Shown in pieces: positions 1 through 64,000 of a DNA stretch of 64,000 bases. The position numbers were made by a program, and so were the translations under genes. How positions within the stretch are numbered: the stretch's first letter is position 1; each line of letters opens with the position of its first letter. This stretch comes from Tsukamurella conjunctivitidis (GTDB lineage: Bacteria > Actinomycetota > Actinomycetes > Mycobacteriales > Mycobacteriaceae): the NCBI RefSeq assembly GCF_007858475.1, contig NZ_VIGX01000002.1:62001-126000 (forward strand), written 5' to 3'. The notes beneath the pieces were generated by a model. That model did not search any database and was not told where the DNA came from. It worked only from the letters and a program-made list of their open reading frames with translations.

Positions 1-612
1 GAAGCTCTTGAGTAGTGCGAGGGTCGAGTCGGCGACGCGGCGGGCGCCCTCGTCGAAGGCGAAGTGCTCGGCCTCGTAGCGGTCCATGTAGTCGGCGAAC
101 TCGTCGTACGTCGCGGGGATGTTCGGGATCGCCATGTGCTTGCCGAGCGACTGGTAGTAGCGGACCGTCGCCAGCTTCTCGGCCTCGGTGAGCTCGCGCC
201 AGCCGTAGTCGGCGATCCACCGGACCGGCACCACGACGAAGGTGCACAGCACGTAGCGCATGTCGTCGTCGGAGATGTCGTACATCTTGTGCATCTGGTT
301 GATGCGCCGGATCGCGGACTTGCCCTCCGGGCTGGCGAAGCCCTTGAGCAGCGGGACCTCGAGGAGGAGCGCGGTGTCGTCGTAGCGTTTCTGGACCCGC
401 TCGGTGAACTCGCCAGTGTCGGCCAACAGGCGGCCGATGCTGGGCACCGCGTACGTCCGGAACAACGCGAAGCTCAGTGCCTGGGTGATGTCCCACGGGA
501 AGTCGTAGGTCCCGAGGTTCCGGGAGATCTCGACGAAGTCGGTCTCCGGGTCCAGGCCGCGGTTGCGGTCGATCTTCCAGGGCCGCAGCGAGCGGGCCGC
601 AGGTAACTGCAT
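1..612 (-). CDS. Oxygenase MpaB family protein (DUF2236), 3' end cut by window edge
   Basis: The frame is open from the ATG at 610-612 down to base 1 (204 codons, no stop), so the C-terminus lies outside the window. The translation starts MQLPAARSLRPWKIDRN and holds the NQMHKMYDISDDDMRYVL and ADYGWRELTEAEKLAT stretches that I recognise from the MpaB/latex-clearing-protein-like oxygenase family, a helical haem-binding fold. The family is broadly annotated as oxygenase, and the substrate is unknown. Two palindromes lie just upstream, one over the likely -10, so the gene is probably repressor-controlled. No partner gene is visible on this side. Confidence 0.75.
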   Translation of the reverse strand, partial: MQLPAARSLRPWKIDRNRGLDPETDFVEISRNLGTYDFPWDITQALSFALFRTYAVPSIGRLLADTGEFTERVQKRYDDTALLLEVPLLKGFASPEGKSAIRRINQMHKMYDISDDDMRYVLCTFVVVPVRWIADYGWRELTEAEKLATVRYYQSLGKHMAIPNIPATYDEFADYMDRYEAEHFAFDEGARRVADSTLALLKSF

Positions 613-638
613 GACGTCTCCTCCGTGGGCTGACCTCA

Positions 639-658
639 CTGTAAGTCGACTTATACAG
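639..658. promoter_or_regulatory. Palindrome over the -10 of the MpaB-family gene
   Basis: TAAGTCGACTTA (642-653) is a perfect 12-bp palindrome inside a CTGT...ACAG frame. Read on the minus strand it overlaps a TATAAG -10-like hexamer about 40 nt before the oxygenase start. This is the usual geometry of a TetR-type or similar repressor site. No regulator gene is adjacent in the window. Confidence 0.45.
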
Positions 659-669
659 ATGTGCAAGAG

Positions 670-686
670 GTCACACTCGGTGTGAC
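670..686. promoter_or_regulatory. Inverted repeat GTCACAC-TCG-GTGTGAC
   Basis: Perfect 7-bp arms with a 3-nt spacer between the oxygenase and parD. It resembles a CRP site with the half-sites turned inside out, so it is not called CRP. It could be an operator for either divergent gene. Confidence 0.35.
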
Positions 687-718
687 AACGTGCGTGGCCT
701 GGACCTGATGGCCACATG

Positions 719-744
719 TACCAATCATTGGTAATCTGCGGGAC
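719..744 (+). promoter_or_regulatory. parDE promoter and operator (leaderless)
   Basis: TACCAATCATTGGTA (719-733) is a 15-bp palindrome with 7-bp arms around a central C. Its last two bases begin the -10 hexamer TAATCT (732-737), which is followed by 7 nt and the parD ATG. Antitoxins of this class bind palindromes over their own promoter, so autorepression by ParD or the ParDE complex is the natural reading. Confidence 0.6.
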
Positions 745-978
745 ATGGCGACGAACACTTCGATCAGCCTCGATGACCACATGACCGAGTTCCTCGCTCG
801 AGAGGTGGCGACGGGCCGCTACCGATCCGCGAGCGAGGTCGTCCGTGCGGGACTCCGCATGCTCGAGGATCACGAGACCCGAATGGCCTCGCTCCGCGAC
901 GCATTGATCGCCGGCGAGCAGAGCGGTGACCCGGAGCCCTTCGACTTCGACGACTTCTTCGCCGCCAAGAAAGCGTGA
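745..978 (+). CDS. parD: ParD-type ribbon-helix-helix antitoxin
   Basis: 77 aa, the usual ParD size. The N-terminal half (TSISLDDHMTEFLAREVATG, then RYRSASEVVRAGLRMLEDHE) is a typical ribbon-helix-helix DNA-binding region. The acidic tail EPFDFDDFFAAKK is the part that normally wraps the toxin. The stop overlaps the toxin GTG by 4 nt, so the two are translationally coupled. There is no Shine-Dalgarno; the -10 box sits 7 nt before the ATG. The role is to neutralise ParE and repress the operon. Confidence 0.88.
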   Translation: MATNTSISLDDHMTEFLAREVATGRYRSASEVVRAGLRMLEDHETRMASLRDALIAGEQSGDPEPFDFDDFFAAKKA

Positions 979-1265
979 ACGCGTTTCGGCTCACCCCTGC
1001 CGCGCGGCACGACCTCTCCTCGATCTGGGATTACACGGAGGAGCGCTGGGACGTTCGGCAGGCGGAGGCGTACCTCGTCGAGATCCGTGCCGCGATCGAG
1101 CGCATTGCCGAGGATCCCGACCGGGGTCGGGCGTGCGACGACGTCCGTGACGGCTATCGGCGATACGCGATCGGGAGCCACCTGATCTTCTATCGAGCAC
1201 GCAGCGGTGGGATCGATGTCGTCCGCGTCCTGCATCAGCGCATGGACCCCACGCGGCACCTCTGA
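975..1265 (+). CDS. parE: ParE/RelE-superfamily toxin
   Basis: 96 aa starting at a GTG that overlaps the antitoxin stop (GTGA). The sequence follows the ParE pattern: LTPAARHDLSSIWDYTEERW at the start, DPDRGRACDDVRDGYRRYAI in the middle, then HLIFYRARSGGIDVVRVLHQ and a C-terminal MDPTRHL. ParE members poison DNA gyrase; this is family knowledge and was not tested here. The proteins are intact, so the module could be functional. Chromosomal ParDE pairs are common in this order. Confidence 0.88.
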   Translation: MNAFRLTPAARHDLSSIWDYTEERWDVRQAEAYLVEIRAAIERIAEDPDRGRACDDVRDGYRRYAIGSHLIFYRARSGGIDVVRVLHQRMDPTRHL

Positions 1266-1272
1266 CGGAGCT

Positions 1273-2862
<1,590 letters not shown>

Positions 2863-2886
2863 GCCGGTCGCCCGGACGGCGAGCGG

Positions 2887-3522
2887 TCAGTCATCGAGGT
2901 CGACGGTGACGTTCGGCTTCGACATCTCCCGCCGGTAGCCGACGATCCCGACGATCGTGCCGACCACCAGCATGACGATCATCCCGCGCAGCGCCCAGTC
3001 GAGGACCCACTTGTAGTCCTGCAGCGCGGACGAGGCGTAGTAGCCCACGAGCAGCAGGAACGGCGCCCAGATCAGCGAGCCCAGAACCGAGGCGACGGTG
3101 AACTTCCGCTTGTCCATGCCGACCGCGCCGGCGACCAGCGGGCACAGCGTGCGGACCCACGGGATCCAGCGGGCGATGAGCACGGAGAAGAATCCGTGCT
3201 TGTCCATCAGCTCCTTGACCCGGTGCAGGTTGTGCGCGTTGAGATACCGGCCGTCCTTCTTGGCGAGCACGTGATCGCCCATTCTGACGCCGATGCCGTA
3301 GCCCACGTGGTTACCGGCGATCGCTGCGAGGAACGCGGCCACCGCGAGGCCCCAGACGGACATCGCCGAGTGGCCGGTGGTCGCCATCGCGAGCCCCGCG
3401 GTGAGGAGCAGCGAGTCGCCGGGCAGGAACAGTCCGATGATGAAGGCGCACTCGCAGAAGACGAACCCGGCCACGACGAGCCAGATCATCACCGGCCCGG
3501 CGGTCTGGACGAATTCGAGCAC
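2887..3522 (-). CDS. DedA family membrane protein
   Basis: 211 aa from the GTG at 3520-3522. An open frame reaches further upstream to 3594, but that would overlap the preceding dedA by 64 nt, so the GTG 8 nt after its stop was chosen. It carries the DedA hallmarks FCECAFIIGLFLPGDSLLLTAG and the ARWIPWVRTLCPLVAGAVGM motif, with about five hydrophobic segments. DedA proteins act in membrane homeostasis, probably as lipid scramblase or flippase-like transporters. A DedA gene (Rv0364) lies next to fba in M. tuberculosis, as here. Confidence 0.85.
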   Translation of the reverse strand: MLEFVQTAGPVMIWLVVAGFVFCECAFIIGLFLPGDSLLLTAGLAMATTGHSAMSVWGLAVAAFLAAIAGNHVGYGIGVRMGDHVLAKKDGRYLNAHNLHRVKELMDKHGFFSVLIARWIPWVRTLCPLVAGAVGMDKRKFTVASVLGSLIWAPFLLLVGYYASSALQDYKWVLDWALRGMIVMLVVGTIVGIVGYRREMSKPNVTVDLDD

Positions 3523-3530
3523 GGACGGGC

Positions 3531-4253
3531 CTAGGCGCCGGAATCGGCGGCAGCGGCGCGCCGCCCCGCGAGGTACTTCTTCGCGACGCCCCACACGATC
3601 GGCAACACCGAGACCAGCACGATGCCGATGAAGATCTTGTCGATGTTCTCGCGGACCCAGTCGATCTTGCCGAGCCAGACGCCGAGCAGCAGGATGCCGT
3701 CGGCCCAGATCACGGCGCCCACCGCGTTCCAGATGACGAACTTGGCGTAGTGCATCTTCGCGGCGCCGGCGGCGATCGGCGCGAAGGTGCGCACGAACGG
3801 CACGAAGCGGGCGAGGATCAGCGTCGCGGGGCCGTACTTCTCGAAGAACTCGTGCGACTCGTCGAGGTACTTGGTCTTGAGGAAACGCGCATCGGGCTTG
3901 AAGAACTTCTCGCCGCCGAACCGGCCGATGAAGTAGCCCACTTGCGAGCCGAGGATCGCCGCGATGGGCGTCGCGATCAGCAGCACCGGCAGCGACATCG
4001 CCGAGCCGGTGTACGTCGCCTCGCCGACGGCGGTGCCGGTCCCGGCGGCGGTCAGCAGGCCGGCGACGAACAGCAGCGAGTCACCCGGGAGCACCGGGAA
4101 CAGCACGCCGGATTCGATGAACACCACCAGCAGCAGGCCCACGAGGGCGATGCCGCCGAAGGCGTTGAGGACGGCCACCGGATCGGTGATGTCCTTGAGG
4201 GCGAACGCCTGCATGGTGGTCGAGGCGGCCAGAGTCAGGTCGTTGAGAGGCAC
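3531..4253 (-). CDS. DedA family membrane protein, second copy
   Basis: 240 aa with the DedA motif ESGVLFPVLPGDSLLFVAGL near residues 47-66 and ARFVPFVRTFAPIAAGAAKM later, followed by hydrophobic helices. It is clearly homologous to the next gene but not near-identical. Both share the E-x(6)-PGDSLL and R-x-P-x-VR-T-x-x-P elements. The stop lies 8 nt before the downstream dedA start, so the two form a tandem pair read as one unit. The C-terminus ends in a short basic then alanine-rich tail. Confidence 0.87.
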   Translation of the reverse strand: MPLNDLTLAASTTMQAFALKDITDPVAVLNAFGGIALVGLLLVVFIESGVLFPVLPGDSLLFVAGLLTAAGTGTAVGEATYTGSAMSLPVLLIATPIAAILGSQVGYFIGRFGGEKFFKPDARFLKTKYLDESHEFFEKYGPATLILARFVPFVRTFAPIAAGAAKMHYAKFVIWNAVGAVIWADGILLLGVWLGKIDWVRENIDKIFIGIVLVSVLPIVWGVAKKYLAGRRAAAADSGA

Positions 4254-4284
4254 GCCGACCAGAATACCGGCCCGGACGCGGGTT

Positions 4285-6156
4285 CTACTTCAACAGTTCG
4301 TCGATGTAGCACCAGCGCCAGGACTCGCCCGGCTGGAAGCTGCGGATCACCGGGTGATTGGTGAGTTCGTGATGGACCGTCGCGTGCTTGCCCTCGGAGG
4401 AGTCGCAGCAGCCCACGTGTCCGCAGGTCAGGCACAGTCGCAGGGCGACGGGGTTCTGTCCGGATTCCACGCACTCGAGGCAGTCGGAGCTGAGCGGCAC
4501 CGGGTCGGCGAGTTCGTCCGAAACGCGAAGATGGTCACATTCGTCCTGCGCCCACGGCGGCGTGAGCAGTTCGGCCACCGCGATGCGCTCGCTGCGCACC
4601 GCCGAGACCTCCAGCATCGCCTCCTCCACGTCGAAGTTCGAGAGCACCTGCTCGAGCACCTCGTGATCGCCCTGGCCGGCGTCGCGCATCCGCAGCACCT
4701 CGTCGCGCTCGGCGGCGATCATCTGCAGCCGGACCGCGCGCAGCTGCGCGGCCGGGGTGTTCGCGGAGTCCGGGCCGAGGCGCTCCCAGAACGCCCGCTC
4801 GCGGTTGATGGTGTGCTCGCGCACCCCGTCGAGCACGGTGGCGGGGACGGTGTTCTCCGGACTCGCGGCGATCTCGTCGAGCCGCGCGAGGCCCGCGTTG
4901 AGTGCGGACCGCATCACGACGGCCTGCTGCAGGGCGTCGGTGCGGGCGTTCGGCCCCTGCACGCGCAGCAGTGTGGCGAGCGCGGGCAGCGTCGAGCCCT
5001 GGATCAGGAGGCTGCCCGCCACCACGACCATGGCGGCGAAGACGAGGACCTCGCGGTCGGGGAAGTCCATCGGGAGGATGAAGGCGGCGGCCAGGGTGAC
5101 CACGCCGCGCATCCCGGCCCAGGACAGCACCGTCGTCTCGCCGGCGGTGAGTCGTTCGTTCGCGTCGTCCACCTTGATCGCGATGAGGGCCGACGGCGCG
5201 CACCACACCATGCGCGCGAGGATCACCGTGAGCATCACGGCGACGCAGGTGGTGATGATGAGCGGCCAGCCGATGGGGGAGCGGTCAGCGCCCTCGAAGA
5301 TGGTCCGCATCTGCAGGCCGATGAGGAGGAAGACGGCGTTCTCGAGCAGGAACTGGATGGTGTTCCAGTTGATCCGCGCCGACATCCGGCCGATCGCCGT
5401 CTGGTCGGTGGGCGCCTTGTACGCGACGACGAGCCCCGCGACGACCGTCGCCACCACGCCCGACGCGTGGATGTGCTCCGCGGGCAGGTACGCGATCCAC
5501 GGGCTGATGAGGCTGATGCCGGTGGTGAGCACCGGATCCGTCAGGCGCCGGAGCGCGAACCGGATCAGCAGGGCGGCGGCCACGCCGCCGACCACGCCGC
5601 CGACCGCGCTGAGCGCGAACGAGCCCACCACCTGCCAGAATCCGATGGTGCCCGCGACCGCCGCGATGGCGGTGCGGAGCAGCACGATCGACGTCGCGTC
5701 GTTGAACAGCGACTCGCCTTCGAGCAGCGTCGTGACGCGGCGCGGCAGGCCGATGCGCCGGCCCACCGCCGTCGCCGCCACCGCATCGGGCGGCCCGACG
5801 ATGGCGCCCAGCGCCAGCCCGGCGGCGAACGGGATGTCCAGCAGGTACGACGCCACGACGCCGACGGCGGCGGCGGTGAACAGCACCAGCCCGACGGACA
5901 GCATCCCGATCGGGCGGATGTTCTCCTTGAAGTCGACGAGCGAGGCCTTCGACGCCGCCGCGTACAGCAGCGGCGGCAGCAACCCCAGCAACACCACGTC
6001 GGGGTTGAGCGGCACGTCGGGCACCGCGGGGATGAACGACGCCCCGATGCCGACCACCGTCAGCACCAACGGTGCGGCGAGACCGAGGCGATCACAGAAT
6101 GCACTGACCACCAGAACCGTGGCGACGAGGGCGACCAGCCCAACAGCGAGCTCCAT
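4285..6156 (-). CDS. Na+/H+ antiporter (CPA1) with C-terminal UBP-type zinc finger
   Basis: 623 aa. Residues 1 to about 415 are a CPA1/NhaP-like transporter: many hydrophobic helices, GAIVGPPDAVAATAV in the ion-binding region, EGESLFNDATSIVL and SWAGMRGVVTLAAA. A helical soluble linker follows. The last ~85 residues form a ubiquitin-hydrolase-type zinc finger (ZnF-UBP): DCLECVESGQN, LRLCLTCGHVGCCDSSEGKH, ATVHHELTNHPVI, WRWCYIDE. The Cys and His ligands are present. In eukaryotes this finger binds the C-terminus of ubiquitin; its role in a bacterial transporter is unknown. It is probably a cytoplasmic regulatory module. Confidence 0.88.
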   Translation of the reverse strand: MELAVGLVALVATVLVVSAFCDRLGLAAPLVLTVVGIGASFIPAVPDVPLNPDVVLLGLLPPLLYAAASKASLVDFKENIRPIGMLSVGLVLFTAAAVGVVASYLLDIPFAAGLALGAIVGPPDAVAATAVGRRIGLPRRVTTLLEGESLFNDATSIVLLRTAIAAVAGTIGFWQVVGSFALSAVGGVVGGVAAALLIRFALRRLTDPVLTTGISLISPWIAYLPAEHIHASGVVATVVAGLVVAYKAPTDQTAIGRMSARINWNTIQFLLENAVFLLIGLQMRTIFEGADRSPIGWPLIITTCVAVMLTVILARMVWCAPSALIAIKVDDANERLTAGETTVLSWAGMRGVVTLAAAFILPMDFPDREVLVFAAMVVVAGSLLIQGSTLPALATLLRVQGPNARTDALQQAVVMRSALNAGLARLDEIAASPENTVPATVLDGVREHTINRERAFWERLGPDSANTPAAQLRAVRLQMIAAERDEVLRMRDAGQGDHEVLEQVLSNFDVEEAMLEVSAVRSERIAVAELLTPPWAQDECDHLRVSDELADPVPLSSDCLECVESGQNPVALRLCLTCGHVGCCDSSEGKHATVHHELTNHPVIRSFQPGESWRWCYIDELLK

Positions 6157-6203
6157 GGGCGATAGTCTTTCACTGAAACGCCGAACCGCTCAGGAGGACA
6201 GAC

Positions 6204-7232
6204 ATGCCCATCGCAACCCCCGAGGCCTACCGGGAGATGCTGGACCGCGCCCGCGAGGGCGGCTACGCCTACCCGGCGATCAACTGCACGTCGAGCGAGA
6301 CGATCAACGCGGCGATCAAGGGCTTCGCCGATGCGGGCAGCGACGGCATCATCCAGTTCTCCACCGGCGGCGCCGAGTTCGGCTCCGGCCTGGCCGTCAA
6401 GGACATGGTGGTCGGTGCGGTCGCGCTCGCGGAGTTCGCGCACGTGGTGGCCGCGCAGTACGACGTGACGGTCGCGCTGCACACCGACCACTGCCCGAAG
6501 GACAAGCTCGATTCCTACGTGCGCCCGCTGCTCGCCATCTCGCAGGAGCGGGTGGACAAGGGCCAGAACCCGCTGTTCCAGTCCCACATGTGGGACGGCT
6601 CGGCCGTGCCGCTGGACGAGAACCTCGAGATCGCGCAGGAACTGCTGGCGAAGTCGAAGGCCGCGAAGATCATCCTCGAGATCGAGATCGGCGTGGTCGG
6701 CGGCGAGGAGGACGGCGTCGAGAACGAGATCAACGACAAGCTGTTCACCAGCAACGAGGACTTCGCGAAGACCGTCGACGCGCTGGGGGCCGAGGGCTAC
6801 CTGCTCGCCGCGACGTTCGGCAACGTCCACGGCGTGTACAAGCCGGGCAACGTGAAGCTGCGGCCCGAGGTCCTCCGCGACGGCCAGACCGTCGCCTCGG
6901 AGAAGCTTGGCCTGCCCGCGGGCAGCAAGCCCTTCGACTTCGTCTTCCACGGCGGTTCGGGCTCGCTGAAGAGCGAGATCGAGGAGTCGCTGAGCTACGG
7001 CGTGGTGAAGATGAACGTCGACACCGATACCCAGTACGCGTTCACCCGTCCGGTCGCGGGGCACATGTTCAGCAATTACGACGGGGTCCTCAAGATCGAC
7101 GGCGAGGTCGGCAACAAGAAGACCTACGATCCGCGGTCCTACCTGAAGAAGGCCGAGACCGCGATGGCTGAGCGTGTGGTGGAGGCGTGCAACGACCTGC
7201 ACTCCGCCGGCAAGTCGATCAGCAAGAAGTAG
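6204..7232 (+). CDS. fba: Class II fructose-bisphosphate aldolase
   Basis: 342 aa, the usual length of mycobacterial class II aldolase. It cleaves fructose 1,6-bisphosphate in glycolysis and forms it in gluconeogenesis, using zinc. Visible elements: VALHTDHCPKDKLDSYVRPL with the catalytic Asp and a zinc His, GNVHGVYKPGNVKL and FVFHGGSGS with further zinc His residues, and the phosphate-binding Gly/Ser loops. AGGAGG lies 8 nt before the ATG and a TAGTCT -10 candidate at 6163-6168. The neighbours match the M. tuberculosis fba locus. Confidence 0.95.
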   Translation: MPIATPEAYREMLDRAREGGYAYPAINCTSSETINAAIKGFADAGSDGIIQFSTGGAEFGSGLAVKDMVVGAVALAEFAHVVAAQYDVTVALHTDHCPKDKLDSYVRPLLAISQERVDKGQNPLFQSHMWDGSAVPLDENLEIAQELLAKSKAAKIILEIEIGVVGGEEDGVENEINDKLFTSNEDFAKTVDALGAEGYLLAATFGNVHGVYKPGNVKLRPEVLRDGQTVASEKLGLPAGSKPFDFVFHGGSGSLKSEIEESLSYGVVKMNVDTDTQYAFTRPVAGHMFSNYDGVLKIDGEVGNKKTYDPRSYLKKAETAMAERVVEACNDLHSAGKSISKK

Positions 7233-7233
7233 C

Positions 7234-7758
7234 TCAGGCCAGGGCCAGTCCGAGGAGGACGGCCAGGACCAGCACGATCATGGCCGCGGCCGCCGCCCAT
7301 TCCGGGCCGGTGAGCCGCGGCCGTGCGCGTTTCGGAGCGGAGTCGTGCGCCGGCGGGACCGCCGGCGCTGCGGGCGCCGCCCCGGCGGGGGGCGCGGGCC
7401 GGGCGGGCGCGTGCGGCGCCTGCGCGGGCCGGGGCTGCTGCGCGCGCGCCTGCTGAGCGGGCGGCCGGTGCTGCTGCGGGCCGTGCGGTGTGTGCGGGCG
7501 CGGCGCCATCCGGTGCGGGGCCGCCATGGGCGGGGTCGCCGTGCGCCGCGGAGGCGTCACGCGACCCGCGCCGCGCGCGATCCGGTCGGTCCGGGGCGTC
7601 TGCCGTTCCGGCACCTCGGAGTACGCGAGCTTGGGCTCCGACGGTGCCGGCCGCGGCCCCGGCGCGGCCGGAGTCCCGGTCTGGGGTGCGGTCGTGGGCG
7701 CGGCCTGCGGCGCGGGTTTCGGGTTGCGGAGAGTGGGCTTGTCCGACGGGGTGCTCAT
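7234..7758 (-). CDS. Pro/Ala-rich protein with one C-terminal membrane anchor
   Basis: 174 aa starting MSTPSDKPTLRNPK. Almost the whole chain is proline, alanine, arginine and glutamine, so it is probably disordered. It ends in one hydrophobic helix (AAAAAMIVLVLAVLLGLALA), which gives a tail-anchored topology. The start overlaps the stop of the upstream gene (ATGA), so the two are co-translated, and the end is 1 nt from the convergent fba. I recognise no domain. Pairing with the next gene suggests a shared envelope role. Confidence 0.6.
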   Translation of the reverse strand: MSTPSDKPTLRNPKPAPQAAPTTAPQTGTPAAPGPRPAPSEPKLAYSEVPERQTPRTDRIARGAGRVTPPRRTATPPMAAPHRMAPRPHTPHGPQQHRPPAQQARAQQPRPAQAPHAPARPAPPAGAAPAAPAVPPAHDSAPKRARPRLTGPEWAAAAAMIVLVLAVLLGLALA

Positions 7759-9755
7759 CGCGCTCCGACCCGGGTGCACACCTTCCAGGTGTCCGCGTCC
7801 TTCTCCAGGGTCAGCGTGTTGCGCACCTTCGCGCTGGGGTTGTTCGCGTAGTGCACCTGGACCTGCACCTCGGCCTTGTCGCCGCGTACCTCCACCGCCT
7901 GCAGCCCGTCGAGCTCGGGGAGCAGGCCGTCGGCCTTGGCGTTGCCGTAGACGCGCTGCCACTGACCGTCGTCCATGCCCGCGTAGTAGGTCTGGGCGTT
8001 GCCGCAGGTCTGCTCGCGCAGCGCGGCGAGATCGCCGCGGCCCACGGCGTCGATGAACGACGTCGTCGCGGTGGCCGCCTGCTGCCGAGGATCGCTCGAC
8101 GAACCCGACCCCGACTTGGGCACGAGCAGCAGGATCGCGCCGACGATGACCACGACCGCCACCACCGCGGCCGCGACGATCCACAGCGTGCGCCTGCTCT
8201 TCGGCGGCGCGTCCTGCCCGCCGGACGGGGCGTAGTACTCGGGCGACGGCCGCTCCGCCTGCGGGGCCTCGGCGGCCGCGGGCGGCGCGGGCTCGGGTGC
8301 GGACGGCGTCGGCGCGTCGGGGGCTCCGGAGGCTCCGGCCAGCGGTGAGAGCGGCAGCACCTCGGTCTCGGGCGTCGCGTCCGGCAGCTCGTTCTGCTCG
8401 GTGTCGATGGTGGCCTGGTCGGGCCGCGGCGCGGTCGGGATCGCCGTCGTCGCGGCGGCGTCGTCGCTCCCGCGCGCCTCGTCCTCGCGCGCCTCGGTCT
8501 CCTCCGGCGCGGACGCAGCGGTTTCGACCGGCCCGACGGTGCGCAACGGCGATGCCGCTTCGTCGCTCCCCCCGTCGGTCTCCGGCTCGTCCGCTTCCGC
8601 CTCGCCCGCAGTGGCGTCCTCGGTGCCGTCCTGAGCATCGGCGTCAGCGGTCGGCGCGTCCGCGGTCTCGCTGTCGGCGGTCGGCTCGTCGTCGGTGCCG
8701 GGCTCCGGCGTGGCGTCACCCTCACCCTCGGGCTCGGACTCGTCGGTCTCCGGTGCGGCGTCCTGGCGGTCGCCCGCGAGCGCTGCGGCGCCGGCGACCA
8801 CCGCGGCGGTTCCCGCGACGCCGACAGTCGCAGCGCCGACCGACGGTCCGTCGTCGGCGTCCTCCGTGCCGTCCGGGTCGTCCACGGCCTCGGCCTCCTC
8901 GGCCTCGGCCTCCTCGGTCGCCTCAGCCTCGGCTTCAACCTCGTCGGTTCCGGCGGTCTCCTCGGTCGCGTCGCTCTCCGACTCCGCAGTGTCGTCGGTC
9001 TGCGGGTCCGTGGCCTCGTCGGTGACGGGCTCGGCGGCCGTTTCGTCGGCGCTCGGGTCCGCGCTCTCCTGGTCCGGGCCCGCCTCCGCGACGGCCGGCG
9101 CGTCCTCGGCGGGCTCCTCGGGAGCCTCCTCGTCGGGACGGCTCTGCGCGGCGAAAGCGGTGGTCTCGGCGGTGCTGGGGCGTTGCGCGACGGGCAGCAC
9201 GGTGGTCTCCGACTCGTCGGCGCCGGGGGAAGTGGTCACCACCGGCCCGACGGTGCGCAACGGCGACGCCGCCTCCTCGTTCGTGCCCGTCTCTTCGTCC
9301 TCTGTGCCCGTCTCGGCGTCGGCAGGAGCCTCGCTCTCCGCGTCCTCGCCGGCCGAGCTCTCCGCCGCGCCCTCGTCCTCGGCGTCCGCAGCGGCACCGT
9401 CGTCCGCAGCAGCGGAGGCGTCCTCGTCGCCCAGCCCGCGACCGGCGGCGGGCAGCACCCGCGTCTCGGCCTCGGACGCGCCGGACGGACCGGGGGTGGC
9501 GGCACCGTCGACGGGGATGGCGGTGGTCTCGGCCTCACCGGGCGACGGCGCCGGGGCGGTGTCCTCGACGAGCTTCGCGAGGGAATCGGAGTGCGAGGGC
9601 GTCACCGCGTCCGCGGGCGCGCTGCCCAGCGTGCCGGCGGTCTCGGCCTGGTGGTCGTGCAGCGGGGCGGCGGGCCAGGACGCCAGGCGTCCGCGCAGGT
9701 CACGAAGTCGAGACAGGGGTCCCCGGTTGTCGTCCCGCGCCATCGCCTCTGCCAT
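7755..9755 (-). CDS. Long acidic protein with one TM helix and extracytoplasmic Rv0361-like domain
   Basis: About 666 aa from the ATG at 9753-9755 (an ATG four codons later is as likely). Roughly 530 N-terminal residues are Ala/Glu/Asp/Thr-rich low complexity, with the unit ASPLRTVGPV occurring twice. Then comes RRTLWIVAAAVVAVVVIV (the TM) and a ~120-residue outer domain with two Cys: EQTCGNAQTYYAGM and DTWKVCTRV. That domain resembles Rv0361/DUF4878-type NTF2-like domains and is related to the protein at 23171-23638. Rv0361 sits near fba in M. tuberculosis, supporting orthology of the end domain. Function unknown. Confidence 0.65.
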   Translation of the reverse strand: MAEAMARDDNRGPLSRLRDLRGRLASWPAAPLHDHQAETAGTLGSAPADAVTPSHSDSLAKLVEDTAPAPSPGEAETTAIPVDGAATPGPSGASEAETRVLPAAGRGLGDEDASAAADDGAAADAEDEGAAESSAGEDAESEAPADAETGTEDEETGTNEEAASPLRTVGPVVTTSPGADESETTVLPVAQRPSTAETTAFAAQSRPDEEAPEEPAEDAPAVAEAGPDQESADPSADETAAEPVTDEATDPQTDDTAESESDATEETAGTDEVEAEAEATEEAEAEEAEAVDDPDGTEDADDGPSVGAATVGVAGTAAVVAGAAALAGDRQDAAPETDESEPEGEGDATPEPGTDDEPTADSETADAPTADADAQDGTEDATAGEAEADEPETDGGSDEAASPLRTVGPVETAASAPEETEAREDEARGSDDAAATTAIPTAPRPDQATIDTEQNELPDATPETEVLPLSPLAGASGAPDAPTPSAPEPAPPAAAEAPQAERPSPEYYAPSGGQDAPPKSRRTLWIVAAAVVAVVVIVGAILLLVPKSGSGSSSDPRQQAATATTSFIDAVGRGDLAALREQTCGNAQTYYAGMDDGQWQRVYGNAKADGLLPELDGLQAVEVRGDKAEVQVQVHYANNPSAKVRNTLTLEKDADTWKVCTRVGAR

Positions 9756-9907
9756 CCCCTCGCTCGTGAATCGTTCCTCCTCCGCGGCGGCGCGCCGCAC
9801 GCGGAACACTTGACACCCTAGCGGGCGCGTACGCGCGGAGACCGGCCCATCGCCCCGCGTCGCACGTCGTCCGCCCGTGCCCCCGCGCAGCATGGAAGAC
9901 TGGAGCA

Positions 9908-10327
9908 ATGACGTCCTTCGGAGATCTCCTCGGCCCGCCCCCGGTCCTGCTCGACATCGACGAAGAGCCGGAACTGCAACTGCATCAGGGCCGCCCGGCG
10001 GTCGAGGTCGCCGCCGATGCGCCGACCTCGTCGCTCGCGTGGGCCGTGCTCGCGGAGAGCGCGCTCGAGGACGGCCAGGCCGTCACCGCGTACGCCTACG
10101 CACGCACCGGCTATCACCGCGGCCTCGACCAGTTGCGTCGCCAGGGCTGGCGGGGCTTCGGTCCCGTGCCCTACAGCCACGAGAACAATCGCGGCTTCCT
10201 GCGAGCCGTGGCCGCCCTGGCTCGCGCCGCCCAGTCGATCGGCGAGGAAGACGAGTACCTCCGCTGCCTGGACCTGTTGAACGACTGTGACCCCGAAGCC
10301 GCCGGCGCCCTCGGACTCGGCGCGTAG
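9908..10327 (+). CDS. DUF3151 family protein
   Basis: 139 aa, acidic at the N-terminus (LLGPPPVLLDIDEEPELQLH), then alanine-rich helices with WAVLAESAL, AYAYARTGYHRGLDQLRR and GWRGFGPVPYSHENNRGFLR. These are features of DUF3151, whose M. tuberculosis member is Rv0360c. The tandem-helix pattern looks like a small TPR-like fold. No enzymatic motif is visible. It overlaps the next gene by 41 nt, so they are likely co-translated. Function unknown; conservation within the order suggests a housekeeping role. Confidence 0.8.
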   Translation: MTSFGDLLGPPPVLLDIDEEPELQLHQGRPAVEVAADAPTSSLAWAVLAESALEDGQAVTAYAYARTGYHRGLDQLRRQGWRGFGPVPYSHENNRGFLRAVAALARAAQSIGEEDEYLRCLDLLNDCDPEAAGALGLGA

Positions 10328-11495
10328 CCGGCTCCTCCGGCGGCACAACGCGCTGCCGCAGGTGATCCAGAGCCGCACCAAGCGGCTCTGGAACGCCAAA
10401 CTGCCGATCCTCCAGTGCGCGGTCGCCGCCGGCATCGCGTGGTTCATCGCGAACGACGTGATCGGGCACGTCTCGCCCTTCTTCGCGCCGATCGCCGCGA
10501 TCATCTCGTTGGGCCTGTCCCTGCAGCAGCGGCTGCGTCGCTCGCTGGAGCTGGTCGGCGGCGTCACGGTCGGCATCGGCGTGGGCGATCTGCTCATCTC
10601 CGTGATCGGCACCGGGCCCTGGCAGCTGGCGCTCGTCGTCGCGATCGCGATGGCCGTCGCGGTGCTCGCCGATCGCGGCCCGCTCGTGCCCATGCAGGCC
10701 GCGTCCTCGGCCGTCTTGGTCGCGACCCTGATCCCGCCCGGTTCCACGGGCGGCTGGACCCGGATGCTCGACGCGCTCATCGGCGGCCTCGTCGGTGTCG
10801 TGATCGCCGCACTGATCCCGAACAATCCCGCCCGACGGCCCCGCAAGGACGCGGCCAAGGTGCTCGACACCATGCGCCGCGTCGTCGCGTCGATCGCTGC
10901 GGGCCTCACCGACCGCGACATCTCCTCGCTCGAGTGGGCCCTCGAGACCGCCCGCGCCACCCAGCCCGACCTGGACCAGCTCACCAGCGATCTCGCCGGC
11001 GGCCTCGAGATCGCGAGGGTCTCGCCGCTGTTCTGGAGCTCGCGGCCCCGGATGGACAAGCTGCAGGCGATCGCCGATCCTCTCGACAACGCCGTGCGCA
11101 ACGTGCGCGTACTGGCCCGCCGCGCGCTCGCCTCGAATCAGAACGGCGAGCGGATCGACCCGGCGCTGGTCACCGAGGTCGGCCGCCTGGCCGAGTCCTT
11201 CAAGATCATGCGCGACGTGGTGCTCGCCGAACCCGGCACGCATCCCGACCAGGCCGACGGTGCGCGGGTTCTCCGGTCCGCCGCGCGACGCGCCAATGCG
11301 CTGCCCATGCACGACGAGATCTCCGAGAGCGAGTCGCTCAACGAGGTGATGATCTACGGGCAGCTGCGTTCGACGATCGTCGACCTGCTGCAGGTCGCGG
11401 GCCTCTCGCGCACGTCGGCCGTCGCGCAGATGCGCGACACGCGCGCCGTCACGAAGCCGCAGCCCGTGATCGATGCCGACCCGGACGTCAGCTGA
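10287..11495 (+). CDS. FUSC / aromatic acid exporter-like membrane protein
   Basis: 402 aa from a GTG inside the end of the preceding gene. The first ~190 residues carry about six hydrophobic segments (LPILQCAVAAGIAWFIANDV, FFAPIAAIISLGLSL, LELVGGVTVGIGVGDLLI and others) as in the FUSC/ArAE family. The rest is soluble and helical, with repeated charged stretches. Family members export aromatic acids or other small organic compounds; the substrate here is unknown. The 3' end overlaps the convergent gene by 8 nt. Confidence 0.78.
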   Translation: MTPKPPAPSDSARSRLLRRHNALPQVIQSRTKRLWNAKLPILQCAVAAGIAWFIANDVIGHVSPFFAPIAAIISLGLSLQQRLRRSLELVGGVTVGIGVGDLLISVIGTGPWQLALVVAIAMAVAVLADRGPLVPMQAASSAVLVATLIPPGSTGGWTRMLDALIGGLVGVVIAALIPNNPARRPRKDAAKVLDTMRRVVASIAAGLTDRDISSLEWALETARATQPDLDQLTSDLAGGLEIARVSPLFWSSRPRMDKLQAIADPLDNAVRNVRVLARRALASNQNGERIDPALVTEVGRLAESFKIMRDVVLAEPGTHPDQADGARVLRSAARRANALPMHDEISESESLNEVMIYGQLRSTIVDLLQVAGLSRTSAVAQMRDTRAVTKPQPVIDADPDVS

Positions 11496-12129
11496 TGAGC
11501 AGCCAGTCGTCGGTGTTGCGGTAGAAGGTCGCGCGGGTCACGACGCTGGGATCGGTGCGGCCGTCGCGGGTCACGACGAGCTCGAGCCCGCCGGTCTGCG
11601 CGGCGCGACCGGACAGCCACCGTCGGCGCACGCCCTTCGCGAGCCGGGCGCGGACCCCGCCCCCATCGGTCGAGCCGGTCGGCTCGACGATGACGGCCTT
11701 CGCCTGTCCCGTGAACAGCTTCTCCGAGTCCACGAAGGTCTCGCCGGTGAGCGGCCCGCCGTCGGGACCCGTGATCTTGGCCTTGCCGACGAGCACGAAA
11801 CCGCGGTCGTCGCGGATCAGGGGCACGGCGCGCGGGGTGCCGGTGAGCGGATCGCCCGGCGGGTAGATGGCGGAGGCGTGCGAGTTCTCGGTGGGCGAGT
11901 ACGCCACCTCGACGTCGAGCCGCTCCGACGCCATGAGCCGGGCGATCACCGCCGCCAGCAGCTCATCGGGGCCCGCGACCACGATCCGATGGGGGAACGT
12001 CAGCTTCTGCTTCAGTTCCGACTTCACGGAGTCGAGGTCCACGGTGATCGTTTCGAGGTCGCGGAGGCTGCCCGGGATGCGGACATCGGGGGCGCGCACC
12101 ACGACGGTGCTCTGGGTCACGGAGCTCAC
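11488..12129 (-). CDS. Conserved protein, probable Rv0358 homologue
   Basis: 213 aa from the GTG at 12127-12129; a second GTG three codons on is possible. The long antisense extension of this frame across purA is not coding. Sequence features: STVVVRAPDVRIPGSLRD, LTFPHRIVVAGPDELLAAV and a basic GVRRRWLSGRAA. There is no signal peptide or known motif. It is divergent from purA as Rv0358 is in M. tuberculosis, and the length agrees with that protein (about 215 aa). The function is not known; the orthology call rests on position and size. Confidence 0.6.
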   Translation of the reverse strand: MSSVTQSTVVVRAPDVRIPGSLRDLETITVDLDSVKSELKQKLTFPHRIVVAGPDELLAAVIARLMASERLDVEVAYSPTENSHASAIYPPGDPLTGTPRAVPLIRDDRGFVLVGKAKITGPDGGPLTGETFVDSEKLFTGQAKAVIVEPTGSTDGGGVRARLAKGVRRRWLSGRAAQTGGLELVVTRDGRTDPSVVTRATFYRNTDDWLLIS

Positions 12130-12189
12130 CGCACCTACTGTAAGGTTGCGGCACGGCTCGACGTTATCCAGGGGAATCCATCGAGGTGA

Positions 12190-13500
<1,311 letters not shown>

Positions 13501-13506
13501 GTCGCG

Positions 13507-13860
13507 CTAGGGCGTCGGGGCCGGGGTGGGCGTCACCGAGGTCGCGGGGGCGCCGGTCGTGGGGGTCACGCGGTGCATCCGCGGTCCCTCGCCGCGGCCG
13601 GGGCCGTGCTGCTTGGCGTCGGGGCCGCCCGGCCCGCGGTGGTGCACGGAGTGGGCCTTGTGCGTGCCGGTGACCTCGTTGACCCAGTAGCCGGCGGTGA
13701 AACTGACGCCGCTGATCCCGATGAGTCCGAAGACGATCGCCGCGATCAGCAGCTTCCTCGACGGCCCGGTCTTCGACGGTGCCGCGTCCGCGGCCGGGGT
13801 CGCGGTGGCCGGCGGGATCGGCGCGGTCGGCGTCGCCTGCGGTTCGGTGGGTTCGGTCAT
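13507..13860 (-). CDS. Small membrane protein with His/Pro-rich outer segment
   Basis: 117 aa from the ATG at 13858-13860. It has a Pro/Ala/Thr-rich cytoplasmic stretch, one TM helix (KLLIAAIVFGLIGISGVSFT), then an outer part containing THKAHSVHHRGPGGPDAKQH, which might bind metal, and a Pro/Thr tail. I recognise no family. It converges with purA, with the two stops 6 nt apart, and no partner is visible. About 160 nt between this gene and the kinase end at 14021 hold nothing I can identify. Confidence 0.55.
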   Translation of the reverse strand: MTEPTEPQATPTAPIPPATATPAADAAPSKTGPSRKLLIAAIVFGLIGISGVSFTAGYWVNEVTGTHKAHSVHHRGPGGPDAKQHGPGRGEGPRMHRVTPTTGAPATSVTPTPAPTP

Positions 13861-14020
13861 CGGTTTCTCGCTTCGGTCGGTGCGGTCACTGCGACCGCGC
13901 TGCACAGATGATGCGACCGCTCCCTGGGGATCGCCTGGCAGCCGCCTGCGAATCCGACCCGCCCGCGTCGCCCCGTGGTGTCTGTGGCCGCCGCGCGGAG
14001 TCCGGCCGCTCGCCGAGCGC

Positions 14021-14971
14021 TCAGCGCAGCGTCGGATCCTGCGCGCGGACCGCCTCGACCTCGTCCATCGAGGGTGCGTAGGCGCCGGCGCGGCTCACGG
14101 TGAGTGCTGAGGTGATGACGGCGCGGTGGAGCGCGGGCTGGACGTCGCTCCACTGCGCGGACCGCAGCCGTCGGGCGGCGTACCGCGAGCCCAAGTAGCC
14201 GGCGTCGAGCAGGCCGGAGACGAGGCCCGCCATGAACGAGTCGCCGGCCCCGACGGTGTCGCCCACGTCGACGGTCAGCTGGTCCACGTGCAGCATGTCC
14301 CGGTTGCCGGCGAGCAGCGCGTACGCGCCCCACGGCCCGCGGGTGAGCACCACCATCGCGGGTCCCGCCGCGATCCAGCGGCGCATCACGTCCTCGACGG
14401 GCTCGTCGGGGTGCAGCCAGGCGATGTCCTCGTCGCTGGCCTTCACCACGTCGGACTGCGCGATCATCTCCATCACCCGCGGGAGCACCTCGGCGGGCGT
14501 GCCCATCAGTGCGGGCCGGATGTTGGGGTCGTAGGAGACGGTGGCGTGGTCCCGGATCCGGGAGACCACGTCGCGCACACCGTCGGCGCCCGGCGCGAGT
14601 GTCGCGGCGAAGCTGCCGGTGTGCAGGTGACCGTAGCGCTCCAGGGAGCCGATGTCGGGCACCTCCCAGGCCAGGTCGAACTCGTACGTCGCGCGTCCCT
14701 CGGCGTCGACGTGCGCGTACGCGAGCGGGGTGTTGGCGGCACCGTCGGACCCGGCGACGACCTCGACCCCCGCCCGCGACGCGGTCTCGGCGATGCGGTG
14801 CCCGCGCACGTCCCGCCCCCACCACGACAGGATCGACGTCGGATCGCCCAGCGACGCCAGCCCGCACGCGACGTTGAACAGGCTCCCGCCCACGTGCTCG
14901 GACGGCTCGGCACCGTCGCGCAGGACCACGTCGACGAGCGCCTCGCCCAGGCACAGCGTCCGATCGGTCAT
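14021..14971 (-). CDS. PfkB-family carbohydrate kinase (fructokinase-like)
   Basis: 316 aa. The N-terminal substrate region has GGSLFNVACGLASLG, and the ATP/anion-hole signature DTVGAGDSFMAGLVSGLLDA carries the catalytic Asp near residue 245. VSYDPNIRPALM is also typical of fructokinases. It phosphorylates a sugar, probably fructose, with ATP. The gene starts 1 nt after the stop of the upstream sugar porter, so uptake and phosphorylation appear to be one operon. Confidence 0.88.
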   Translation of the reverse strand: MTDRTLCLGEALVDVVLRDGAEPSEHVGGSLFNVACGLASLGDPTSILSWWGRDVRGHRIAETASRAGVEVVAGSDGAANTPLAYAHVDAEGRATYEFDLAWEVPDIGSLERYGHLHTGSFAATLAPGADGVRDVVSRIRDHATVSYDPNIRPALMGTPAEVLPRVMEMIAQSDVVKASDEDIAWLHPDEPVEDVMRRWIAAGPAMVVLTRGPWGAYALLAGNRDMLHVDQLTVDVGDTVGAGDSFMAGLVSGLLDAGYLGSRYAARRLRSAQWSDVQPALHRAVITSALTVSRAGAYAPSMDEVEAVRAQDPTLR

Positions 14972-14972
14972 C

Positions 14973-16382
14973 TCAATGTCCCTTCGCGGCCAGCGGATCC
15001 GTGGAGCCGTCGGCGTCGTCGAGGCCCAGCCGCTCGGCCATCTCCTCGAGCGGTATGCCCTTGGTCTCCGGCATCACCTTTATCACCCAGAGCAGCTGCA
15101 GCACCATGAACCCGAAGAAGATCGAGAAGGCGACGCCGCCGCCGAAGGCGCCGATGATCGGCGGGAACGCGAAACTCGTGATCGCGGCCCACACCCAGTG
15201 CGTGAGACTACCGAGCGCCTGCCCGCGACCGCGGATGCTGTTGGGGAAGATCTCGGACAGGAACACCCAGATCACCGCACCCTGGCCGAAGGCGTGGGAG
15301 GCGATGAAGACCATGAGCCCGAGCAGGACCAGGATCGACGAGGTGCCGTCGAACGAGCGGCCGTCGCTCTCGTAGTAGAACATCACGGCCGCCATGAAGC
15401 CGAGGGAGATCAGGTAGCCCACCGAGCCGATCAGCATGAGCCGCCGGCGGCCGAGCCGGTCGATCACCGTGAGGGCGGCCATCGTCGCGATCAGGTTCAT
15501 CACGCCGACCGCCACCGACATCAGGTACGCCGCATCGGTGCTGGCGCCGGCGTCCTGCATGACGCGCGGCGCGTAGTAGAGGATCGCGTTGATGCCGGAC
15601 ATCTGGTTGAAGAAGGCGATGGCGATGGCCAGCAGGATCACCTTCCGGTGGCCACGGGTGTAGAACCTGGTGCGCTCGCGGCCCTGCTCGGCGGCCAGGG
15701 ACTCCTGGATCTCCGCCATCTGGGCGTCGGCCTCGGCCGGCGTGGAGCAGAGCCGCTCGGACGTGGCGCGCGCCGCCACGAGGTCGCCGTGCCCGGCCAG
15801 CCAGCGGGGCGTCTCCGGCACCGTCGGGAGCATGACGAGGAACAGGACGGCCGGAACGACCATGACCCCGAGCATCCAGCGCCAGGCGTGCGGGTCGTCG
15901 CCCATGACCGTGCGGATGATCGCGTTCGACGCGTACGCCACGAGGATGCCCGCGACGATGTTGAACTGGACCAGGCCCACGAGTCGCCCGCGGAACTTCG
16001 GCGGCGCGATCTCGGCGGTGTAGATCGGGGCGCACACGCTCGACGCGCCGATGCCGAGGCCGCCGAGGAATCGGAAGAGCTGGAGTATCTCGACCGAGGA
16101 GGTGGGCGCGAACGCGCAGCCGACGGCGCTCACGACGTAGAGCACGCCGATCGCGTACAGCACCTTCTTCCGGCCGAACCGGTCGGCGAGCCGGCCGGAG
16201 ACGAGCGCACCGACGATGGTGCCGATGAGCGCCGTCGTGACGGTGAATCCGAGGGCGGCGTCGGACAGGCCGAACTGCTCCTGGATCTGCTTCTCGGCAC
16301 CGGAGATCACCGCCGTGTCGAAGCCGAAGATGAGTCCGCCGGTCGCCGCGACCACGGCGCTCCTGATCACGAGTGCCTTCAT
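14973..16382 (-). CDS. MFS sugar porter
   Basis: 469 aa with 12 hydrophobic segments. Sugar-porter signatures are clear: GRLADRFGRKKVL after TM2, IYTAEIAPPKFRGRLVGLVQ, VPETPRWLAGHGD, FNQMSGINAILYYAP, DRLGRRRLML and VMPETKGIPLEEME-like PETKG near the end. The family imports hexoses, pentoses or polyols with protons. The tandem kinase suggests fructose or a similar hexose. The ATG at 16380-16382 is the first in frame with a membrane helix (MKALVIRSAVVAATGGLIFG). It is divergent from purT. Confidence 0.9.
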   Translation of the reverse strand: MKALVIRSAVVAATGGLIFGFDTAVISGAEKQIQEQFGLSDAALGFTVTTALIGTIVGALVSGRLADRFGRKKVLYAIGVLYVVSAVGCAFAPTSSVEILQLFRFLGGLGIGASSVCAPIYTAEIAPPKFRGRLVGLVQFNIVAGILVAYASNAIIRTVMGDDPHAWRWMLGVMVVPAVLFLVMLPTVPETPRWLAGHGDLVAARATSERLCSTPAEADAQMAEIQESLAAEQGRERTRFYTRGHRKVILLAIAIAFFNQMSGINAILYYAPRVMQDAGASTDAAYLMSVAVGVMNLIATMAALTVIDRLGRRRLMLIGSVGYLISLGFMAAVMFYYESDGRSFDGTSSILVLLGLMVFIASHAFGQGAVIWVFLSEIFPNSIRGRGQALGSLTHWVWAAITSFAFPPIIGAFGGGVAFSIFFGFMVLQLLWVIKVMPETKGIPLEEMAERLGLDDADGSTDPLAAKGH

Positions 16383-16521
16383 GCTCCGAACGTAGGCGCC
16401 CGGCGCGGCGCTCCGCGCGGGAACAACCGAAACGCTCACCACCGCAGAACGATCGGAAACAAACGCGAATCGACAGGTCGGCAGCCGCGCCGCGGTGCTC
16501 CGCGTTTGCCAGAATGGACCC

Positions 16522-18249
16522 ATGACGAACCTCAGCGAGACCGGCGGCAACCCCCGGATCGGCACGGCGCTCACCCCCGGTGCCACCAAGGCGCTGATGC
16601 TGGGTTCGGGCGAGCTGGGCAAGGAGGTGGTGATCGCCTTCCAGCGGCTCGGCGTGGAGACGATCGCCGTCGACCGGTACGCGAACGCGCCCGCGATGCA
16701 GGTCGCGCACCGCAGCCACGTCATCGACATGACCGACGCCGCCGAGGTGCGCCGCGTCATCGAGGAGGAGAAGCCCGACTTCGTCGTCCCCGAGATCGAG
16801 GCGCTCGCCACCGACGCCCTCCTCGCCGTCGATGAGGAGGGGCTCGCCGAGGTCATCCCCACCGCGCGGGCCGTCGCGCTGACGATGGACCGCGAGGGCA
16901 TCCGCAAGCTCGCGTCCGAGGAGCTCGGCCTGCCGTGCTCGCCGTACGCGTTCGCCTCGTCGCTCGAGGAGGTGCGCGCCGCGTCGCGCGAGGTCGGTTT
17001 CCCGTGCGTGATCAAGCCGGTGATGTCGAGCTCGGGCAAGGGCCAGTCCGTGGTGCGCTCGGTCGAGGAGCTCGACGGTGCCTGGGAGTACGCCGTCGAG
17101 GGCGGCCGCGTCCGGAACGAGCGGGTCATCGTGGAGGGCTTCGTCGACTTCGACTACGAGATCACCCTGCTCACGGTGCGCGTCTACGACACCGATCGCG
17201 GCAAGGTGGTCACGCGCTTCTGCGAGCCGATCGGGCACCGCCAGTCCGACGGTGACTACGTCGAGTCCTGGCAGCCGCAGGCCATGAGCCAGGCAGCCTA
17301 CGACGCGGCGACCTCCGTCGCGGGCCGCATCACCACGGCGCTCGGCGACGGCGGCACGGGTGGCCGCGGCGTCTTCGGCGTGGAGCTCTTCGTCAAGGGC
17401 GACGACGTCTACTTCTCCGAGGTCTCGCCGCGGCCGCACGACACCGGCCTGGTGACGCTGGGCTCGCAGCGGCTCTCCGAGTTCGAGCTGCACGCCCGCG
17501 CGATCCTCGGCCTGCCGGTGGACACCTCGCTGATGTCGCCGGCCGCGTCGGCGGTGATCTACGGGACGAAGGACAGCAGCTCCGTGGCCTTCGACAGCGT
17601 CTCGCGCGCGCTCGACGTGCCCGAGAGCGACCTGCGCCTGTTCGGCAAGCCGGAGGGCTACGCCAAGCGGCGGCTCGGTGTGGCGGTCGCGACCGCCGAC
17701 ACCGTCGAGGTCGCGCGCGCCAACGCCGCCGAGGCGGCGGGCCGCGTCGTCGTGGTCGACAGCGCCGATCCGGTGCAGCAGGGCGCGCCCGAGACCACCG
17801 CCGTACCGATCCAGCGGCCGCAGCCGCCCGAGGACCTCTCCACCCGCGCGATGCCGGTCCAGCGGCCCGCGCAGCCCGGACCCGCGCAGCAGGCTCCGCA
17901 GCCCCCGTCCGCCCAGCCCCCGCAGGGCCCGCCGCCGCGTCCCGCGCAGCCGGGGCCGGGGCAGCCCCCGGTGCCGCCGGCCCCGCCGACCGCCGCGTCG
18001 CCGGTCGTTCCGCCCCAACAGCCGTCCTCGCGCGTGGCCCCGCCGCAGCCGGGTCCGGGCGATCCGGTCGCGCCGACGAGCATGCACCCCGTCGGTGCCC
18101 GGCGGCCCGCGCAGCCCCGCCCGATCCAGCCCGCCCCGCGGCCCGCGACCGGCGAGACCGCGACGCGCCCGAAGACTCCGGAGACCGAGGAGTACGACCA
18201 CAACCCGGCCACCTCCATCGGCCTGCCCCCGCAGCGCCCGCAGGACTAG
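16522..18249 (+). CDS. purT: Formate-dependent phosphoribosylglycinamide formyltransferase with Pro-rich tail
   Basis: 575 aa; typical PurT is about 390-430. Residues 1-415 are a complete Pur[35 protein letters not shown]-grasp elements [16 protein letters not shown] and [14 protein letters not shown], and [16 protein letters not shown]. It makes formyl-GAR from formate, ATP and GAR in purine synthesis. The last ~155 residues are a Pro/Gln/Arg low-complexity tail with repeated RPAQPGP-like units, absent from ordinary PurT. Homologues start MTNLSE-like, so 16522 was taken over 16495. The 3' end overlaps erm by 4 nt. Confidence 0.93.
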
Positions 18250-19001
18250 GCGAACCGCGCGAAGGCCTCCGTCCAGTCCTCCGTGCGGAGGTCGCGGGGG
18301 AGTCGGGCGCCGCGTCCGACCGCCCACCTCCGCGCCTCGGCCCGACGATGCCGTGGCGCGACGCCCGCGAGGATCTCCGGGAGCCCGCGGCCGCGGCCGG
18401 TGAAGACGGCGTGCACGAAGGCCGCGTACGTGCGGCGCTGCGCCGTCGGCACGAGCGGGGTGCGCCGGCGCGTGATCGTGAGCAGGCCCGCGTCCACCGC
18501 GGGCCGCGGTGTGAACGCGGCGGCGGGGATCCGGCCGGCGAGGCCGAATTCGTACCAGGGCGACCACTGCGCGGTCATCATCGTCGCGCCGCCGACGCCT
18601 GCCCGCCGCCGTGCGACCTCCCACTGCACGATGAGGACCGCGCCGGTCCAGTGCTGTGCGTGCAGCAGCTTGCGGAGGACGGCGGTGGTGAGGTGGAAGG
18701 GCAGATTGCCCACCACCGCATGAGGTTCGGTGGGCAGCCGGTGCTGTAGGAAGTCGCCGTGCACGACGGTCGCCGCAGGCAGTGCGCGTCGCATGCGGCC
18801 CGCGTGGCGCCGGTCGATCTCGACGGCGGTGAGTGGACGTCCCAGTCGGAGTAGGGGTTCGGTCAACGCGCCTGCGCCGGGACCGATCTCGACGATGGGG
18901 CCGTCGGTGCGGCGGGTGAGGTCGACGACGCGGGCGATGACGGCACCGTCGGTGAGGAAGTTCTGGCCGTGCTCGTGACGGCCCCCGTGATGGGTGGGCA
19001 T
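18246..19001 (-). CDS. erm: Erm-type 23S rRNA (adenine-N6) methyltransferase
   Basis: 251 aa from the ATG at 18999-19001, which has GGAG 9 nt upstream. The Erm/KsgA fold is clear: [19 protein letters not shown]-binding [15 protein letters not shown] (37-51), GDFLQ, and the catalytic [13 protein letters not shown]. The HGQNFL start, short length and Arg-rich tail match macrolide-lincosamide-streptogramin resistance Erm rather than KsgA. It methylates A2058 of 23S rRNA (family knowledge). A structured leader with a small ORF precedes it. An in-frame ATG nine codons upstream (19028) is less likely. Confidence 0.85.
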
Positions 19002-19168
19002 GAAGGAGTTCTCCGGGTAGAGGATCACCCGGGCAGCGCGAATCGCCGCCCAGCGGAAGGATGCTGGGGCGGTGAAGCCGAGAAGGTGGGGAAGGCTCCG
19101 CCGCCGCTATGCGCGGCCGCGGTCCACCACTGCCGCCGCTGCTGCGGCGGCTGCTGCCGAAGAACTCA
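19002..19168 (-). promoter_or_regulatory. Structured 5' leader of erm, candidate translational attenuator
   Basis: From the predicted transcript start at 19169 the RNA can form three hairpins: a perfect 8-bp stem inside the small ORF (19132-19139 with 19144-19151), a 9-bp stem with one bulge (19046-19054 with 19063-19072), and a perfect 6-bp stem with an 8-nt loop (19013-19018 with 19027-19032). The last contains GG of the erm GGAG Shine-Dalgarno (19011-19014). The run at 19098-19107 just after the small ORF can pair with the same bases as the first stem, so alternative folds exist. This is the pattern of inducible erm leaders. Confidence 0.55.
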
Positions 19169-19169
19169 C
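19107..19169 (-). CDS. Leaderless 20-codon Ala-rich leader ORF upstream of erm
   Basis: GTG start, three Ser, nine consecutive Ala, then VVDRGRA and TAG. Five of the nine Ala codons are GCA, uncommon in this GC-rich DNA. There is no Shine-Dalgarno; TAGCCT ends 7 nt before the GTG, as in leaderless mRNAs. RGR fits the Arg/Lys-x-Arg/Lys macrolide arrest motif, and VD followed by a basic residue recalls ErmBL, which stalls at its Asp-Lys step. Both are established for other erm leaders; function here is inferred. The ORF ends 105 nt before the erm start. Confidence 0.5.
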   Translation of the reverse strand: MSSSAAAAAAAAAVVDRGRA

Positions 19170-19176
19170 GGGATGC

Positions 19177-19182
19177 AGGCTA
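19177..19182 (-). promoter_or_regulatory. -10 hexamer of the erm leader transcript
   Basis: Minus-strand TAGCCT fits TANNNT, with 7 nt to the GTG at 19169. No convincing -35 or AT-rich WhiB7-type element is visible upstream. Confidence 0.5.
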
Positions 19183-19210
19183 GGCGCGCGCAGTGCGGGG
19201 CGCCACCGGA

Positions 19211-19933
19211 TTACCCGCGCTGGAGCCAGTAGGCCTGCGACTTGATCCGTTCCTTGGACAGGCCGAAATCGCGTTTGGCGGCCTTGGTGATCTCGCGCGT
19301 GGCCTTGGTCTCGGCGGCGACGAACAGGAAGGCTTCGGTGCCGATTCCCGCGCCGATGACGGTGGACACCAGTGTGGCCCCGCGGTTCTCGCGCGGCACC
19401 CAGGTGACGGTCTCGCTGTCCACCGGCAGTTCCCGCTCCGCGTCGTGCTGGTACTCGAGGTACACGCGGCACGGGGCCTGCGCGGTGCGCAGGATGCTGT
19501 TGATCGCGGGGATCGAGGCGGCGTCGCCCACGAGCACGTACTCCGACGGTGCCGGCTCCTCCGGGACGGTCAGGTCGGCGCCCATCATGGTGGCGGCGAT
19601 GCGGTCGCCGGGCTCGGCGTCGAGGGCCCAGCGGGGCGCGGGGCCGTCGTGGATCGCGAACTCGATGCTGAACTCCGAGCCCTCCGGCGCGACGATCGTG
19701 TAGCCGCGCTGCACGAGGCTGCCCTCGTCCTCATCGGTCGTGGCGGCGCCGCTCTTGGGGACCCAGAGGCGCACCCACATGGTCGGGAACCAGGGGTTGT
19801 CCTGCAGGAAGTCACCGCCGTCGAAGCGGATGCGGTGATAGTGCTCGCTGACGGACTCCGTCGAGAGCACTGTGAAAACGTAGTCGTCCGCCCGCATCGC
19901 CTTGAGGATCAGGCCGGTCACTCCTCTACCCAT
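19211..19933 (-). CDS. Siderophore-interacting protein (FAD-binding ferric reductase family)
   Basis: 240 aa. It has the SIP layout: a beta-barrel FAD domain with SEHYHRIRFDGGDF, QRGYTIVAPE and a DGPAPRWA segment, then the NAD(P)-side domain with YVLVGDAASIPAINSIL and a final FLFVAAETKATREITKA...RIKSQAYWLQRG. Family members release iron from ferric siderophores by reduction in the cytoplasm. A candidate IdeR box covers the start and the -10 (TAGCCT, 6 nt before the ATG), so iron-repressed expression is likely. No siderophore synthesis genes are in the window. Confidence 0.87.
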   Translation of the reverse strand: MGRGVTGLILKAMRADDYVFTVLSTESVSEHYHRIRFDGGDFLQDNPWFPTMWVRLWVPKSGAATTDEDEGSLVQRGYTIVAPEGSEFSIEFAIHDGPAPRWALDAEPGDRIAATMMGADLTVPEEPAPSEYVLVGDAASIPAINSILRTAQAPCRVYLEYQHDAERELPVDSETVTWVPRENRGATLVSTVIGAGIGTEAFLFVAAETKATREITKAAKRDFGLSKERIKSQAYWLQRG

Positions 19934-19951
19934 GAGCTGAGGCTACCCTAA
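19933..19951 (-). promoter_or_regulatory. Candidate IdeR/DtxR iron box
   Basis: Minus-strand TTAGGGTAGCCTCAGCTCA matches 15 of 19 positions of the mycobacterial IdeR consensus (TTAGGTTAGSCTAACCTAA). It overlaps the leaderless -10 and the first base of the siderophore-interacting protein start, which suits repression by iron-loaded IdeR. It also overlaps the end of the upstream SDR gene. Confidence 0.6.
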
Positions 19952-20656
19952 ATAATCCTGGCCGCCTACATACGTGGTGTGTGCCACGGCCGCGTCGGCG
20001 TCGACGGTGCCGGCGATCGCGGCCGCGAACTCGGTGACGGTGGGGAGGGGTCCCTGCGCGCGCCGGGCCTCGACGGCCGCGGGGTCGCGACGCTCCAGGA
20101 GGCGGACGATGATCGTGCCCTCGATCATGTCGCCGGAGACGACGCGCAGGTCGAGGTCCCGTTCGGTGGCGAAGGCGCGCAGCGCCCGCTCTCCGGCGAG
20201 CTTGCTGGCCGCGATCGGCTCGTAGCCGGCGGGGACCGGGCGGGTCTCGGAGAAGTGGGCCTGGTGGCTGGTGACGAAGACGATGCGCCCTCCCGGCCGC
20301 AGGCGTTCCGCGGCCGCGCGGGCGGCCGCGACCTGCGCGTCCCGGTTGAGCCGCATGGCGTAGTCCTCGTCGGCGCCGAGTTCGAGCCCGCCGGAGGCGT
20401 TGAGGATCACGGCGTCGACACCGCCGAATTCCGCGACCGCCGCGTCGAGCAGGTGGGCCGGCCCGTCGGGGGAGGTCACGTCGGCGCCCACGGCGATCGC
20501 GCGCCCGCCCGCCTCGCGGACCAGCTCGCACACCTTCTCGGCCCGGCGCTCCTTCTCGCGGTAGTTCACCACCACGTCGTGCCCGCGCCCGCCGAGCGCT
20601 ACCGCCGTCTCGGCGCCGACCCCGCGGGACGCTCCGGTCACCACTACGACCGCCAT
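19943..20656 (-). CDS. Short-chain dehydrogenase/reductase
   Basis: 237 aa with a classical SDR Rossmann start VVVTGASRGVGAETAVALG (TGxxxGxG). NASG replaces the usual NNAG, VTSHQAH stands in the Ser position, and YEPIAASKLAGE gives the YxxxK spacing. It is therefore probably an active NAD(P)-dependent oxidoreductase of unknown substrate. GGAGG lies 8 nt before the ATG. It is divergent from an HxlR regulator with a shared inverted repeat, so the regulator probably controls it. Confidence 0.85.
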   Translation of the reverse strand: MAVVVVTGASRGVGAETAVALGGRGHDVVVNYREKERRAEKVCELVREAGGRAIAVGADVTSPDGPAHLLDAAVAEFGGVDAVILNASGGLELGADEDYAMRLNRDAQVAAARAAAERLRPGGRIVFVTSHQAHFSETRPVPAGYEPIAASKLAGERALRAFATERDLDLRVVSGDMIEGTIIVRLLERRDPAAVEARRAQGPLPTVTEFAAAIAGTVDADAAVAHTTYVGGQDYLG

Positions 20657-20670
20657 TACTGAACCTCCGT

Positions 20671-20718
20671 GCTTCTGATTTAGAACTGTCGACAGAATGC
20701 CGCTTCGAAATCAGAAGC
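20671..20718. promoter_or_regulatory. Divergent SDR/HxlR operator, 11-bp inverted repeat
   Basis: GCTTCTGATTT (20671-20681) and AAATCAGAAGC (20708-20718) are exact inverted copies 26 nt apart. The palindrome CTGTCGACAG (20686-20695) lies between them. The right arm ends 5 nt before the hxlR -10 (TAGGCT 20724-20729), and the left arm lies just upstream of the SDR ribosome-binding site. A dimeric regulator binding both arms could control both genes. Confidence 0.6.
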
Positions 20719-20736
20719 GCAAGTAGGCTCTGTTCC

Positions 20737-21045
20737 GTGTCAGTGCGTGATGTGGTGCCCCAGCGGCGCGAGAACCCGGACGACGAGGTCGTCGCGGCGA
20801 TGGACCTGCTCGGTCAGCGCTGGGTGCTGCGCATCGTCTGGGAGCTCGAGCCGGGCTCGCTCGGATTCCTCGAATTACGCAGGCGCATGGGCAATTGCAG
20901 CTCCAGCGTGCTCGCCACCCGGCTCGCCCACCTGGTCGAGAAGGGCATCGCCCGCAAGCTCCCCGACAAGCAGTACGAGCTCACCTCGCGCGGCGAGGCC
21001 CTCGGCCGCGCCCTCTGGCCCGTCTGGGACTGGGCTCGAGAGTAG
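20737..21045 (+). CDS. HxlR-family winged-helix regulator
   Basis: 102 aa, the family size. DLLGQRWVLRIVWELEPGSL, FLELRRRMGNCSSSVLATRL, AHLVEKGIARK and YELTSRGEALGRALWPVWDW form the HxlR winged helix with its C-terminal dimerisation helix. HxlR proteins often answer to electrophiles, aldehydes or quinones; this one lacks the N-terminal Cys common in those sensors and has only C53 (in GNCSSS). The GTG start is leaderless, with TAGGCT 7 nt upstream. It probably regulates the divergent SDR and itself. Confidence 0.87.
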   Translation: MSVRDVVPQRRENPDDEVVAAMDLLGQRWVLRIVWELEPGSLGFLELRRRMGNCSSSVLATRLAHLVEKGIARKLPDKQYELTSRGEALGRALWPVWDWARE

Positions 21046-21070
21046 CGGTCACGCGGCCGGCTCGCTCTGC

Positions 21071-21105
21071 GGTCGATTTTGTCCGCTCAGCGGGCAAAAT
21101 CCACC
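21071..21105. repeat. 35-bp near-perfect palindrome between hxlR and the secreted Cys-repeat gene
   Basis: Arms of 17 bp (21071-21087 and 21089-21105) around a single central base, with two mismatches. The inner 13-bp arms contain GATTTTG and CAAAATC. It lies 26 nt after the hxlR stop. It could be a terminator for hxlR or an operator for the next gene; there is no run of T after the stem. Confidence 0.5.
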
Positions 21106-21177
21106 GCACCGCGGCCCGGTTCCGTCGGTTGTGCGGGTGTGCCGTCGGTGGCGGAGAGTTCGCCTACGATGTTGCAC

Positions 21178-21537
21178 ATGCAGAACCGGAAGATGCGGGC
21201 CTCCCGCGGTGCGCTCGCCGCGGTGGCCGCGGCCCTGATGGTGCCCGGGCTGGTAGGGGCGGGTGCCACCTCCGCCGATCCCACGGCCGGGCGCGAGTGC
21301 CGGATGTTCGAGACCAAGCCGGGTTACGAGTGCCGGTTCGGCGAGTGGCGCGTCGACAACTCGCCGCCGCGAGTGGGCAAAGCGTGCGAGACGTTCGATA
21401 AGGCGCCGGGGCTCACCTGTCGTGGCGGCACCTGGCGCACGGATACGACACCGGAGGTCGGTGAACCCTGCAAGGCTTCGTCGAGCGACAGGGGGCGCGG
21501 GTTGGAGTGTCGAGCGGGGAAGTGGCGTCGCGCGTAG
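21178..21537 (+). CDS. Small secreted protein with three tandem Cys-pair repeats
   Basis: 119 aa from the ATG at 21178, chosen because TACGAT ends 7 nt before it. MQNRKMRASRGALAAVAAAL with a following GATSADP is a Sec signal peptide, probably cut after the SA-x region. The mature part is about 80 residues made of three repeats of ~28: C-x(9)-PGYECRFGEWR, C-x(7)-PGLTCRGGTWR, C-x(11)-LECRAGKWR. Each holds two Cys, probably a disulphide, and ends CRxGxWR. I recognise no named family. A strong hairpin follows the gene. Confidence 0.7.
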   Translation: MQNRKMRASRGALAAVAAALMVPGLVGAGATSADPTAGRECRMFETKPGYECRFGEWRVDNSPPRVGKACETFDKAPGLTCRGGTWRTDTTPEVGEPCKASSSDRGRGLECRAGKWRRA

Positions 21538-21581
21538 GTCCGGGTGCCATGCGACCGAATTAGAATCATCGTGAGCGAAAA

Positions 21582-21615
21582 GTGCCGCCGCCCCGAATTA
21601 TCGGGACGGCGGCAC
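21582..21615. terminator. Bidirectional terminator hairpin
   Basis: 15-bp arms (21582-21596 and 21601-21615) with one mismatch and loop ATTA, between the secreted-protein stop (21537) and the convergent fprA stop (21636). Confidence 0.75.
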
Positions 21616-21635
21616 CGTCGTACATGCGCTCCGGA

Positions 21636-23024
21636 CTAGTCCTGCTGGACCTTGCCCGGCTCGGAAGCGGCGAGCATGTCGTCGCGCTCGACGACCTTCA
21701 CGCGCTCGCGGCCCTCGGCCTCGCCCAGGCTGCGCTCGTGCTCGTCGAGGCGGTACCAACCGTCCCAGGTGGTGTACGGGGTCTCGTGGTCGTCGAGCCA
21801 GTTGGTGACGCCCTCGGGCGAGGGGTCCGACGGGGCGTTGAGCTTGCCCGCGTGGAAGTCCTCCAGCAGGCAGGCGATGGTCTCATTGGCATCGCCCTTG
21901 GTGTGGCCGATGAGACCGACGGGGCCGCGCTTGATCCACCCGGTGGTGTACACGCCCTCGATGTGCTGACCTGCGTCGATGACACGTCCGGCCTCGTTGG
22001 GGATGACGCCGGCCTGGTCGTCGAAGGGGATCTCCGGCAGGTCGTTGGACAGGTAGCCGACCGCGCGGTAGACGGCGCCGATCTCCCAGTCGGTGAACGT
22101 GCCGGTGCCGCGCACGTTGCCGGTGCCGTCGAGCTCGGTGCGCTCGGTGCGCAGGCCCGTGACCTTGCCGTCCTCGCCGAGGATCTCGACGGGCGACTCG
22201 AAGAGGTGGATGAACAGCTTGTGCGGGCGGTTGGTGGGCTCCCGGATCGCGTAGTTCTCGAGGATCGTGGCGACCTGGTCGGTGATCTTCGACTCGCGGC
22301 GGGCCTTCGCCGAGCCCTCGTCGTACTCGATGTCCTCGGGGTTCACGACGACCTCGATGGTCTGCGAGTGGTCGAGCTCCTTGAGCTCGAGCGGCGTGAA
22401 CTTGACCTGCGCGGGTCCGCGGCGGCCGAAGACGTGCACCTCCTTCGCCTGGTTGAGCTTGAGGCCCTCGTAGACGTTCGGCGGGATCTCGGTCGGCAGC
22501 AGCTCGTCGGCGGTCTTGGCCAGCACGCGGGCCACGTCGAGGCCCACGTTGCCGACGCCCAGGACGGCCACCTTCTCCTGCGTGAGCGGCCACTCCCGGG
22601 AGAAGTCCGGGTGGCCGTCGTACCAGGCCACGAACTCGGCGGCGCCGTAGCTGCCGTCCAGGTCGATGCCGGGGATCTCCAGGTTGCGGTCGGCGACGGC
22701 GCCGGTGGAGAAGATCACCGCGTCGTAGTGGCGGCGGACGTCCTCGAGGGTGAAGTCCTTGCCGAAATCGAGGTTGCCCAGCAGGCGCACCTGCGGCTTG
22801 TCGAGCACCTTGTGCAGGGCCGTGATGATGCCCTTGATCCGCGGATGATCGGGCGCGACGCCGTACCGGATCAGGCCGAACGGGGCGGGCATCTTCTCGA
22901 AGAGATCGATGCTGACGCCGGGGTCCTTCGCCTCGTCGGACTTCATGAGGGCGTCCGCCGCATAGATGCCTGCGGGGCCCGCGCCCACGATCGCGACGCG
23001 CAACGGGCGGTTCTGTTCGGTCAT
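21636..23024 (-). CDS. fprA: NADPH-ferredoxin reductase FprA-type
   Basis: 462 aa from MTEQNRPLRVAIVGAGPAGI; the frame extends 15 codons upstream, but homologues start here. The FAD-binding GAGPAGIYAAD motif, the PFGLIRYGVAPDHPRIKGI segment and a second NADPH Rossmann motif LGVGNVGLDVAR mark adrenodoxin-reductase-like enzymes. GWIKRGPVGLIGHTKGDA is typical of the C-terminal half. It passes electrons from NADPH to ferredoxins, for example for P450s. M. tuberculosis FprA (Rv3106) has similar length. It is divergent from the next gene. Confidence 0.92.
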   Translation of the reverse strand: MTEQNRPLRVAIVGAGPAGIYAADALMKSDEAKDPGVSIDLFEKMPAPFGLIRYGVAPDHPRIKGIITALHKVLDKPQVRLLGNLDFGKDFTLEDVRRHYDAVIFSTGAVADRNLEIPGIDLDGSYGAAEFVAWYDGHPDFSREWPLTQEKVAVLGVGNVGLDVARVLAKTADELLPTEIPPNVYEGLKLNQAKEVHVFGRRGPAQVKFTPLELKELDHSQTIEVVVNPEDIEYDEGSAKARRESKITDQVATILENYAIREPTNRPHKLFIHLFESPVEILGEDGKVTGLRTERTELDGTGNVRGTGTFTDWEIGAVYRAVGYLSNDLPEIPFDDQAGVIPNEAGRVIDAGQHIEGVYTTGWIKRGPVGLIGHTKGDANETIACLLEDFHAGKLNAPSDPSPEGVTNWLDDHETPYTTWDGWYRLDEHERSLGEAEGRERVKVVERDDMLAASEPGKVQQD

Positions 23025-23170
23025 GTGAAGTCGGCTACCTTGTCTGCATACGCGGTTGAAGTTCCCCACCAGGTTAGTGCGGACTTATCAACTGTTCCTA
23101 GTGCGGGTGGCGGATTCCACCCCGCCCCAGGAACTGGAACGTGTTCTAGTAGCAGAGGGTAGAGAACTCA

Positions 23171-23638
23171 GTGAGCGCAGACAAGAGCCCCGCCGGACCG
23201 CCTCCCGAGCGCCGCACCACGGCCACGCCCTTCCTCATCGCCCTCGTGGTCGCGGTGCTGCTGATCGGCGGCGTCCTCGCCTGGAACGCCATCCGCCCGT
23301 CGGACGAGCGGCTCAGCGACTCCGCGCAGGTCCAGGTCACGATCGGCCAGTACTACGGCGCCCTGAACAAGGGGAGGTACTCGGACCTGGTCGCCAACAC
23401 CTGCGCGAAGGACCGCGCCGCCGCCGACTTCCCGAAGGAGGCCGGCTTCACCGACGCGCGCAAGGCGGTCGTCGAGAAGGAGGGCGAGGCCAAGCTCGAC
23501 GAGAAGGGCGTGAAGAATCTCACCGTCAACGGCGATACCGCGTCCGCGGAGTTGACGGTGACGTACGAGAAGGCGGGCGAACGCACCGAGCAGGCGAAGT
23601 TCGTCCGCGAGGACGACAAGTGGAAGAAGTGCTCGTGA
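23171..23638 (+). CDS. Membrane-anchored protein, Rv0361/DUF4878-like
   Basis: 155 aa from a GTG. Pro/Arg-rich cytoplasmic start, one TM helix (FLIALVVAVLLIGGVLAW), and an outer domain with QVTIGQYYGALNKGRYSDLV, NTCAKDRAA and a terminal DDKWKKCS. The two-Cys pattern, with one Cys early and one at the very end after a K/D-W-K motif, matches the end domain of the protein at 7755-9755. The two appear to be paralogues with an NTF2-like fold. It overlaps the rhodanese start by 4 nt, so they are co-translated. Function unknown. Confidence 0.65.
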   Translation: MSADKSPAGPPPERRTTATPFLIALVVAVLLIGGVLAWNAIRPSDERLSDSAQVQVTIGQYYGALNKGRYSDLVANTCAKDRAAADFPKEAGFTDARKAVVEKEGEAKLDEKGVKNLTVNGDTASAELTVTYEKAGERTEQAKFVREDDKWKKCS

Positions 23639-24048
23639 GCTACGCCGGAGACCTGACCCCGCGCGAGGCCTGGGCCCTGCTGCAGCAGGACCCGTCGGCG
23701 ATCCTCGTCGACTGCCGCACCGAGGCCGAATGGAATTACGTCGGCATCCCCGAGCTGTCGCAGGTCGGTCGCAACCCCGTGCTCGTCGAATGGCAGCGCT
23801 ACCCCGACGGTGCGCGCAACCCGACCTTCGTCGAGGAACTCCGCGCGAAGGGCATGACCGACGACGCCCCCGTCGTCTTCCTCTGCCGCTCCGGCCACCG
23901 TTCGATCGGCGCCGCGGAGACGGCCACCGCGGCGGGCGTGGAGCGCGCGTACAACGTGCTCGACGGCTTCGAGGGGCCCGTCGACGCACTCGGACATAGG
24001 GGCGTCGCGGGCTGGCGCGCCGACGGCCTGCCCTGGCGGCAGTTCTAG
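23635..24048 (+). CDS. Single-domain rhodanese sulfurtransferase
   Basis: 137 aa from a GTG overlapping the upstream stop. LTPREAWALLQQDPSAILVD, CRTEAEWNYVGIP, then the active-site loop VFLCRSGHRSIGAAETA with the catalytic Cys, and YNVLDGFEGPVDALGHRG. It transfers sulfane sulfur to thiophilic acceptors. The next gene is metZ, as in M. tuberculosis (Rv0390-Rv0391), so a link to sulfur supply for methionine synthesis is likely. Confidence 0.9.
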   Translation: MSYAGDLTPREAWALLQQDPSAILVDCRTEAEWNYVGIPELSQVGRNPVLVEWQRYPDGARNPTFVEELRAKGMTDDAPVVFLCRSGHRSIGAAETATAAGVERAYNVLDGFEGPVDALGHRGVAGWRADGLPWRQF

Positions 24049-24057
24049 GCTGAGGCC

Positions 24058-25260
24058 ATGACGGAGTTCAGTCCCCTGCCCGACGGCCTGCGGCCCGAGA
24101 CGTACGCCGTGCGCGGCGGCGTCCTGCGCACGAACTACGAGGAGACCTCCGAGGCGCTGTTCCTGAACTCGGGCTACACCTACGAGAGCGCCGAGGCGGC
24201 GGAGGCCGCGTTCAACGGCGACATCGACCGGTTCGTCTACTCGCGCTACGGCAACCCGACGGTGGCGATGTTCCAGGAGCGCTTGCGCCTCCTGGAGGGC
24301 GGCGAGGCATGCTTCGCGACCGCCTCCGGCATGTCCGCAGTCTTCACCGCACTCGGCGCGCTGCTCAAGGCCGGCGACCGGCTCGTCGCAGCCCGCTCGC
24401 TGTTCGGCTCCTGCTACGTCGTCTGCAACGAGATCCTGCCGCGCTGGGGCATCGAGACCGTCTTCGTCGACGGCGAGGACCTCGCCCAGTGGGAGGAGGC
24501 GCTTAGCGTCCCCACCCAGGCCGTCTTCTTCGAGACCCCCGCGAACCCGATGCAGGGCCTCGTCGACGTGAGCGCCGTGGCTTCGCTGGCCCATGCCGCG
24601 GGCGCGCAGGTCGTGCTCGACGCCGGTTTCACCCCCGTCGGCTACCAGGATTCGCTCGGGATGGGCGCCGACGTGATCGTGCACTCCTCCACCAAGACGA
24701 TGGACGGCCAGGGCCGCGTCATGGGCGGCGCGATCCTCGGCCGGTTCGACTACATCGACGGTCCCGTGAAGCAGCTGATGCGGCACACCGGCCCTGCGAT
24801 GGCGCCGTTCAACGCCTGGGTGCTGCTCAAGGCGCTGGAGACGCTGGACCTGCGGGCCGAGCGGGTGAGCGCGAACGCGCAGAAGGTCGCGGAGTTCCTC
24901 GACGCCGACCCGCGGGTCTCGAAGGTGCTCTTCCCCTTCCTGCCCTCGCACCCGCAGCACGAGCTGGCGAAGCGGCAGATGAAGGCCGGCGGCACCGTGA
25001 TCACCCTGGAGCTGGCCGACGGTGCCCTGGCCGGCAAGGAGCGCGCCTTCGAGTTCCTCAACCGGCTGCAGGTCATCGACATCTCCAACAACTTCGGCGA
25101 TGCCAAGTCACTGATCACGCACCCCGCCACCACGACGCACCGCGCGACGGGTCCCGAGGGCCGCGCGAAGATCGGCCTCACCGACTCGATGCTGCGCCTG
25201 TCCGTGGGACTGGAGAACGTCGACGACCTCATCGCCGACCTGGACCGCGCCCTCGGCTGA
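24058..25260 (+). CDS. metZ: O-succinylhomoserine sulfhydrylase
   Basis: 400 aa, a PLP-dependent Cys/Met metabolism enzyme. EALFLNSGYTYESAEAAEAA, RFVYSRYGNPTVAMFQERL, the PLP-lysine segment IVHSSTKTMDGQGRVMGG, and SLGDAKSLITHPATTTH-like NNFGDAKSLITHPATTTH are diagnostic. It makes homocysteine from O-succinylhomoserine and sulfide. Its own -10, TAGGCT at 24046-24051, overlaps the stop codon of the rhodanese and is 6 nt before the ATG. It may therefore be transcribed both from upstream and as a leaderless mRNA. Confidence 0.94.
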   Translation: MTEFSPLPDGLRPETYAVRGGVLRTNYEETSEALFLNSGYTYESAEAAEAAFNGDIDRFVYSRYGNPTVAMFQERLRLLEGGEACFATASGMSAVFTALGALLKAGDRLVAARSLFGSCYVVCNEILPRWGIETVFVDGEDLAQWEEALSVPTQAVFFETPANPMQGLVDVSAVASLAHAAGAQVVLDAGFTPVGYQDSLGMGADVIVHSSTKTMDGQGRVMGGAILGRFDYIDGPVKQLMRHTGPAMAPFNAWVLLKALETLDLRAERVSANAQKVAEFLDADPRVSKVLFPFLPSHPQHELAKRQMKAGGTVITLELADGALAGKERAFEFLNRLQVIDISNNFGDAKSLITHPATTTHRATGPEGRAKIGLTDSMLRLSVGLENVDDLIADLDRALG

Positions 25261-25263
25261 GAC

Positions 25264-25806
25264 ATGCGCTTCCCGGAGCTGGACCTCAGCCGTCCGACGG
25301 CCGGCGATGCGCCTGCGCTGCACACGATCCTCGGGGATCCGCGAGTGTGGACGCACTATCCGAGCCTTCGGCATACCGAACCCGATCGGACACGCGGTCT
25401 GGTCGAACAGTGGATCGCGGCGTGGGAACGAGACGGATTGGGGCCGTGGGTCGTCCGGGATCACGGTGCGGTAATCGGGTACGGAGGGTGTGACCTGCGC
25501 GGAGGTCCGAACGACCGAGCGTTCTGGAACCTGGGCTATCGCCTGGCGGCGGAGGTCCACGGGCGGGGCATCGCGACGGCGGTAGCGCGTCGGGGGATCG
25601 AAGCCGTGCGGGAACGGGATCGGGAGACACCGATCGTCGCATACCTGGTGGAACACAATGCCGCGTCGGCGCGCGTGGCGGTCAAAGTCGGTCTGACGGA
25701 GGTGCACCGCGGTCCTGACGCCGGCAATCCCGATCCGGGAGCGGTCCGGCTGGTGCTCTCGGATCGTCCGCTGACGGCTGCGCAACTCGCCGCGGCGCTG
25801 GGCTGA
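25264..25806 (+). CDS. GNAT family N-acetyltransferase
   Basis: 180 aa. RFPELDLSRPTAGDAPALHT, WVVRDHGAVIGYGGCDLR, FWNLGYRLAAEVHGRGIATA (the acetyl-CoA R/Q-x-x-G-x-A loop as HGRGIA) and HNAASARVAVKVGLTEV are the RimJ/RimL-like acetyltransferase pattern. The substrate is not evident. It starts 3 nt after metZ and is probably read with it. A hairpin terminator follows. Confidence 0.83.
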   Translation: MRFPELDLSRPTAGDAPALHTILGDPRVWTHYPSLRHTEPDRTRGLVEQWIAAWERDGLGPWVVRDHGAVIGYGGCDLRGGPNDRAFWNLGYRLAAEVHGRGIATAVARRGIEAVRERDRETPIVAYLVEHNAASARVAVKVGLTEVHRGPDAGNPDPGAVRLVLSDRPLTAAQLAAALG

Positions 25807-25823
25807 GCCAGCGCCGTGAGCGT

Positions 25824-25858
25824 GGTCGGTTTCCTACCGTATCGGTGGGTTTCCGACC
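25824..25858. terminator. Hairpin between convergent GNAT and cutC genes
   Basis: GGTCGG pairs with CCGACC, then a TTT/TTT internal loop, then CCTACC with GGTGGG, loop GTATC. It sits in the 56-nt gap between two convergent stops. Confidence 0.55.
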
Positions 25859-25862
25859 GCAC

Positions 25863-26534
25863 TCAGCGGGCTTGCACGTCGATGGCCTTGCGCCACAGAC
25901 GGACCGCCTCTGCCGAGACCGGTGACTCCCAGCCCTGCGGTCTAGCGGCGCTGCCGATGTGGAAGGCGTCGATCCCCGCGGCCCGCAGCCGCGGGAGGTG
26001 ATCGAGGCGCAATCCGCCCCCGACCAGGATCTGCTGCGGTCCTTGCTCTTCTGCGGCCAGTATGTCGATGCCGTCGTCCACGCCGTTCGTGGCGCCGGCG
26101 GTGAGGATCGTGTCGAGCCCGGGCAGGTCTGCGATCGCTGTGCGGAGCGATTCCCGGTCGGCGCAGTGATCGATCGCGCGGTGGAAGGTCCAGGGAGCGC
26201 CGTCGAGTTCGTCGACGATGCGCGTGACTGCCGGCAGGTCTACGGCGCCGCCCGACGTGAGGAAGCCGAGGACGAACTCCTGTGCCCCTGCGCCTCTCAG
26301 CTCGTCGGTGCGCCGTAACAGTGCGTTTAGGTCTCCTGGGGCGAAGCCATCGGCGAGCCGGATCATCACGCGTACGGGCAGATCCGTCGCCGTGAGCACT
26401 TCGGCGACAACGTCGGTGGAGGGGCTGAGCCCGTCGGCCGCCATGTCGGCGACGAGCTCCACGCGGTCCGCCCCACCCTCCTGCGCGGCGACGGCGTCCC
26501 GGGCGTCGAGCGCGATGACCTCCAGCAATGCCAT
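25863..26534 (-). CDS. cutC: CutC family protein
   Basis: 223 aa. Starts MALLEVIALDARDAVAAQEG then GADRVELVADMAADGLSPS; contains VRVMIRLADGFAPGD, GFLTSGGAVDLPA, FHRAIDHC and QILVGGGLRLDHLP. This is the CutC TIM barrel. CutC was linked to copper homeostasis, but its biochemical role remains uncertain. TAGGGT 6 nt before the ATG suggests a leaderless mRNA. The usual CutC sequence is HxRPR-x-GDF; here MIRLADGFAPGDL is divergent there, so substrate binding may differ. Confidence 0.85.
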   Translation of the reverse strand: MALLEVIALDARDAVAAQEGGADRVELVADMAADGLSPSTDVVAEVLTATDLPVRVMIRLADGFAPGDLNALLRRTDELRGAGAQEFVLGFLTSGGAVDLPAVTRIVDELDGAPWTFHRAIDHCADRESLRTAIADLPGLDTILTAGATNGVDDGIDILAAEEQGPQQILVGGGLRLDHLPRLRAAGIDAFHIGSAARPQGWESPVSAEAVRLWRKAIDVQAR

Positions 26535-26584
26535 TCGCCCACCCTAGACGTGCTCGGCGCGAGCCGATCGGCACTGCTGAGAAA

Positions 26585-27010
26585 TCACACGGGGTCGTTG
26601 AATCGATGGGGCGCGCTGTAGATGTCGAGGTCGAGGGAGATGCCTCGTTCGGCGAGTGCGCCGAGCGTGGTCGCGGAGAGGACCACGCCCTCGTTCCCGC
26701 CCTGCAGGAACCATCCGCAGAACAGGCGGAGGGCGTATCGATCGGACAGCTCGCGCCAGACGCCGAGATCGGCGGGGAGTCCGCTCAGCAGCTGTGCCAC
26801 TTGCGTATCGATGTCGGCGGGCTCGGTGTCCTCGGCTCCGAGGGACCACAGGCCGAACTGGGCGGTCCGGGTTCCGTGTCCGGCCGGGACGAGGTCACCC
26901 CGCCCGTAGGACTGCGTCGGCGGGGTGCCGAGTATCCGGGTGATGATCAGCGGGTCGAGGGTATCCCCGCTGAGCTGCAGAGACGCGACGGCGCGGTGTA
27001 CGGGCGGCAT
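26585..27010 (-). CDS. DUF4279 domain protein
   Basis: 141 aa from the ATG at 27008-27010, with TAGCGT 7 nt upstream (leaderless). LQLSGDTLDPLIITRILG at the start, FGLWSLGAEDTEPADIDTQ in the middle, and LRLFCGWFLQGGNEGVVLSA followed by LAERGISLDLDIYSAP are the DUF4279 pattern. The domain's function is unknown; such small acidic proteins are often found among polymorphic-toxin immunity genes, which is only a hint here. No toxin gene is visible. It is divergent from the orphan pair at 27108. Confidence 0.75.
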   Translation of the reverse strand: MPPVHRAVASLQLSGDTLDPLIITRILGTPPTQSYGRGDLVPAGHGTRTAQFGLWSLGAEDTEPADIDTQVAQLLSGLPADLGVWRELSDRYALRLFCGWFLQGGNEGVVLSATTLGALAERGISLDLDIYSAPHRFNDPV

Positions 27011-27107
27011 GTGGTCGACGCTAGGTTCCCGTACGCACGGGTTCAACGGAGTATTCGCCGGTGAAACCATTGGCGGCCGGATCGCGAGACGATCTACGGT
27101 GCAGCTC

Positions 27108-27233
27108 ATGGAACGGGTTGAGCCTACGAGCCTGCGCCCGCTCACCGACCGTGAGCGGGCCATCCTCGACGGCTTCCTGTCCTTCGACTTCGCTGGCGTC
27201 GACGTGCTCCGATGGAGCCACGACGATGGGTGA
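27108..27233 (+). pseudogene. Truncated 41-codon ORF, probable N-terminal remnant
   Basis: MERVEPTSLRPLTDRERAIL then DGFLSFDFAGVDVLRWSHDDG and stop. The segment PLTDRERAILDGFLSFDF-GVDVLR looks like the start of a larger actinobacterial protein family (about 100-130 aa) that I recall continuing past this point with a Cys/Gly-rich core; that part is missing. TACGGT ends 7 nt before the ATG, so it may still be expressed leaderless. It overlaps the next start by 8 nt and could now serve as a coupling leader for it. Confidence 0.45.
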
Positions 27234-27831
27234 GGGCGATGGGGTCCGGCGCCCGACCGCGGCGGAGGTCGCCGAGTTCGATGCCGCGTGGCGGAAGAGG
27301 TTCGGCGATCTCCCAAGGAGTGCTCAGGACCTTCGGAGTCCCCCGGGCGGTTGGTGGGTTCGGTTGCACAGCCTCCCTGAGAGCAAGCAGTATCCCGACT
27401 CGGACGAGGAGTACGCGGAGCTTCTTCGTCGAGACTTCGCCATGCTCGATGAACTGCGCGGGCGCGAAGAGGTTCTCACGGTGGTGACACGCGCGTACTC
27501 AAATTCTTCGCGCCCGGTACGGCGATCGACGGCGATAGCCAACCTATTGCCGCGGCCACGCTATTGGCGCAGTGTCTCTGAGGGATACCCCAATGACGAG
27601 GAACAGATCTGGGCCCATCTCTACCTACACTGTGTCCGGCGGGATGCGCCGGTGCTGCATGAATTGTTCCGCCTGGTGGCGGAGTGGGGTGTACCTGAGG
27701 TCGTACTCACGGGTTCCACCTGGGCCTGGCAGCACTGTCCCTACGACGGTGGCTCGGATCTCATGCTCGAGACTGAGGCCGAATGTGACCGGGTCACCGA
27801 GTTGTTCGCGGCTTGGCTGCCTGCGTGGTGA
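27226..27831 (+). CDS. Orphan acidic protein, possible immunity-like
   Basis: 201 aa from the ATG at 27226. It is acidic and Trp-rich: FDAAWRKRFGDLPRSAQDLR, GGWWVRLHSLPESKQYPDSD, EEQIWAHLYLHCVRRDAPVL and a C-terminal TWAWQHCPYDGGSDLMLETE-x-ECDRVTELFAAWLPAW. The last part loosely recalls DUF3885-type proteins, but I do not claim membership. No signal peptide or TM. The local sequence is less GC-rich and less codon-biased than its surroundings, as expected for acquired DNA. The 3' end overlaps the convergent endonuclease gene by 38 nt. Confidence 0.55.
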   Translation: MGEGDGVRRPTAAEVAEFDAAWRKRFGDLPRSAQDLRSPPGGWWVRLHSLPESKQYPDSDEEYAELLRRDFAMLDELRGREEVLTVVTRAYSNSSRPVRRSTAIANLLPRPRYWRSVSEGYPNDEEQIWAHLYLHCVRRDAPVLHELFRLVAEWGVPEVVLTGSTWAWQHCPYDGGSDLMLETEAECDRVTELFAAWLPAW

Positions 27832-28717
27832 ATTTTGCGTCGTCCCTATCGCGATGCCTGCGGCAATCAGAGCCGTCGCTGTTTCGCGGCCCGGACGACG
27901 CGACAGTTGCTTCTCGGGCTAGTGCCCTCTCCAGGCGCCAGCGCCTGACCGCAATACTCTTGATCGTGCGCCCCAGGGCGAAAGCCGCAGCCTCATCGGT
28001 GTTGGCGACGACGATTGCATCGTCCCCGGGGGTCCAACGCCGTCGGACGACGCCGTAGCGTCCAGCCTTCTCTGCAGGTGGACGCCACTGCGCTACCGAT
28101 AGGCCGGACTCCTTCTTGCGTTCGATACCGAGAACGTCGGGGCTGGGCCAGATGTAGTCTGCGAGTTGAGCGGCAGGGACATTCGTCACCATGACGTTGA
28201 ATACGTCGTCCCGTGCGTTCCTACGAAGGGTACGGGATCGGTGAGAGGTCGCGTGGATGGCGCCACCGACGAATTCGGCGAGTTCCGCACTCGCAGTGAC
28301 GAAGGAGACGAACGGTGTACCAGTCTTCGTGAATCCGACCGACCCGTCTCCGTCGATGATTCCCCGGAGGTAATCGCGATGGGAGAACTCGCATGACGGC
28401 GGTCCCACGGACGTCGCCTTGCGGCCCGGCGGCATCCGCATCGTGGCGAGCCAGCGGCGGAACTCCTGGTCGAACACACTGAGGCTGAAGCAGGTGTACT
28501 GCTTGCCGCCACTGAAGTTCGTTACTCGTGTTCGCGTGCGGATCGTCGTCTTGAGTGGCAAGGCCTCAGTAAGCGCGCGCAAGATGTCAACGTCGCGTTC
28601 AGCCAGCTCGATCGTGACGCGCCCCTTGTGGCCGACGTCTCCATGGTGCGTGCCATCAGTGTGCAGCAGGCCGAGGAAGTAGGCGATGATCGGATCTGAG
28701 GGATCGAGGTCTTCCAT
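27794..28717 (-). CDS. Free-standing LAGLIDADG homing endonuclease-like protein
   Basis: 307 aa. Two LAGLIDADG motifs are visible: IAYFLGLLHTDG (11-22) and DYLRGIIDGDGSVG (115-128), each ending in the acidic residue that coordinates the catalytic metal. About 95 residues separate them, as in single-chain enzymes. After the second repeat, RRRWTPGDDAIVVANTDEAA with LGRTIKSIAVRRWRL looks like a SANT/Myb-type DNA-binding end domain. It is not inside an intein or intron I can see. TAACGT 6 nt before the ATG suggests a leaderless mRNA. Confidence 0.75.
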   Translation of the reverse strand: MEDLDPSDPIIAYFLGLLHTDGTHHGDVGHKGRVTIELAERDVDILRALTEALPLKTTIRTRTRVTNFSGGKQYTCFSLSVFDQEFRRWLATMRMPPGRKATSVGPPSCEFSHRDYLRGIIDGDGSVGFTKTGTPFVSFVTASAELAEFVGGAIHATSHRSRTLRRNARDDVFNVMVTNVPAAQLADYIWPSPDVLGIERKKESGLSVAQWRPPAEKAGRYGVVRRRWTPGDDAIVVANTDEAAAFALGRTIKSIAVRRWRLERALAREATVASSGPRNSDGSDCRRHRDRDDAKFTTQAAKPRTTR

Positions 28718-28761
28718 GCTCGAACGTTAGGCCGGGCGTACGACAGGTTTCATGCGCCCGA

Positions 28762-29367
28762 TCATCGGCTGTGGAAGACGCGGTCGAGGTGGTAGCGGGC
28801 CACCTCGACCGCGCGCTCGGGGGTGTGATGGCCGATCACCACGGCGGTGCTCAGGCCGTTGCACAGCGCGATGAGGCTGTCGGTCTCGACGCCGGGATCC
28901 GCCCCGGGCACGAGCCGGCCGAGGCGTTCGGCCTCCCGGAACGCGGTGGCGACGCTCTCCCGGAGGCGGCCGACGCCCCCGGCGAGCGGCTCGGCCGCGA
29001 GTGTCGGCTCGGTCGTCGCAAGTCCGCTGAACGCGTTGGAGACCAGGTAGAAGTCGCGGCTGGGAGCGTCGGTCGGCAGCGCCTCTGCGACGAAGGCGTC
29101 CAGCACCTGCCGGGGCGTGGGATCGGTACCGAGGCGGGCCAGTCGCACTCGCCAGCGGGCGTTCGACTGCTCCTCCAAGTGGCGCAGCGCCCCGACGAGC
29201 AGCTGTTCCTTGCTCGTGAAGTAGTACTGCACCAGCCGTAGGGAGACGCCCGCTTCCGCGGCGACGGATCGCATCGACACGGCGTGCAGGCCGTCGCGCG
29301 CGGCGACCCGCGCCAGCGCATCCGACAGCTGCGCCCTGCGCTCGTCGTGATCGACGGTCCGTGGCAT
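28762..29367 (-). CDS. TetR family repressor
   Basis: 201 aa. The N-terminal HTH is typical: RRAQLSDALARVAARDGLHA, VSMRSVAAEAGVSLRLVQYY, FTSKEQLLVGAL. The ligand-binding half is helical. AAGGAGG precedes the ATG. It is divergent from an MFS pump with a palindrome between them, so it most likely represses the pump and itself in response to an exported compound. Confidence 0.9.
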   Translation of the reverse strand: MPRTVDHDERRAQLSDALARVAARDGLHAVSMRSVAAEAGVSLRLVQYYFTSKEQLLVGALRHLEEQSNARWRVRLARLGTDPTPRQVLDAFVAEALPTDAPSRDFYLVSNAFSGLATTEPTLAAEPLAGGVGRLRESVATAFREAERLGRLVPGADPGVETDSLIALCNGLSTAVVIGHHTPERAVEVARYHLDRVFHSR

Positions 29368-29381
29368 CGGAACCTCCTTGT

Positions 29382-29397
29382 TGATACATTCGTATCA
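29382..29397. promoter_or_regulatory. TetR operator candidate TGATAC-ATTC-GTATCA
   Basis: Perfect 6-bp inverted repeat with a 4-nt centre, between tetR and the MFS gene. A further TGATAC half-site lies at 29407-29412. Confidence 0.65.
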
Positions 29398-29436
29398 CGA
29401 CGTTGATGATACAGCTGACGTACGAACGGAGGCGTG

Positions 29437-30834
29437 ATGCGCGCAAGGGTTCTCGCCGCTGCGTGCCTCGCGCAGCTGATGATCACGCTGGACGTCTCGG
29501 TGGTGAACGTCGCGCTCCCCGCGCTTCGCGCCGATCTCGGTCTCGGTGGTGTCGGTCAGCAGTGGGTGGTCACCGCGTACGCCTTGCCCTTCGCCGGATT
29601 CCTCCTGCTCGGCGGCCGGATCGCCGACGTGGCGGGGGTGCGGTGGACGTTCGCGGGAGGCCTGGCGCTGTTCACCGCCGCGAGCGCTCTGGGCGGTGCT
29701 GCGACAGGCGTGGAATCGATGCTCGCGGGTCGCGCCCTGCAGGGCCTCGCCGCGGCGTTCGTGGCCCCGGCGACCCTCGCGATGCTCACCACCACGTTCG
29801 AGGAGGGCGAGCCCCGCATCCGCGCCATGGCGTGGTGGACGGCGATGAGCATCGCCGGCGGCACCGCGGGAAACCTCTGCGGCGGCGTACTCACCGAGCT
29901 CTTCGGCTGGCGGGCAGTGTTTCTCGTGAACCTGCCCCTCGGTGCCCTCGCCGTGATGCTGGCACTGGGCGGTCTCCCGACGGTGCCGCACGAAGCGGCC
30001 CGCTCGGCCCGCTCGGGGCGTCCGGCGCGCCGCGCTCCGGGGATCGACCCGGTCGCGGCAGCGCTCGCGACGGCGGCGCTTCTGCTCGCGGCCGGGGGAT
30101 TCAGCGCGGCGGGGGAGCGACAGTGGCAGGCCGCCGTGGCGGCGGGCGTCGTGAGTGCGCTCCTGCTCTGCGCCTTCCGCATGCGTGATCGTGGCACCGA
30201 GCGCCCGCTTCTTCCGCCTGCGCTCCTCGCCATCCGCTCGGTGCGCTGCGGCAACGCCGGGATGCTGCTGACCGGCGCCACGCTCGTGCCGATGTGGTTC
30301 TTCCTGTCGCTGCAGATGCAGGTGGTGCTGGGCTATTCGGCGCTCGTCGCCGGGCTGGCGTTCCTGCCGCACACCGTGATTCAACTCCTGGTGAGCCTGC
30401 GCTGGACCCCGCGGCTGCTCCGGCGCCACTCGGCGCCCGCGATGGTCGCGGCCGGATCCGGTCTCCTGGTGGCAGGGTTCGGGTGGCAGAGCATGCTCGG
30501 CCCCGGATCGGCCTACCTCACGGCGATCCTGCTCCCGGCGCTCCTCATCGGCGTGGGATCGGGAATGGTGAATCTCCCGCTCACCACGATGACCGTCTCC
30601 GGTGTGCAGCGGGATGAGGCTGGCGCGGCGTCGGGGATCATGAACTGCGCCAAGCAGGTCGGCGGGGGACTGGGGCTCGCCGTGATCGTAGCCGCCACCG
30701 CCGCGATCACCGGCGAGGCGGCGGCGTACGGCGCCGCCTTCCTGATGATGGCAGCGCTGGCCGCCGTCGTCGGCGTCGGCGCGGCCCTCGCCGTCCGGCG
30801 AACACGTCAGCCGGGGAACGGGTCGTCCGTGTGA
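29437..30834 (+). CDS. MFS efflux transporter (DHA2-like)
   Basis: 465 aa, strongly hydrophobic, with about 13-14 segments. [18 protein letters not shown] after TM1 (motif D1 of DHA2 pumps), [53 protein letters not shown] and [19 protein letters not shown] are typical. It is a proton-driven drug or metabolite exporter. ATG 29437 was chosen over GTG 29434 for its spacing to GGAGG. The C-terminus overlaps the convergent HAD gene by 28 nt. Confidence 0.88.
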
Positions 30835-31592
30835 CCCACCAGGTCGGCGACGGAATCGATCGTGCGGGTGGGGCGGTACGGGAAGGCGGTCACGGACTCG
30901 CGGGTGGAGATGCCGGTGAGCACGAGGATGGTGCGCAGGCCCGCCTCCAGGCCGCAGACGATGTCGGTGTCCATCCGGTCGCCGATCATCAACGTGTCCG
31001 CGGAATGCGCACCGAGGGCGCGCAGCGCGGACCGCATCATCAGCGAGTTCGGCTTGCCCACGTAGTAGGGAGAGCGGCCCGTGGCCTCGCGGATCAGGGC
31101 GGCCACGGCACCGGTCGCCGGCAACAGTCCATCGCGCGACGGCCCCGTCGCATCCGGGTTGGTGGCGATGAACCGCGAGCCGCGGTCGATGAGCCGGATC
31201 GCGGTGGTGATCGCCTCGAACGAGTACGTGCGGGTCTCGCCGAGTACCACGTAGTCGGGATCGTTGTCGGTGAGGACGTAGCCCACGTCGTGCAGCGCCG
31301 TGGTCAGGCCGGACTCGCCGACCACGTAGGCGGTGCCGTTCGGCCGCTGGTCCTGCAGGAACTTCGCGGTCGCGAGGGCGGAGGTCCAGATCCGCGACTC
31401 CGGGATGTCGAGGCCGGTGGCGACCAGGCGCGCCCGCAGGTCGCGAGGGGTCCGCGTCGAGTTGTTGGTGAGCACCATGAACGGCGTCCCGGCCCCCGTG
31501 AGCTCCGCGATGAAGGAGTCGGCGCCGGGGATGAGGTGCTCCTCGTGCACGAGTACGCCGTCCATGTCCATCAGGTAGGTCCACTCGGTCAT
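30807..31592 (-). CDS. HAD-IIA phosphatase (NagD-like)
   Basis: 261 aa. Catalytic motif [19 protein letters not shown] with the two Asp, motif [25 protein letters not shown] with the Lys, and motif [21 protein letters not shown]. It is a soluble phosphatase of the NagD/PGPase group acting on small phosphorylated metabolites; the substrate is unknown. TAGATT 6 nt before the ATG indicates a leaderless transcript. It is divergent from the riboswitch-controlled gene. Confidence 0.9.
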
Positions 31593-31626
31593 GCCGCGAA
31601 TCTACTCGCGCCGGGTTTCGCGTCGC

Positions 31627-31669
31627 CGTGATTCGAACCTTGACGCCGGGCCGGGACGCGGTGCATTCT
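31627..31669 (+). promoter_or_regulatory. Promoter with upstream 13-nt box, before the SAM-IV riboswitch
   Basis: CGTGATTCGAACC (31627-31639) abuts -35 TTGACG (31640-31645); 18 nt later is -10 CATTCT (31664-31669). Transcription would begin about at the riboswitch P1 stem. The same 13-nt box precedes the -35 at 54821. Confidence 0.55.
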
Positions 31670-31674
31670 CGACG

Positions 31675-31776
31675 CAGGTCATGAGTGCCAGTGACAAGCC
31701 CCGGCTCGCTGGTCGGCAACCCTCCTCCGCGGTGGGGTGCTCCGGGTGACGACCTGGCCGCACCGAACGTGTGCGG
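31675..31776 (+). promoter_or_regulatory. SAM-IV riboswitch
   Basis: P1 is CAGGTC (31675-31680) with GACCTG (31751-31756). Inside are the conserved ATGAGTGCCAGTGACAAGCC and GGCTCGCTGGTCGGCAACCC strings and the GGTGGGGTGC and CCGGGTGA segments of the SAM-I/SAM-IV core. A hairpin follows (CCGCAC 31758-31763 with GTGCGG 31771-31776), as expected for the extra 3' stem and pseudoknot of SAM-IV. Binding S-adenosylmethionine would shut off the downstream gene. SAM-IV is known mainly from actinobacteria. Confidence 0.8.
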
Positions 31777-31815
31777 CAAGCGCGGATTCGCTGCACCGTC
31801 GTTTCGGCGCGGCGC

Positions 31816-31836
31816 GTCCTCAACACGTTGAAGGAC
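31816..31836 (+). promoter_or_regulatory. Shine-Dalgarno sequestering hairpin below the riboswitch
   Basis: GTCCTCAAC (31816-31824) pairs with GTTGAAGGAC (31827-31836) with one bulge and encloses the ribosome-binding site GAAGGA, 5 nt before the ATG. This suggests the riboswitch acts at translation initiation. Confidence 0.5.
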
Positions 31837-31840
31837 TCTC

Positions 31841-33124
31841 ATGAGCATCGCCACCACCGAGCGCACCGCCGTCTGCCTCGCCCCCACCGTCCGCAGCACC
31901 CCGCTCGCGCTGGGTCCCCTCGCCGCCGTCACCGGCGCCGACGAGTACGCCCCGCTCCGCGACGGCGCGACCGTCCGCTACGCCAACTTCGACTACGCGG
32001 CGAGCGCTCCGGCGCTGGTCGAGGTGCAGGCCGCTGTGCAGGAGGCGCTCGGGGAGTACGCGAGCGTGCACCGGGGCGCCGGCCACCTCTCGCAGCGCTC
32101 CACCTCGCGCTACGAGCGGGCCCGGGAGATCGTCGCCGAGTTCGTGGGCGCCCGCGCCGACGACCACGTGATCTTCACCGGCAACACCACCGACTCGATC
32201 AACCTGCTCGCCGGCTGCGTGCCCGGCGAGGTCGTGGTCCTCGACTGCGAGCACCACGCGAACCTGCTCCCGTGGAAGAAGAGCGGTGCCCGCGTGATCT
32301 CCGCGCCGCTCTCGATCGAGGGCACCCTGGAGGTGCTCGAGAAGGAACTGCGCAGCCGCCCCGCCGCCCTGGTCAGCGTGACCGGCGCGTCCAACGTCAC
32401 CGGCGAGGTGCTGCCCATCCGCCGGCTCGCCGCGCTGGCGCATCGGCACGGCGCGCGCATCGCGGTCGACGGTGCCCAGCTGGTCCCGCACCGCCGGATC
32501 TCGCTGCGCGAGAGCGGCGTCGACTACCTCGCCTTCTCCGGCCACAAGCTCTACGCGCCCTTCGGCTCCGGCGTGCTCGTCGGCCGCGCCGACTGGTTCG
32601 ACGAGGCCGAGCCGGTCCGCTGCGGCGGGGGCGCGAGTTACGAGGTGATCGGCACGCCCGTCTCGAAGTCGGTCGAGGTGGCCTGGCACACCGGCCCGGC
32701 GCGGCACGAGGCCGGCTCGCCGAACGTCCTCGGCGCGGTCGCGATCGCCGCCGCCTGCGAGGCCATCACGCGCCTCGGCGAGGACGCCATCGCCCGGCAC
32801 GAGCGCTTCCTCACCGACCTGCTGCTGCGCTCGCTCGAGGGCGTCGACGGGATCCGCACGCTCAAGATCTGGGCCGACTCGACCGAGCGGGTGGGCATCG
32901 TCGCCTTCACCGTGGCCGGTCGCACCCCGCGCGAAGTCGCGGAGTTCCTCTCGGCCGAGTACGGGATCGGCGTGCGCGACGGGAAGTTCTGCGCCCATCC
33001 CGTCGTTAACCGATTGGGCTGCTACGACGGTGCCGTGCGGGCCAGCATCGGCCTCGGCACCGGTGAGAACGACGTGCGCCGCCTGGTGCGCGCCCTGGAG
33101 GACCTGACCGCTCGAACGCGCTGA
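31841..33124 (+). CDS. Class V aminotransferase / cysteine desulfurase-like enzyme
   Basis: 427 aa. The PLP lysine is K236 in YLAFSGHKLYAPFGSGVL; ANFDYAASAPAL, IFTGNTTDSINLLA, DCEHHANLLPWK and VTGASNVTGEVLPI are the usual fold markers. Candidate sulfur-accepting Cys residues exist in RCGGGASYEV, but the IscS/SufS loop is not obvious, so it could be a desulfurase or another C-S or C-N lyase. Control by a SAM-IV riboswitch places it in sulfur or methionine metabolism. The next gene, 28 nt away, is probably in the same operon. Confidence 0.83.
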   Translation: MSIATTERTAVCLAPTVRSTPLALGPLAAVTGADEYAPLRDGATVRYANFDYAASAPALVEVQAAVQEALGEYASVHRGAGHLSQRSTSRYERAREIVAEFVGARADDHVIFTGNTTDSINLLAGCVPGEVVVLDCEHHANLLPWKKSGARVISAPLSIEGTLEVLEKELRSRPAALVSVTGASNVTGEVLPIRRLAALAHRHGARIAVDGAQLVPHRRISLRESGVDYLAFSGHKLYAPFGSGVLVGRADWFDEAEPVRCGGGASYEVIGTPVSKSVEVAWHTGPARHEAGSPNVLGAVAIAAACEAITRLGEDAIARHERFLTDLLLRSLEGVDGIRTLKIWADSTERVGIVAFTVAGRTPREVAEFLSAEYGIGVRDGKFCAHPVVNRLGCYDGAVRASIGLGTGENDVRRLVRALEDLTARTR

Positions 33125-33152
33125 CGCTCGATCGCACTGAACCGGAGGAACC

Positions 33153-33533
33153 ATGACCGTCTCCCGCCCCGCACTCGTGGTCACCGTCGACGGTGAGCCG
33201 GAGTCCGTGCACCTGACCCGGGTGCGCGCGGCCGACCTGCGCCTGGCGCAGCGGCAGCGCGGCTACCTGCGTGCCGAGGCCGAGCGCGCCGGGCGGGAGC
33301 CGGCCGCGGTCGCGCTCGAGGTCGACGTGGTGATCGATGAGCGCGCCGCCGACGCCCGCGCCAGCTACGCCCCGGACGGCGCCGCCCAGGGCATCACCTA
33401 CGTGGGCACGCCGTCGGGCCTGAAGTCCCTGATCGAGGACGTCTACGCCGCCGAGGTCGCCGATGCCGTCGTGCTCCGCCCCGTGGGCGGCGCCCGCACC
33501 AAGGACCTCATCGCCACCCTGCTCGCCGCGTAG
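33153..33533 (+). CDS. Small protein resembling the C-terminus of luciferase-like monooxygenases
   Basis: 126 aa behind a CGGAGGA ribosome-binding site. RGYLRAEAERAGREPAAVAL-EVDVVIDERAADAR and GITYVGTPSGLKSLIEDVYA-AEVADAVVLRPV resemble the last third of bacterial LLM flavin monooxygenases (alkanesulfonate/SnaA type). The flavin-binding TIM-barrel core is absent. It is a complete ORF with its own start. Position downstream of a SAM-IV-controlled gene suggests a sulfur-related role. It may be a stand-alone module or a relic. Confidence 0.5.
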   Translation: MTVSRPALVVTVDGEPESVHLTRVRAADLRLAQRQRGYLRAEAERAGREPAAVALEVDVVIDERAADARASYAPDGAAQGITYVGTPSGLKSLIEDVYAAEVADAVVLRPVGGARTKDLIATLLAA

Positions 33534-33568
33534 TCGTCCGCGCCACGCGGGCGGGCATACTGGTCGCC

Positions 33569-34051
33569 GTGACCGAGCAGTTCTCCACCCGTACCGAGAC
33601 CGTCCGGGCGGCACTGGCCGCCGCGGGGCATCCCGACACCGTCCGCCATGTGCCGGACGGCGCCAGGACCGCCGCGGAGGCTGCCGCGGCACTGGGCTGC
33701 GAGGTGGGCGCGATCGCCAACAGCCTCGTCTTCCTGGCCGACGGTGCGCCCCTGCTCGTGCTCTCGAGCGGGCGGCACCGGGTGGACACGGCAGGCCTCG
33801 CGGAGCGACTGGGGTACGGCGCGATCACCCGCGCGCGGCCCGAGGACGTCGCCGCGGCGACCGGGCAGGTCATCGGCGGCGTCTCGCCCGTAGGGCACCC
33901 GCAACCGCTGGTGACCGTGATCGACGAGTCGCTCGCCGGTTTTCCGGACCTGTACGCCGCGGCGGGCACGCACGACACGATCTTCCGCACCGACTTCGCC
34001 GCGCTCGTCGCCCTCACGGGTGCCAGAATCGTCCTGACATCGGCGGCATAG
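33569..34051 (+). CDS. YbaK/EbsC-family aminoacyl-tRNA deacylase
   Basis: 160 aa from a GTG; CATACT lies 7 nt upstream. RTAAEAAAALGCEVGAIANSLVF, the Lys-less LLVLSSGRHRVDTAGLAERL, VIGGVSPVGHPQPLVTVIDE and IFRTDFAALVALTGA match the YbaK/ProX editing domain. Such proteins hydrolyse mischarged tRNAs, for example Cys-tRNAPro. The catalytic Lys of YbaK seems to be replaced by Ser-Gly-Arg here, so specificity may differ. It is probably a monocistronic gene. Confidence 0.83.
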   Translation: MTEQFSTRTETVRAALAAAGHPDTVRHVPDGARTAAEAAAALGCEVGAIANSLVFLADGAPLLVLSSGRHRVDTAGLAERLGYGAITRARPEDVAAATGQVIGGVSPVGHPQPLVTVIDESLAGFPDLYAAAGTHDTIFRTDFAALVALTGARIVLTSAA

Positions 34052-34155
34052 GCCGGTTCGCCCGAGTCGACTAGTTCTCCTAATAGTTGTAGGCTGCACG
34101 TAGTTTTGCATGTCCGAACACGGCGACGTGAGCGGACGGGACCTGCGGAGGCGTG

Positions 34156-34632
34156 ATGACGGACGAGGAACGGGCGGACCGGATCGAGGGGATCGTCGGC
34201 GTGATCGCCGAACTCACCCGGCTCAAGGAACGCCACGCGGTGATGACGCGGCACGCGGTCGCGCCCGACGGCGTCGAGCTCGCGGCGTACACCGCGCTGT
34301 TCGCACTGGTGAAGGGCGGGCCGATGCGCTCGTCCGTCCTCGCCGATCAGATCCACACGGACCCCTCCACCGCGAGCCGGTACGTCACCACCCTGACCAA
34401 TCTCGGCTACGCGGAGCGGACGGCGGATCCCTCGGACCGCCGCGCGGCCCTCGTCTCGGCCACGGAGGCCGGCACCGCGAAGGTCGACTTCATCCGCAAG
34501 CAGCGCAACGAGAAACTCCGGCCGCTCATGGAGGAATGGACCGACGAGGAGATCGACCAGTTCGTCACCCTCGGGAACCGGGCGCTGGTGCAGTTCGAGC
34601 AGGCCCTGAAGCTGATGCGGGAAGGCGAGTGA
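34156..34632 (+). CDS. MarR family regulator
   Basis: 158 aa. A winged helix is visible: ELAAYTALFALVKGGPMRSS, VLADQIHTDPSTASRYVTTL, NLGYAERTADPSDRRAALVS. The DxRD-like wing (DPSDRRA) is diagnostic. ATG 34156 was chosen over GTG 34153 for spacing to GGAGG. Three TAGTT direct repeats (34072, 34084, 34101) sit in the promoter region and may be its site. The stop overlaps the start of the efflux pump (GTGA), so it should control that gene. Confidence 0.88.
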   Translation: MTDEERADRIEGIVGVIAELTRLKERHAVMTRHAVAPDGVELAAYTALFALVKGGPMRSSVLADQIHTDPSTASRYVTTLTNLGYAERTADPSDRRAALVSATEAGTAKVDFIRKQRNEKLRPLMEEWTDEEIDQFVTLGNRALVQFEQALKLMREGE

Positions 34633-37600
34633 CCGCCGCGACGGCGCCACAGGAGGAGACCGCGGGCGCGGGTCTGTCGCACAAGCAGATCCTCTACATC
34701 CTGTCGGGCCTGATGACCGGCATGTTCCTCGCCGCGCTCGACCAGACCATCGTCTCGACCGCGATCCGGACCATCGCGGACGACCTCAACGGCTACAAGC
34801 TGCAGGCCTGGGTCACGACCGCGTACCTCATCACCTCGACGATCGTCACCCCGCTCTACGGCAAGCTGTCGGACATCTACGGCCGCAAGCCCTTCTTCAT
34901 GTTCGCCATCACGGTCTTCGTGATCGGCTCGCTGCTGTGCAGCACGGCCACCTCGATGTACGAGCTGGCGGCCTTCCGCGCGGTGCAGGGCCTGGGTGCC
35001 GGTGGCCTGATGTCGCTGGCGCTCACGATCATCGGCGACATCGTGCCGCCCCGGGAGCGCGCCAAGTACCAGGGCTACTTCCTCGCCGTGTTCGGCACCA
35101 GCTCGGTGCTGGGCCCGGTGCTCGGCGGCCTGTTCTCCGGCGCCGACAACATCCTCGGCATCTCCGGCTGGCGCTGGGTCTTCCTGGTGAACGTGCCGAT
35201 CGGCATCGTCGCCCTGGCCGTCGTCTACCGCGTGCTGCGCCTCCCGCACACGCGCCGCGAGGGCGTGCGCATCGACTGGTTCGGGGCCGTCGCGCTGTCC
35301 GTCGGCCTCGTGCCGCTGCTCATCGTCGCCGAGCAGGGGCAGGAGTGGGGCTGGGGCTCGACCAGGGCGATCGCCTGCTACGCCATCGGCGCGGCCGGTG
35401 TGCTGGCCTTCGTCGGCATCGAGAAGCTCATGGGCGAGGACGCGATCATCCCGCTGCGCATCTTCAAGAACGTCATCTTCGCGCAGGGCGTGCTCATCTC
35501 GATGGTCGTGGGCGCCGCCATGTTCGGCGGCATCTCGCTGCTGCCCCAGTACTTCCAGGTGGTCCGCGGCGCCAGCCCGACCAAGGCGGGCTTCCTCATG
35601 CTGCCCATGGTCGCGGGCCTCATGCTCGGCTCCATCCTCGCGGGCCAGATGATCTCGCGGACGGGGCGCTATCGGATCTTCCCGATCATCGGCGCGGTGC
35701 TGCTCACGGCGGGCATGTTCGGCATGCACTACATCAGCGCCGACGTCGAGATCGGCTGGGTCATGGCAGGGGCGGCCGTGATCGGCTTCGGCCTCGGCAA
35801 CCTGATGCAGCCGCTCACCCTGGCACTGCAGAACATCCTGCCGCCGCGCGACATGGGTGTCTCCACCGCCGCCGCGACGTTCTTCCGGCAGATCGGCGGC
35901 ACCCTCGGCGTCGCGGTCTTCCTCTCCGTGCTCTTCTCCCAGATGCCGAACAAGATGAGCACGCGCATGTCCGACGCCGCCGCGGACCCCGAGTACACCG
36001 CCGCGGTGCAGCGCGCCGCCGCCGGCCACGACGGTCCGGCCGCGCAGGACTTCGCCGCCAAGCTCGTCCACGGCGACTCGAGCGCCGTCAGCGACGTCAT
36101 GTCCGACACCTCCGCGCTGCAGAAGCTCCCCGACACCTTGGTCCACCCGCTCAAGGCCGGGTTCGCGGACTCGATGGACGTCGTCTTCCTCGCCGTCACC
36201 GTGCTGGCCGCGATCGGCCTGGTCCTCGTACTGTTCTGGAAGGCGGTGCCCCTGCGCACCGCACCGGCCATCGAGGCGACCACCCCGGAGTCCGGCGCCG
36301 CCGCGACGCCTGACAGCATCGAGGCCGCGGAGATCACCGCCGCCGCGGAATCGGTGGCGGGCACAGCAGCGACGGAGGAGACCGTGACCGAACCGCCCAC
36401 CGGCCCCGTTCCCGCGCCGCCGCCCACGCCCGAACAGGCCGCGGCCTCCCGCTCGGAGATCGACGAACTGCGCGCGCAGAACGCCTCGCTCGCGGCGGAA
36501 CTCGCGGAGCTGCGCACCGGCTACCGGGCGATCGCCGGCAACACCCGGCTGCGCGCCTCGGGGACCACCGATCCCGTGCGCTTCGCCGTCGAGGCCACCG
36601 GGCCGGACGGGGCGCGCGCGGGCCGGATGGTGCTGCCGCGCGGCGAGATCGAGACGCCCGCCTACATCCCCGTCGCGAGCCGCGGCGCGATCGCGGGCCT
36701 CACGCCGCGGGAATTGACCGGGCTCGGCGCCGTCGCGCTGACCGTCGACCTGCATGAGCTCTACCTGCAGCCCGGCGCCGACGTCATCGAGGGTGCCGGC
36801 GGCATCGGCGCCGCGATGGCCTGGAACGCGCCCACGATCGCCGACACCGGCACGGCCGCCGTCGCGGAACAGCGCAAGACGCGGATCACCGACGAGGGCA
36901 TCGCCTTCCGCGGCCGGCTCGACGGCTCGCCGCACCGGTGGGACCCCGAGGAGACGGTGCGCCTCGCGCACCGGATGGGCTTCGACATCGCCTTCGCCCT
37001 CGCCGACGCCGACGATCCCGTTCGGACGGAGCGCTGGGCGCGCCGGGCACTCGCCGAGCACGCCTGGCAGACCGCCGACCGGCACGACACCCTCTCGCTG
37101 TGGGCCGCGGTGACCGGCGGCGCCGACCCCGAGCGGCGACGGTCCGCGGCCCGCGCGCTGCGCAGGCTCGCCGACGAGGATCGCCGAGCCGGGGGACTGG
37201 GCTTCGGCGGATACCGGATCGAGGGCGTCACCGCGCCCGCCCAGGGGACCGCGCTGCTGCGCGCCGCCCTCGGCGAGCTCGAGCCGGACCGCCCGCGCTA
37301 CCTCGGCGACATCACCGGCCCGGCCGACCTGTTGGCCGCGATCGAGGCGGGGGTCGACCTGCTCGACGGCGTCGAGCCCGCGCGGGCCGGTGCCGAGGGC
37401 CGGGTCTACACGTCCACCGGCGTGCTCGACGTCACCGATCCCGCCCTGCGCACGGACTTCCGTCCGCTCGACCCCGCCGAGGGGCGCCCCGGCGGCACCA
37501 ACCGGGCCGACGCCTTCACCCGCGCCTACGTGCACCACCTTTTCGCCGCGAACGAGGGGCTCGCCGTGACGCTGTGCACCCTGCACAACGAGCACTTCTT

Positions 37601-37694
37601 CGTGTCGCTGGCCGCCGCCGCGCGGCGGGCGATCCGGAACGGCGGTTACCCGGGCTTCACGGCGGCGTTCCTGCGGAGGTTCGGTAAGGTCTAG
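34629..37694 (+). CDS. Fusion: 14-TM MFS drug exporter plus degenerate tRNA-guanine transglycosylase domain
   Basis: One open frame of 1021 aa from a GTG overlapping marR. Residues 15-545 are a DHA2/QacA-type pump (FLAALDQTIVSTAIRTIADD, GKLSDIYGRKPFFM, GGLMSLALTIIGDIVPPRER). Then comes a Pro/Glu-rich linker, a coiled coil (EIDELRAQNASLAAELAELR) and, from about 650, a TGT-like domain: FAVEATGPDGARAGRMVLPR, TPAYIPVASRGAIAGLTPRE, ITDEGIAFRGRLDGS and a C-terminal RAYVHHLFAANEGLAVTLCT-LHNEHFF. Both catalytic Asp positions look present (D739, D913), but the CxCxxC-H zinc site is gone. A GTG at 36384 with GGAGGAG upstream could also start the TGT part alone. Confidence 0.75.
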   Translation: MTAATAPQEETAGAGLSHKQILYILSGLMTGMFLAALDQTIVSTAIRTIADDLNGYKLQAWVTTAYLITSTIVTPLYGKLSDIYGRKPFFMFAITVFVIGSLLCSTATSMYELAAFRAVQGLGAGGLMSLALTIIGDIVPPRERAKYQGYFLAVFGTSSVLGPVLGGLFSGADNILGISGWRWVFLVNVPIGIVALAVVYRVLRLPHTRREGVRIDWFGAVALSVGLVPLLIVAEQGQEWGWGSTRAIACYAIGAAGVLAFVGIEKLMGEDAIIPLRIFKNVIFAQGVLISMVVGAAMFGGISLLPQYFQVVRGASPTKAGFLMLPMVAGLMLGSILAGQMISRTGRYRIFPIIGAVLLTAGMFGMHYISADVEIGWVMAGAAVIGFGLGNLMQPLTLALQNILPPRDMGVSTAAATFFRQIGGTLGVAVFLSVLFSQMPNKMSTRMSDAAADPEYTAAVQRAAAGHDGPAAQDFAAKLVHGDSSAVSDVMSDTSALQKLPDTLVHPLKAGFADSMDVVFLAVTVLAAIGLVLVLFWKAVPLRTAPAIEATTPESGAAATPDSIEAAEITAAAESVAGTAATEETVTEPPTGPVPAPPPTPEQAAASRSEIDELRAQNASLAAELAELRTGYRAIAGNTRLRASGTTDPVRFAVEATGPDGARAGRMVLPRGEIETPAYIPVASRGAIAGLTPRELTGLGAVALTVDLHELYLQPGADVIEGAGGIGAAMAWNAPTIADTGTAAVAEQRKTRITDEGIAFRGRLDGSPHRWDPEETVRLAHRMGFDIAFALADADDPVRTERWARRALAEHAWQTADRHDTLSLWAAVTGGADPERRRSAARALRRLADEDRRAGGLGFGGYRIEGVTAPAQGTALLRAALGELEPDRPRYLGDITGPADLLAAIEAGVDLLDGVEPARAGAEGRVYTSTGVLDVTDPALRTDFRPLDPAEGRPGGTNRADAFTRAYVHHLFAANEGLAVTLCTLHNEHFFVSLAAAARRAIRNGGYPGFTAAFLRRFGKV

Positions 37695-37728
37695 CCCGAT
37701 CCGGTACCCGATCGGCAGGAGAAAGCCG

Positions 37729-38403
37729 TTGCGCCGCAGTGACCCGACCCGTTCCCTCGGCATCCTCGCGGCGATCGCCGCGTCGGGCCTGCTCCTCGCC
37801 GCGTGCGGCGGGGGCGGAGACGAGGCCGCCCCGTCGTCCTCCGCCCCGGACGTCGACGTGCCCACCAAGGCCCTCGTGCAGGCGGACCTGCCCGCCGGGC
37901 TGACGCTGACCACGGTCCCGCCCGACGACGCCTTCAAGGGCGCGCTGAACTCGGTGGGCCAGGTGCAGGCCGCCGAGATCACGCCCGCGGGCTGCAAGGA
38001 CAAGAACGTCGCCGCGCAGCAGGAGGTGGCGGAGACCATCAAGTTCGGCGTCCAGCAGAGCCTCGCGAAGGGCGACGCCGCCGTCTATGGCATCACGCTC
38101 CTGCCGGGCTCCGCGCGCCTCGAGGTCTTCGAGGCAGCCGGCACCGGGGAGTGCGCGACCGTGAAGTACGGCGACTCGCTTACCCAGACCGCCGTGCGCA
38201 AGGACCTCCCGGGCGACCTCGGCGGCACGGGCTTCGTCCTCGAGATGACCCGCAAGATCGGGGAGCAGTCCGCCGCCGCCCGCACCGCCTACTTCAGTAA
38301 GGGCGGCGTGGTCGCGATGGTCACCGCCAACCCGGGCGCGGATGGGAAGATCGACCAGGCCGGCTTCGAGGAGATCCTCCGGCGCGTCGCCGGGAAGCTC
38401 TGA
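37729..38403 (+). CDS. Lipoprotein of unknown function
   Basis: 224 aa from a TTG with AGGAGA upstream. Basic start, hydrophobic stretch and lipobox LLLAACGGGG, giving lipidation at the Cys near residue 26. The mature part (VQADLPAGLTLTTVPPDDAF, AAEITPAGCKDKNVAAQQEV, FEAAGTGECATVKYGD) has two Cys that may pair. I recognise no family with confidence; similar DUF5642-like or LppX-unrelated lipoproteins exist in mycobacteria. It is followed by a strong terminator. Confidence 0.75.
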   Translation: MRRSDPTRSLGILAAIAASGLLLAACGGGGDEAAPSSSAPDVDVPTKALVQADLPAGLTLTTVPPDDAFKGALNSVGQVQAAEITPAGCKDKNVAAQQEVAETIKFGVQQSLAKGDAAVYGITLLPGSARLEVFEAAGTGECATVKYGDSLTQTAVRKDLPGDLGGTGFVLEMTRKIGEQSAAARTAYFSKGGVVAMVTANPGADGKIDQAGFEEILRRVAGKL

Positions 38404-38423
38404 CCCCGGCCCCGAACACACGA

Positions 38424-38454
38424 AAGCGGCGGCGAGGAATCCTCGCCGCCGCTT
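38424..38454. terminator. Bidirectional terminator, perfect 14-bp stem
   Basis: 38424-38437 pairs exactly with 38441-38454 across the loop AAT, between the lipoprotein stop and the convergent ppa stop. Confidence 0.85.
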
Positions 38455-38470
38455 CGGGTGTCTCAGAGCG

Positions 38471-38974
38471 TCAGTGCGCGTCGGAACCGGCCGTCTCGGC
38501 GCGGGCGACCGAGCGGGCGATCTCCTCCTCGGCCTCCTGCTTGCCGACCCACGACGAGCCCTTGACGAACTTGCCGGGCTCGAGGTCCTTGTAGTGGACG
38601 AAGAAGTGCTCGATGGCGTCCAGCTCGAACTTGTCGATGTCGCCGATGTCCTGGACCGAGTCCCAGCGGGGATCGCCCGCGGGTACGACGAGCACCTTGT
38701 CGTCGCCGCCCTTCTCGTCCTCCATCTTGAACATGCCGATGGCGCGGCAGTCGACCAGCGACCCGGGGATCACCGACTCCTGCAGCAGCACGAGCGCGTC
38801 CAGCGGATCGCCGTCCTCGCCCAGGGTGTCCTCGATGTAGCCGTAGTCGGTGGGGTAACCGAACGACGTGTACAGGTAGCGGTCCAGCTTGAGGCGGCCG
38901 GTCTTGTGATCCACCTCGTACTTGTTCCGCGAGCCCTTGGCGATCTCGACGGTGACCTCGAATTCGACGCTCAT
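38471..38974 (-). CDS. ppa: Inorganic pyrophosphatase
   Basis: 167 aa, family I soluble PPase. [20 protein letters not shown] carries the DxDPxD metal-binding signature; [20 protein letters not shown] and [11 protein letters not shown] are also typical. It hydrolyses PPi and so drives biosynthetic reactions. It opens the conserved ppa/dacB/tilS/hpt/ftsH block and is divergent from dacB, as in M. tuberculosis (Rv3628c). Confidence 0.96.
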
Positions 38975-39044
38975 TGTTTCCCTTCGCTCGCGTCAACCAT
39001 GCACGCCGAGGATACCCGGGTCGGGTTGCCGTTAGGGTGGTACG

Positions 39045-40415
39045 GTGCGACGCTCGCGGATCCGACGGACTCTCCTACGCCTCGCGATCACCGTGATCGT
39101 GCTGGCGCTGGTCGTCGTCGGCACCGTCGCGGCGGCGCTCGGGTACGGCGCCTACCGCGATCGGCAGGATCTCGCGGACAAGGTGCCGCCCCGCCCCGCC
39201 GAGGTCGCCTACACCCCCGCGATCGCACAGGTCTCCGGCTCCGTCGCCCCGAGCGCGGCCGGGATCACGAGCCAGATCGATGCGGCGCTGCGCAATCCCG
39301 ACCTGGGCGACTTCACCGGCGTCATCGCCGACGCCGGCACGGGCCAGGTGCTGTGGCAGCGCGACGCCGCGCGTCCCCGCACGCCCGCGTCGACCACCAA
39401 GGTGCTCACGGCGGCCGCCGCGCTGCTGACGCTGCCGGCCGACAAGCGGATCACCACGACCGTGGTCGCGGGTGCCGCTCCCGGAGAGGCGGTCCTCGTC
39501 GGCGCCGGTGATCCCACGCTCCGCGCGGGCGGGCCGTCCCTGTTCACCGACGCGCCGAAGATCGCCGACCTCGCCGCGCAGCTCCGCCGCGCCGGGACGC
39601 CGATCACCCGGATCACGGTCGACACCTCACTGTTCACCGGCACCGACTTCGCCCGCGGCTGGGAGCGCGCCGACATCGCCGGCGGCGACATCACCCCGCT
39701 CCAGTCCCTCATCGCCGACTCCGGTCGCGTCCGGCCCGCCGACGACTACTCGCCGCGCGTCACCGACCCCGCGCTGACCGCCGGCCGCGCGCTCGCCACC
39801 GCGCTCGGCCTGCCGCCGTCCGCCGTGGCGGAGGGTGCCGCGCCGCAGGGCGCCGCGCAGCTCGCCGCCGTCCGCAGCGCGCCGCTGGTCACTCGCCTGC
39901 ACGACGCCCTGGTGCACTCGGACAACGTTCTCGCCGAGTCCATCGGCCGCGAGGTCGCGCTCGCGACGAATCAGCCCGCCTCCTTCGACGGTGCCGCCCG
40001 CGCCGTCGTCGCCGCGCTCCGGAACGCCGGCTTCGACCTCACCGGGGTGGAGCTCTCCGACACCAGCGGCCTGTCCAGCGCCAACCGGATCCCCGCGGCG
40101 GTGCTCGACGGCATCGTCACCGGGGCCGCCGGGGCCGGCAAGCCGCAACTGCGTCCCCTGCTCGACCTCCTGCCCGTCGCCGCCGCCACCGGCACCCTCG
40201 CCGACCGGTACGTCACCGTCAACCGGCCCGGCGCGGGGTACGTGCGTGCCAAGACCGGGAGCCTGTCGGGGGTCTCCACGCTCGCCGGGTACGTCCCCGG
40301 TCGCGACGGCGCCGTGCTGACCTTCACTCTCATGTCCTCCGGCACGCCGGTCGACGTGGCCCGGCCCGCCATGGACGCCGTGACCGCCGCGCTCCGCGGC
40401 TGCGGGTGCCGCTGA
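39045..40415 (+). CDS. dacB: D-alanyl-D-alanine carboxypeptidase/endopeptidase (PBP4 family)
   Basis: 456 aa from a GTG; TAGGGT 6 nt upstream fits a leaderless start. An N-terminal hydrophobic helix (LLRLAITVIVLALVVVGTVA) exports or anchors it. Penicillin-binding motifs: SxxK as STTK (PASTTKVLTAAAALL), SxN as HSDNVLAESIGREV, and KTG as AKTGSLSGVSTLAG. It trims or cleaves peptidoglycan peptides outside the membrane. It corresponds to Rv3627c. Confidence 0.93.
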   Translation: MRRSRIRRTLLRLAITVIVLALVVVGTVAAALGYGAYRDRQDLADKVPPRPAEVAYTPAIAQVSGSVAPSAAGITSQIDAALRNPDLGDFTGVIADAGTGQVLWQRDAARPRTPASTTKVLTAAAALLTLPADKRITTTVVAGAAPGEAVLVGAGDPTLRAGGPSLFTDAPKIADLAAQLRRAGTPITRITVDTSLFTGTDFARGWERADIAGGDITPLQSLIADSGRVRPADDYSPRVTDPALTAGRALATALGLPPSAVAEGAAPQGAAQLAAVRSAPLVTRLHDALVHSDNVLAESIGREVALATNQPASFDGAARAVVAALRNAGFDLTGVELSDTSGLSSANRIPAAVLDGIVTGAAGAGKPQLRPLLDLLPVAAATGTLADRYVTVNRPGAGYVRAKTGSLSGVSTLAGYVPGRDGAVLTFTLMSSGTPVDVARPAMDAVTAALRGCGCR

Positions 40416-40420
40416 TCGCC

Positions 40421-41452
40421 ATGGACGAGCCGAAGTCGGTACGCGCGCAGGTGGACTGGGCGGTCGCCGCCGCCTCCGGCCGTCGTGTCGCCAGGCTCCT
40501 CGGCGACGGTCCCGCGACCACCGCCTACACGCGCGAGCGCGCCGCCGCCGAACTGCTCGAGGACGCCGTCGCCGCGGAGGAGCACGTCCGGGGCGTCACC
40601 GGCCTCGTCACCCCCGGGACCGTGCCGCCCGCCCGCACCGTGGATCGGCGGGCATGGGTCTCGGCCGCGGCCCGGTCCATGGAGGCGCTGGTCGAACCCG
40701 ACGACGCCCCGCACCCCGGCCTCGGCGCCCGCCTCGCGGGCGTGCAGGCCGGCGCCATGCTCGGCATGGTCTCCGGATCCGTACTGGGCCAGTACGATCC
40801 CTTCGGCGTCGAGGGCGGCGAGCTGCTGCTCGTAGTACCCAACGTGCTCGCGGTCGAGCGGGCGCTGCGGCTGCGGCCCGAGGACTTCCGCATGTGGGTG
40901 TGCTTGCACGAGGTGACGCACCGCGTGCAGTTCGCCGCCAACCCGTGGCTGCGGGACTACATGCGGGACAACGTCGCCGCGCTCGCGGGCGCCAGCGGCG
41001 CCGGTTCCGTGGGCGACCTCCTCGCCCGGACCCAGCGCGCCCTGTCCGGCGGTGCACGGCACAGTGGCATCATCGGCGTCCTCGAGGTCGCCGCCGCGCC
41101 GGAGCAGTTCGCGGCGGTCGAGCGTCTCCTGATGCTCGGCACCCTGCTCGAGGGCCACGCCGATCACGTCATGGACGCCGCCGGACCCGCGGTGATCCCC
41201 ACCGTCGCGTCCATCCGCGCCGCCTTCGACCGGCGGCGCGCGGCACCGTCGAATCCGTTCCAGCGGCTCCTGCGCGCCGTGATGGGCATGGACGCGAAGA
41301 TCGCGCAGTACGTGCGGGGCAAGAAGTTCGTGGACGCCGTGGTGGCCGAGGTCGGCATGGAACGGTTCAACCGCGTGTGGACCGGGCCCGAGACGCTGCC
41401 CCTGCCCGAGGAACTCGACGAGCCGCAGCGATGGATCGCCCGGGTGCTGTGA
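40421..41452 (+). CDS. Zinc-dependent metalloprotease-like protein (Rv3626c homologue)
   Basis: 343 aa from the ATG at 40421; a GTG at 40406 is also possible. [20 protein letters not shown] gives a HExxH zinc site with E in [14 protein letters not shown] as the third ligand region. [13 protein letters not shown] precedes it. The family carries names such as F420-biosynthesis-associated hydrolase, but no F420 link is proven. Its place between dacB and tilS matches M. tuberculosis. The substrate is unknown. Confidence 0.85.
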
Positions 41453-42387
41453 ACCGCCCCGGGCCGGCGGCGCTGCGCGTGCGGCACGCCGTCCGTGCCT
41501 GGCTCGACGCCCACGGTCCGGTCCCGGCGGTGGCCGTCGCCCTGTCCGGCGGAGCCGACTCCCTTGCACTGCTCACCGGGGCGCTCGCCGAGGGCCTCGA
41601 TGTGCGCGCCCTCGTCATCGACCACGGGTTGCAGGAGGGCTCGGCCGCCGTGGCCGAGCGCGCCGCGGCGACCGCCCGTCGGCTCGGTGCGCGCCGGGCC
41701 GAGGTCCTCGGTGTCGTGGTCGACGACGCCGGCGGCCCCGAAGCCGCCGCCCGCACCGCCCGGTACGCGGCCCTGGACGCGGCTCGCGACGGCGCCCCGG
41801 TGCTCCTGGGGCACACCCTCGACGACCAGGCCGAGACGGTGCTCCTGGGTCTCGGCCGGGGCAGCGGCGCGCGTTCGCTCGCCGGGATGGCGGCCTGGGC
41901 CCCGCCCTACGGACGGCCGCTGCTGGGCGTGCGCCGCGCCGACACCCGTGCCGCCTGCGCGGAGCTCGGCCTGACCCCGTGGGAGGACCCGCACAACCTC
42001 GACCCGCGGTACACCCGCGTGCGGGTGCGCACCGAGGTGCTGCCGCTCCTCGAAGACGTCCTGGGCGGGGGAGTGGCCGAGGCGTTGGCCCGCACCGCGG
42101 CGTCGCTGCGCGCCGACAACGATGCGCTCGACGGGCTCGCCCCCGCCCCGTCGGGCCCGGAGCTGGCGGTCGAAGAGCTCGCGGGACTTCCTGCCGCCCT
42201 GCGGATCCGGGCGTTGCGCAGCTGGCTCGCCGCCCGCGGCGCGCGGGCGCTGACGGGGACCCATCTCGCGGCCGTGGACGCGTTCGTCACCGACTGGCGC
42301 GGCCAGGGCCCGACGGCGATCCCGGGTGGAAGTGCGGGGCGGCGGCTGCAGGTGCATCGGACAGGTGGCATTCTGAGAGCGTGGTGA
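41449..42387 (+). CDS. tilS: tRNA(Ile)-lysidine synthase
   Basis: 312 aa from a GTG overlapping the upstream stop. PP-loop [44 protein letters not shown], and [20 protein letters not shown] are TilS hallmarks. It attaches lysine to C34 of tRNAIle so that AUA is read as Ile; it is essential. The C-terminal part is short, as usual in actinobacteria. It is coupled to hpt by a GTGA overlap, the classical tilS-hpt-ftsH order. Confidence 0.95.
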
Positions 42388-42950
42388 ACGGCACTGGTGA
42401 GTTGTACGCGGGAGACATCGCCTCGGTGGTCCTCTCGGAGGAGCAGATCAAGCAGCGGACCGCGGAGCTCGCGGCGCAGATCGCGCAGGAATACGGCGAG
42501 CGGGAGACCGATCTCCTCCTCATCACCGTCCTCAAGGGCGCGGTCATGTTCGTGACCGACCTGGCCCGGGCGCTGCCCGTGCCCACCCAGCTCGAGTTCA
42601 TGGCCGTCTCCAGCTACGGCTCGTCGACGTCGAGCTCCGGCGTGGTGCGGATCCTCAAGGACCTCGATCGCGACATCGCGGGCCGTGACGTGCTCATCGT
42701 CGAGGACATCATCGACTCCGGCCTCACCCTGAGCTGGCTGCTGCGCAACCTCGCGACGCGGCAGCCCAACTCGCTCGAGGTGGTCACGCTGCTGCGCAAG
42801 CCCGACGCGGTGCGCGTGGAGGTCGACGTGAAGTGGGTCGGCTTCGACATCCCCAACGAGTTCGTCGTGGGCTACGGCCTCGACTACGCCGAGCGCTACC
42901 GCGACCTGCCGTACATCGGCGTGCTGGAACCCAAGGTCTACAGCGAATGA
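42384..42950 (+). CDS. hpt: Hypoxanthine phosphoribosyltransferase
   Basis: 188 aa from the GTG at 42384 (42381 also possible). The PRPP-binding signature is [39 protein letters not shown] and [20 protein letters not shown] complete the type I PRT fold. It salvages hypoxanthine and guanine to IMP and GMP. It overlaps both neighbours by 4 nt, so tilS-hpt-amidase are tightly coupled. Confidence 0.95.
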
Positions 42951-44257
42951 CGCTGCTCACCGCTGCGGCAACCGCGGAGCGGGTGCGATCGGGACGGCTC
43001 ACCGCCGTCGACGCCGCCCGCGAGGCGCTCACCCGCATCGGTGACGACGCCGTCCACGGCTGGCGGGTCCTGCGCGCCGAGCAGGCGCTCGCCGAGGCCG
43101 CGGCCGTCGACGCCCGGCCCGACCGCTACTCGCTGCCGCTGGCCGGTGTGCCCATCGCGATCAAGGACAACGTCGCCGTCTCCGGTCACCGGACGTGGGA
43201 CGGGGTCTCCGAGGCCTGCGGCGCGGGCCTGCCCGTCGAGCAGGCCGACCATCCCGTCGTGAAGCGGCTGCGCGCCGCCGGCGCCGTGGTTCTTGGGCTG
43301 ACCCGTGTCCCCGAGCTCTGCCTGTGGGCCATGACGGACGACGCCCGCGAGGTCGTGGGCAATCCGCACCGGCCGGGCCGCACGGCCGGCGGCAGCTCGG
43401 GCGGCAGCGCCGCCGTGGTGGCCGCGGGCCACGTCGCGCTCGCGCACGGCAACGACGGGCTCGGCTCGCTGCGCGGCCCCGCGGCGTGCACCGGGATCGT
43501 CGCGATCAAGCCCGGCCGCGGCGTCGTGCCGGCACAGCTCGGGCCCACGAACTGGTTCGGCATGTCCGAGAACGGTCCGATGACGCGGACCGTCGAGGAC
43601 GCCGCCCTCGGCCTGTCGGTCCTCGCCGGGCGGCCGGAGCTCGCCGTCGTCGGCGACGGTGCCGGGCTCCGCGTGGGGCTCGGACTCAACCGCCCGACCG
43701 CGGTCACGTTCACCTCCCGCGGCATCCGCCGCGCCGTGCGGGGCGCCGCCGACCGGCTCGCCGAGCGCGGCCACGCGGTGCGCGAGGTGTCGGTGCCCTA
43801 CCCCGCGTCGCCGCTGCCCCTGCTGGCCCGATGGGCGGCCGCCGCCGCGACCGACGCCGACGACATCGTCGCGCGCGGGGCGAATCCGCGCCTGCTGCAG
43901 GCCCGGACCCGTCGACACGCGGCGATCGGCCGCGCGGTCGAGCGCCGCGGCCTCGTCCGGCCCGCCGACGCCGCGCGGATCGAATCGGCCCTGGAGCGGT
44001 TCTTCGCCGCCGAGGACGTCGACGTACTGGTGACGCCCGTGCTGGCCCGCAGGCCCGCGCCGGCCCGGCCGTACGCCGAACTGCCCTGGGCCGCCAGCGC
44101 GATCCCGAGCCTCGCGTACGCTCCCTACCCCAGTCTGTGGAACCTGGTCGGCTGGCCGGCGATGACCGTGCCCTTCCTGGGTGAGGGCGTGCAGTTGATC
44201 GCCCGGCCCGGGGGCGAGGCGGACCTGCTCGCTCTCGCGGCGAAGATCGAGGTCTGA
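42947..44257 (+). CDS. Amidase signature family hydrolase
   Basis: 436 aa. The Ser-cisSer-Lys triad is traceable: Lys in [14 protein letters not shown], the Gly/Ser-rich [20 protein letters not shown], and the nucleophile in [20 protein letters not shown]. The usual GTDxGGSIR is changed to GNDGLGSLR, which keeps Ser and Arg. It hydrolyses an amide of unknown identity. It is not GatA: there is no gatB/C nearby and the length is short. It is placed between hpt and the DUF2628 gene, an insertion relative to M. tuberculosis hpt-ftsH. Confidence 0.87.
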
Positions 44258-44295
44258 GGAGCGCGTCGCGGCCGGCGCGATGCGGACTCCGCGCG

Positions 44296-44838
44296 TCAGC
44301 CGCGGTTGCGCAGCATCGGCACGCCCTCGAACGGGTTCCAGCTGGTGCTGCCGCGCGTGACGTGCAGGAAGTACGCCCAGTTCGCGACGCTCTGGTAGAG
44401 GAGTCCGGTCACGATGCCGTACGAGACCGGCGGGAACGTGAAGTTCAGGGCGGTCTCGACCAGGGAGAGGACGACGACGATCGCGACGGCGATGCCGAAC
44501 AGGCTCAGCCCCTTCCGCCAGGGCCCCTTGATCGCGAAGTAGATCGGGCCGAAGAAGAAGGCCGGACCGTTGAAGCCCAGCCGGAAGCGCTCCCCGAAGG
44601 AGAGCTGCTTGAACGCGGCCGTCGCCTCGGGCGAGGACGCCGGCTGCCCGTAGCGGCCGAAGAACTCGAACCGGCTGCGCCACCGTTCCGGCACGTCGAC
44701 GGCGGCGGGCGCCGGGCCGGGGTAGGGCTGCTGCGCCGCGTACGGGTCCGGCCCGAACGCGGGCTGCGAGTACGGCTGCGCGCCGTACGGGTGCCGCGGA
44801 TCGGTCGGGTACTGGGGCGGGACGCCGTTCTCGGTCAT
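44296..44838 (-). CDS. DUF2628 membrane protein
   Basis: 180 aa from MTENGVPPQYPTDPRHPYGA. A Pro/Tyr/Gln-rich cytoplasmic N-terminus is followed by FKQLSFGERFRLGFNGPAFF-FGPIYFAIKGPWRKG (the DUF2628 pattern) and two or three TM helices. Function unknown. It lies between amidase and ftsH on the opposite strand, so it is not part of either operon. Confidence 0.8.
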   Translation of the reverse strand: MTENGVPPQYPTDPRHPYGAQPYSQPAFGPDPYAAQQPYPGPAPAAVDVPERWRSRFEFFGRYGQPASSPEATAAFKQLSFGERFRLGFNGPAFFFGPIYFAIKGPWRKGLSLFGIAVAIVVVLSLVETALNFTFPPVSYGIVTGLLYQSVANWAYFLHVTRGSTSWNPFEGVPMLRNRG

Positions 44839-44997
44839 CGGAGCAGCATAAACTTCGCGAAACGGACGGTGTTCGCTCAGGGCGCACCCACGCGACCGGT
44901 TCGGCTGCGGCGCTGCACGGTAACCTGGGAAGTCGACCCTGCGCGGCCCGCCGCGCGCCGGAAGAAGAAGGACTGACGAGCCGCGAGGCGAAGCCAT

Positions 44998-47441
<2,444 letters not shown>

Positions 47442-47442
<1 letters not shown>

Positions 47443-48038
47443 TGGGCGACCATCGCGGGGCCGCGGTGGCCCCGTTCGATCACGAGCGCGCCGTCGCCGC
47501 GGTCCGCGAGCTGCTGATCGCCGTCGGCGAGGACCCGGACCGCGAGGGTCTGAAGAAAACCCCCGAGCGGGTCGCGCGGGCCTTCCAGGAGGTCTTCGGC
47601 GGGCTGCACACGGACCCGGACACGGTGCTGGACACCACCTTCGGCGAGGACCACGACGAGCTGGTGCTGGTCAAGGACATCCCGATGTATTCCACCTGCG
47701 AGCACCACCTGGTCTCCTTCCACGGGGTCGCGCACGTGGGCTACCTGCCCGGCGAGAGCGGCCGGGTCACGGGTCTGAGCAAGTTGGCCCGCGTCGTGGA
47801 CCTGTACGCCAAGCGGCCGCAGGTGCAGGAGCGGCTCACCGCGCAGATCGCCGACGCGCTGGTCCGCAAGCTCGATCCCCGCGGTGTGATCGTGGTGATC
47901 GAGGCCGAGCACCTGTGCATGGCGATGCGCGGCATCCGCAAGCCGGGCGCGAGCACCACCACCTCCGCGGTGCGGGGCGCCTTCAAGGACAGTGCGACCT
48001 CGCGCGCCGAGGCGCTCGAACTGATTCTGCGCCGGTGA
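47442..48038 (+). CDS. folE: GTP cyclohydrolase I
   Basis: 198 aa; the ATG shares one base with the ftsH TGA. It opens GTP to dihydroneopterin triphosphate, the first folate step. [40 protein letters not shown] (Zn Cys and His, CEHH), [20 protein letters not shown] and [19 protein letters not shown] are canonical, including the second zinc Cys. It is the head of the folE-folP-folB-folK cluster. Confidence 0.97.
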
Positions 48039-48883
48039 CCACCAGCCCCGGGACGGACGGCACGACCCTCATCATGGGCGTCGTGAACGTCACCGCCGAC
48101 TCCTTCTCCGACGGTGGCCGCTACCTCGACCCCGCGGCCGCCGTCGCGCGGGCGCGCGATCTCGTGGCCGACGGTGCCGCGATCGTGGACGTCGGCGGGG
48201 AGTCGACCCGGCCGGGCGCGCACCGCGTGCCCGCCGAACTGGAGCGCGACCGCGTGGTGCCGGTGGTCTCCGCGCTCGCGGCCGAGGGCGTCGCCGTCTC
48301 CGTGGACACCATGCGGGCCTCGGTGGCCGCCGCCGCGCTGGACGCGGGCGCCAGGATCGTCAACGACGTCTCGGGCGGCCGTGCCGACCCCGACATGACC
48401 CGGGTGGTGGCCGACTCGGACGCACCGTGGATCCTCATGCACTGGCGGCCGTCGCCGGGAGCGCCGGGCCCGGTGTGGGCCGGCATCCACCACGAGATCA
48501 CCGAGTACGACGACGTCGTCGCGGAGGTGCGCGACGAACTGCTCCACCAGGCGGACGCGGCGATCGCCGCGGGCGTCGCCCCGGAGCGGATCGTGCTGGA
48601 CCCCGGCCTCGGCTTCGCCAAGAACGCGGACCACAACTGGGAGCTGCTGCGCGGGCTTCCCGTCCTGCAGGACACCGGCTTCCGGATCCTTGTCGGAGCC
48701 TCGCGCAAGCGCTTCCTCGGCGAACTCCTCGGCGGCCGCGAACCCGCGGGCCGCGAGGTGGCGACCGCGGCGGTCTCGGCGCTCGCGGCGCAGGCCGGGG
48801 TGTGGGGCGTGCGCGTGCACGACGTGCGGTCGACGGCGGACGCCATCGCCGTGACCGAGGCCTGGCGGAAGGGCGGTGCCTGA
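48035..48883 (+). CDS. folP: Dihydropteroate synthase
   Basis: 282 aa from a GTG overlapping folE by 4 nt. [20 protein letters not shown] (substrate loop), [44 protein letters not shown] and [15 protein letters not shown] are the DHPS signatures. It joins pABA to the pterin and is the sulfonamide target. All named catalytic loops are intact. Confidence 0.97.
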
Positions 48884-49263
48884 TGGCGGACCGGATCGAA
48901 CTCACGGGCCTGCGGGTGCGTGGGAACCACGGCGTCTTCGACCACGAGCGCCGCGACGGGCAGGAGTTCGTCGTCGATCTCGTGCTCTGGGTCGACTCGC
49001 GGCCCGCGGCGGCCTCCGACGACCTGAACGACACCGTCGACTACGGGGCCCTCGCGCAGCGCGCCCACGACATCGTCGCGGGGGAGCCGCGCAACCTCAT
49101 CGAGACCGTCGCCGCGGAGATCGCCGACGAGATCGCCGCCGACGAGAAGGTGTACGCCGTGGAGGTCACGGTGCACAAGCCGTCCGCGCCCATCCCGCTG
49201 ACGTTCGCCGACGTGGCCGTCATCGCGCGGCGCTCGCGGTCCGGCGCCCGGAGCGTGCAGTGA
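48883..49263 (+). CDS. folB: Dihydroneopterin aldolase
   Basis: 126 aa; the ATG shares a base with the folP stop. [20 protein letters not shown] carries the conserved Glu/His region, then [35 protein letters not shown] and [19 protein letters not shown] with the catalytic Lys. It converts dihydroneopterin to hydroxymethyl-dihydropterin. The 4-nt overlap with folK keeps the order of reactions coupled. Confidence 0.96.
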
Positions 49264-49754
49264 GCCGCGCGGTCCTGTCCCTCGGCGCCAACCTCGGCGC
49301 GGCGGACCTCGCCGTCCGCGCCGCGATCGACGCCCTCGGTCCCGCGCTGGTCCGCGCCTCGGCGCTGTACCGCACCCCGCCCTGGGGCGGGGTCGAGCAG
49401 GACGACTTCGTCAACGCCACCGTCCTGGTGGACGATCCGGCGCGCGACGCCGCGGGCTGGCTGGCGTTCGCCCGGGAGCGGGAGGCGCAGGCGCAGCGCG
49501 TCCGCGAGGTCCGCTGGGGCCCCCGCACGCTCGACGTCGACGTGATCGCCGTGTGGGAGGACGACGCCGGCGGACCCGTGTTCTCCGACGATCCCGAACT
49601 GACGCTGCCGCATCCCCGCGCGCACCAGCGGGCCTTCGTGCTCGTCCCCTGGCTCGACGCCGACCCCGCTGCGGAGCTGCCGGGGCGCGGCGCCGTCGCC
49701 GACCTACTGCGGGCCCTGCCCGCCGACGAGACCGCGGAGGTGACGCGCCTGTGA
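49260..49754 (+). CDS. folK: HPPK, hydroxymethyl-dihydropterin pyrophosphokinase
   Basis: 164 aa from a [71 protein letters not shown] (the RxxRWGPRxLDxDI signature) and [16 protein letters not shown]. It activates the pterin for folP. It completes the pterin branch of folate synthesis in this cluster. Confidence 0.95.
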
Positions 49755-50278
49755 GCGGACCGTCGAACGACCCGAACCGGGAGCCTGAGGAGCCGGGCGG
49801 CCCGACCGTGCGCGCCACCGGCTGGATCGAGCTGGTGGTGATCGTGCTGGGCGTCGGGCTCGGCTCCTACCTGCTGGTGCGCAACGTGGTGCCGGTGGTC
49901 CCCGTGTGGGCGGGGGCGCTGCTCTACGGCGTCGCCGCGGCGGACCTGTACATCGCGCAGCTCGTGCGCTCGCGGCTGGCCCGGGGCGACGTCGGCTGGG
50001 GGCCGGGGCGGATCCACCCGATCGCCGTCGCCCGCGCCGTGGCGCTCGCCAAGGCGTCCGCGTATCTGGGTGCCGTCGCCCTGGGCTTCTTCGGCGGCAT
50101 GCTCGTCTTCCTCCTCACCGAGGGCGCGAGCCTGACCGCGACCCACGCCGACCGGCCGGGCGCCTGGATCGGGGCCGCCGGGGCGATGCTGCTCCTGGCC
50201 GCCGCGCTGTGGCTGGAGCGGTGCTGCCGCACCCCCGACGATCCCGACGACCAGCCCGCCGACACATCGCCAGCCTGA
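49751..50278 (+). CDS. DUF3180 membrane protein
   Basis: 175 aa from a GTG overlapping folK. Four TM helices: WIELVVIVLGVGLGSYLLV, VPVWAGALLYGVAAADLYI, AYLGAVALGFFGGMLVFLL, WIGAAGAMLLLAAALWLE, with the motif GRIHPIAVARAVALAKASAY between. This is the DUF3180 family (Rv3605c), always found beside folK in actinobacteria. Its role is unknown; constant linkage suggests a folate or cofactor connection. Confidence 0.88.
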   Translation: MSGPSNDPNREPEEPGGPTVRATGWIELVVIVLGVGLGSYLLVRNVVPVVPVWAGALLYGVAAADLYIAQLVRSRLARGDVGWGPGRIHPIAVARAVALAKASAYLGAVALGFFGGMLVFLLTEGASLTATHADRPGAWIGAAGAMLLLAAALWLERCCRTPDDPDDQPADTSPA

Positions 50279-50314
50279 GGAACCAGACCTCAGGTAAAAG
50301 GTAAGGTCGCGGAT

Positions 50315-51583
50315 ATGACGCAACCACCGATCCCGAGTTCACGAAAGCGTGTCCCGCGACGTTCCTCGGGGGCGGGTCAGTGGATGCTCGGTGCGGTGAT
50401 CCTGCTATCGGTCCTCGGGACCGGCATGTGGGTGTTCTCGGAGGACCGCCGGTGGGGGCTGGTCTCGCTGATCCTGCTGGTGTGGGGGCTCGTGATCGCC
50501 GCCTTCCTCATCGCGCGCTACTCGCGCGACCTGCGCGCCGCCGAGTCGAAGGAGAGCGGCCTCAAGACCGTCTACGGGCTGCAGCTCGAGCGGGAGATCA
50601 GCGCGCGCCGCGAGTACGAGCTGCAGGTCGAGCGCGACGTGCGCGCCGAGCTCAAGGAGGAGTCGAACGAGGAGCTGACCGCCCTCAAGGCGGAGGTGCT
50701 CGCACTGCGCGCGAACCTCGAGGAGTTGCTCGGCCGCGACCTGGGCCCGTCGTACACCGAGCTCTACGCCGCCGCGGAGCAGCGCGCGCTGGACGCGCAG
50801 CGCGCCAAGTCCGTCTTCGAGGACGACGACCGGTTCCGCGCGCAGCAGGACTTCGCCGGCGTTCCCGAGCCCGATGCCGCCGTCGACGACTACTACGGCG
50901 CGGCGTCGGTCGCGGGCGAGCCGATCGACGAGGCGACGGTGACCGACGTCCCCGCCGCGCCCGGCCCGGCCGGTCCGTCGGTGCCCTCGGGCCCGTCGGG
51001 CGCCGACCGCCCGCAGGAGGAGTCGCCGACCACGGTCTTCCACGTCGTGACCGACGAGCCCCCGGCCGCACCCTCGGCGCCGGCCGCCACCGCGACCGAG
51101 GCCGATGCGCAGCCCCCCGTCGACGTGGAGCACGTCGACCACGTCGAGGGGGACGACGAGCCCTTCGTGCCGCTCGCGCCGCAGTCCGGATACCGCTCGC
51201 CGCTGCCGCCGCGCCCGTACACGCCGGACGCCCCGCCCAGCGCGCCCGCGGCGGGTGCGCCGTACTCCCCGTTCCAATCCGCACCCCCGCAGGCCCCGCA
51301 GTACCAGGGCCCGCAGGCGCCCGCCGCCGACTCCCAGGGAGCCCGGTACCCGGGTGCCGGGCATCAGGCCCAGCACCAGGGCCAGGGGCCGCAGGGCCGG
51401 CCGTGGGCGCAGGACCAGCAGCGGACCCCGCCGCAGCAGGCGCCGGAGGATCGGCAGGAGCAGCAGGTCGAGACCGGGCACGCCGGGCAGCACACCTCGG
51501 GCAGCACCGTCGCCGATCTCATCGCCCGGATGAACGCCGACACCGAGCGCTCCGGCGGCGGCCGTCGCCGCAAGCCGGAGTGA
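50315..51583 (+). CDS. DUF6779 membrane protein with long disordered tail (Rv3604c-like)
   Basis: 422 aa; TAAGGT (50302-50307) lies 7 nt before the ATG, so it is leaderless. Two TM helices near the start (GQWMLGAVILLSVLGTGMWV and WGLVSLILLVWGLVIAAFLI), then an Arg/Glu coiled coil (LEREISARREYELQVERDVR onward), and a ~250-residue Pro/Ala/Gln tail rich in QAPQYQGPQAP-type segments. Rv3604c has the same place and architecture. Function unknown. Confidence 0.8.
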   Translation: MTQPPIPSSRKRVPRRSSGAGQWMLGAVILLSVLGTGMWVFSEDRRWGLVSLILLVWGLVIAAFLIARYSRDLRAAESKESGLKTVYGLQLEREISARREYELQVERDVRAELKEESNEELTALKAEVLALRANLEELLGRDLGPSYTELYAAAEQRALDAQRAKSVFEDDDRFRAQQDFAGVPEPDAAVDDYYGAASVAGEPIDEATVTDVPAAPGPAGPSVPSGPSGADRPQEESPTTVFHVVTDEPPAAPSAPAATATEADAQPPVDVEHVDHVEGDDEPFVPLAPQSGYRSPLPPRPYTPDAPPSAPAAGAPYSPFQSAPPQAPQYQGPQAPAADSQGARYPGAGHQAQHQGQGPQGRPWAQDQQRTPPQQAPEDRQEQQVETGHAGQHTSGSTVADLIARMNADTERSGGGRRRKPE

Positions 51584-51602
51584 TGATCTAGCTCACACGT
51601 CG

Positions 51603-51632
51603 TTGCCCGCGCGACCAGCACGGGCATAGCCT
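51603..51632 (+). promoter_or_regulatory. Promoter for the Rossmann/pan operon
   Basis: -35 TTGCCC (51603-51608), 18-nt spacer, -10 TAGCCT (51627-51632); the gene at 51695 has GGGAGG upstream. Confidence 0.4.
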
Positions 51633-51694
51633 TTCGGTGACCGTCTGGTACCCGCGACGCGGGACTGGAACGACCCCCTGGGAGGCGTACGCCC

Positions 51695-52657
51695 ATGCCC
51701 GAGTTCGCGGACTCGCCTGATGCTGTGGATCAGCTGGCGGGCATCCCCAATCCCCCCACCCCCGCGCGACTGTCCGTGGGCGTGATCTCCGCCGGCCGCG
51801 TCGGCACCGCCCTCGGCGCCGCCTTCGAACGGGCCGGCCACATCGTCACCGCGGCGTCCGCACCGTCGGACCGCTCCCGCAACCGAGCGGCGCACCGCCT
51901 GCCCGAGGCGCGCGTCGACGCCCCCGCGGTCGTCGCCGAGAAGGCGGAGCTGCTGCTCCTGGCCGTGCCGGACACGGAACTCCCCACCCTGGTCCATGCG
52001 CTCGCCGCCCGCGTGAACCCGTCGGCGATCGTGCTGCACACCTCCGGCGCGCTCGGTGTGGGCGTGCTCGCGCCGCTCGCCCGGCTCGGCTGCACCACCA
52101 TCGCCTTCCACCCCGCCATGACCTTCGTCGACGATCCCGACGACACCGCCCGGCTCGCCGACTGCTGCGTCGGCATCACCGCCGCCGACGAGATCGGCCA
52201 CGCCGTCGGCCAGGCCCTCGCGCTGGAGATCGGCGCCGAGCCCGTGCGGGTACCCGAATCCGCCCGGCCGCTGTACCACGCGGCGCTCGCGCACGGCGCG
52301 AACCACCTGGTCGCCCTCGTCGACGACGCCGTGGTCGCCCTGCGCGCGGCGTTGGCCGCCGGGGCGGGGCTCGACGATCCCGAGTTCCTGGGCGGCGGCT
52401 CCGCCGAATCGCTGGCCGAGCGGGTGCTCGCGCCCCTGGCCCGGGCCGCCCTCGAGAACGCCCTCGCCCGCGGACCGTCGGCCCTCACCGGCCCCGCCGC
52501 CCGCGGCGACACGGCGGCGGTGACCCGTCACCTGGCCGCGATCGACACCGTCGACCCGGCCATCACCGACGCCTACCGCGCCCAGTCCCGGCGCGCGGCC
52601 GCCCAGTCCGGAACCTCAGCCATGATCGACCCAGCCCTCGAGAAGGACAACCGATGA
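51695..52657 (+). CDS. Rossmann-like and DUF2520 domain protein (Rv3603c-like)
   Basis: 320 aa. N-terminal NAD(P)-binding fold [20 protein letters not shown], then [37 protein letters not shown] and [14 protein letters not shown]. The C-terminal helical DUF2520 part has [20 protein letters not shown]. It resembles ketopantoate-reductase-like and 6PGDH-like dehydrogenases. It overlaps panC by 4 nt and may supply pantoate, but that is inference; the usual panE is not seen here. Confidence 0.88.
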
Positions 52658-53586
52658 GCGCACCCACCCGCCCGTACACCCCCGGCCAACTGACGGTGCA
52701 CCACGACCCGGCGCAGCTGACCAAGGTCACCACGGCCCTGAAGTCGACGGGACGGCAGATCGCCTTCGTGCCCACCATGGGCGCGCTCCACGCGGGCCAC
52801 TTGGAGCTGGTGCACGCCGCCAAGCTGAACGGCGCCGTCGTCGTGGTGTCGATCTTCGTCAACCCGCTGCAGTTCGGCGCGAACGAGGATCTGGACGCCT
52901 ACCCGCGCACCCTGGACGCGGACGTCGAGAAGCTCCGTGCCGCGGGGGTCGAGCTGGTCTTCGCGCCGTCGGCCGCGGACATGTACCCCAACGGCCCGCG
53001 CACGACGATCCAGCCCGGCCCCGCGGGCCTGGGCCTCGAGGCCGACAGCCGGCCGACGCACTTCGCGGGCATGCTGACCGTGGTGAACAAGCTGCTCAAC
53101 ATCGTCCGCCCGCACACGGCCTACTTCGGCGAGAAGGACTACCAGCAGCTCGTGCTGGTGCGGCAGATGGTCACCGATCTGAACATGGACGTCAAGATCG
53201 TCGGTGTCCCGACGGTCCGCGAGCCCGACGGCCTCGCGATGAGCTCGCGCAACGTGTACCTGTCGGAGGAGGAGCGGGAGGCCGCGACCGCATTGTCGGC
53301 GGCGCTGCTGGCCGGCGCGTACGCCGCGCAGGGCGGCGAGGCCGCGATCCTCGCCGCCGCGAACGACGTCCTCGCCTCCCGCCCGGGCATCCAGGTGCAG
53401 TACCTGGAGCTGCGTGCCCCCGACCTGGGCGTCGCGCCGGAGAAGGGCGACGGCCGGTTGCTGGTGGCCGCCAAGCTCGGCGACACCCGTCTGCTCGACA
53501 ACGTGGGCATCGCCATCGGCACCGGATTCCTCGAGGAGCCGGGAGCGGAGCGAGCGGGCCTCGTCGACGGAGTGGAGGCCCAGTAA
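52654..53586 (+). CDS. panC: Pantothenate synthetase
   Basis: 310 aa. [20 protein letters not shown] holds the HxGH nucleotide-binding motif, [40 protein letters not shown] and the SSRN motif in [16 protein letters not shown]. It condenses pantoate and beta-alanine with ATP. It is followed by panD and coaX with single-base or short overlaps, so pantothenate formation and its phosphorylation are one unit. Confidence 0.97.
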
Positions 53587-53993
53587 TGCTGCGCACCATG
53601 ATGACCAGCAAGATCCACCGCGCCACCGTCACCGAGGCGAACCTGCACTACGTCGGCTCGGTCACCGTCGACGCCGACCTGCTGGACGCCGCGAACCTCC
53701 TGGAGGGCGAGCAGGTCGCCATCGTCGACGTGACCAACGGCGCGCGACTGGAGACCTACACCATCGCCGGCGAGCGGGGGAGCGGCGTCATCGGGATCAA
53801 CGGCGCCGCCGCGCATCTGGTGAACCCGGGCGACATCGTCATCCTCATCGCCTACGGCCAGCTGGACGAGCAGGAGCTGAAGACCTACGCGCCGAGCGTC
53901 GTCTTCGTGGACGCCGACAACCGGCCGGTCGAGCTCACCGCCGATGCGGCGCACGTGCCGGACGGCTACGGCCTGGTCACGGGGCGCGTCTAG
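53586..53993 (+). CDS. panD: Aspartate 1-decarboxylase proenzyme
   Basis: 135 aa. The self-cleavage site is the Gly-Ser in [10 protein letters not shown] (G24-S25), giving the pyruvoyl enzyme. [11 protein letters not shown] at the start and [34 protein letters not shown] are standard. It provides beta-alanine to PanC. The start shares one base with the panC stop, and its own stop overlaps the coaX GTG. Confidence 0.97.
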
Positions 53994-54826
53994 TGCTGCT
54001 GGCGATCGACGCCGGCAACACCTCGGTCACGGTGGGGTTGTTCGCGTCCGCGGAGGGCGAGGACCTGCTCGGCACCTGGCGGCTGCGCAGCGACCCGCGG
54101 ATGACCTCCGACGAGCTGGCGCTCATCCTGAACGGCTTCCTCACGGGCGCGGGCGTGGATCCCGCGGCGGTCACGGGCGTCAGCGTGCTGTCGACGGTGC
54201 CGGAGCTGTTGCGCTCGCTGCGCGCGGTGATGCCCCGCTACTACCCGGCGGCCGAGCACGTGATCCTCGAGCCGGGTGTGAAGACCGGGGTGCCGCTGCT
54301 CGTCGACAATCCGCGCGAAGTGGGCACCGACCGTGTCGCCAATGCGGCGGGCGCCTTCGAGCTGATCGGGCGCACGGCCGGGGCGCCCTGCGTCGTCGTC
54401 GATTTCGGCACGTCGACGCGGGTGGACGTGGTGAGCGCCAAGGGCGAGTTCCTCGGCGGCGCGATCGCCGCCGGCGTGGGGAGCGCGCTGGACGCGCTCG
54501 CCGAGCGGACCGTCGCGCTGCGCCGCGTGGAGCTCGTCGCGCCGCGGTCGGTGATCGGGAAGAACACCGTCGAGGCGCTGCAGTCGGGCATCATCTACGG
54601 CTTCGCGGGCATGGTGGACGCGCTCGTCGGCCGGGCGCTCGACGTGGTGCCCGGGGCCCGGGTGGTCGCGACGGGCGGCTTCGATGAGGGCATCGCCACC
54701 GAGTGCTCGACCGTGACCGACCGTCGCGCCGACCTCACACTGCAGGGGCTGCGGGCCGTGTACCTGCGGGAGTGCGCCAACCGGGCGCAGCGGGACAAGC
54801 GCGCACGGGATTCGCGTCACTCGTGA
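53993..54826 (+). CDS. coaX: Type III pantothenate kinase
   Basis: 277 aa from a GTG. LLAIDAGNTSVTVGLF with the catalytic Asp, VGTDRVANAAGAF, VVVDFGTSTRVDVV, GGAIAAGVGSALDALAERTV and VVATGGFDEGIA are type III (CoaX) features. Phosphorylation of pantothenate is the first step to CoA. FGTSTRVD differs from the usual FGTATTFD; the core Asp and Thr are still present. The stop overlaps the regulatory box of the next transcript. Confidence 0.93.
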   Translation: MLLAIDAGNTSVTVGLFASAEGEDLLGTWRLRSDPRMTSDELALILNGFLTGAGVDPAAVTGVSVLSTVPELLRSLRAVMPRYYPAAEHVILEPGVKTGVPLLVDNPREVGTDRVANAAGAFELIGRTAGAPCVVVDFGTSTRVDVVSAKGEFLGGAIAAGVGSALDALAERTVALRRVELVAPRSVIGKNTVEALQSGIIYGFAGMVDALVGRALDVVPGARVVATGGFDEGIATECSTVTDRRADLTLQGLRAVYLRECANRAQRDKRARDSRHS

Positions 54827-54865
54827 TTCGAACCCTTGCCGCCGGCGGCGGCGGGGTGCTAGCTT
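54821..54865 (+). promoter_or_regulatory. Promoter with 13-nt box shared with the SAM-IV promoter
   Basis: CGTGATTCGAACC (54821-54833) lies 1 nt before -35 TTGCCG (54835-54840); -10 TAGCTT is at 54860-54865, 7 nt before a leader ORF. The box is identical to 31627-31639. Confidence 0.55.
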
Positions 54866-54872
54866 CGCTGTC

Positions 54873-54917
54873 ATGAGCCAGGTGCGCAGCTGCATGGAGT
54901 GTTGTCGGGTCCGCTAG
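54873..54917 (+). CDS. Leaderless Cys-rich leader peptide (MSQVRSCMECCRVR)
   Basis: 14 codons with Cys at 7, 10 and 11, including a CC pair. TAGCTT is 7 nt upstream of the ATG and there is no Shine-Dalgarno, so it is leaderless. Short polycysteine ORFs of this type act as cysteine-responsive attenuators upstream of sulfur genes in mycobacteria (established). The end of the ORF is the left arm of a hairpin, and a rhodanese-like gene follows 67 nt later. The attenuator role is inferred here. Confidence 0.65.
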   Translation: MSQVRSCMECCRVR

Positions 54918-54926
54918 GAACCCGAC
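54904..54926 (+). promoter_or_regulatory. Attenuator hairpin overlapping the Cys leader stop codon
   Basis: GTCGGGT (54904-54910) pairs with ACCCGAC (54920-54926); the 9-nt loop contains the leader stop. A ribosome on the last codons would block it. A second CTCC/GGAG pairing near 54965-54977 may cover the downstream ribosome-binding site. Confidence 0.5.
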
Positions 54927-54984
54927 CCCCTTTCGCTGCCCGGACGCGCCCCATGGCGCTCCGCCTCCCTCCTGGAGATCCTCG

Positions 54985-55359
54985 ATGCACCCCGTGCACT
55001 TCACCCCCGCCGCAGGCCAGATCGTCGTCGACGTGCGGGACCAGTCCGAACGCAACCGCGACGGCATCCTTCCCGGCGCCGTCGCCCTCGATGCGGCCGC
55101 CGTCGCCGCCAGGCTCGTTCCCGGCCTCCCGACCAGCCTCGCAGCGGCCGGCCCCGACGCGCAGTGGCTGCTGGTCAGCGGTAACGGCGCCACCGCCGCC
55201 GCGATCGCCACCCGCCTCCGGGACCGCGGCGTGCAGGCGTCGTCGGTCGACGGCGGTTTCCGCGCCCTCGCCCTGGGCATCGCGCCCGGCACGGGCCGGG
55301 CGGGCTCGTCCGAGGCCTACGAGCGGGCGCTGGCGCAGTTCGCCGCTCACGAGGCCTGA
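54985..55359 (+). CDS. Rhodanese-fold protein lacking the catalytic Cys
   Basis: 124 aa with CTGGAGAT upstream. IVVDVRDQSERNRDGILPGA, then DAQWLLVSGNGATAAAIATR and SVDGGFRALALG follow the rhodanese layout. The active-site loop, where Cys is expected (for example CRSGHRS in the paralogue at 23635), reads SGNGATA. It has no Cys at all, so sulfurtransfer by the classical route is unlikely. It may bind or sense rather than catalyse. It is governed by the Cys leader, so a sulfur role remains likely. Confidence 0.75.
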   Translation: MHPVHFTPAAGQIVVDVRDQSERNRDGILPGAVALDAAAVAARLVPGLPTSLAAAGPDAQWLLVSGNGATAAAIATRLRDRGVQASSVDGGFRALALGIAPGTGRAGSSEAYERALAQFAAHEA

Positions 55360-55479
55360 ACCGCCCGTAGTGCCGAGCCCGCAGTAGTGCCGGTGCCGAC
55401 GACGATCATGGACGGAGTGGTTCCGGCCCCCGCATCACCGATCCGGAGCGATCGGAGCCGGGCGGTAGGATCACCACCC

Positions 55480-57261
55480 GTGAATGCTGCGCCCGTGACT
55501 GCACCCCTGGACGACTGGGTCTCCCGCCTCGCGGATGAGGCCGTGGCCTTCGCCGAGCGGAACGGGACCCCGGTGAAGGTGGCGTCCGGCATCTCGCCGT
55601 CGGGCCCCATCCACTTGGGCAATCTCCGCGAGGTGATGGTTCCCCACCTCGTGGCCGACGAGCTGCGCCGCCGCGGTCTGCAGGTGGAGCACATCATCTC
55701 CTGGGACGACTTCGACCGGTTCCGCAAGGTGCCGAACGTGCCCGGCGTGGACGAGACGTGGTCGCAGCACATCGGTAAACCACTGACGCGCGTGCCGGCG
55801 CCGCACGGCTCGGACGCCGAGAACTGGGCCGAGCATTTCCGGCGTGAATTGCAGAGTGCGCTCGAAGAACTCGGCGTCGAGTACCGGGGTATCAGCCAGA
55901 CGCAGATGTACACCAGTGGTGCGTACATCGATCAGGTGCTGCACGCGATGGCGCAGCGGGGGCGCATCGATTCCATCCTGGAGCGTTATCGGACGCTCGA
56001 TCGCGGCGATTCGGCGCCGACGCAGGGAAATGCGGAAGAAACGGACGCGGACGCGGCCGATGCGGCTTCGGGCGCGGCGGAGGAAGCGGATGGATCGGGT
56101 GATTCCGGTTACTACCCGTACAAGCCCTACTGCTCCGTGTGCGGCACCGATTTCACCACGGTAACGGCGTACGACGACGAATCGACCGATCTCACCTACG
56201 TTTGCCGTTGCGGTCATACCGAAACGGTTGTTCTGCGCGAGCACACCGACGGAAAGCTCGTGTGGAAGGTCGATTGGCCCATGCGCTGGGCATTCGAGAA
56301 GATCACTTTCGAGCCCTCCGGTGTCGATCACCAATCCCCGGGGTCTTCGTTCGCCGTCGGCAAGGACGTGGCCCCGATCTTCGGCTGGAAGCGGCCGCTG
56401 GGCCCGATGTACGCCTTCGTCGGCATCCGCGGGATGGCGAAGATGTCGTCCTCGAAGGGCGGCGTGCCGACGGCCGCGGTCGCGCTGCGCTACCTCGAGC
56501 CGCCGCTGCTGCGCTGGCTCTACGGTCGCAAGAAGCCGAACCAGTCCTTCGACGTGGCGCTGGACGGTGAACTGCCCCGCACCTACGACGAGTGGGACGC
56601 GCTGGTCCGCAAGACGGCCGGCGACAAGGCGCAGCCCGGCGACATCGCCGCCTACGCGCGCGCCGCATCCGTGCTGGACACGGCGTCGCAGCAGGTGCGG
56701 CAGCTCCCGCTGACGCCGCGCCCGATGCCGTACAAGACGCTGGCCTCGGTGGTCGACATCACCACCGGCGACGACGAGCAGACCCTCCGCATCCTCGCTG
56801 CGCTGGAGCCCGACCGGCCGCTGGAGGAGCTGTCACCGCTGCGCCCGCGGCTCGATCGCGCCACCGCCTGGGTGGCCGAGCAGATGCCGGCGGAGGAGCG
56901 CACCGTCGTCCGGAGCGAGCCGGACACCGAGCTCCTGCGGTCCCTCACGGACGAGCAGCGGGAGGGCCTGCGGTTGCTGCTGGAGGGCTCCGGTGTGCCG
57001 GCACCGTCCGGCCTCGGCCGCCTCGAGGACGATTGGTCACTCGCCGGCATCACGCATCAGGTGTACGGCGTCGCCAAGGTGCAGCGCGGTATGGGAGCGG
57101 ATCAGATCGTCAAGGGCGATAAGGAGCTGGCGGCGGCGCAGCGCGCATTCTTCGTGCTGCTCTACCGCTTGCTCGTCGGCAGTGATACCGGGCCCCGGTT
57201 GCCCACTCTCCTGCTCGCCGTCGGCGCGGACCGCGTGCGTTCACTGGTGCGCCCGGAGTAG
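55480..57261 (+). CDS. lysK: Class I lysyl-tRNA synthetase
   Basis: 593 aa from the GTG at 55480, 8 nt after TAGGAT. Class I signatures: HIGH as PIHLGN (43-48) and KMSSSKGG (321-328). FDRFRKVPNVPG and ISQTQMYTSGAYIDQVL are typical of the archaeal-type LysK. CSVCG (218-222) and CRCG (242-245) suggest a zinc knuckle. Residues ~178-209 are an Ala/Asp/Glu insertion. It charges tRNALys. Mycobacterium has the class II LysS at this position, so the enzyme class is swapped. Codon bias weakens around 55830-56330. Confidence 0.92.
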   Translation: MNAAPVTAPLDDWVSRLADEAVAFAERNGTPVKVASGISPSGPIHLGNLREVMVPHLVADELRRRGLQVEHIISWDDFDRFRKVPNVPGVDETWSQHIGKPLTRVPAPHGSDAENWAEHFRRELQSALEELGVEYRGISQTQMYTSGAYIDQVLHAMAQRGRIDSILERYRTLDRGDSAPTQGNAEETDADAADAASGAAEEADGSGDSGYYPYKPYCSVCGTDFTTVTAYDDESTDLTYVCRCGHTETVVLREHTDGKLVWKVDWPMRWAFEKITFEPSGVDHQSPGSSFAVGKDVAPIFGWKRPLGPMYAFVGIRGMAKMSSSKGGVPTAAVALRYLEPPLLRWLYGRKKPNQSFDVALDGELPRTYDEWDALVRKTAGDKAQPGDIAAYARAASVLDTASQQVRQLPLTPRPMPYKTLASVVDITTGDDEQTLRILAALEPDRPLEELSPLRPRLDRATAWVAEQMPAEERTVVRSEPDTELLRSLTDEQREGLRLLLEGSGVPAPSGLGRLEDDWSLAGITHQVYGVAKVQRGMGADQIVKGDKELAAAQRAFFVLLYRLLVGSDTGPRLPTLLLAVGADRVRSLVRPE

Positions 57262-57386
57262 AGGCGCGATGCGGGGAATTGCACGTCAACCGTGCGATTC
57301 GCCGGAATTGCGTCGCATCCGGACGCCCGCCGTTACCCGATCGCGACAATGATCCGCCGCGTTCGAATCGAATCAATGCCATTCGT

Positions 57387-57397
57387 GTGTATACACT
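57387..57397 (+). promoter_or_regulatory. lsr2 promoter region, palindrome GTGTATACAC
   Basis: The 10-bp palindrome (57387-57396) overlaps -10 TACACT (57392-57397). GTTCGAATCGA (57361-57371) and TCGATTTCGAAC (57397-57408) form a flanking near-inverted repeat. The 100 bp before lsr2 are clearly AT-richer than their surroundings, fitting binding of Lsr2 to its own promoter. Confidence 0.45.
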
Positions 57398-57447
57398 CGA
57401 TTTCGAACGACGCAATGGACCATTTACTTCGAGAAGGGGCCAATACT

Positions 57448-57792
57448 ATGGCGCGCAAGGTCACCGTTACGCTGGTCGACGACGTGGACGATACGCAGAC
57501 CGCTGACGAGACCGTGGAATTCGGCCTGGACGGCGTCACGTACGAGATCGACCTGTCGTCGAAGAACGCTGCGAAGCTGCGTGGCTCCCTCGAGGAATGG
57601 GTCGCGAACGCTCGTCGGGCCGGCGGTCGCAAGCGCGGCACGCGCGCTCTCGCCGCCCCTCGCGGTCGCACGCCGATCGACCGCTCGCAGAGCGCCGCGA
57701 TCCGCGACTGGGCCCGCAAGTCCGGCATGAAGGTCAACGACCGCGGCCGGATCAGCCAGGACGTGATCGACGCGTACAACGCGGCGAACTGA
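57448..57792 (+). CDS. lsr2: Nucleoid-associated protein Lsr2
   Basis: 114 aa with GAAGGGG upstream; the open frame before 57448 is not coding. Starts [20 protein letters not shown] with the beta-sheet dimer domain; C-terminal DNA-binding part [30 protein letters not shown] carries RGR, the AT-hook-like Arg-Gly-Arg. It silences AT-rich horizontally acquired DNA. It has the conserved place between the lysyl-tRNA synthetase and clpC. Confidence 0.97.
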
Positions 57793-57800
57793 CCGCTCCT

Positions 57801-57839
57801 CGACCCCACCCCGGCGCACGATGCGCCGGGGTGGGGTCG
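57801..57839 (+). terminator. lsr2 terminator, perfect 18-bp stem
   Basis: 57801-57818 pairs exactly with 57822-57839 around the loop CGA, starting 8 nt after the lsr2 stop. It is the longest perfect inverted repeat seen in the window. Confidence 0.9.
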
Positions 57840-57854
57840 TATCCGGGGCCGTTT

Positions 57855-57865
57855 CGCTCACGGCG
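57855..57865 (+). promoter_or_regulatory. Candidate ClgR site upstream of clpC
   Basis: CGCTCACGGCG fits the ClgR core CGC-Y-N-A-N-R-GCG. ClgR activates clp genes in Corynebacterium and Mycobacterium. A TTGACC -35-like hexamer follows at 57897-57902. The 240-nt gap to clpC holds no other gene; TACAGT at 57991-57996 is another -10 candidate. Confidence 0.5.
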
Positions 57866-58079
57866 GAACGGGGATCAAATCCCGCCGGGGGCGCGTTTGA
57901 CCTGGTGTATCAGGAACGGAACGGAGGGCGACGGTGCCCGCGGGCCCCGACTGCGGGGCACTGCCGACACCACCGCTGACCGCTCCGAACTACAGTGAGA
58001 AGACGTTGATTGCAGACGGCTATCTGCGGGTCCGGCGCGAGCCGGTCCCCGAAGTAACCGGGATGTGAGGAAAATGGCC

Positions 58080-60656
<2,577 letters not shown>

Positions 60657-60683
60657 CGTTCGCTCGACGCCGGTCGGTTCGAG

Positions 60684-60711
60684 GAGCCGTCACCCTGCGG
60701 GGTGGCGGCTC
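60684..60711. terminator. Hairpin terminator after clpC
   Basis: 12-bp arms (60684-60695 and 60700-60711) with one G-T wobble and loop TGCG, 28 nt after the clpC stop. It overlaps the end of the broken channel gene on the other strand. Confidence 0.7.
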
Positions 60712-61345
60712 TTCGCGTTCCCGGGTTGCGGGCCGGTCCGGTCCGCGGGCGACGGCGGCTCGGTGCCGGCGAGCCTGCCGATCTCCTCCCGCAGGGCGCG
60801 CACCTCGGCGGTCAGCTCGTCCACCTCGCGGTCGGTGCGCCGGGCGCTCGCGTCGACCGCTTTGAGCTGGTCGACGACCCAGCTGGTCGCAGTGCCGATC
60901 GCGAAGCTGATCAGGCCGATGCCGAAGACCATCAGGCACAGGGCGACGGCCCTGCCCTCGACCGTCACCGGATAGATGTCGCCGTAGCCGACCGTGGTGA
61001 CGGTGACCGCGGCCCACCACAGGGCATCGCCGTAGCCCGTGACCTTCGTGTCCGGGGCGCCGCGCGGAGCGCGCGCAGCGGACGGAACGGCGGCAGCGCG
61101 ATGGCGAGCAGATCGATCGGGTGGGTGCGCACGAACCGCCAGCGATCGGTGGAGAGCCGTACCCGGATCAGGTAGTCGGCGAGGAACGCCGCCCAGATCG
61201 CTATGTCGCTCCAGTCGACGAGGTGCCGAACGAGGGGCGTCGGGGCCACGTCGAGTACCTGCACCGCGTACACGGCGAGGAAACCGAGGGCCAGGGCGAT
61301 CATCAACGGGTTCGTCCGGCGTTCCCAGACCTGCCTGCGCGTCAC
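60690..61345 (-). pseudogene. Voltage-gated-type potassium channel, internally deleted and frameshifted
   Basis: A GTG at 61343-61345 opens a frame with four voltage-sensor-like segments: NPLMIALALGFLAVYAVQVL, SDIAIWAAFLADYLIRVRLS, PIDLLAIALPPFRPLRALRA. That frame then turns to nonsense and stops at 60965. In another minus frame, from about 61060, the pore appears: GYGDALWWAAVTVTTVGYGD with the TVGYGD filter, then IGLISFAIGTATSWVVDQLK and a coiled coil. S5 (about 40-50 residues) is missing at the junction (~61060-61080). It is therefore a deletion, not a single-base error. Confidence 0.75.
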
Positions 61346-61452
61346 CGGCGAAAGGTACTCCGGGACGGCGGTTCCGCGCCGGAGAACCCGCCGCGCGCGA
61401 GGTGATGATTTGCAATACCATCGAATGATCGGATGAGAATGGGTGGTGGGCG

Positions 61453-62040
61453 GTGCACTGGAAGGTGCGGCGGTGCGCGTCGTGGGTGCTCCTCGCGCTG
61501 TGTTCGATGACGGTTTTCGCCACCATGGGCATCATCGTCGACGAGGACGACCTCGGCGGCTCCTCGTTCCTCGTGGGTGTACTCCTGTACCTCGCTGCGG
61601 CACTGCTGCACTGCCGCCGGCCGCGCCGGCTCGTGCCGCTCGTCGCGGGGTTCGGCGCGGGCTTCGCGGTGATGTTCCTGGTGATCCTCCTGGCGATCGC
61701 CATCGGCCCGCACCACGCCGGTTCGGGCGATCACTGGGGCTGGCGGGACGCCGCACTGGGGATCGGGATGACGCTGTTGATGTCCTTCGGAGCGCTGAAC
61801 TGGTGCCTCGGCACGAACTCGCTGCGCCGGGCCGCGCGCTGGACCGCGATCCCCCTGCTCAGCGGTACCGCGGCGAGCGTGCTCCCGGTGCCGGTGATCC
61901 ACGACAACGCGGCGGCCGTCGCGATGGGGGCCGCGCTCCTCGTCATCGTGCTCAGCGACGCCGTCCCCGAGCAGGTGTCGCACCGGCCCGCGCCGGTCGA
62001 TGCGGGGCAGCCCGGCGGGGCCGACGCCGTGCCGCTGTGA
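61453..62040 (+). CDS. Multi-pass membrane protein of unknown function
   Basis: 195 aa from a GTG. About six hydrophobic segments, e.g. ASWVLLALCSMTVFATMGII, SSFLVGVLLYLAAALLH, AGFAVMFLVILLAIAIG, AALGIGMTLLMSFGALNW and AAVAMGAALLVIVLSD. The C-terminus is a short Pro/Ala tail. No motif is recognised. It is divergent from the broken channel gene. Confidence 0.6.
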   Translation: MHWKVRRCASWVLLALCSMTVFATMGIIVDEDDLGGSSFLVGVLLYLAAALLHCRRPRRLVPLVAGFGAGFAVMFLVILLAIAIGPHHAGSGDHWGWRDAALGIGMTLLMSFGALNWCLGTNSLRRAARWTAIPLLSGTAASVLPVPVIHDNAAAVAMGAALLVIVLSDAVPEQVSHRPAPVDAGQPGGADAVPL

Positions 62041-62095
62041 AGGCACGGGAAACCGGTGGCGGCCGGACGGTGCGCGCTGCCAGGCTGGGGGCGTG

Positions 62096-62881
62096 GTGAC
62101 CGAGGAGCAGGTGGAGGAGTTCGTCCGGGACGGCTTCGTCGCCGTCCGTGGCGCGTTCAGTGAGGCGACGGCTGCCGCGGCGCGCGACGTGCTGTGGGAG
62201 GAGCTCGCGTCCTACGGCCTGGACCGGGACGACCCGTCGACCTGGGACCGGCCGGTGATCCGCCTGGGCGAGCACGACGAGGCGCCGTTCCGGGAGGCGG
62301 CCGCGTCGCCGCTGCTGGCGGAGGCTGCGGATCGGCTGGCCGGGCCCGGCGGATGGGTGCCGCGGGTGTCGCTGGGTACGTTCCCCGTGCGCTTTCCGTG
62401 CGAGGACGGCCCGGGCGACGACGGCTGGCACCTCGATCCGAGCTTCCCCGGCGACCAGCCGGAGGCCTTCCTGCACTGGAGGATCAACGTGCGCAGCAAG
62501 GGCCGGGCTCTGCTCATGCTGTTCCTGTTCTCCGACATCGGCGTCGACGACGCCCCGACCCGGCTGCGCGTGGGCTCGCATCGCGCGATGGCGCCGCTGC
62601 TGCGGCCCTACGGCGACGAGGGGACGGAGATGGGTGCACTCATCCCGGAGTTCGCGCAGACCGCGCACCTTCCCGAGGCGGTCGCCACCGGCGCGGCCGG
62701 CGACGTCTACCTCTGCCACCCGTTCCTCGTGCACGCCTCGCAGGCGCTGCTGCCCGGGCCCGGGCGGGGCGCGCGGTTCCTCGCGCAGCCCGCGCTGCTG
62801 GGGCCGCCCGTCGACCTGGACCGCCCGGACGCGGAGCTCACCCCGGTCGCGCGCGCGATCGCGCTGGGCTGCCGCGGGTAA
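62096..62881 (+). CDS. PhyH-type Fe(II)/2-oxoglutarate dioxygenase
   Basis: 261 aa from a GTG (62093 is an equal alternative). TEEQVEEFVRDGFVAVRGAF is the usual PhyH start; iron ligands are H and D in GWHLDPSF and the distal H in CHPFLVHASQALLPG; the 2-oxoglutarate Arg is likely in ARFLAQPALL. It hydroxylates an unknown substrate. The spacing of HxD and H is normal, so it should be active. Confidence 0.83.
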   Translation: MTEEQVEEFVRDGFVAVRGAFSEATAAAARDVLWEELASYGLDRDDPSTWDRPVIRLGEHDEAPFREAAASPLLAEAADRLAGPGGWVPRVSLGTFPVRFPCEDGPGDDGWHLDPSFPGDQPEAFLHWRINVRSKGRALLMLFLFSDIGVDDAPTRLRVGSHRAMAPLLRPYGDEGTEMGALIPEFAQTAHLPEAVATGAAGDVYLCHPFLVHASQALLPGPGRGARFLAQPALLGPPVDLDRPDAELTPVARAIALGCRG

Positions 62882-63008
62882 GGATCACGCCGAGCGCATC
62901 GGTGGCGCGGGGCGTCGGCCGTGCGCAGGCTCGGTGCACCCGGCCGCGTGCCGTGCCGGGCGGTGGTGGGGCGCGCACCGTCGGGGACGGCGGGAGTAGG
63001 TTGGCAGC

Positions 63009-63560
63009 ATGACCGAGGCCGGATTCGACCAGCGCACGTTCCGACATGTGATGGGGCAGTTCTGCACCGGCGTCACGATCATCGCCACGTCGGACGTCGA
63101 GGAGAAGCCGGTCGGCTTCGCGTGCCAGTCCTTCGCCGCGCTGTCGCTGGACCCGCCGCTGGTCCTGTTCTGCCCGATGAAGACCTCGCGCACGTGGAAG
63201 CACATCGAGGCGTCCGGGAAGTTCGCCGTCTCGGTGCTGGGGCAGGAGCAGGAGTCGGTGAGCGCCGCCTTCGGTCGCTCGGTGGACGACAAGTTCGACG
63301 GCCTGCGGTGGACCCCGTCGCCGCTCGGCAATCCGACGATCGACGGCTCGCTGACGTGGATGGACTGCACCCTCGAGAACGTGCTCGACGGTGGCGATCA
63401 CCACATCGCGATCGGGCGGGTGCACCACCTGGGCGACGTCGACGACGCGAAGCCGCTGCTGTTCTACCGCGGCGCCTACCTCTCGACGAACCATCCGCAG
63501 CAGCACCCCGCCGCCAGCCTCGAATCGTTCCTCACCTGGGACTCCGGCGCCTGGCTCTGA
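63009..63560 (+). CDS. Flavin reductase family protein (HsaB-like)
   Basis: 183 aa; TAGGTT 6 nt before the ATG (leaderless). FRHVMGQFCTGVTIIATSDV, GFACQSFAALSLDPPLVLFC, KTSRTWKHIEASGKFAVSVL and IAIGRVHHLGDV are the FMN-reductase-like split barrel. Length and sequence recall HsaB (Rv3567c), the reductase of the steroid monooxygenase HsaAB, but no hsa genes are next to it here, so the partner is open. Confidence 0.82.
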   Translation: MTEAGFDQRTFRHVMGQFCTGVTIIATSDVEEKPVGFACQSFAALSLDPPLVLFCPMKTSRTWKHIEASGKFAVSVLGQEQESVSAAFGRSVDDKFDGLRWTPSPLGNPTIDGSLTWMDCTLENVLDGGDHHIAIGRVHHLGDVDDAKPLLFYRGAYLSTNHPQQHPAASLESFLTWDSGAWL

Positions 63561-63670
63561 CGGCTCCCGGCCTGAGCCGCGCCGCCTGCCGGTGTGAGGC
63601 GTGTATTGCCATGAGCAGCCATGCGTCACGCGTATGGCCTCGCAGAAGCTGCACACCGAGCTCTACGGCC

Positions 63671-64000
63671 CTACTGTCCGTAGGTGTACCGCAGGTCGGC
63701 GAAGACGAGGGTGCTGACCCGTCGGGCGACGTGGCGGGTGTACTGCGGCCCCGGGAGGGGTTCCGCGGCGTAGAGGACCCACTGCACGTCGGAGCCCCCG
63801 TCGCCGGGCTCGAGGGTGAAGATCACGCGCAGGTCCGGGCGGTCCGGCCATAGCGACGACCATTCGACGCGGGTCGCGTCGTCCAAGGAGAGCACGTGCG
63901 GGGCGACCTCGTCGTCCGTCAGGCGCAGCCAGTGCCGGACGGCGCGCGGACCCGGTGCGGCGAGGTCCCGGCACACGACGTGCGGCGGCGCCGGAAGGTT
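63671..64000 (-). CDS. SRPBCC-like protein, 5' end cut by window edge
   Basis: The frame is open from base 64000 to TAG at 63671; the upstream part is missing (a GTG at 63976 is internal). Visible: NLPAPPHVVCRDLAAPG, VRHWLRLTDDEVAPHVLSLD, WSSLWPDRPDLRVIFTLEPG and HVARRVSTLVFADLRYTYGQ. The alternating hydrophobic pattern with a final Arg-rich helix suggests the START/SRPBCC fold. Function unknown. The 63561-63670 gap holds nothing I can identify. Confidence 0.55.
   Translation of the reverse strand, partial: NLPAPPHVVCRDLAAPGPRAVRHWLRLTDDEVAPHVLSLDDATRVEWSSLWPDRPDLRVIFTLEPGDGGSDVQWVLYAAEPLPGPQYTRHVARRVSTLVFADLRYTYGQ

Follow-up and report, generated by a model that had tools for sequence, protein, structure and literature searches.

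A candidate leaderless-type attenuator upstream of erm in Tsukamurella and related Actinomycetota

The erm gene of Tsukamurella conjunctivitidis is very probably controlled by macrolide-dependent ribosome arrest on a short leader peptide and translational attenuation of erm, a reading drawn from comparative sequence analysis and supported by the conservation of the leader, its tie to erm, the R-x-R motif in relatives and the covariation of competing RNA pairings. Leader-peptide control of erm has long been known, and mycobacterial erm control is usually ascribed to WhiB7. Neither Rfam nor a search of the open-licence literature yielded any account of erm leaders on leaderless mRNAs, of this RNA, or of MFS exporter genes preceded by it. 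We lean slightly towards a broader view, in which a single RNA family in Actinomycetota would combine an R-x-R leader with a switch of six segments into a leaderless attenuator that senses macrolide-class drugs, and would control erm as well as two groups of MFS exporters (DHA2-like and LmrA-like); in Tsukamurella it would occur as a variant arresting at [D/E]-R-G-R, whose mRNA 5' end would form an additional helix with the erm Shine-Dalgarno (SD) sequence, so that leader initiation would gate erm. If this is true, inducible macrolide resistance in these bacteria could be predicted from their sequences, the response would extend to some drug exporters, and the drug-dependent arrest of ribosomes on leaderless mRNAs could be put to the test.

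Organization of the erm locus

All features of the locus lie on the minus strand of the window, the whole 64,000-nt stretch of DNA that was analysed (Table 1). The 20-codon ORF of the original prediction, with nine alanines followed by VVDRGRA and a GTG start 7 nt after TAGCCT, was confirmed, box and ORF together spanning 19182-19107, and the downstream gene that it had called erm exceeds the broad Erm cut-off (NF000499, 265.8 bits against 212); no cut-off of a named Erm subtype was reached, the best being Erm46 (374.3 of 503). Between the leader TAG at 19107 and the erm ATG at 19001 lie 105 nt of GC-rich RNA that include the SD sequence GGAG, whose GG sits, as had been foreseen, within the hairpin CCGGGT...ACCCGG. 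The region 19001-19169 folds at -96.4 kcal/mol (z -4.84), and none of 200 shuffles was equally stable. GCA, rightly called rare, makes up five of the nine alanine codons before VV, against 3.9% of the 1909 alanine codons in 31 gene-like ORFs of the window; leader codons 2 and 3, AGT and TCT, make up 1.9% and 0.7% of the serine codons in window genes. As a control, a leaderless-type ORF with [RK]x[RK] lies upstream of 1.2% of 2532 window positions.

Rfam gave no match at E values up to 1 in 18700-19500, and NCBIfam none to four leader peptides. Scanning of 18200-19400 for sigma-70 promoters and terminators returned none of either, and translational control is favoured because no terminator-like site was found in this region. 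On the opposite strand, a purT-like ORF (16495-18249) overlaps the end of erm by 4 nt, and its product carries a long Pro/Ala/Gln-rich C-terminal tail past the PurT domain.

Table 1. Elements of the erm locus, in window coordinates.
Feature	Position	Strand	Evidence or remark
-10-like box TAGCCT	19177..19182	-	7 nt 5' of leader GTG; leaderless-type promoter
Leader ORF, GTG 19169 to TAG 19109-19107, 20 codons, (M)SSSAAAAAAAAAVVDRGRA	19107..19169	-	conservation 11/11
V-V-D-R-G-R core codons, candidate arrest site; last codons double as RNA segment 0	19113..19130	-	
Leader nt 3-13 GAGTTCTTCGG, complementary to erm SD region 19016-19006	19157..19167	-	lineage-specific extra helix
RNA segment 1 GCGGCGGC, starts at G of TAG	19100..19107	-	alignment and covariation
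RNA segment 2 TTCACCGCCCCAGC, partner 1 or 3	19063..19076	-	covariation
RNA segment 3 GCTGGGCGGC, partner 2 or 4	19045..19054	-	covariation
RNA segment 4 GCTGCCCGGG, partner 3 or SD segment	19028..19037	-	covariation
RNA segment 5 ACCCGGAG, carries erm SD GGAG 19014-19011	19011..19018	-	covariation
Putative attenuator element scored by covariance model R1	18999..19124	-	83.2 bits, E 2.6e-13
erm, 23S rRNA adenine-N6 methyltransferase, 251 aa	18246..19001	-	profile match

Conservation of the leader within Tsukamurella

The genus sample comprised 16 Tsukamurella genomes, 11 of them with erm once a paralogue matched in all 16 had been excluded. The leader ORF at the centre of the original prediction is kept at all 11 erm loci and ends 99-106 nt before erm. 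Its start codon, GTG in six and ATG in five, follows a TANNNT box by 6-7 nt in every case, the -10 spacing expected of leaderless mRNAs, and its stop codon is always TAG. The consensus is M(S/G)..A(n)VV[D/E]RGRx, and the corresponding codon pattern, GTNGTNGANCGNGGNCGNNNNTAG, has a single occurrence in every genome with erm and is missing from the five without it; read backward as a control, it is absent from all 16.

In two erm-less genomes (G002, G012) purT lies 40-55 nt from a siderophore-interacting gene, and in two others (G013, G010) purT follows this gene too, with a variable tail that was left unaligned. These four empty sites hold no erm and no leader pieces above chance; the fifth genome (G011) falls outside the comparison, its contig ending too early. 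The once-per-genome pattern, together with empty sites that lack both erm and leader, suggests that promoter, leader and erm form one module. One genome (G009; L011, L017) has erm matches in two overlapping frames behind an intact leader, reflecting either a broken gene or an assembly error.

The number of alanines changes by whole codons among the 11 leaders, and VV[D/E]RGR stays constant. The shortest leaders, MGASAAVVDRGRA and MGAAVAVVERGRA, have 13 amino acids, and the longest has 22 residues with 11 alanines before VVDRGRA. All 11 carry RGR, and hence an R/K-x-R/K uORF upstream of erm, at positions ranging from codons 10-12 to 19-21. The poly-Ala tract, after which the leader had been named, is not its conserved part, which is VV[D/E]RGR: the tract appears dispensable and, with its GCA codons, seems to be a feature of the lineage, and the core does not appear dispensable. 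No Ile precedes AVV in any of the 11 leaders, which by this measure are not IAVV leaders. Folds of leader plus UTR have z values of -2.5 to -5.7 across the 11 versions, and those of the part after the stop codon alone -0.8 to -4.6, two of the 11 (L002, L011) being unremarkable.

R-x-R leaders in related Actinobacteria

The Erm model was run over 401 genomes of the family and gave a match above the cut-off in 98. Upstream DNA from 90 loci outside Tsukamurella (88 above the cut-off and two below) was combined with that of the 11 Tsukamurella loci, and 30 dinucleotide shuffles served as control. An ATG or GTG ORF of 8-60 codons, 5-8 nt after TANNNT, was found at 98 of the 101 loci, against 7.5 (sd 2.0) in shuffles, and [RK]x[RK] in the leader at 93, against 3.3 (sd 1.7, maximum 6); many of these rows, like those of the named loci, are close relatives, and the counts are not independent. 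Among named actinobacterial loci (the best 80 of 247, 79 of them with enough upstream DNA after exclusion of L145 with 106 nt only), a leaderless-type ORF is present in 78 of 79 and R-x-R in 58. Nineteen of the 20 named-locus ORFs without R-x-R are of the erm(X) type, in the variant form MLISGSVF[MI]RPLT[SN]R; besides these 19, five further loci (L029, L030, L035, L036, L039) have such erm(X)-like leaders. According to a 2024 survey, uORFs are not universal in erm genes, show no universal conservation pattern and possibly have independent origins (PMC11264731); the actinobacterial erm loci examined here are nearly the opposite, with at least 11 named genera, Mycolicibacterium among them, sharing a putative RNA switch.

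R-x-R is the rule in the leaders of relatives, which bears out the attention originally given to RGR and fits the +X+ motif described as a macrolide arrest motif in PMC8298421. It stands at codons 10-12 in the leaders of Mycolicibacterium iranicum (MGITSVAVIRIRRF) and Nocardia brevicatena (MGNTNIAVVRIRRV) and in the 13-residue Tsukamurella leaders, and in mid-peptide in the long leaders of genus g23; a Streptomyces example is MCAFAAAAVTRIRRA. The g23 leaders (L067, L071, L075-L080, L083-L085, L088-L096, L099, L101, L104, L105, L107, L109, L111, L113, L118) measure about 20-40 aa and carry IRLRT-like motifs, and the erm proteins behind them are more distant, roughly 35-40% identical to that of the window. 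A second D-R-G-R, outside Tsukamurella, occurs in the erm leader MCSTAIAVDRGRRF of a Brachybacterium MAG (L158).

In a tree of 149 erm proteins, 10 Tsukamurella sequences form one clade with support of 0.988; L011 was kept out of the tree and of the RNA alignment because of its matches in two frames. Neighbouring branches hold a Nesterenkonia erm without recognised leader (0.871) and Gordonia soli, with leader MGIPVMALIRIRRS (0.623), and all three branches fall in an erm set that mostly carries R-x-R. The Tsukamurella leader appears to be a divergent member of a wider actinobacterial system. The original prediction had proposed a route different from that of mycobacteria, a claim that has to be given up, since the leader route is actinobacteria-wide with mycobacteria included.

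Competing pairings in the leader RNA

For the RNA we hand-picked 44 leaders from the erm clade nearest the window and, in addition, from Streptomyces and Saccharothrix, and removed seven that were 90% or more identical to another. The resulting 37-row alignment (A3) represents at least 11 named genera, and the counts given here do not extend to leaders of the erm(X) type or to most of those from Nocardia. Blocks recurring across genera are GCCGC at the leader end (segment 0), GCGGCGG after the stop codon (1), CCGCC..CAGC (2), GCTGGGCGG (3), GCTGCCCGGG (4) and CCCGGAG with the SD (5). The 'on' set of helices, 1:2 and 3:4, is 93.2% paired, with 12 cells changed on both sides against 2.8 (0 of 500 shuffles). 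The 'off' set, 0:1, 2:3 and 4:5, is 89.6% paired (1 of 500 shuffles), with 12 such cells against 5.9 (2 of 500) and a covariation score reached by none of 500 shuffles; it is ordinary by two other measures, doubly changed pairs (32 of 500) and the number of pair types (133 of 500), and its 12 cells are equalled or exceeded in two slid versions (16 and 12). Slid controls are 34-54% paired, and their covariation score is lower in all 12 versions. Compensation is clear in L050 (3:4, UCGAGCGG with GCUGCUCGA) and in L173 (GGGCGC with GCGCCC), and a second alignment of our own concurs for 2:3, 3:4 and 4:5 (0 of 300 shuffles each). The alignment that had been proposed as a check thus shows covariation of competing pairings across genera.

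Helix 0:1 hardly differs between rows, too little for covariation to be tested, and in Tsukamurella an outer pair of this helix is broken. Within this genus segments 3 and 4 are invariant, and the 'on' set shows no change on both sides and no gain over shuffles, variation being too small. With covariation in both sets over the 37 leaders, the leader RNA is predicted to adopt two mutually exclusive structures, one of which would hide the SD, as expected of a translational attenuator. By segment parity, the SD would be hidden when 0:1 is formed and free when a ribosome lies over segment 0.

Three further pairings were considered and set aside. RNAalifold proposed that the leader end pairs with segment 3, but over the different genera this helix has little strength (75.6% paired, 11 of 300 shuffles), and a wider Tsukamurella register of 1:2 has no cross-genus support (66.2% against 66.6% in shuffles), the common register being the supported one. 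Pairing of the leader start with the SD is not general (mean z -0.44 over 143 leaders) and is strong only in close Tsukamurella: L001-L006 have -18.0 kcal/mol, L008 and L011 a weaker helix, and L007, L009 and L010 a weak one.

Related elements before erm and MFS exporter genes

Covariance model R1 was built from A3, of which the window element is itself a member, and does not include the downstream gene. In the window its next best score after the element itself is 19.0 bits. At E values up to 0.001, R1 gave 15 matches in 14 of 296 genomes of the class, and over 150 genomes of family f18 it gave 38 matches in 36 genomes, 29 of them new. These correspond to 44 distinct places, of which 39, including that of the window, were examined and five left out; 27 of the 39 lie directly before erm, the frame being short in one case (L261), and the other 12 are directly followed by an ORF for an MFS transporter. 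A leaderless-type R-x-R leader accompanies 25 of the 26 erm matches besides the window. Among the 12 exporter matches a leaderless-type ORF is present in 10 and R-x-R in five (e.g. MPASDRLRRP).

The exporters were identified by profile scan in six cases and by BLAST against those six in the rest. Ten of them are DHA2-like. The other two resemble LmrA, an exporter of lincomycin: L238 scores 455 bits against a cut-off of 850, and L240 is 74% identical to L238. R1 gave no match in G037 and G062, both sampled genomes with the distant-type erm leader, indicating that it misses some leaders. The exporter loci with the element (L230, L232, L234, L235, L237, L238, L240, L244, L257, L259, L260, L262) belong to other actinobacterial families.

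Proposed mechanism and alternative explanations

We infer that transcription starts at the leader start codon, so that the leader would be translated from a leaderless mRNA. Without drug, ribosomes would clear the leader and the RNA would adopt 0:1, 2:3 and 4:5, hiding the erm SD. With drug in the exit tunnel, a ribosome would arrest somewhere on the VV-[D/E]-R-G-R codons and cover segment 0, upon which 1 would pair with 2 and 3 with 4, segment 5 and the SD would be freed and Erm would be made. Candidate stall codons are RGR, VV|D/E and D|R.

For static folding, the modelled ribosome masks the RNA around the first base of the P-site codon, from 15 nt on the 5' side, an assumed figure, to 17 nt on the 3' side, a figure taken from PMC6238534. 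The expectation that a single ribosome on RGR would release the erm start did not hold in this model: the SD stays paired, with a mean exposure in Tsukamurella of 0.08 against 0.09 in the free RNA, rising to 0.32-0.33 with the whole leader blocked. The low exposure is due to leader nt 3-13, which in most Tsukamurella species are paired with the SD region. Over 97 leaders, stalling changed SD exposure by more than 0.05 upward in 23 and downward in 23 (p 0.79), and static folding does not discriminate as proof of a switch; the test may have little power, because erm(X)-type loci fail it too. A ribosome on RGR would overlap part of segment 1. With the leader covered and the stop at V or D, 1:2 has a mean of 0.61 and 3:4 of 0.43-0.45, and with the stop at G 0.24 and 0.17.

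These last values bear on where the ribosome would stop, since V or D stops allow 1:2 and 3:4 better than a G stop. The same attenuator could arrest elsewhere than on R-G-R: either D/E would come in while the P site holds the second Val, as in ErmAL1, or Arg would come in while it holds Asp, as in ErmBL, where K follows VD. We hold this version to be a real possibility but would not put it first. In ErmAL1, IAVV is followed by E, an acidic residue after VV, and all 11 Tsukamurella leaders have D or E directly after VV. IAVV and MRNVD are named as the arrest motifs of ErmAL1 and ErmBL in PMC12698558, and XDK is among the erythromycin arrest motifs listed in PMC8298421. Relatives, however, conserve R-x-R and not VV[D/E]. 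The leader might instead be a ribosome sensor whose RNA works through mRNA stability or transcription attenuation, as the strong folds of all 11 leader-plus-UTR versions and the scarcely shifting SD exposure in silico would allow; the last helix, 4:5, takes in the SD and 18200-19400 holds no terminator-like site, which makes this unlikely.

Control of erm by WhiB7 at the promoter, with the leader as a passenger, is unlikely too, and we rate it a little lower still. The genome does encode a WhiB7-like protein with an AT-hook, and PMC4128351 and PMC13393426 describe control of erm(37) and erm(38) by WhiB7. The WhiB7 motif is AT-rich and lies just upstream of the -35 element, according to PMC3905903, yet the erm promoter has, judged by eye, no block like the AAAAATAA of the genome's own whiB7-like promoter, in agreement with the original report of no WhiB7-type site; moreover, a passenger would not retain codons and pairings over many genera. 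WhiB7 may add a transcriptional input to erm. That the poly-Ala tract senses alanine supply, as in amino-acid attenuation, is very improbable: nine consecutive alanine codons enriched in GCA would suit such a role, but the controlled gene is a drug-resistance gene, and the 13-codon leaders (L009, L010; two of 11) keep the core with only four alanines in total, three of them before VV. Macrolide-dependent arrest with translational attenuation thus remains our preferred reading.

Relation to known systems

A close parallel for the peptide is ErmDL, described in PMC8298421 as a short uORF with R-x-R (+X+, R-L-R) and erm downstream, on which arrest is thought to refold the mRNA. The Tsukamurella leader, which carries the +X+ motif, would by analogy work like this type of control, with arrest predicted. 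In contrast to ErmDL, it has a leaderless-type start and D/E before R-G-R. D/E at this place is unexpected, because D or E just before R-x-R is reported, in PMC8298421, to weaken ketolide stalling on ErmDL; it possibly reflects a bias towards cladinose macrolides or another stall codon.

The Corynebacterium erm(X)-type leader MLISGTAFLRLRTNR, which we take to be the peptide of the published erm(X) proposal, likewise lies about 100 nt upstream and has R-L-R and the leaderless-type -10 spacing, but it is unlike the Tsukamurella peptide outside R-x-R and is absent from our RNA alignment. Translational attenuation through an upstream leader peptide has been proposed for erm(X) (PMC3350403). At the RNA level, erm(A) with its inverted repeats 1-6 and the ErmAL1 leader (IAVV), as outlined in PMC12698558, offers a likeness by description in a chain of hairpins of which the last falls on the erm SD; Tsukamurella has one leader, not two. 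The whiB7 uORF attenuator of Mycobacteriales is, as PMC4128351 and PMC13393426 describe it, another uORF-controlled resistance response, but it ends in a terminator, for which the Tsukamurella erm locus gave no counterpart, and controls a transcription factor. The whiB7-like gene of the window's own genome (L204, 850-1725) encodes the AT-hook RPRGRPRKN, has the AAAAATAA block before its promoter -35 and is preceded by a possible uORF.
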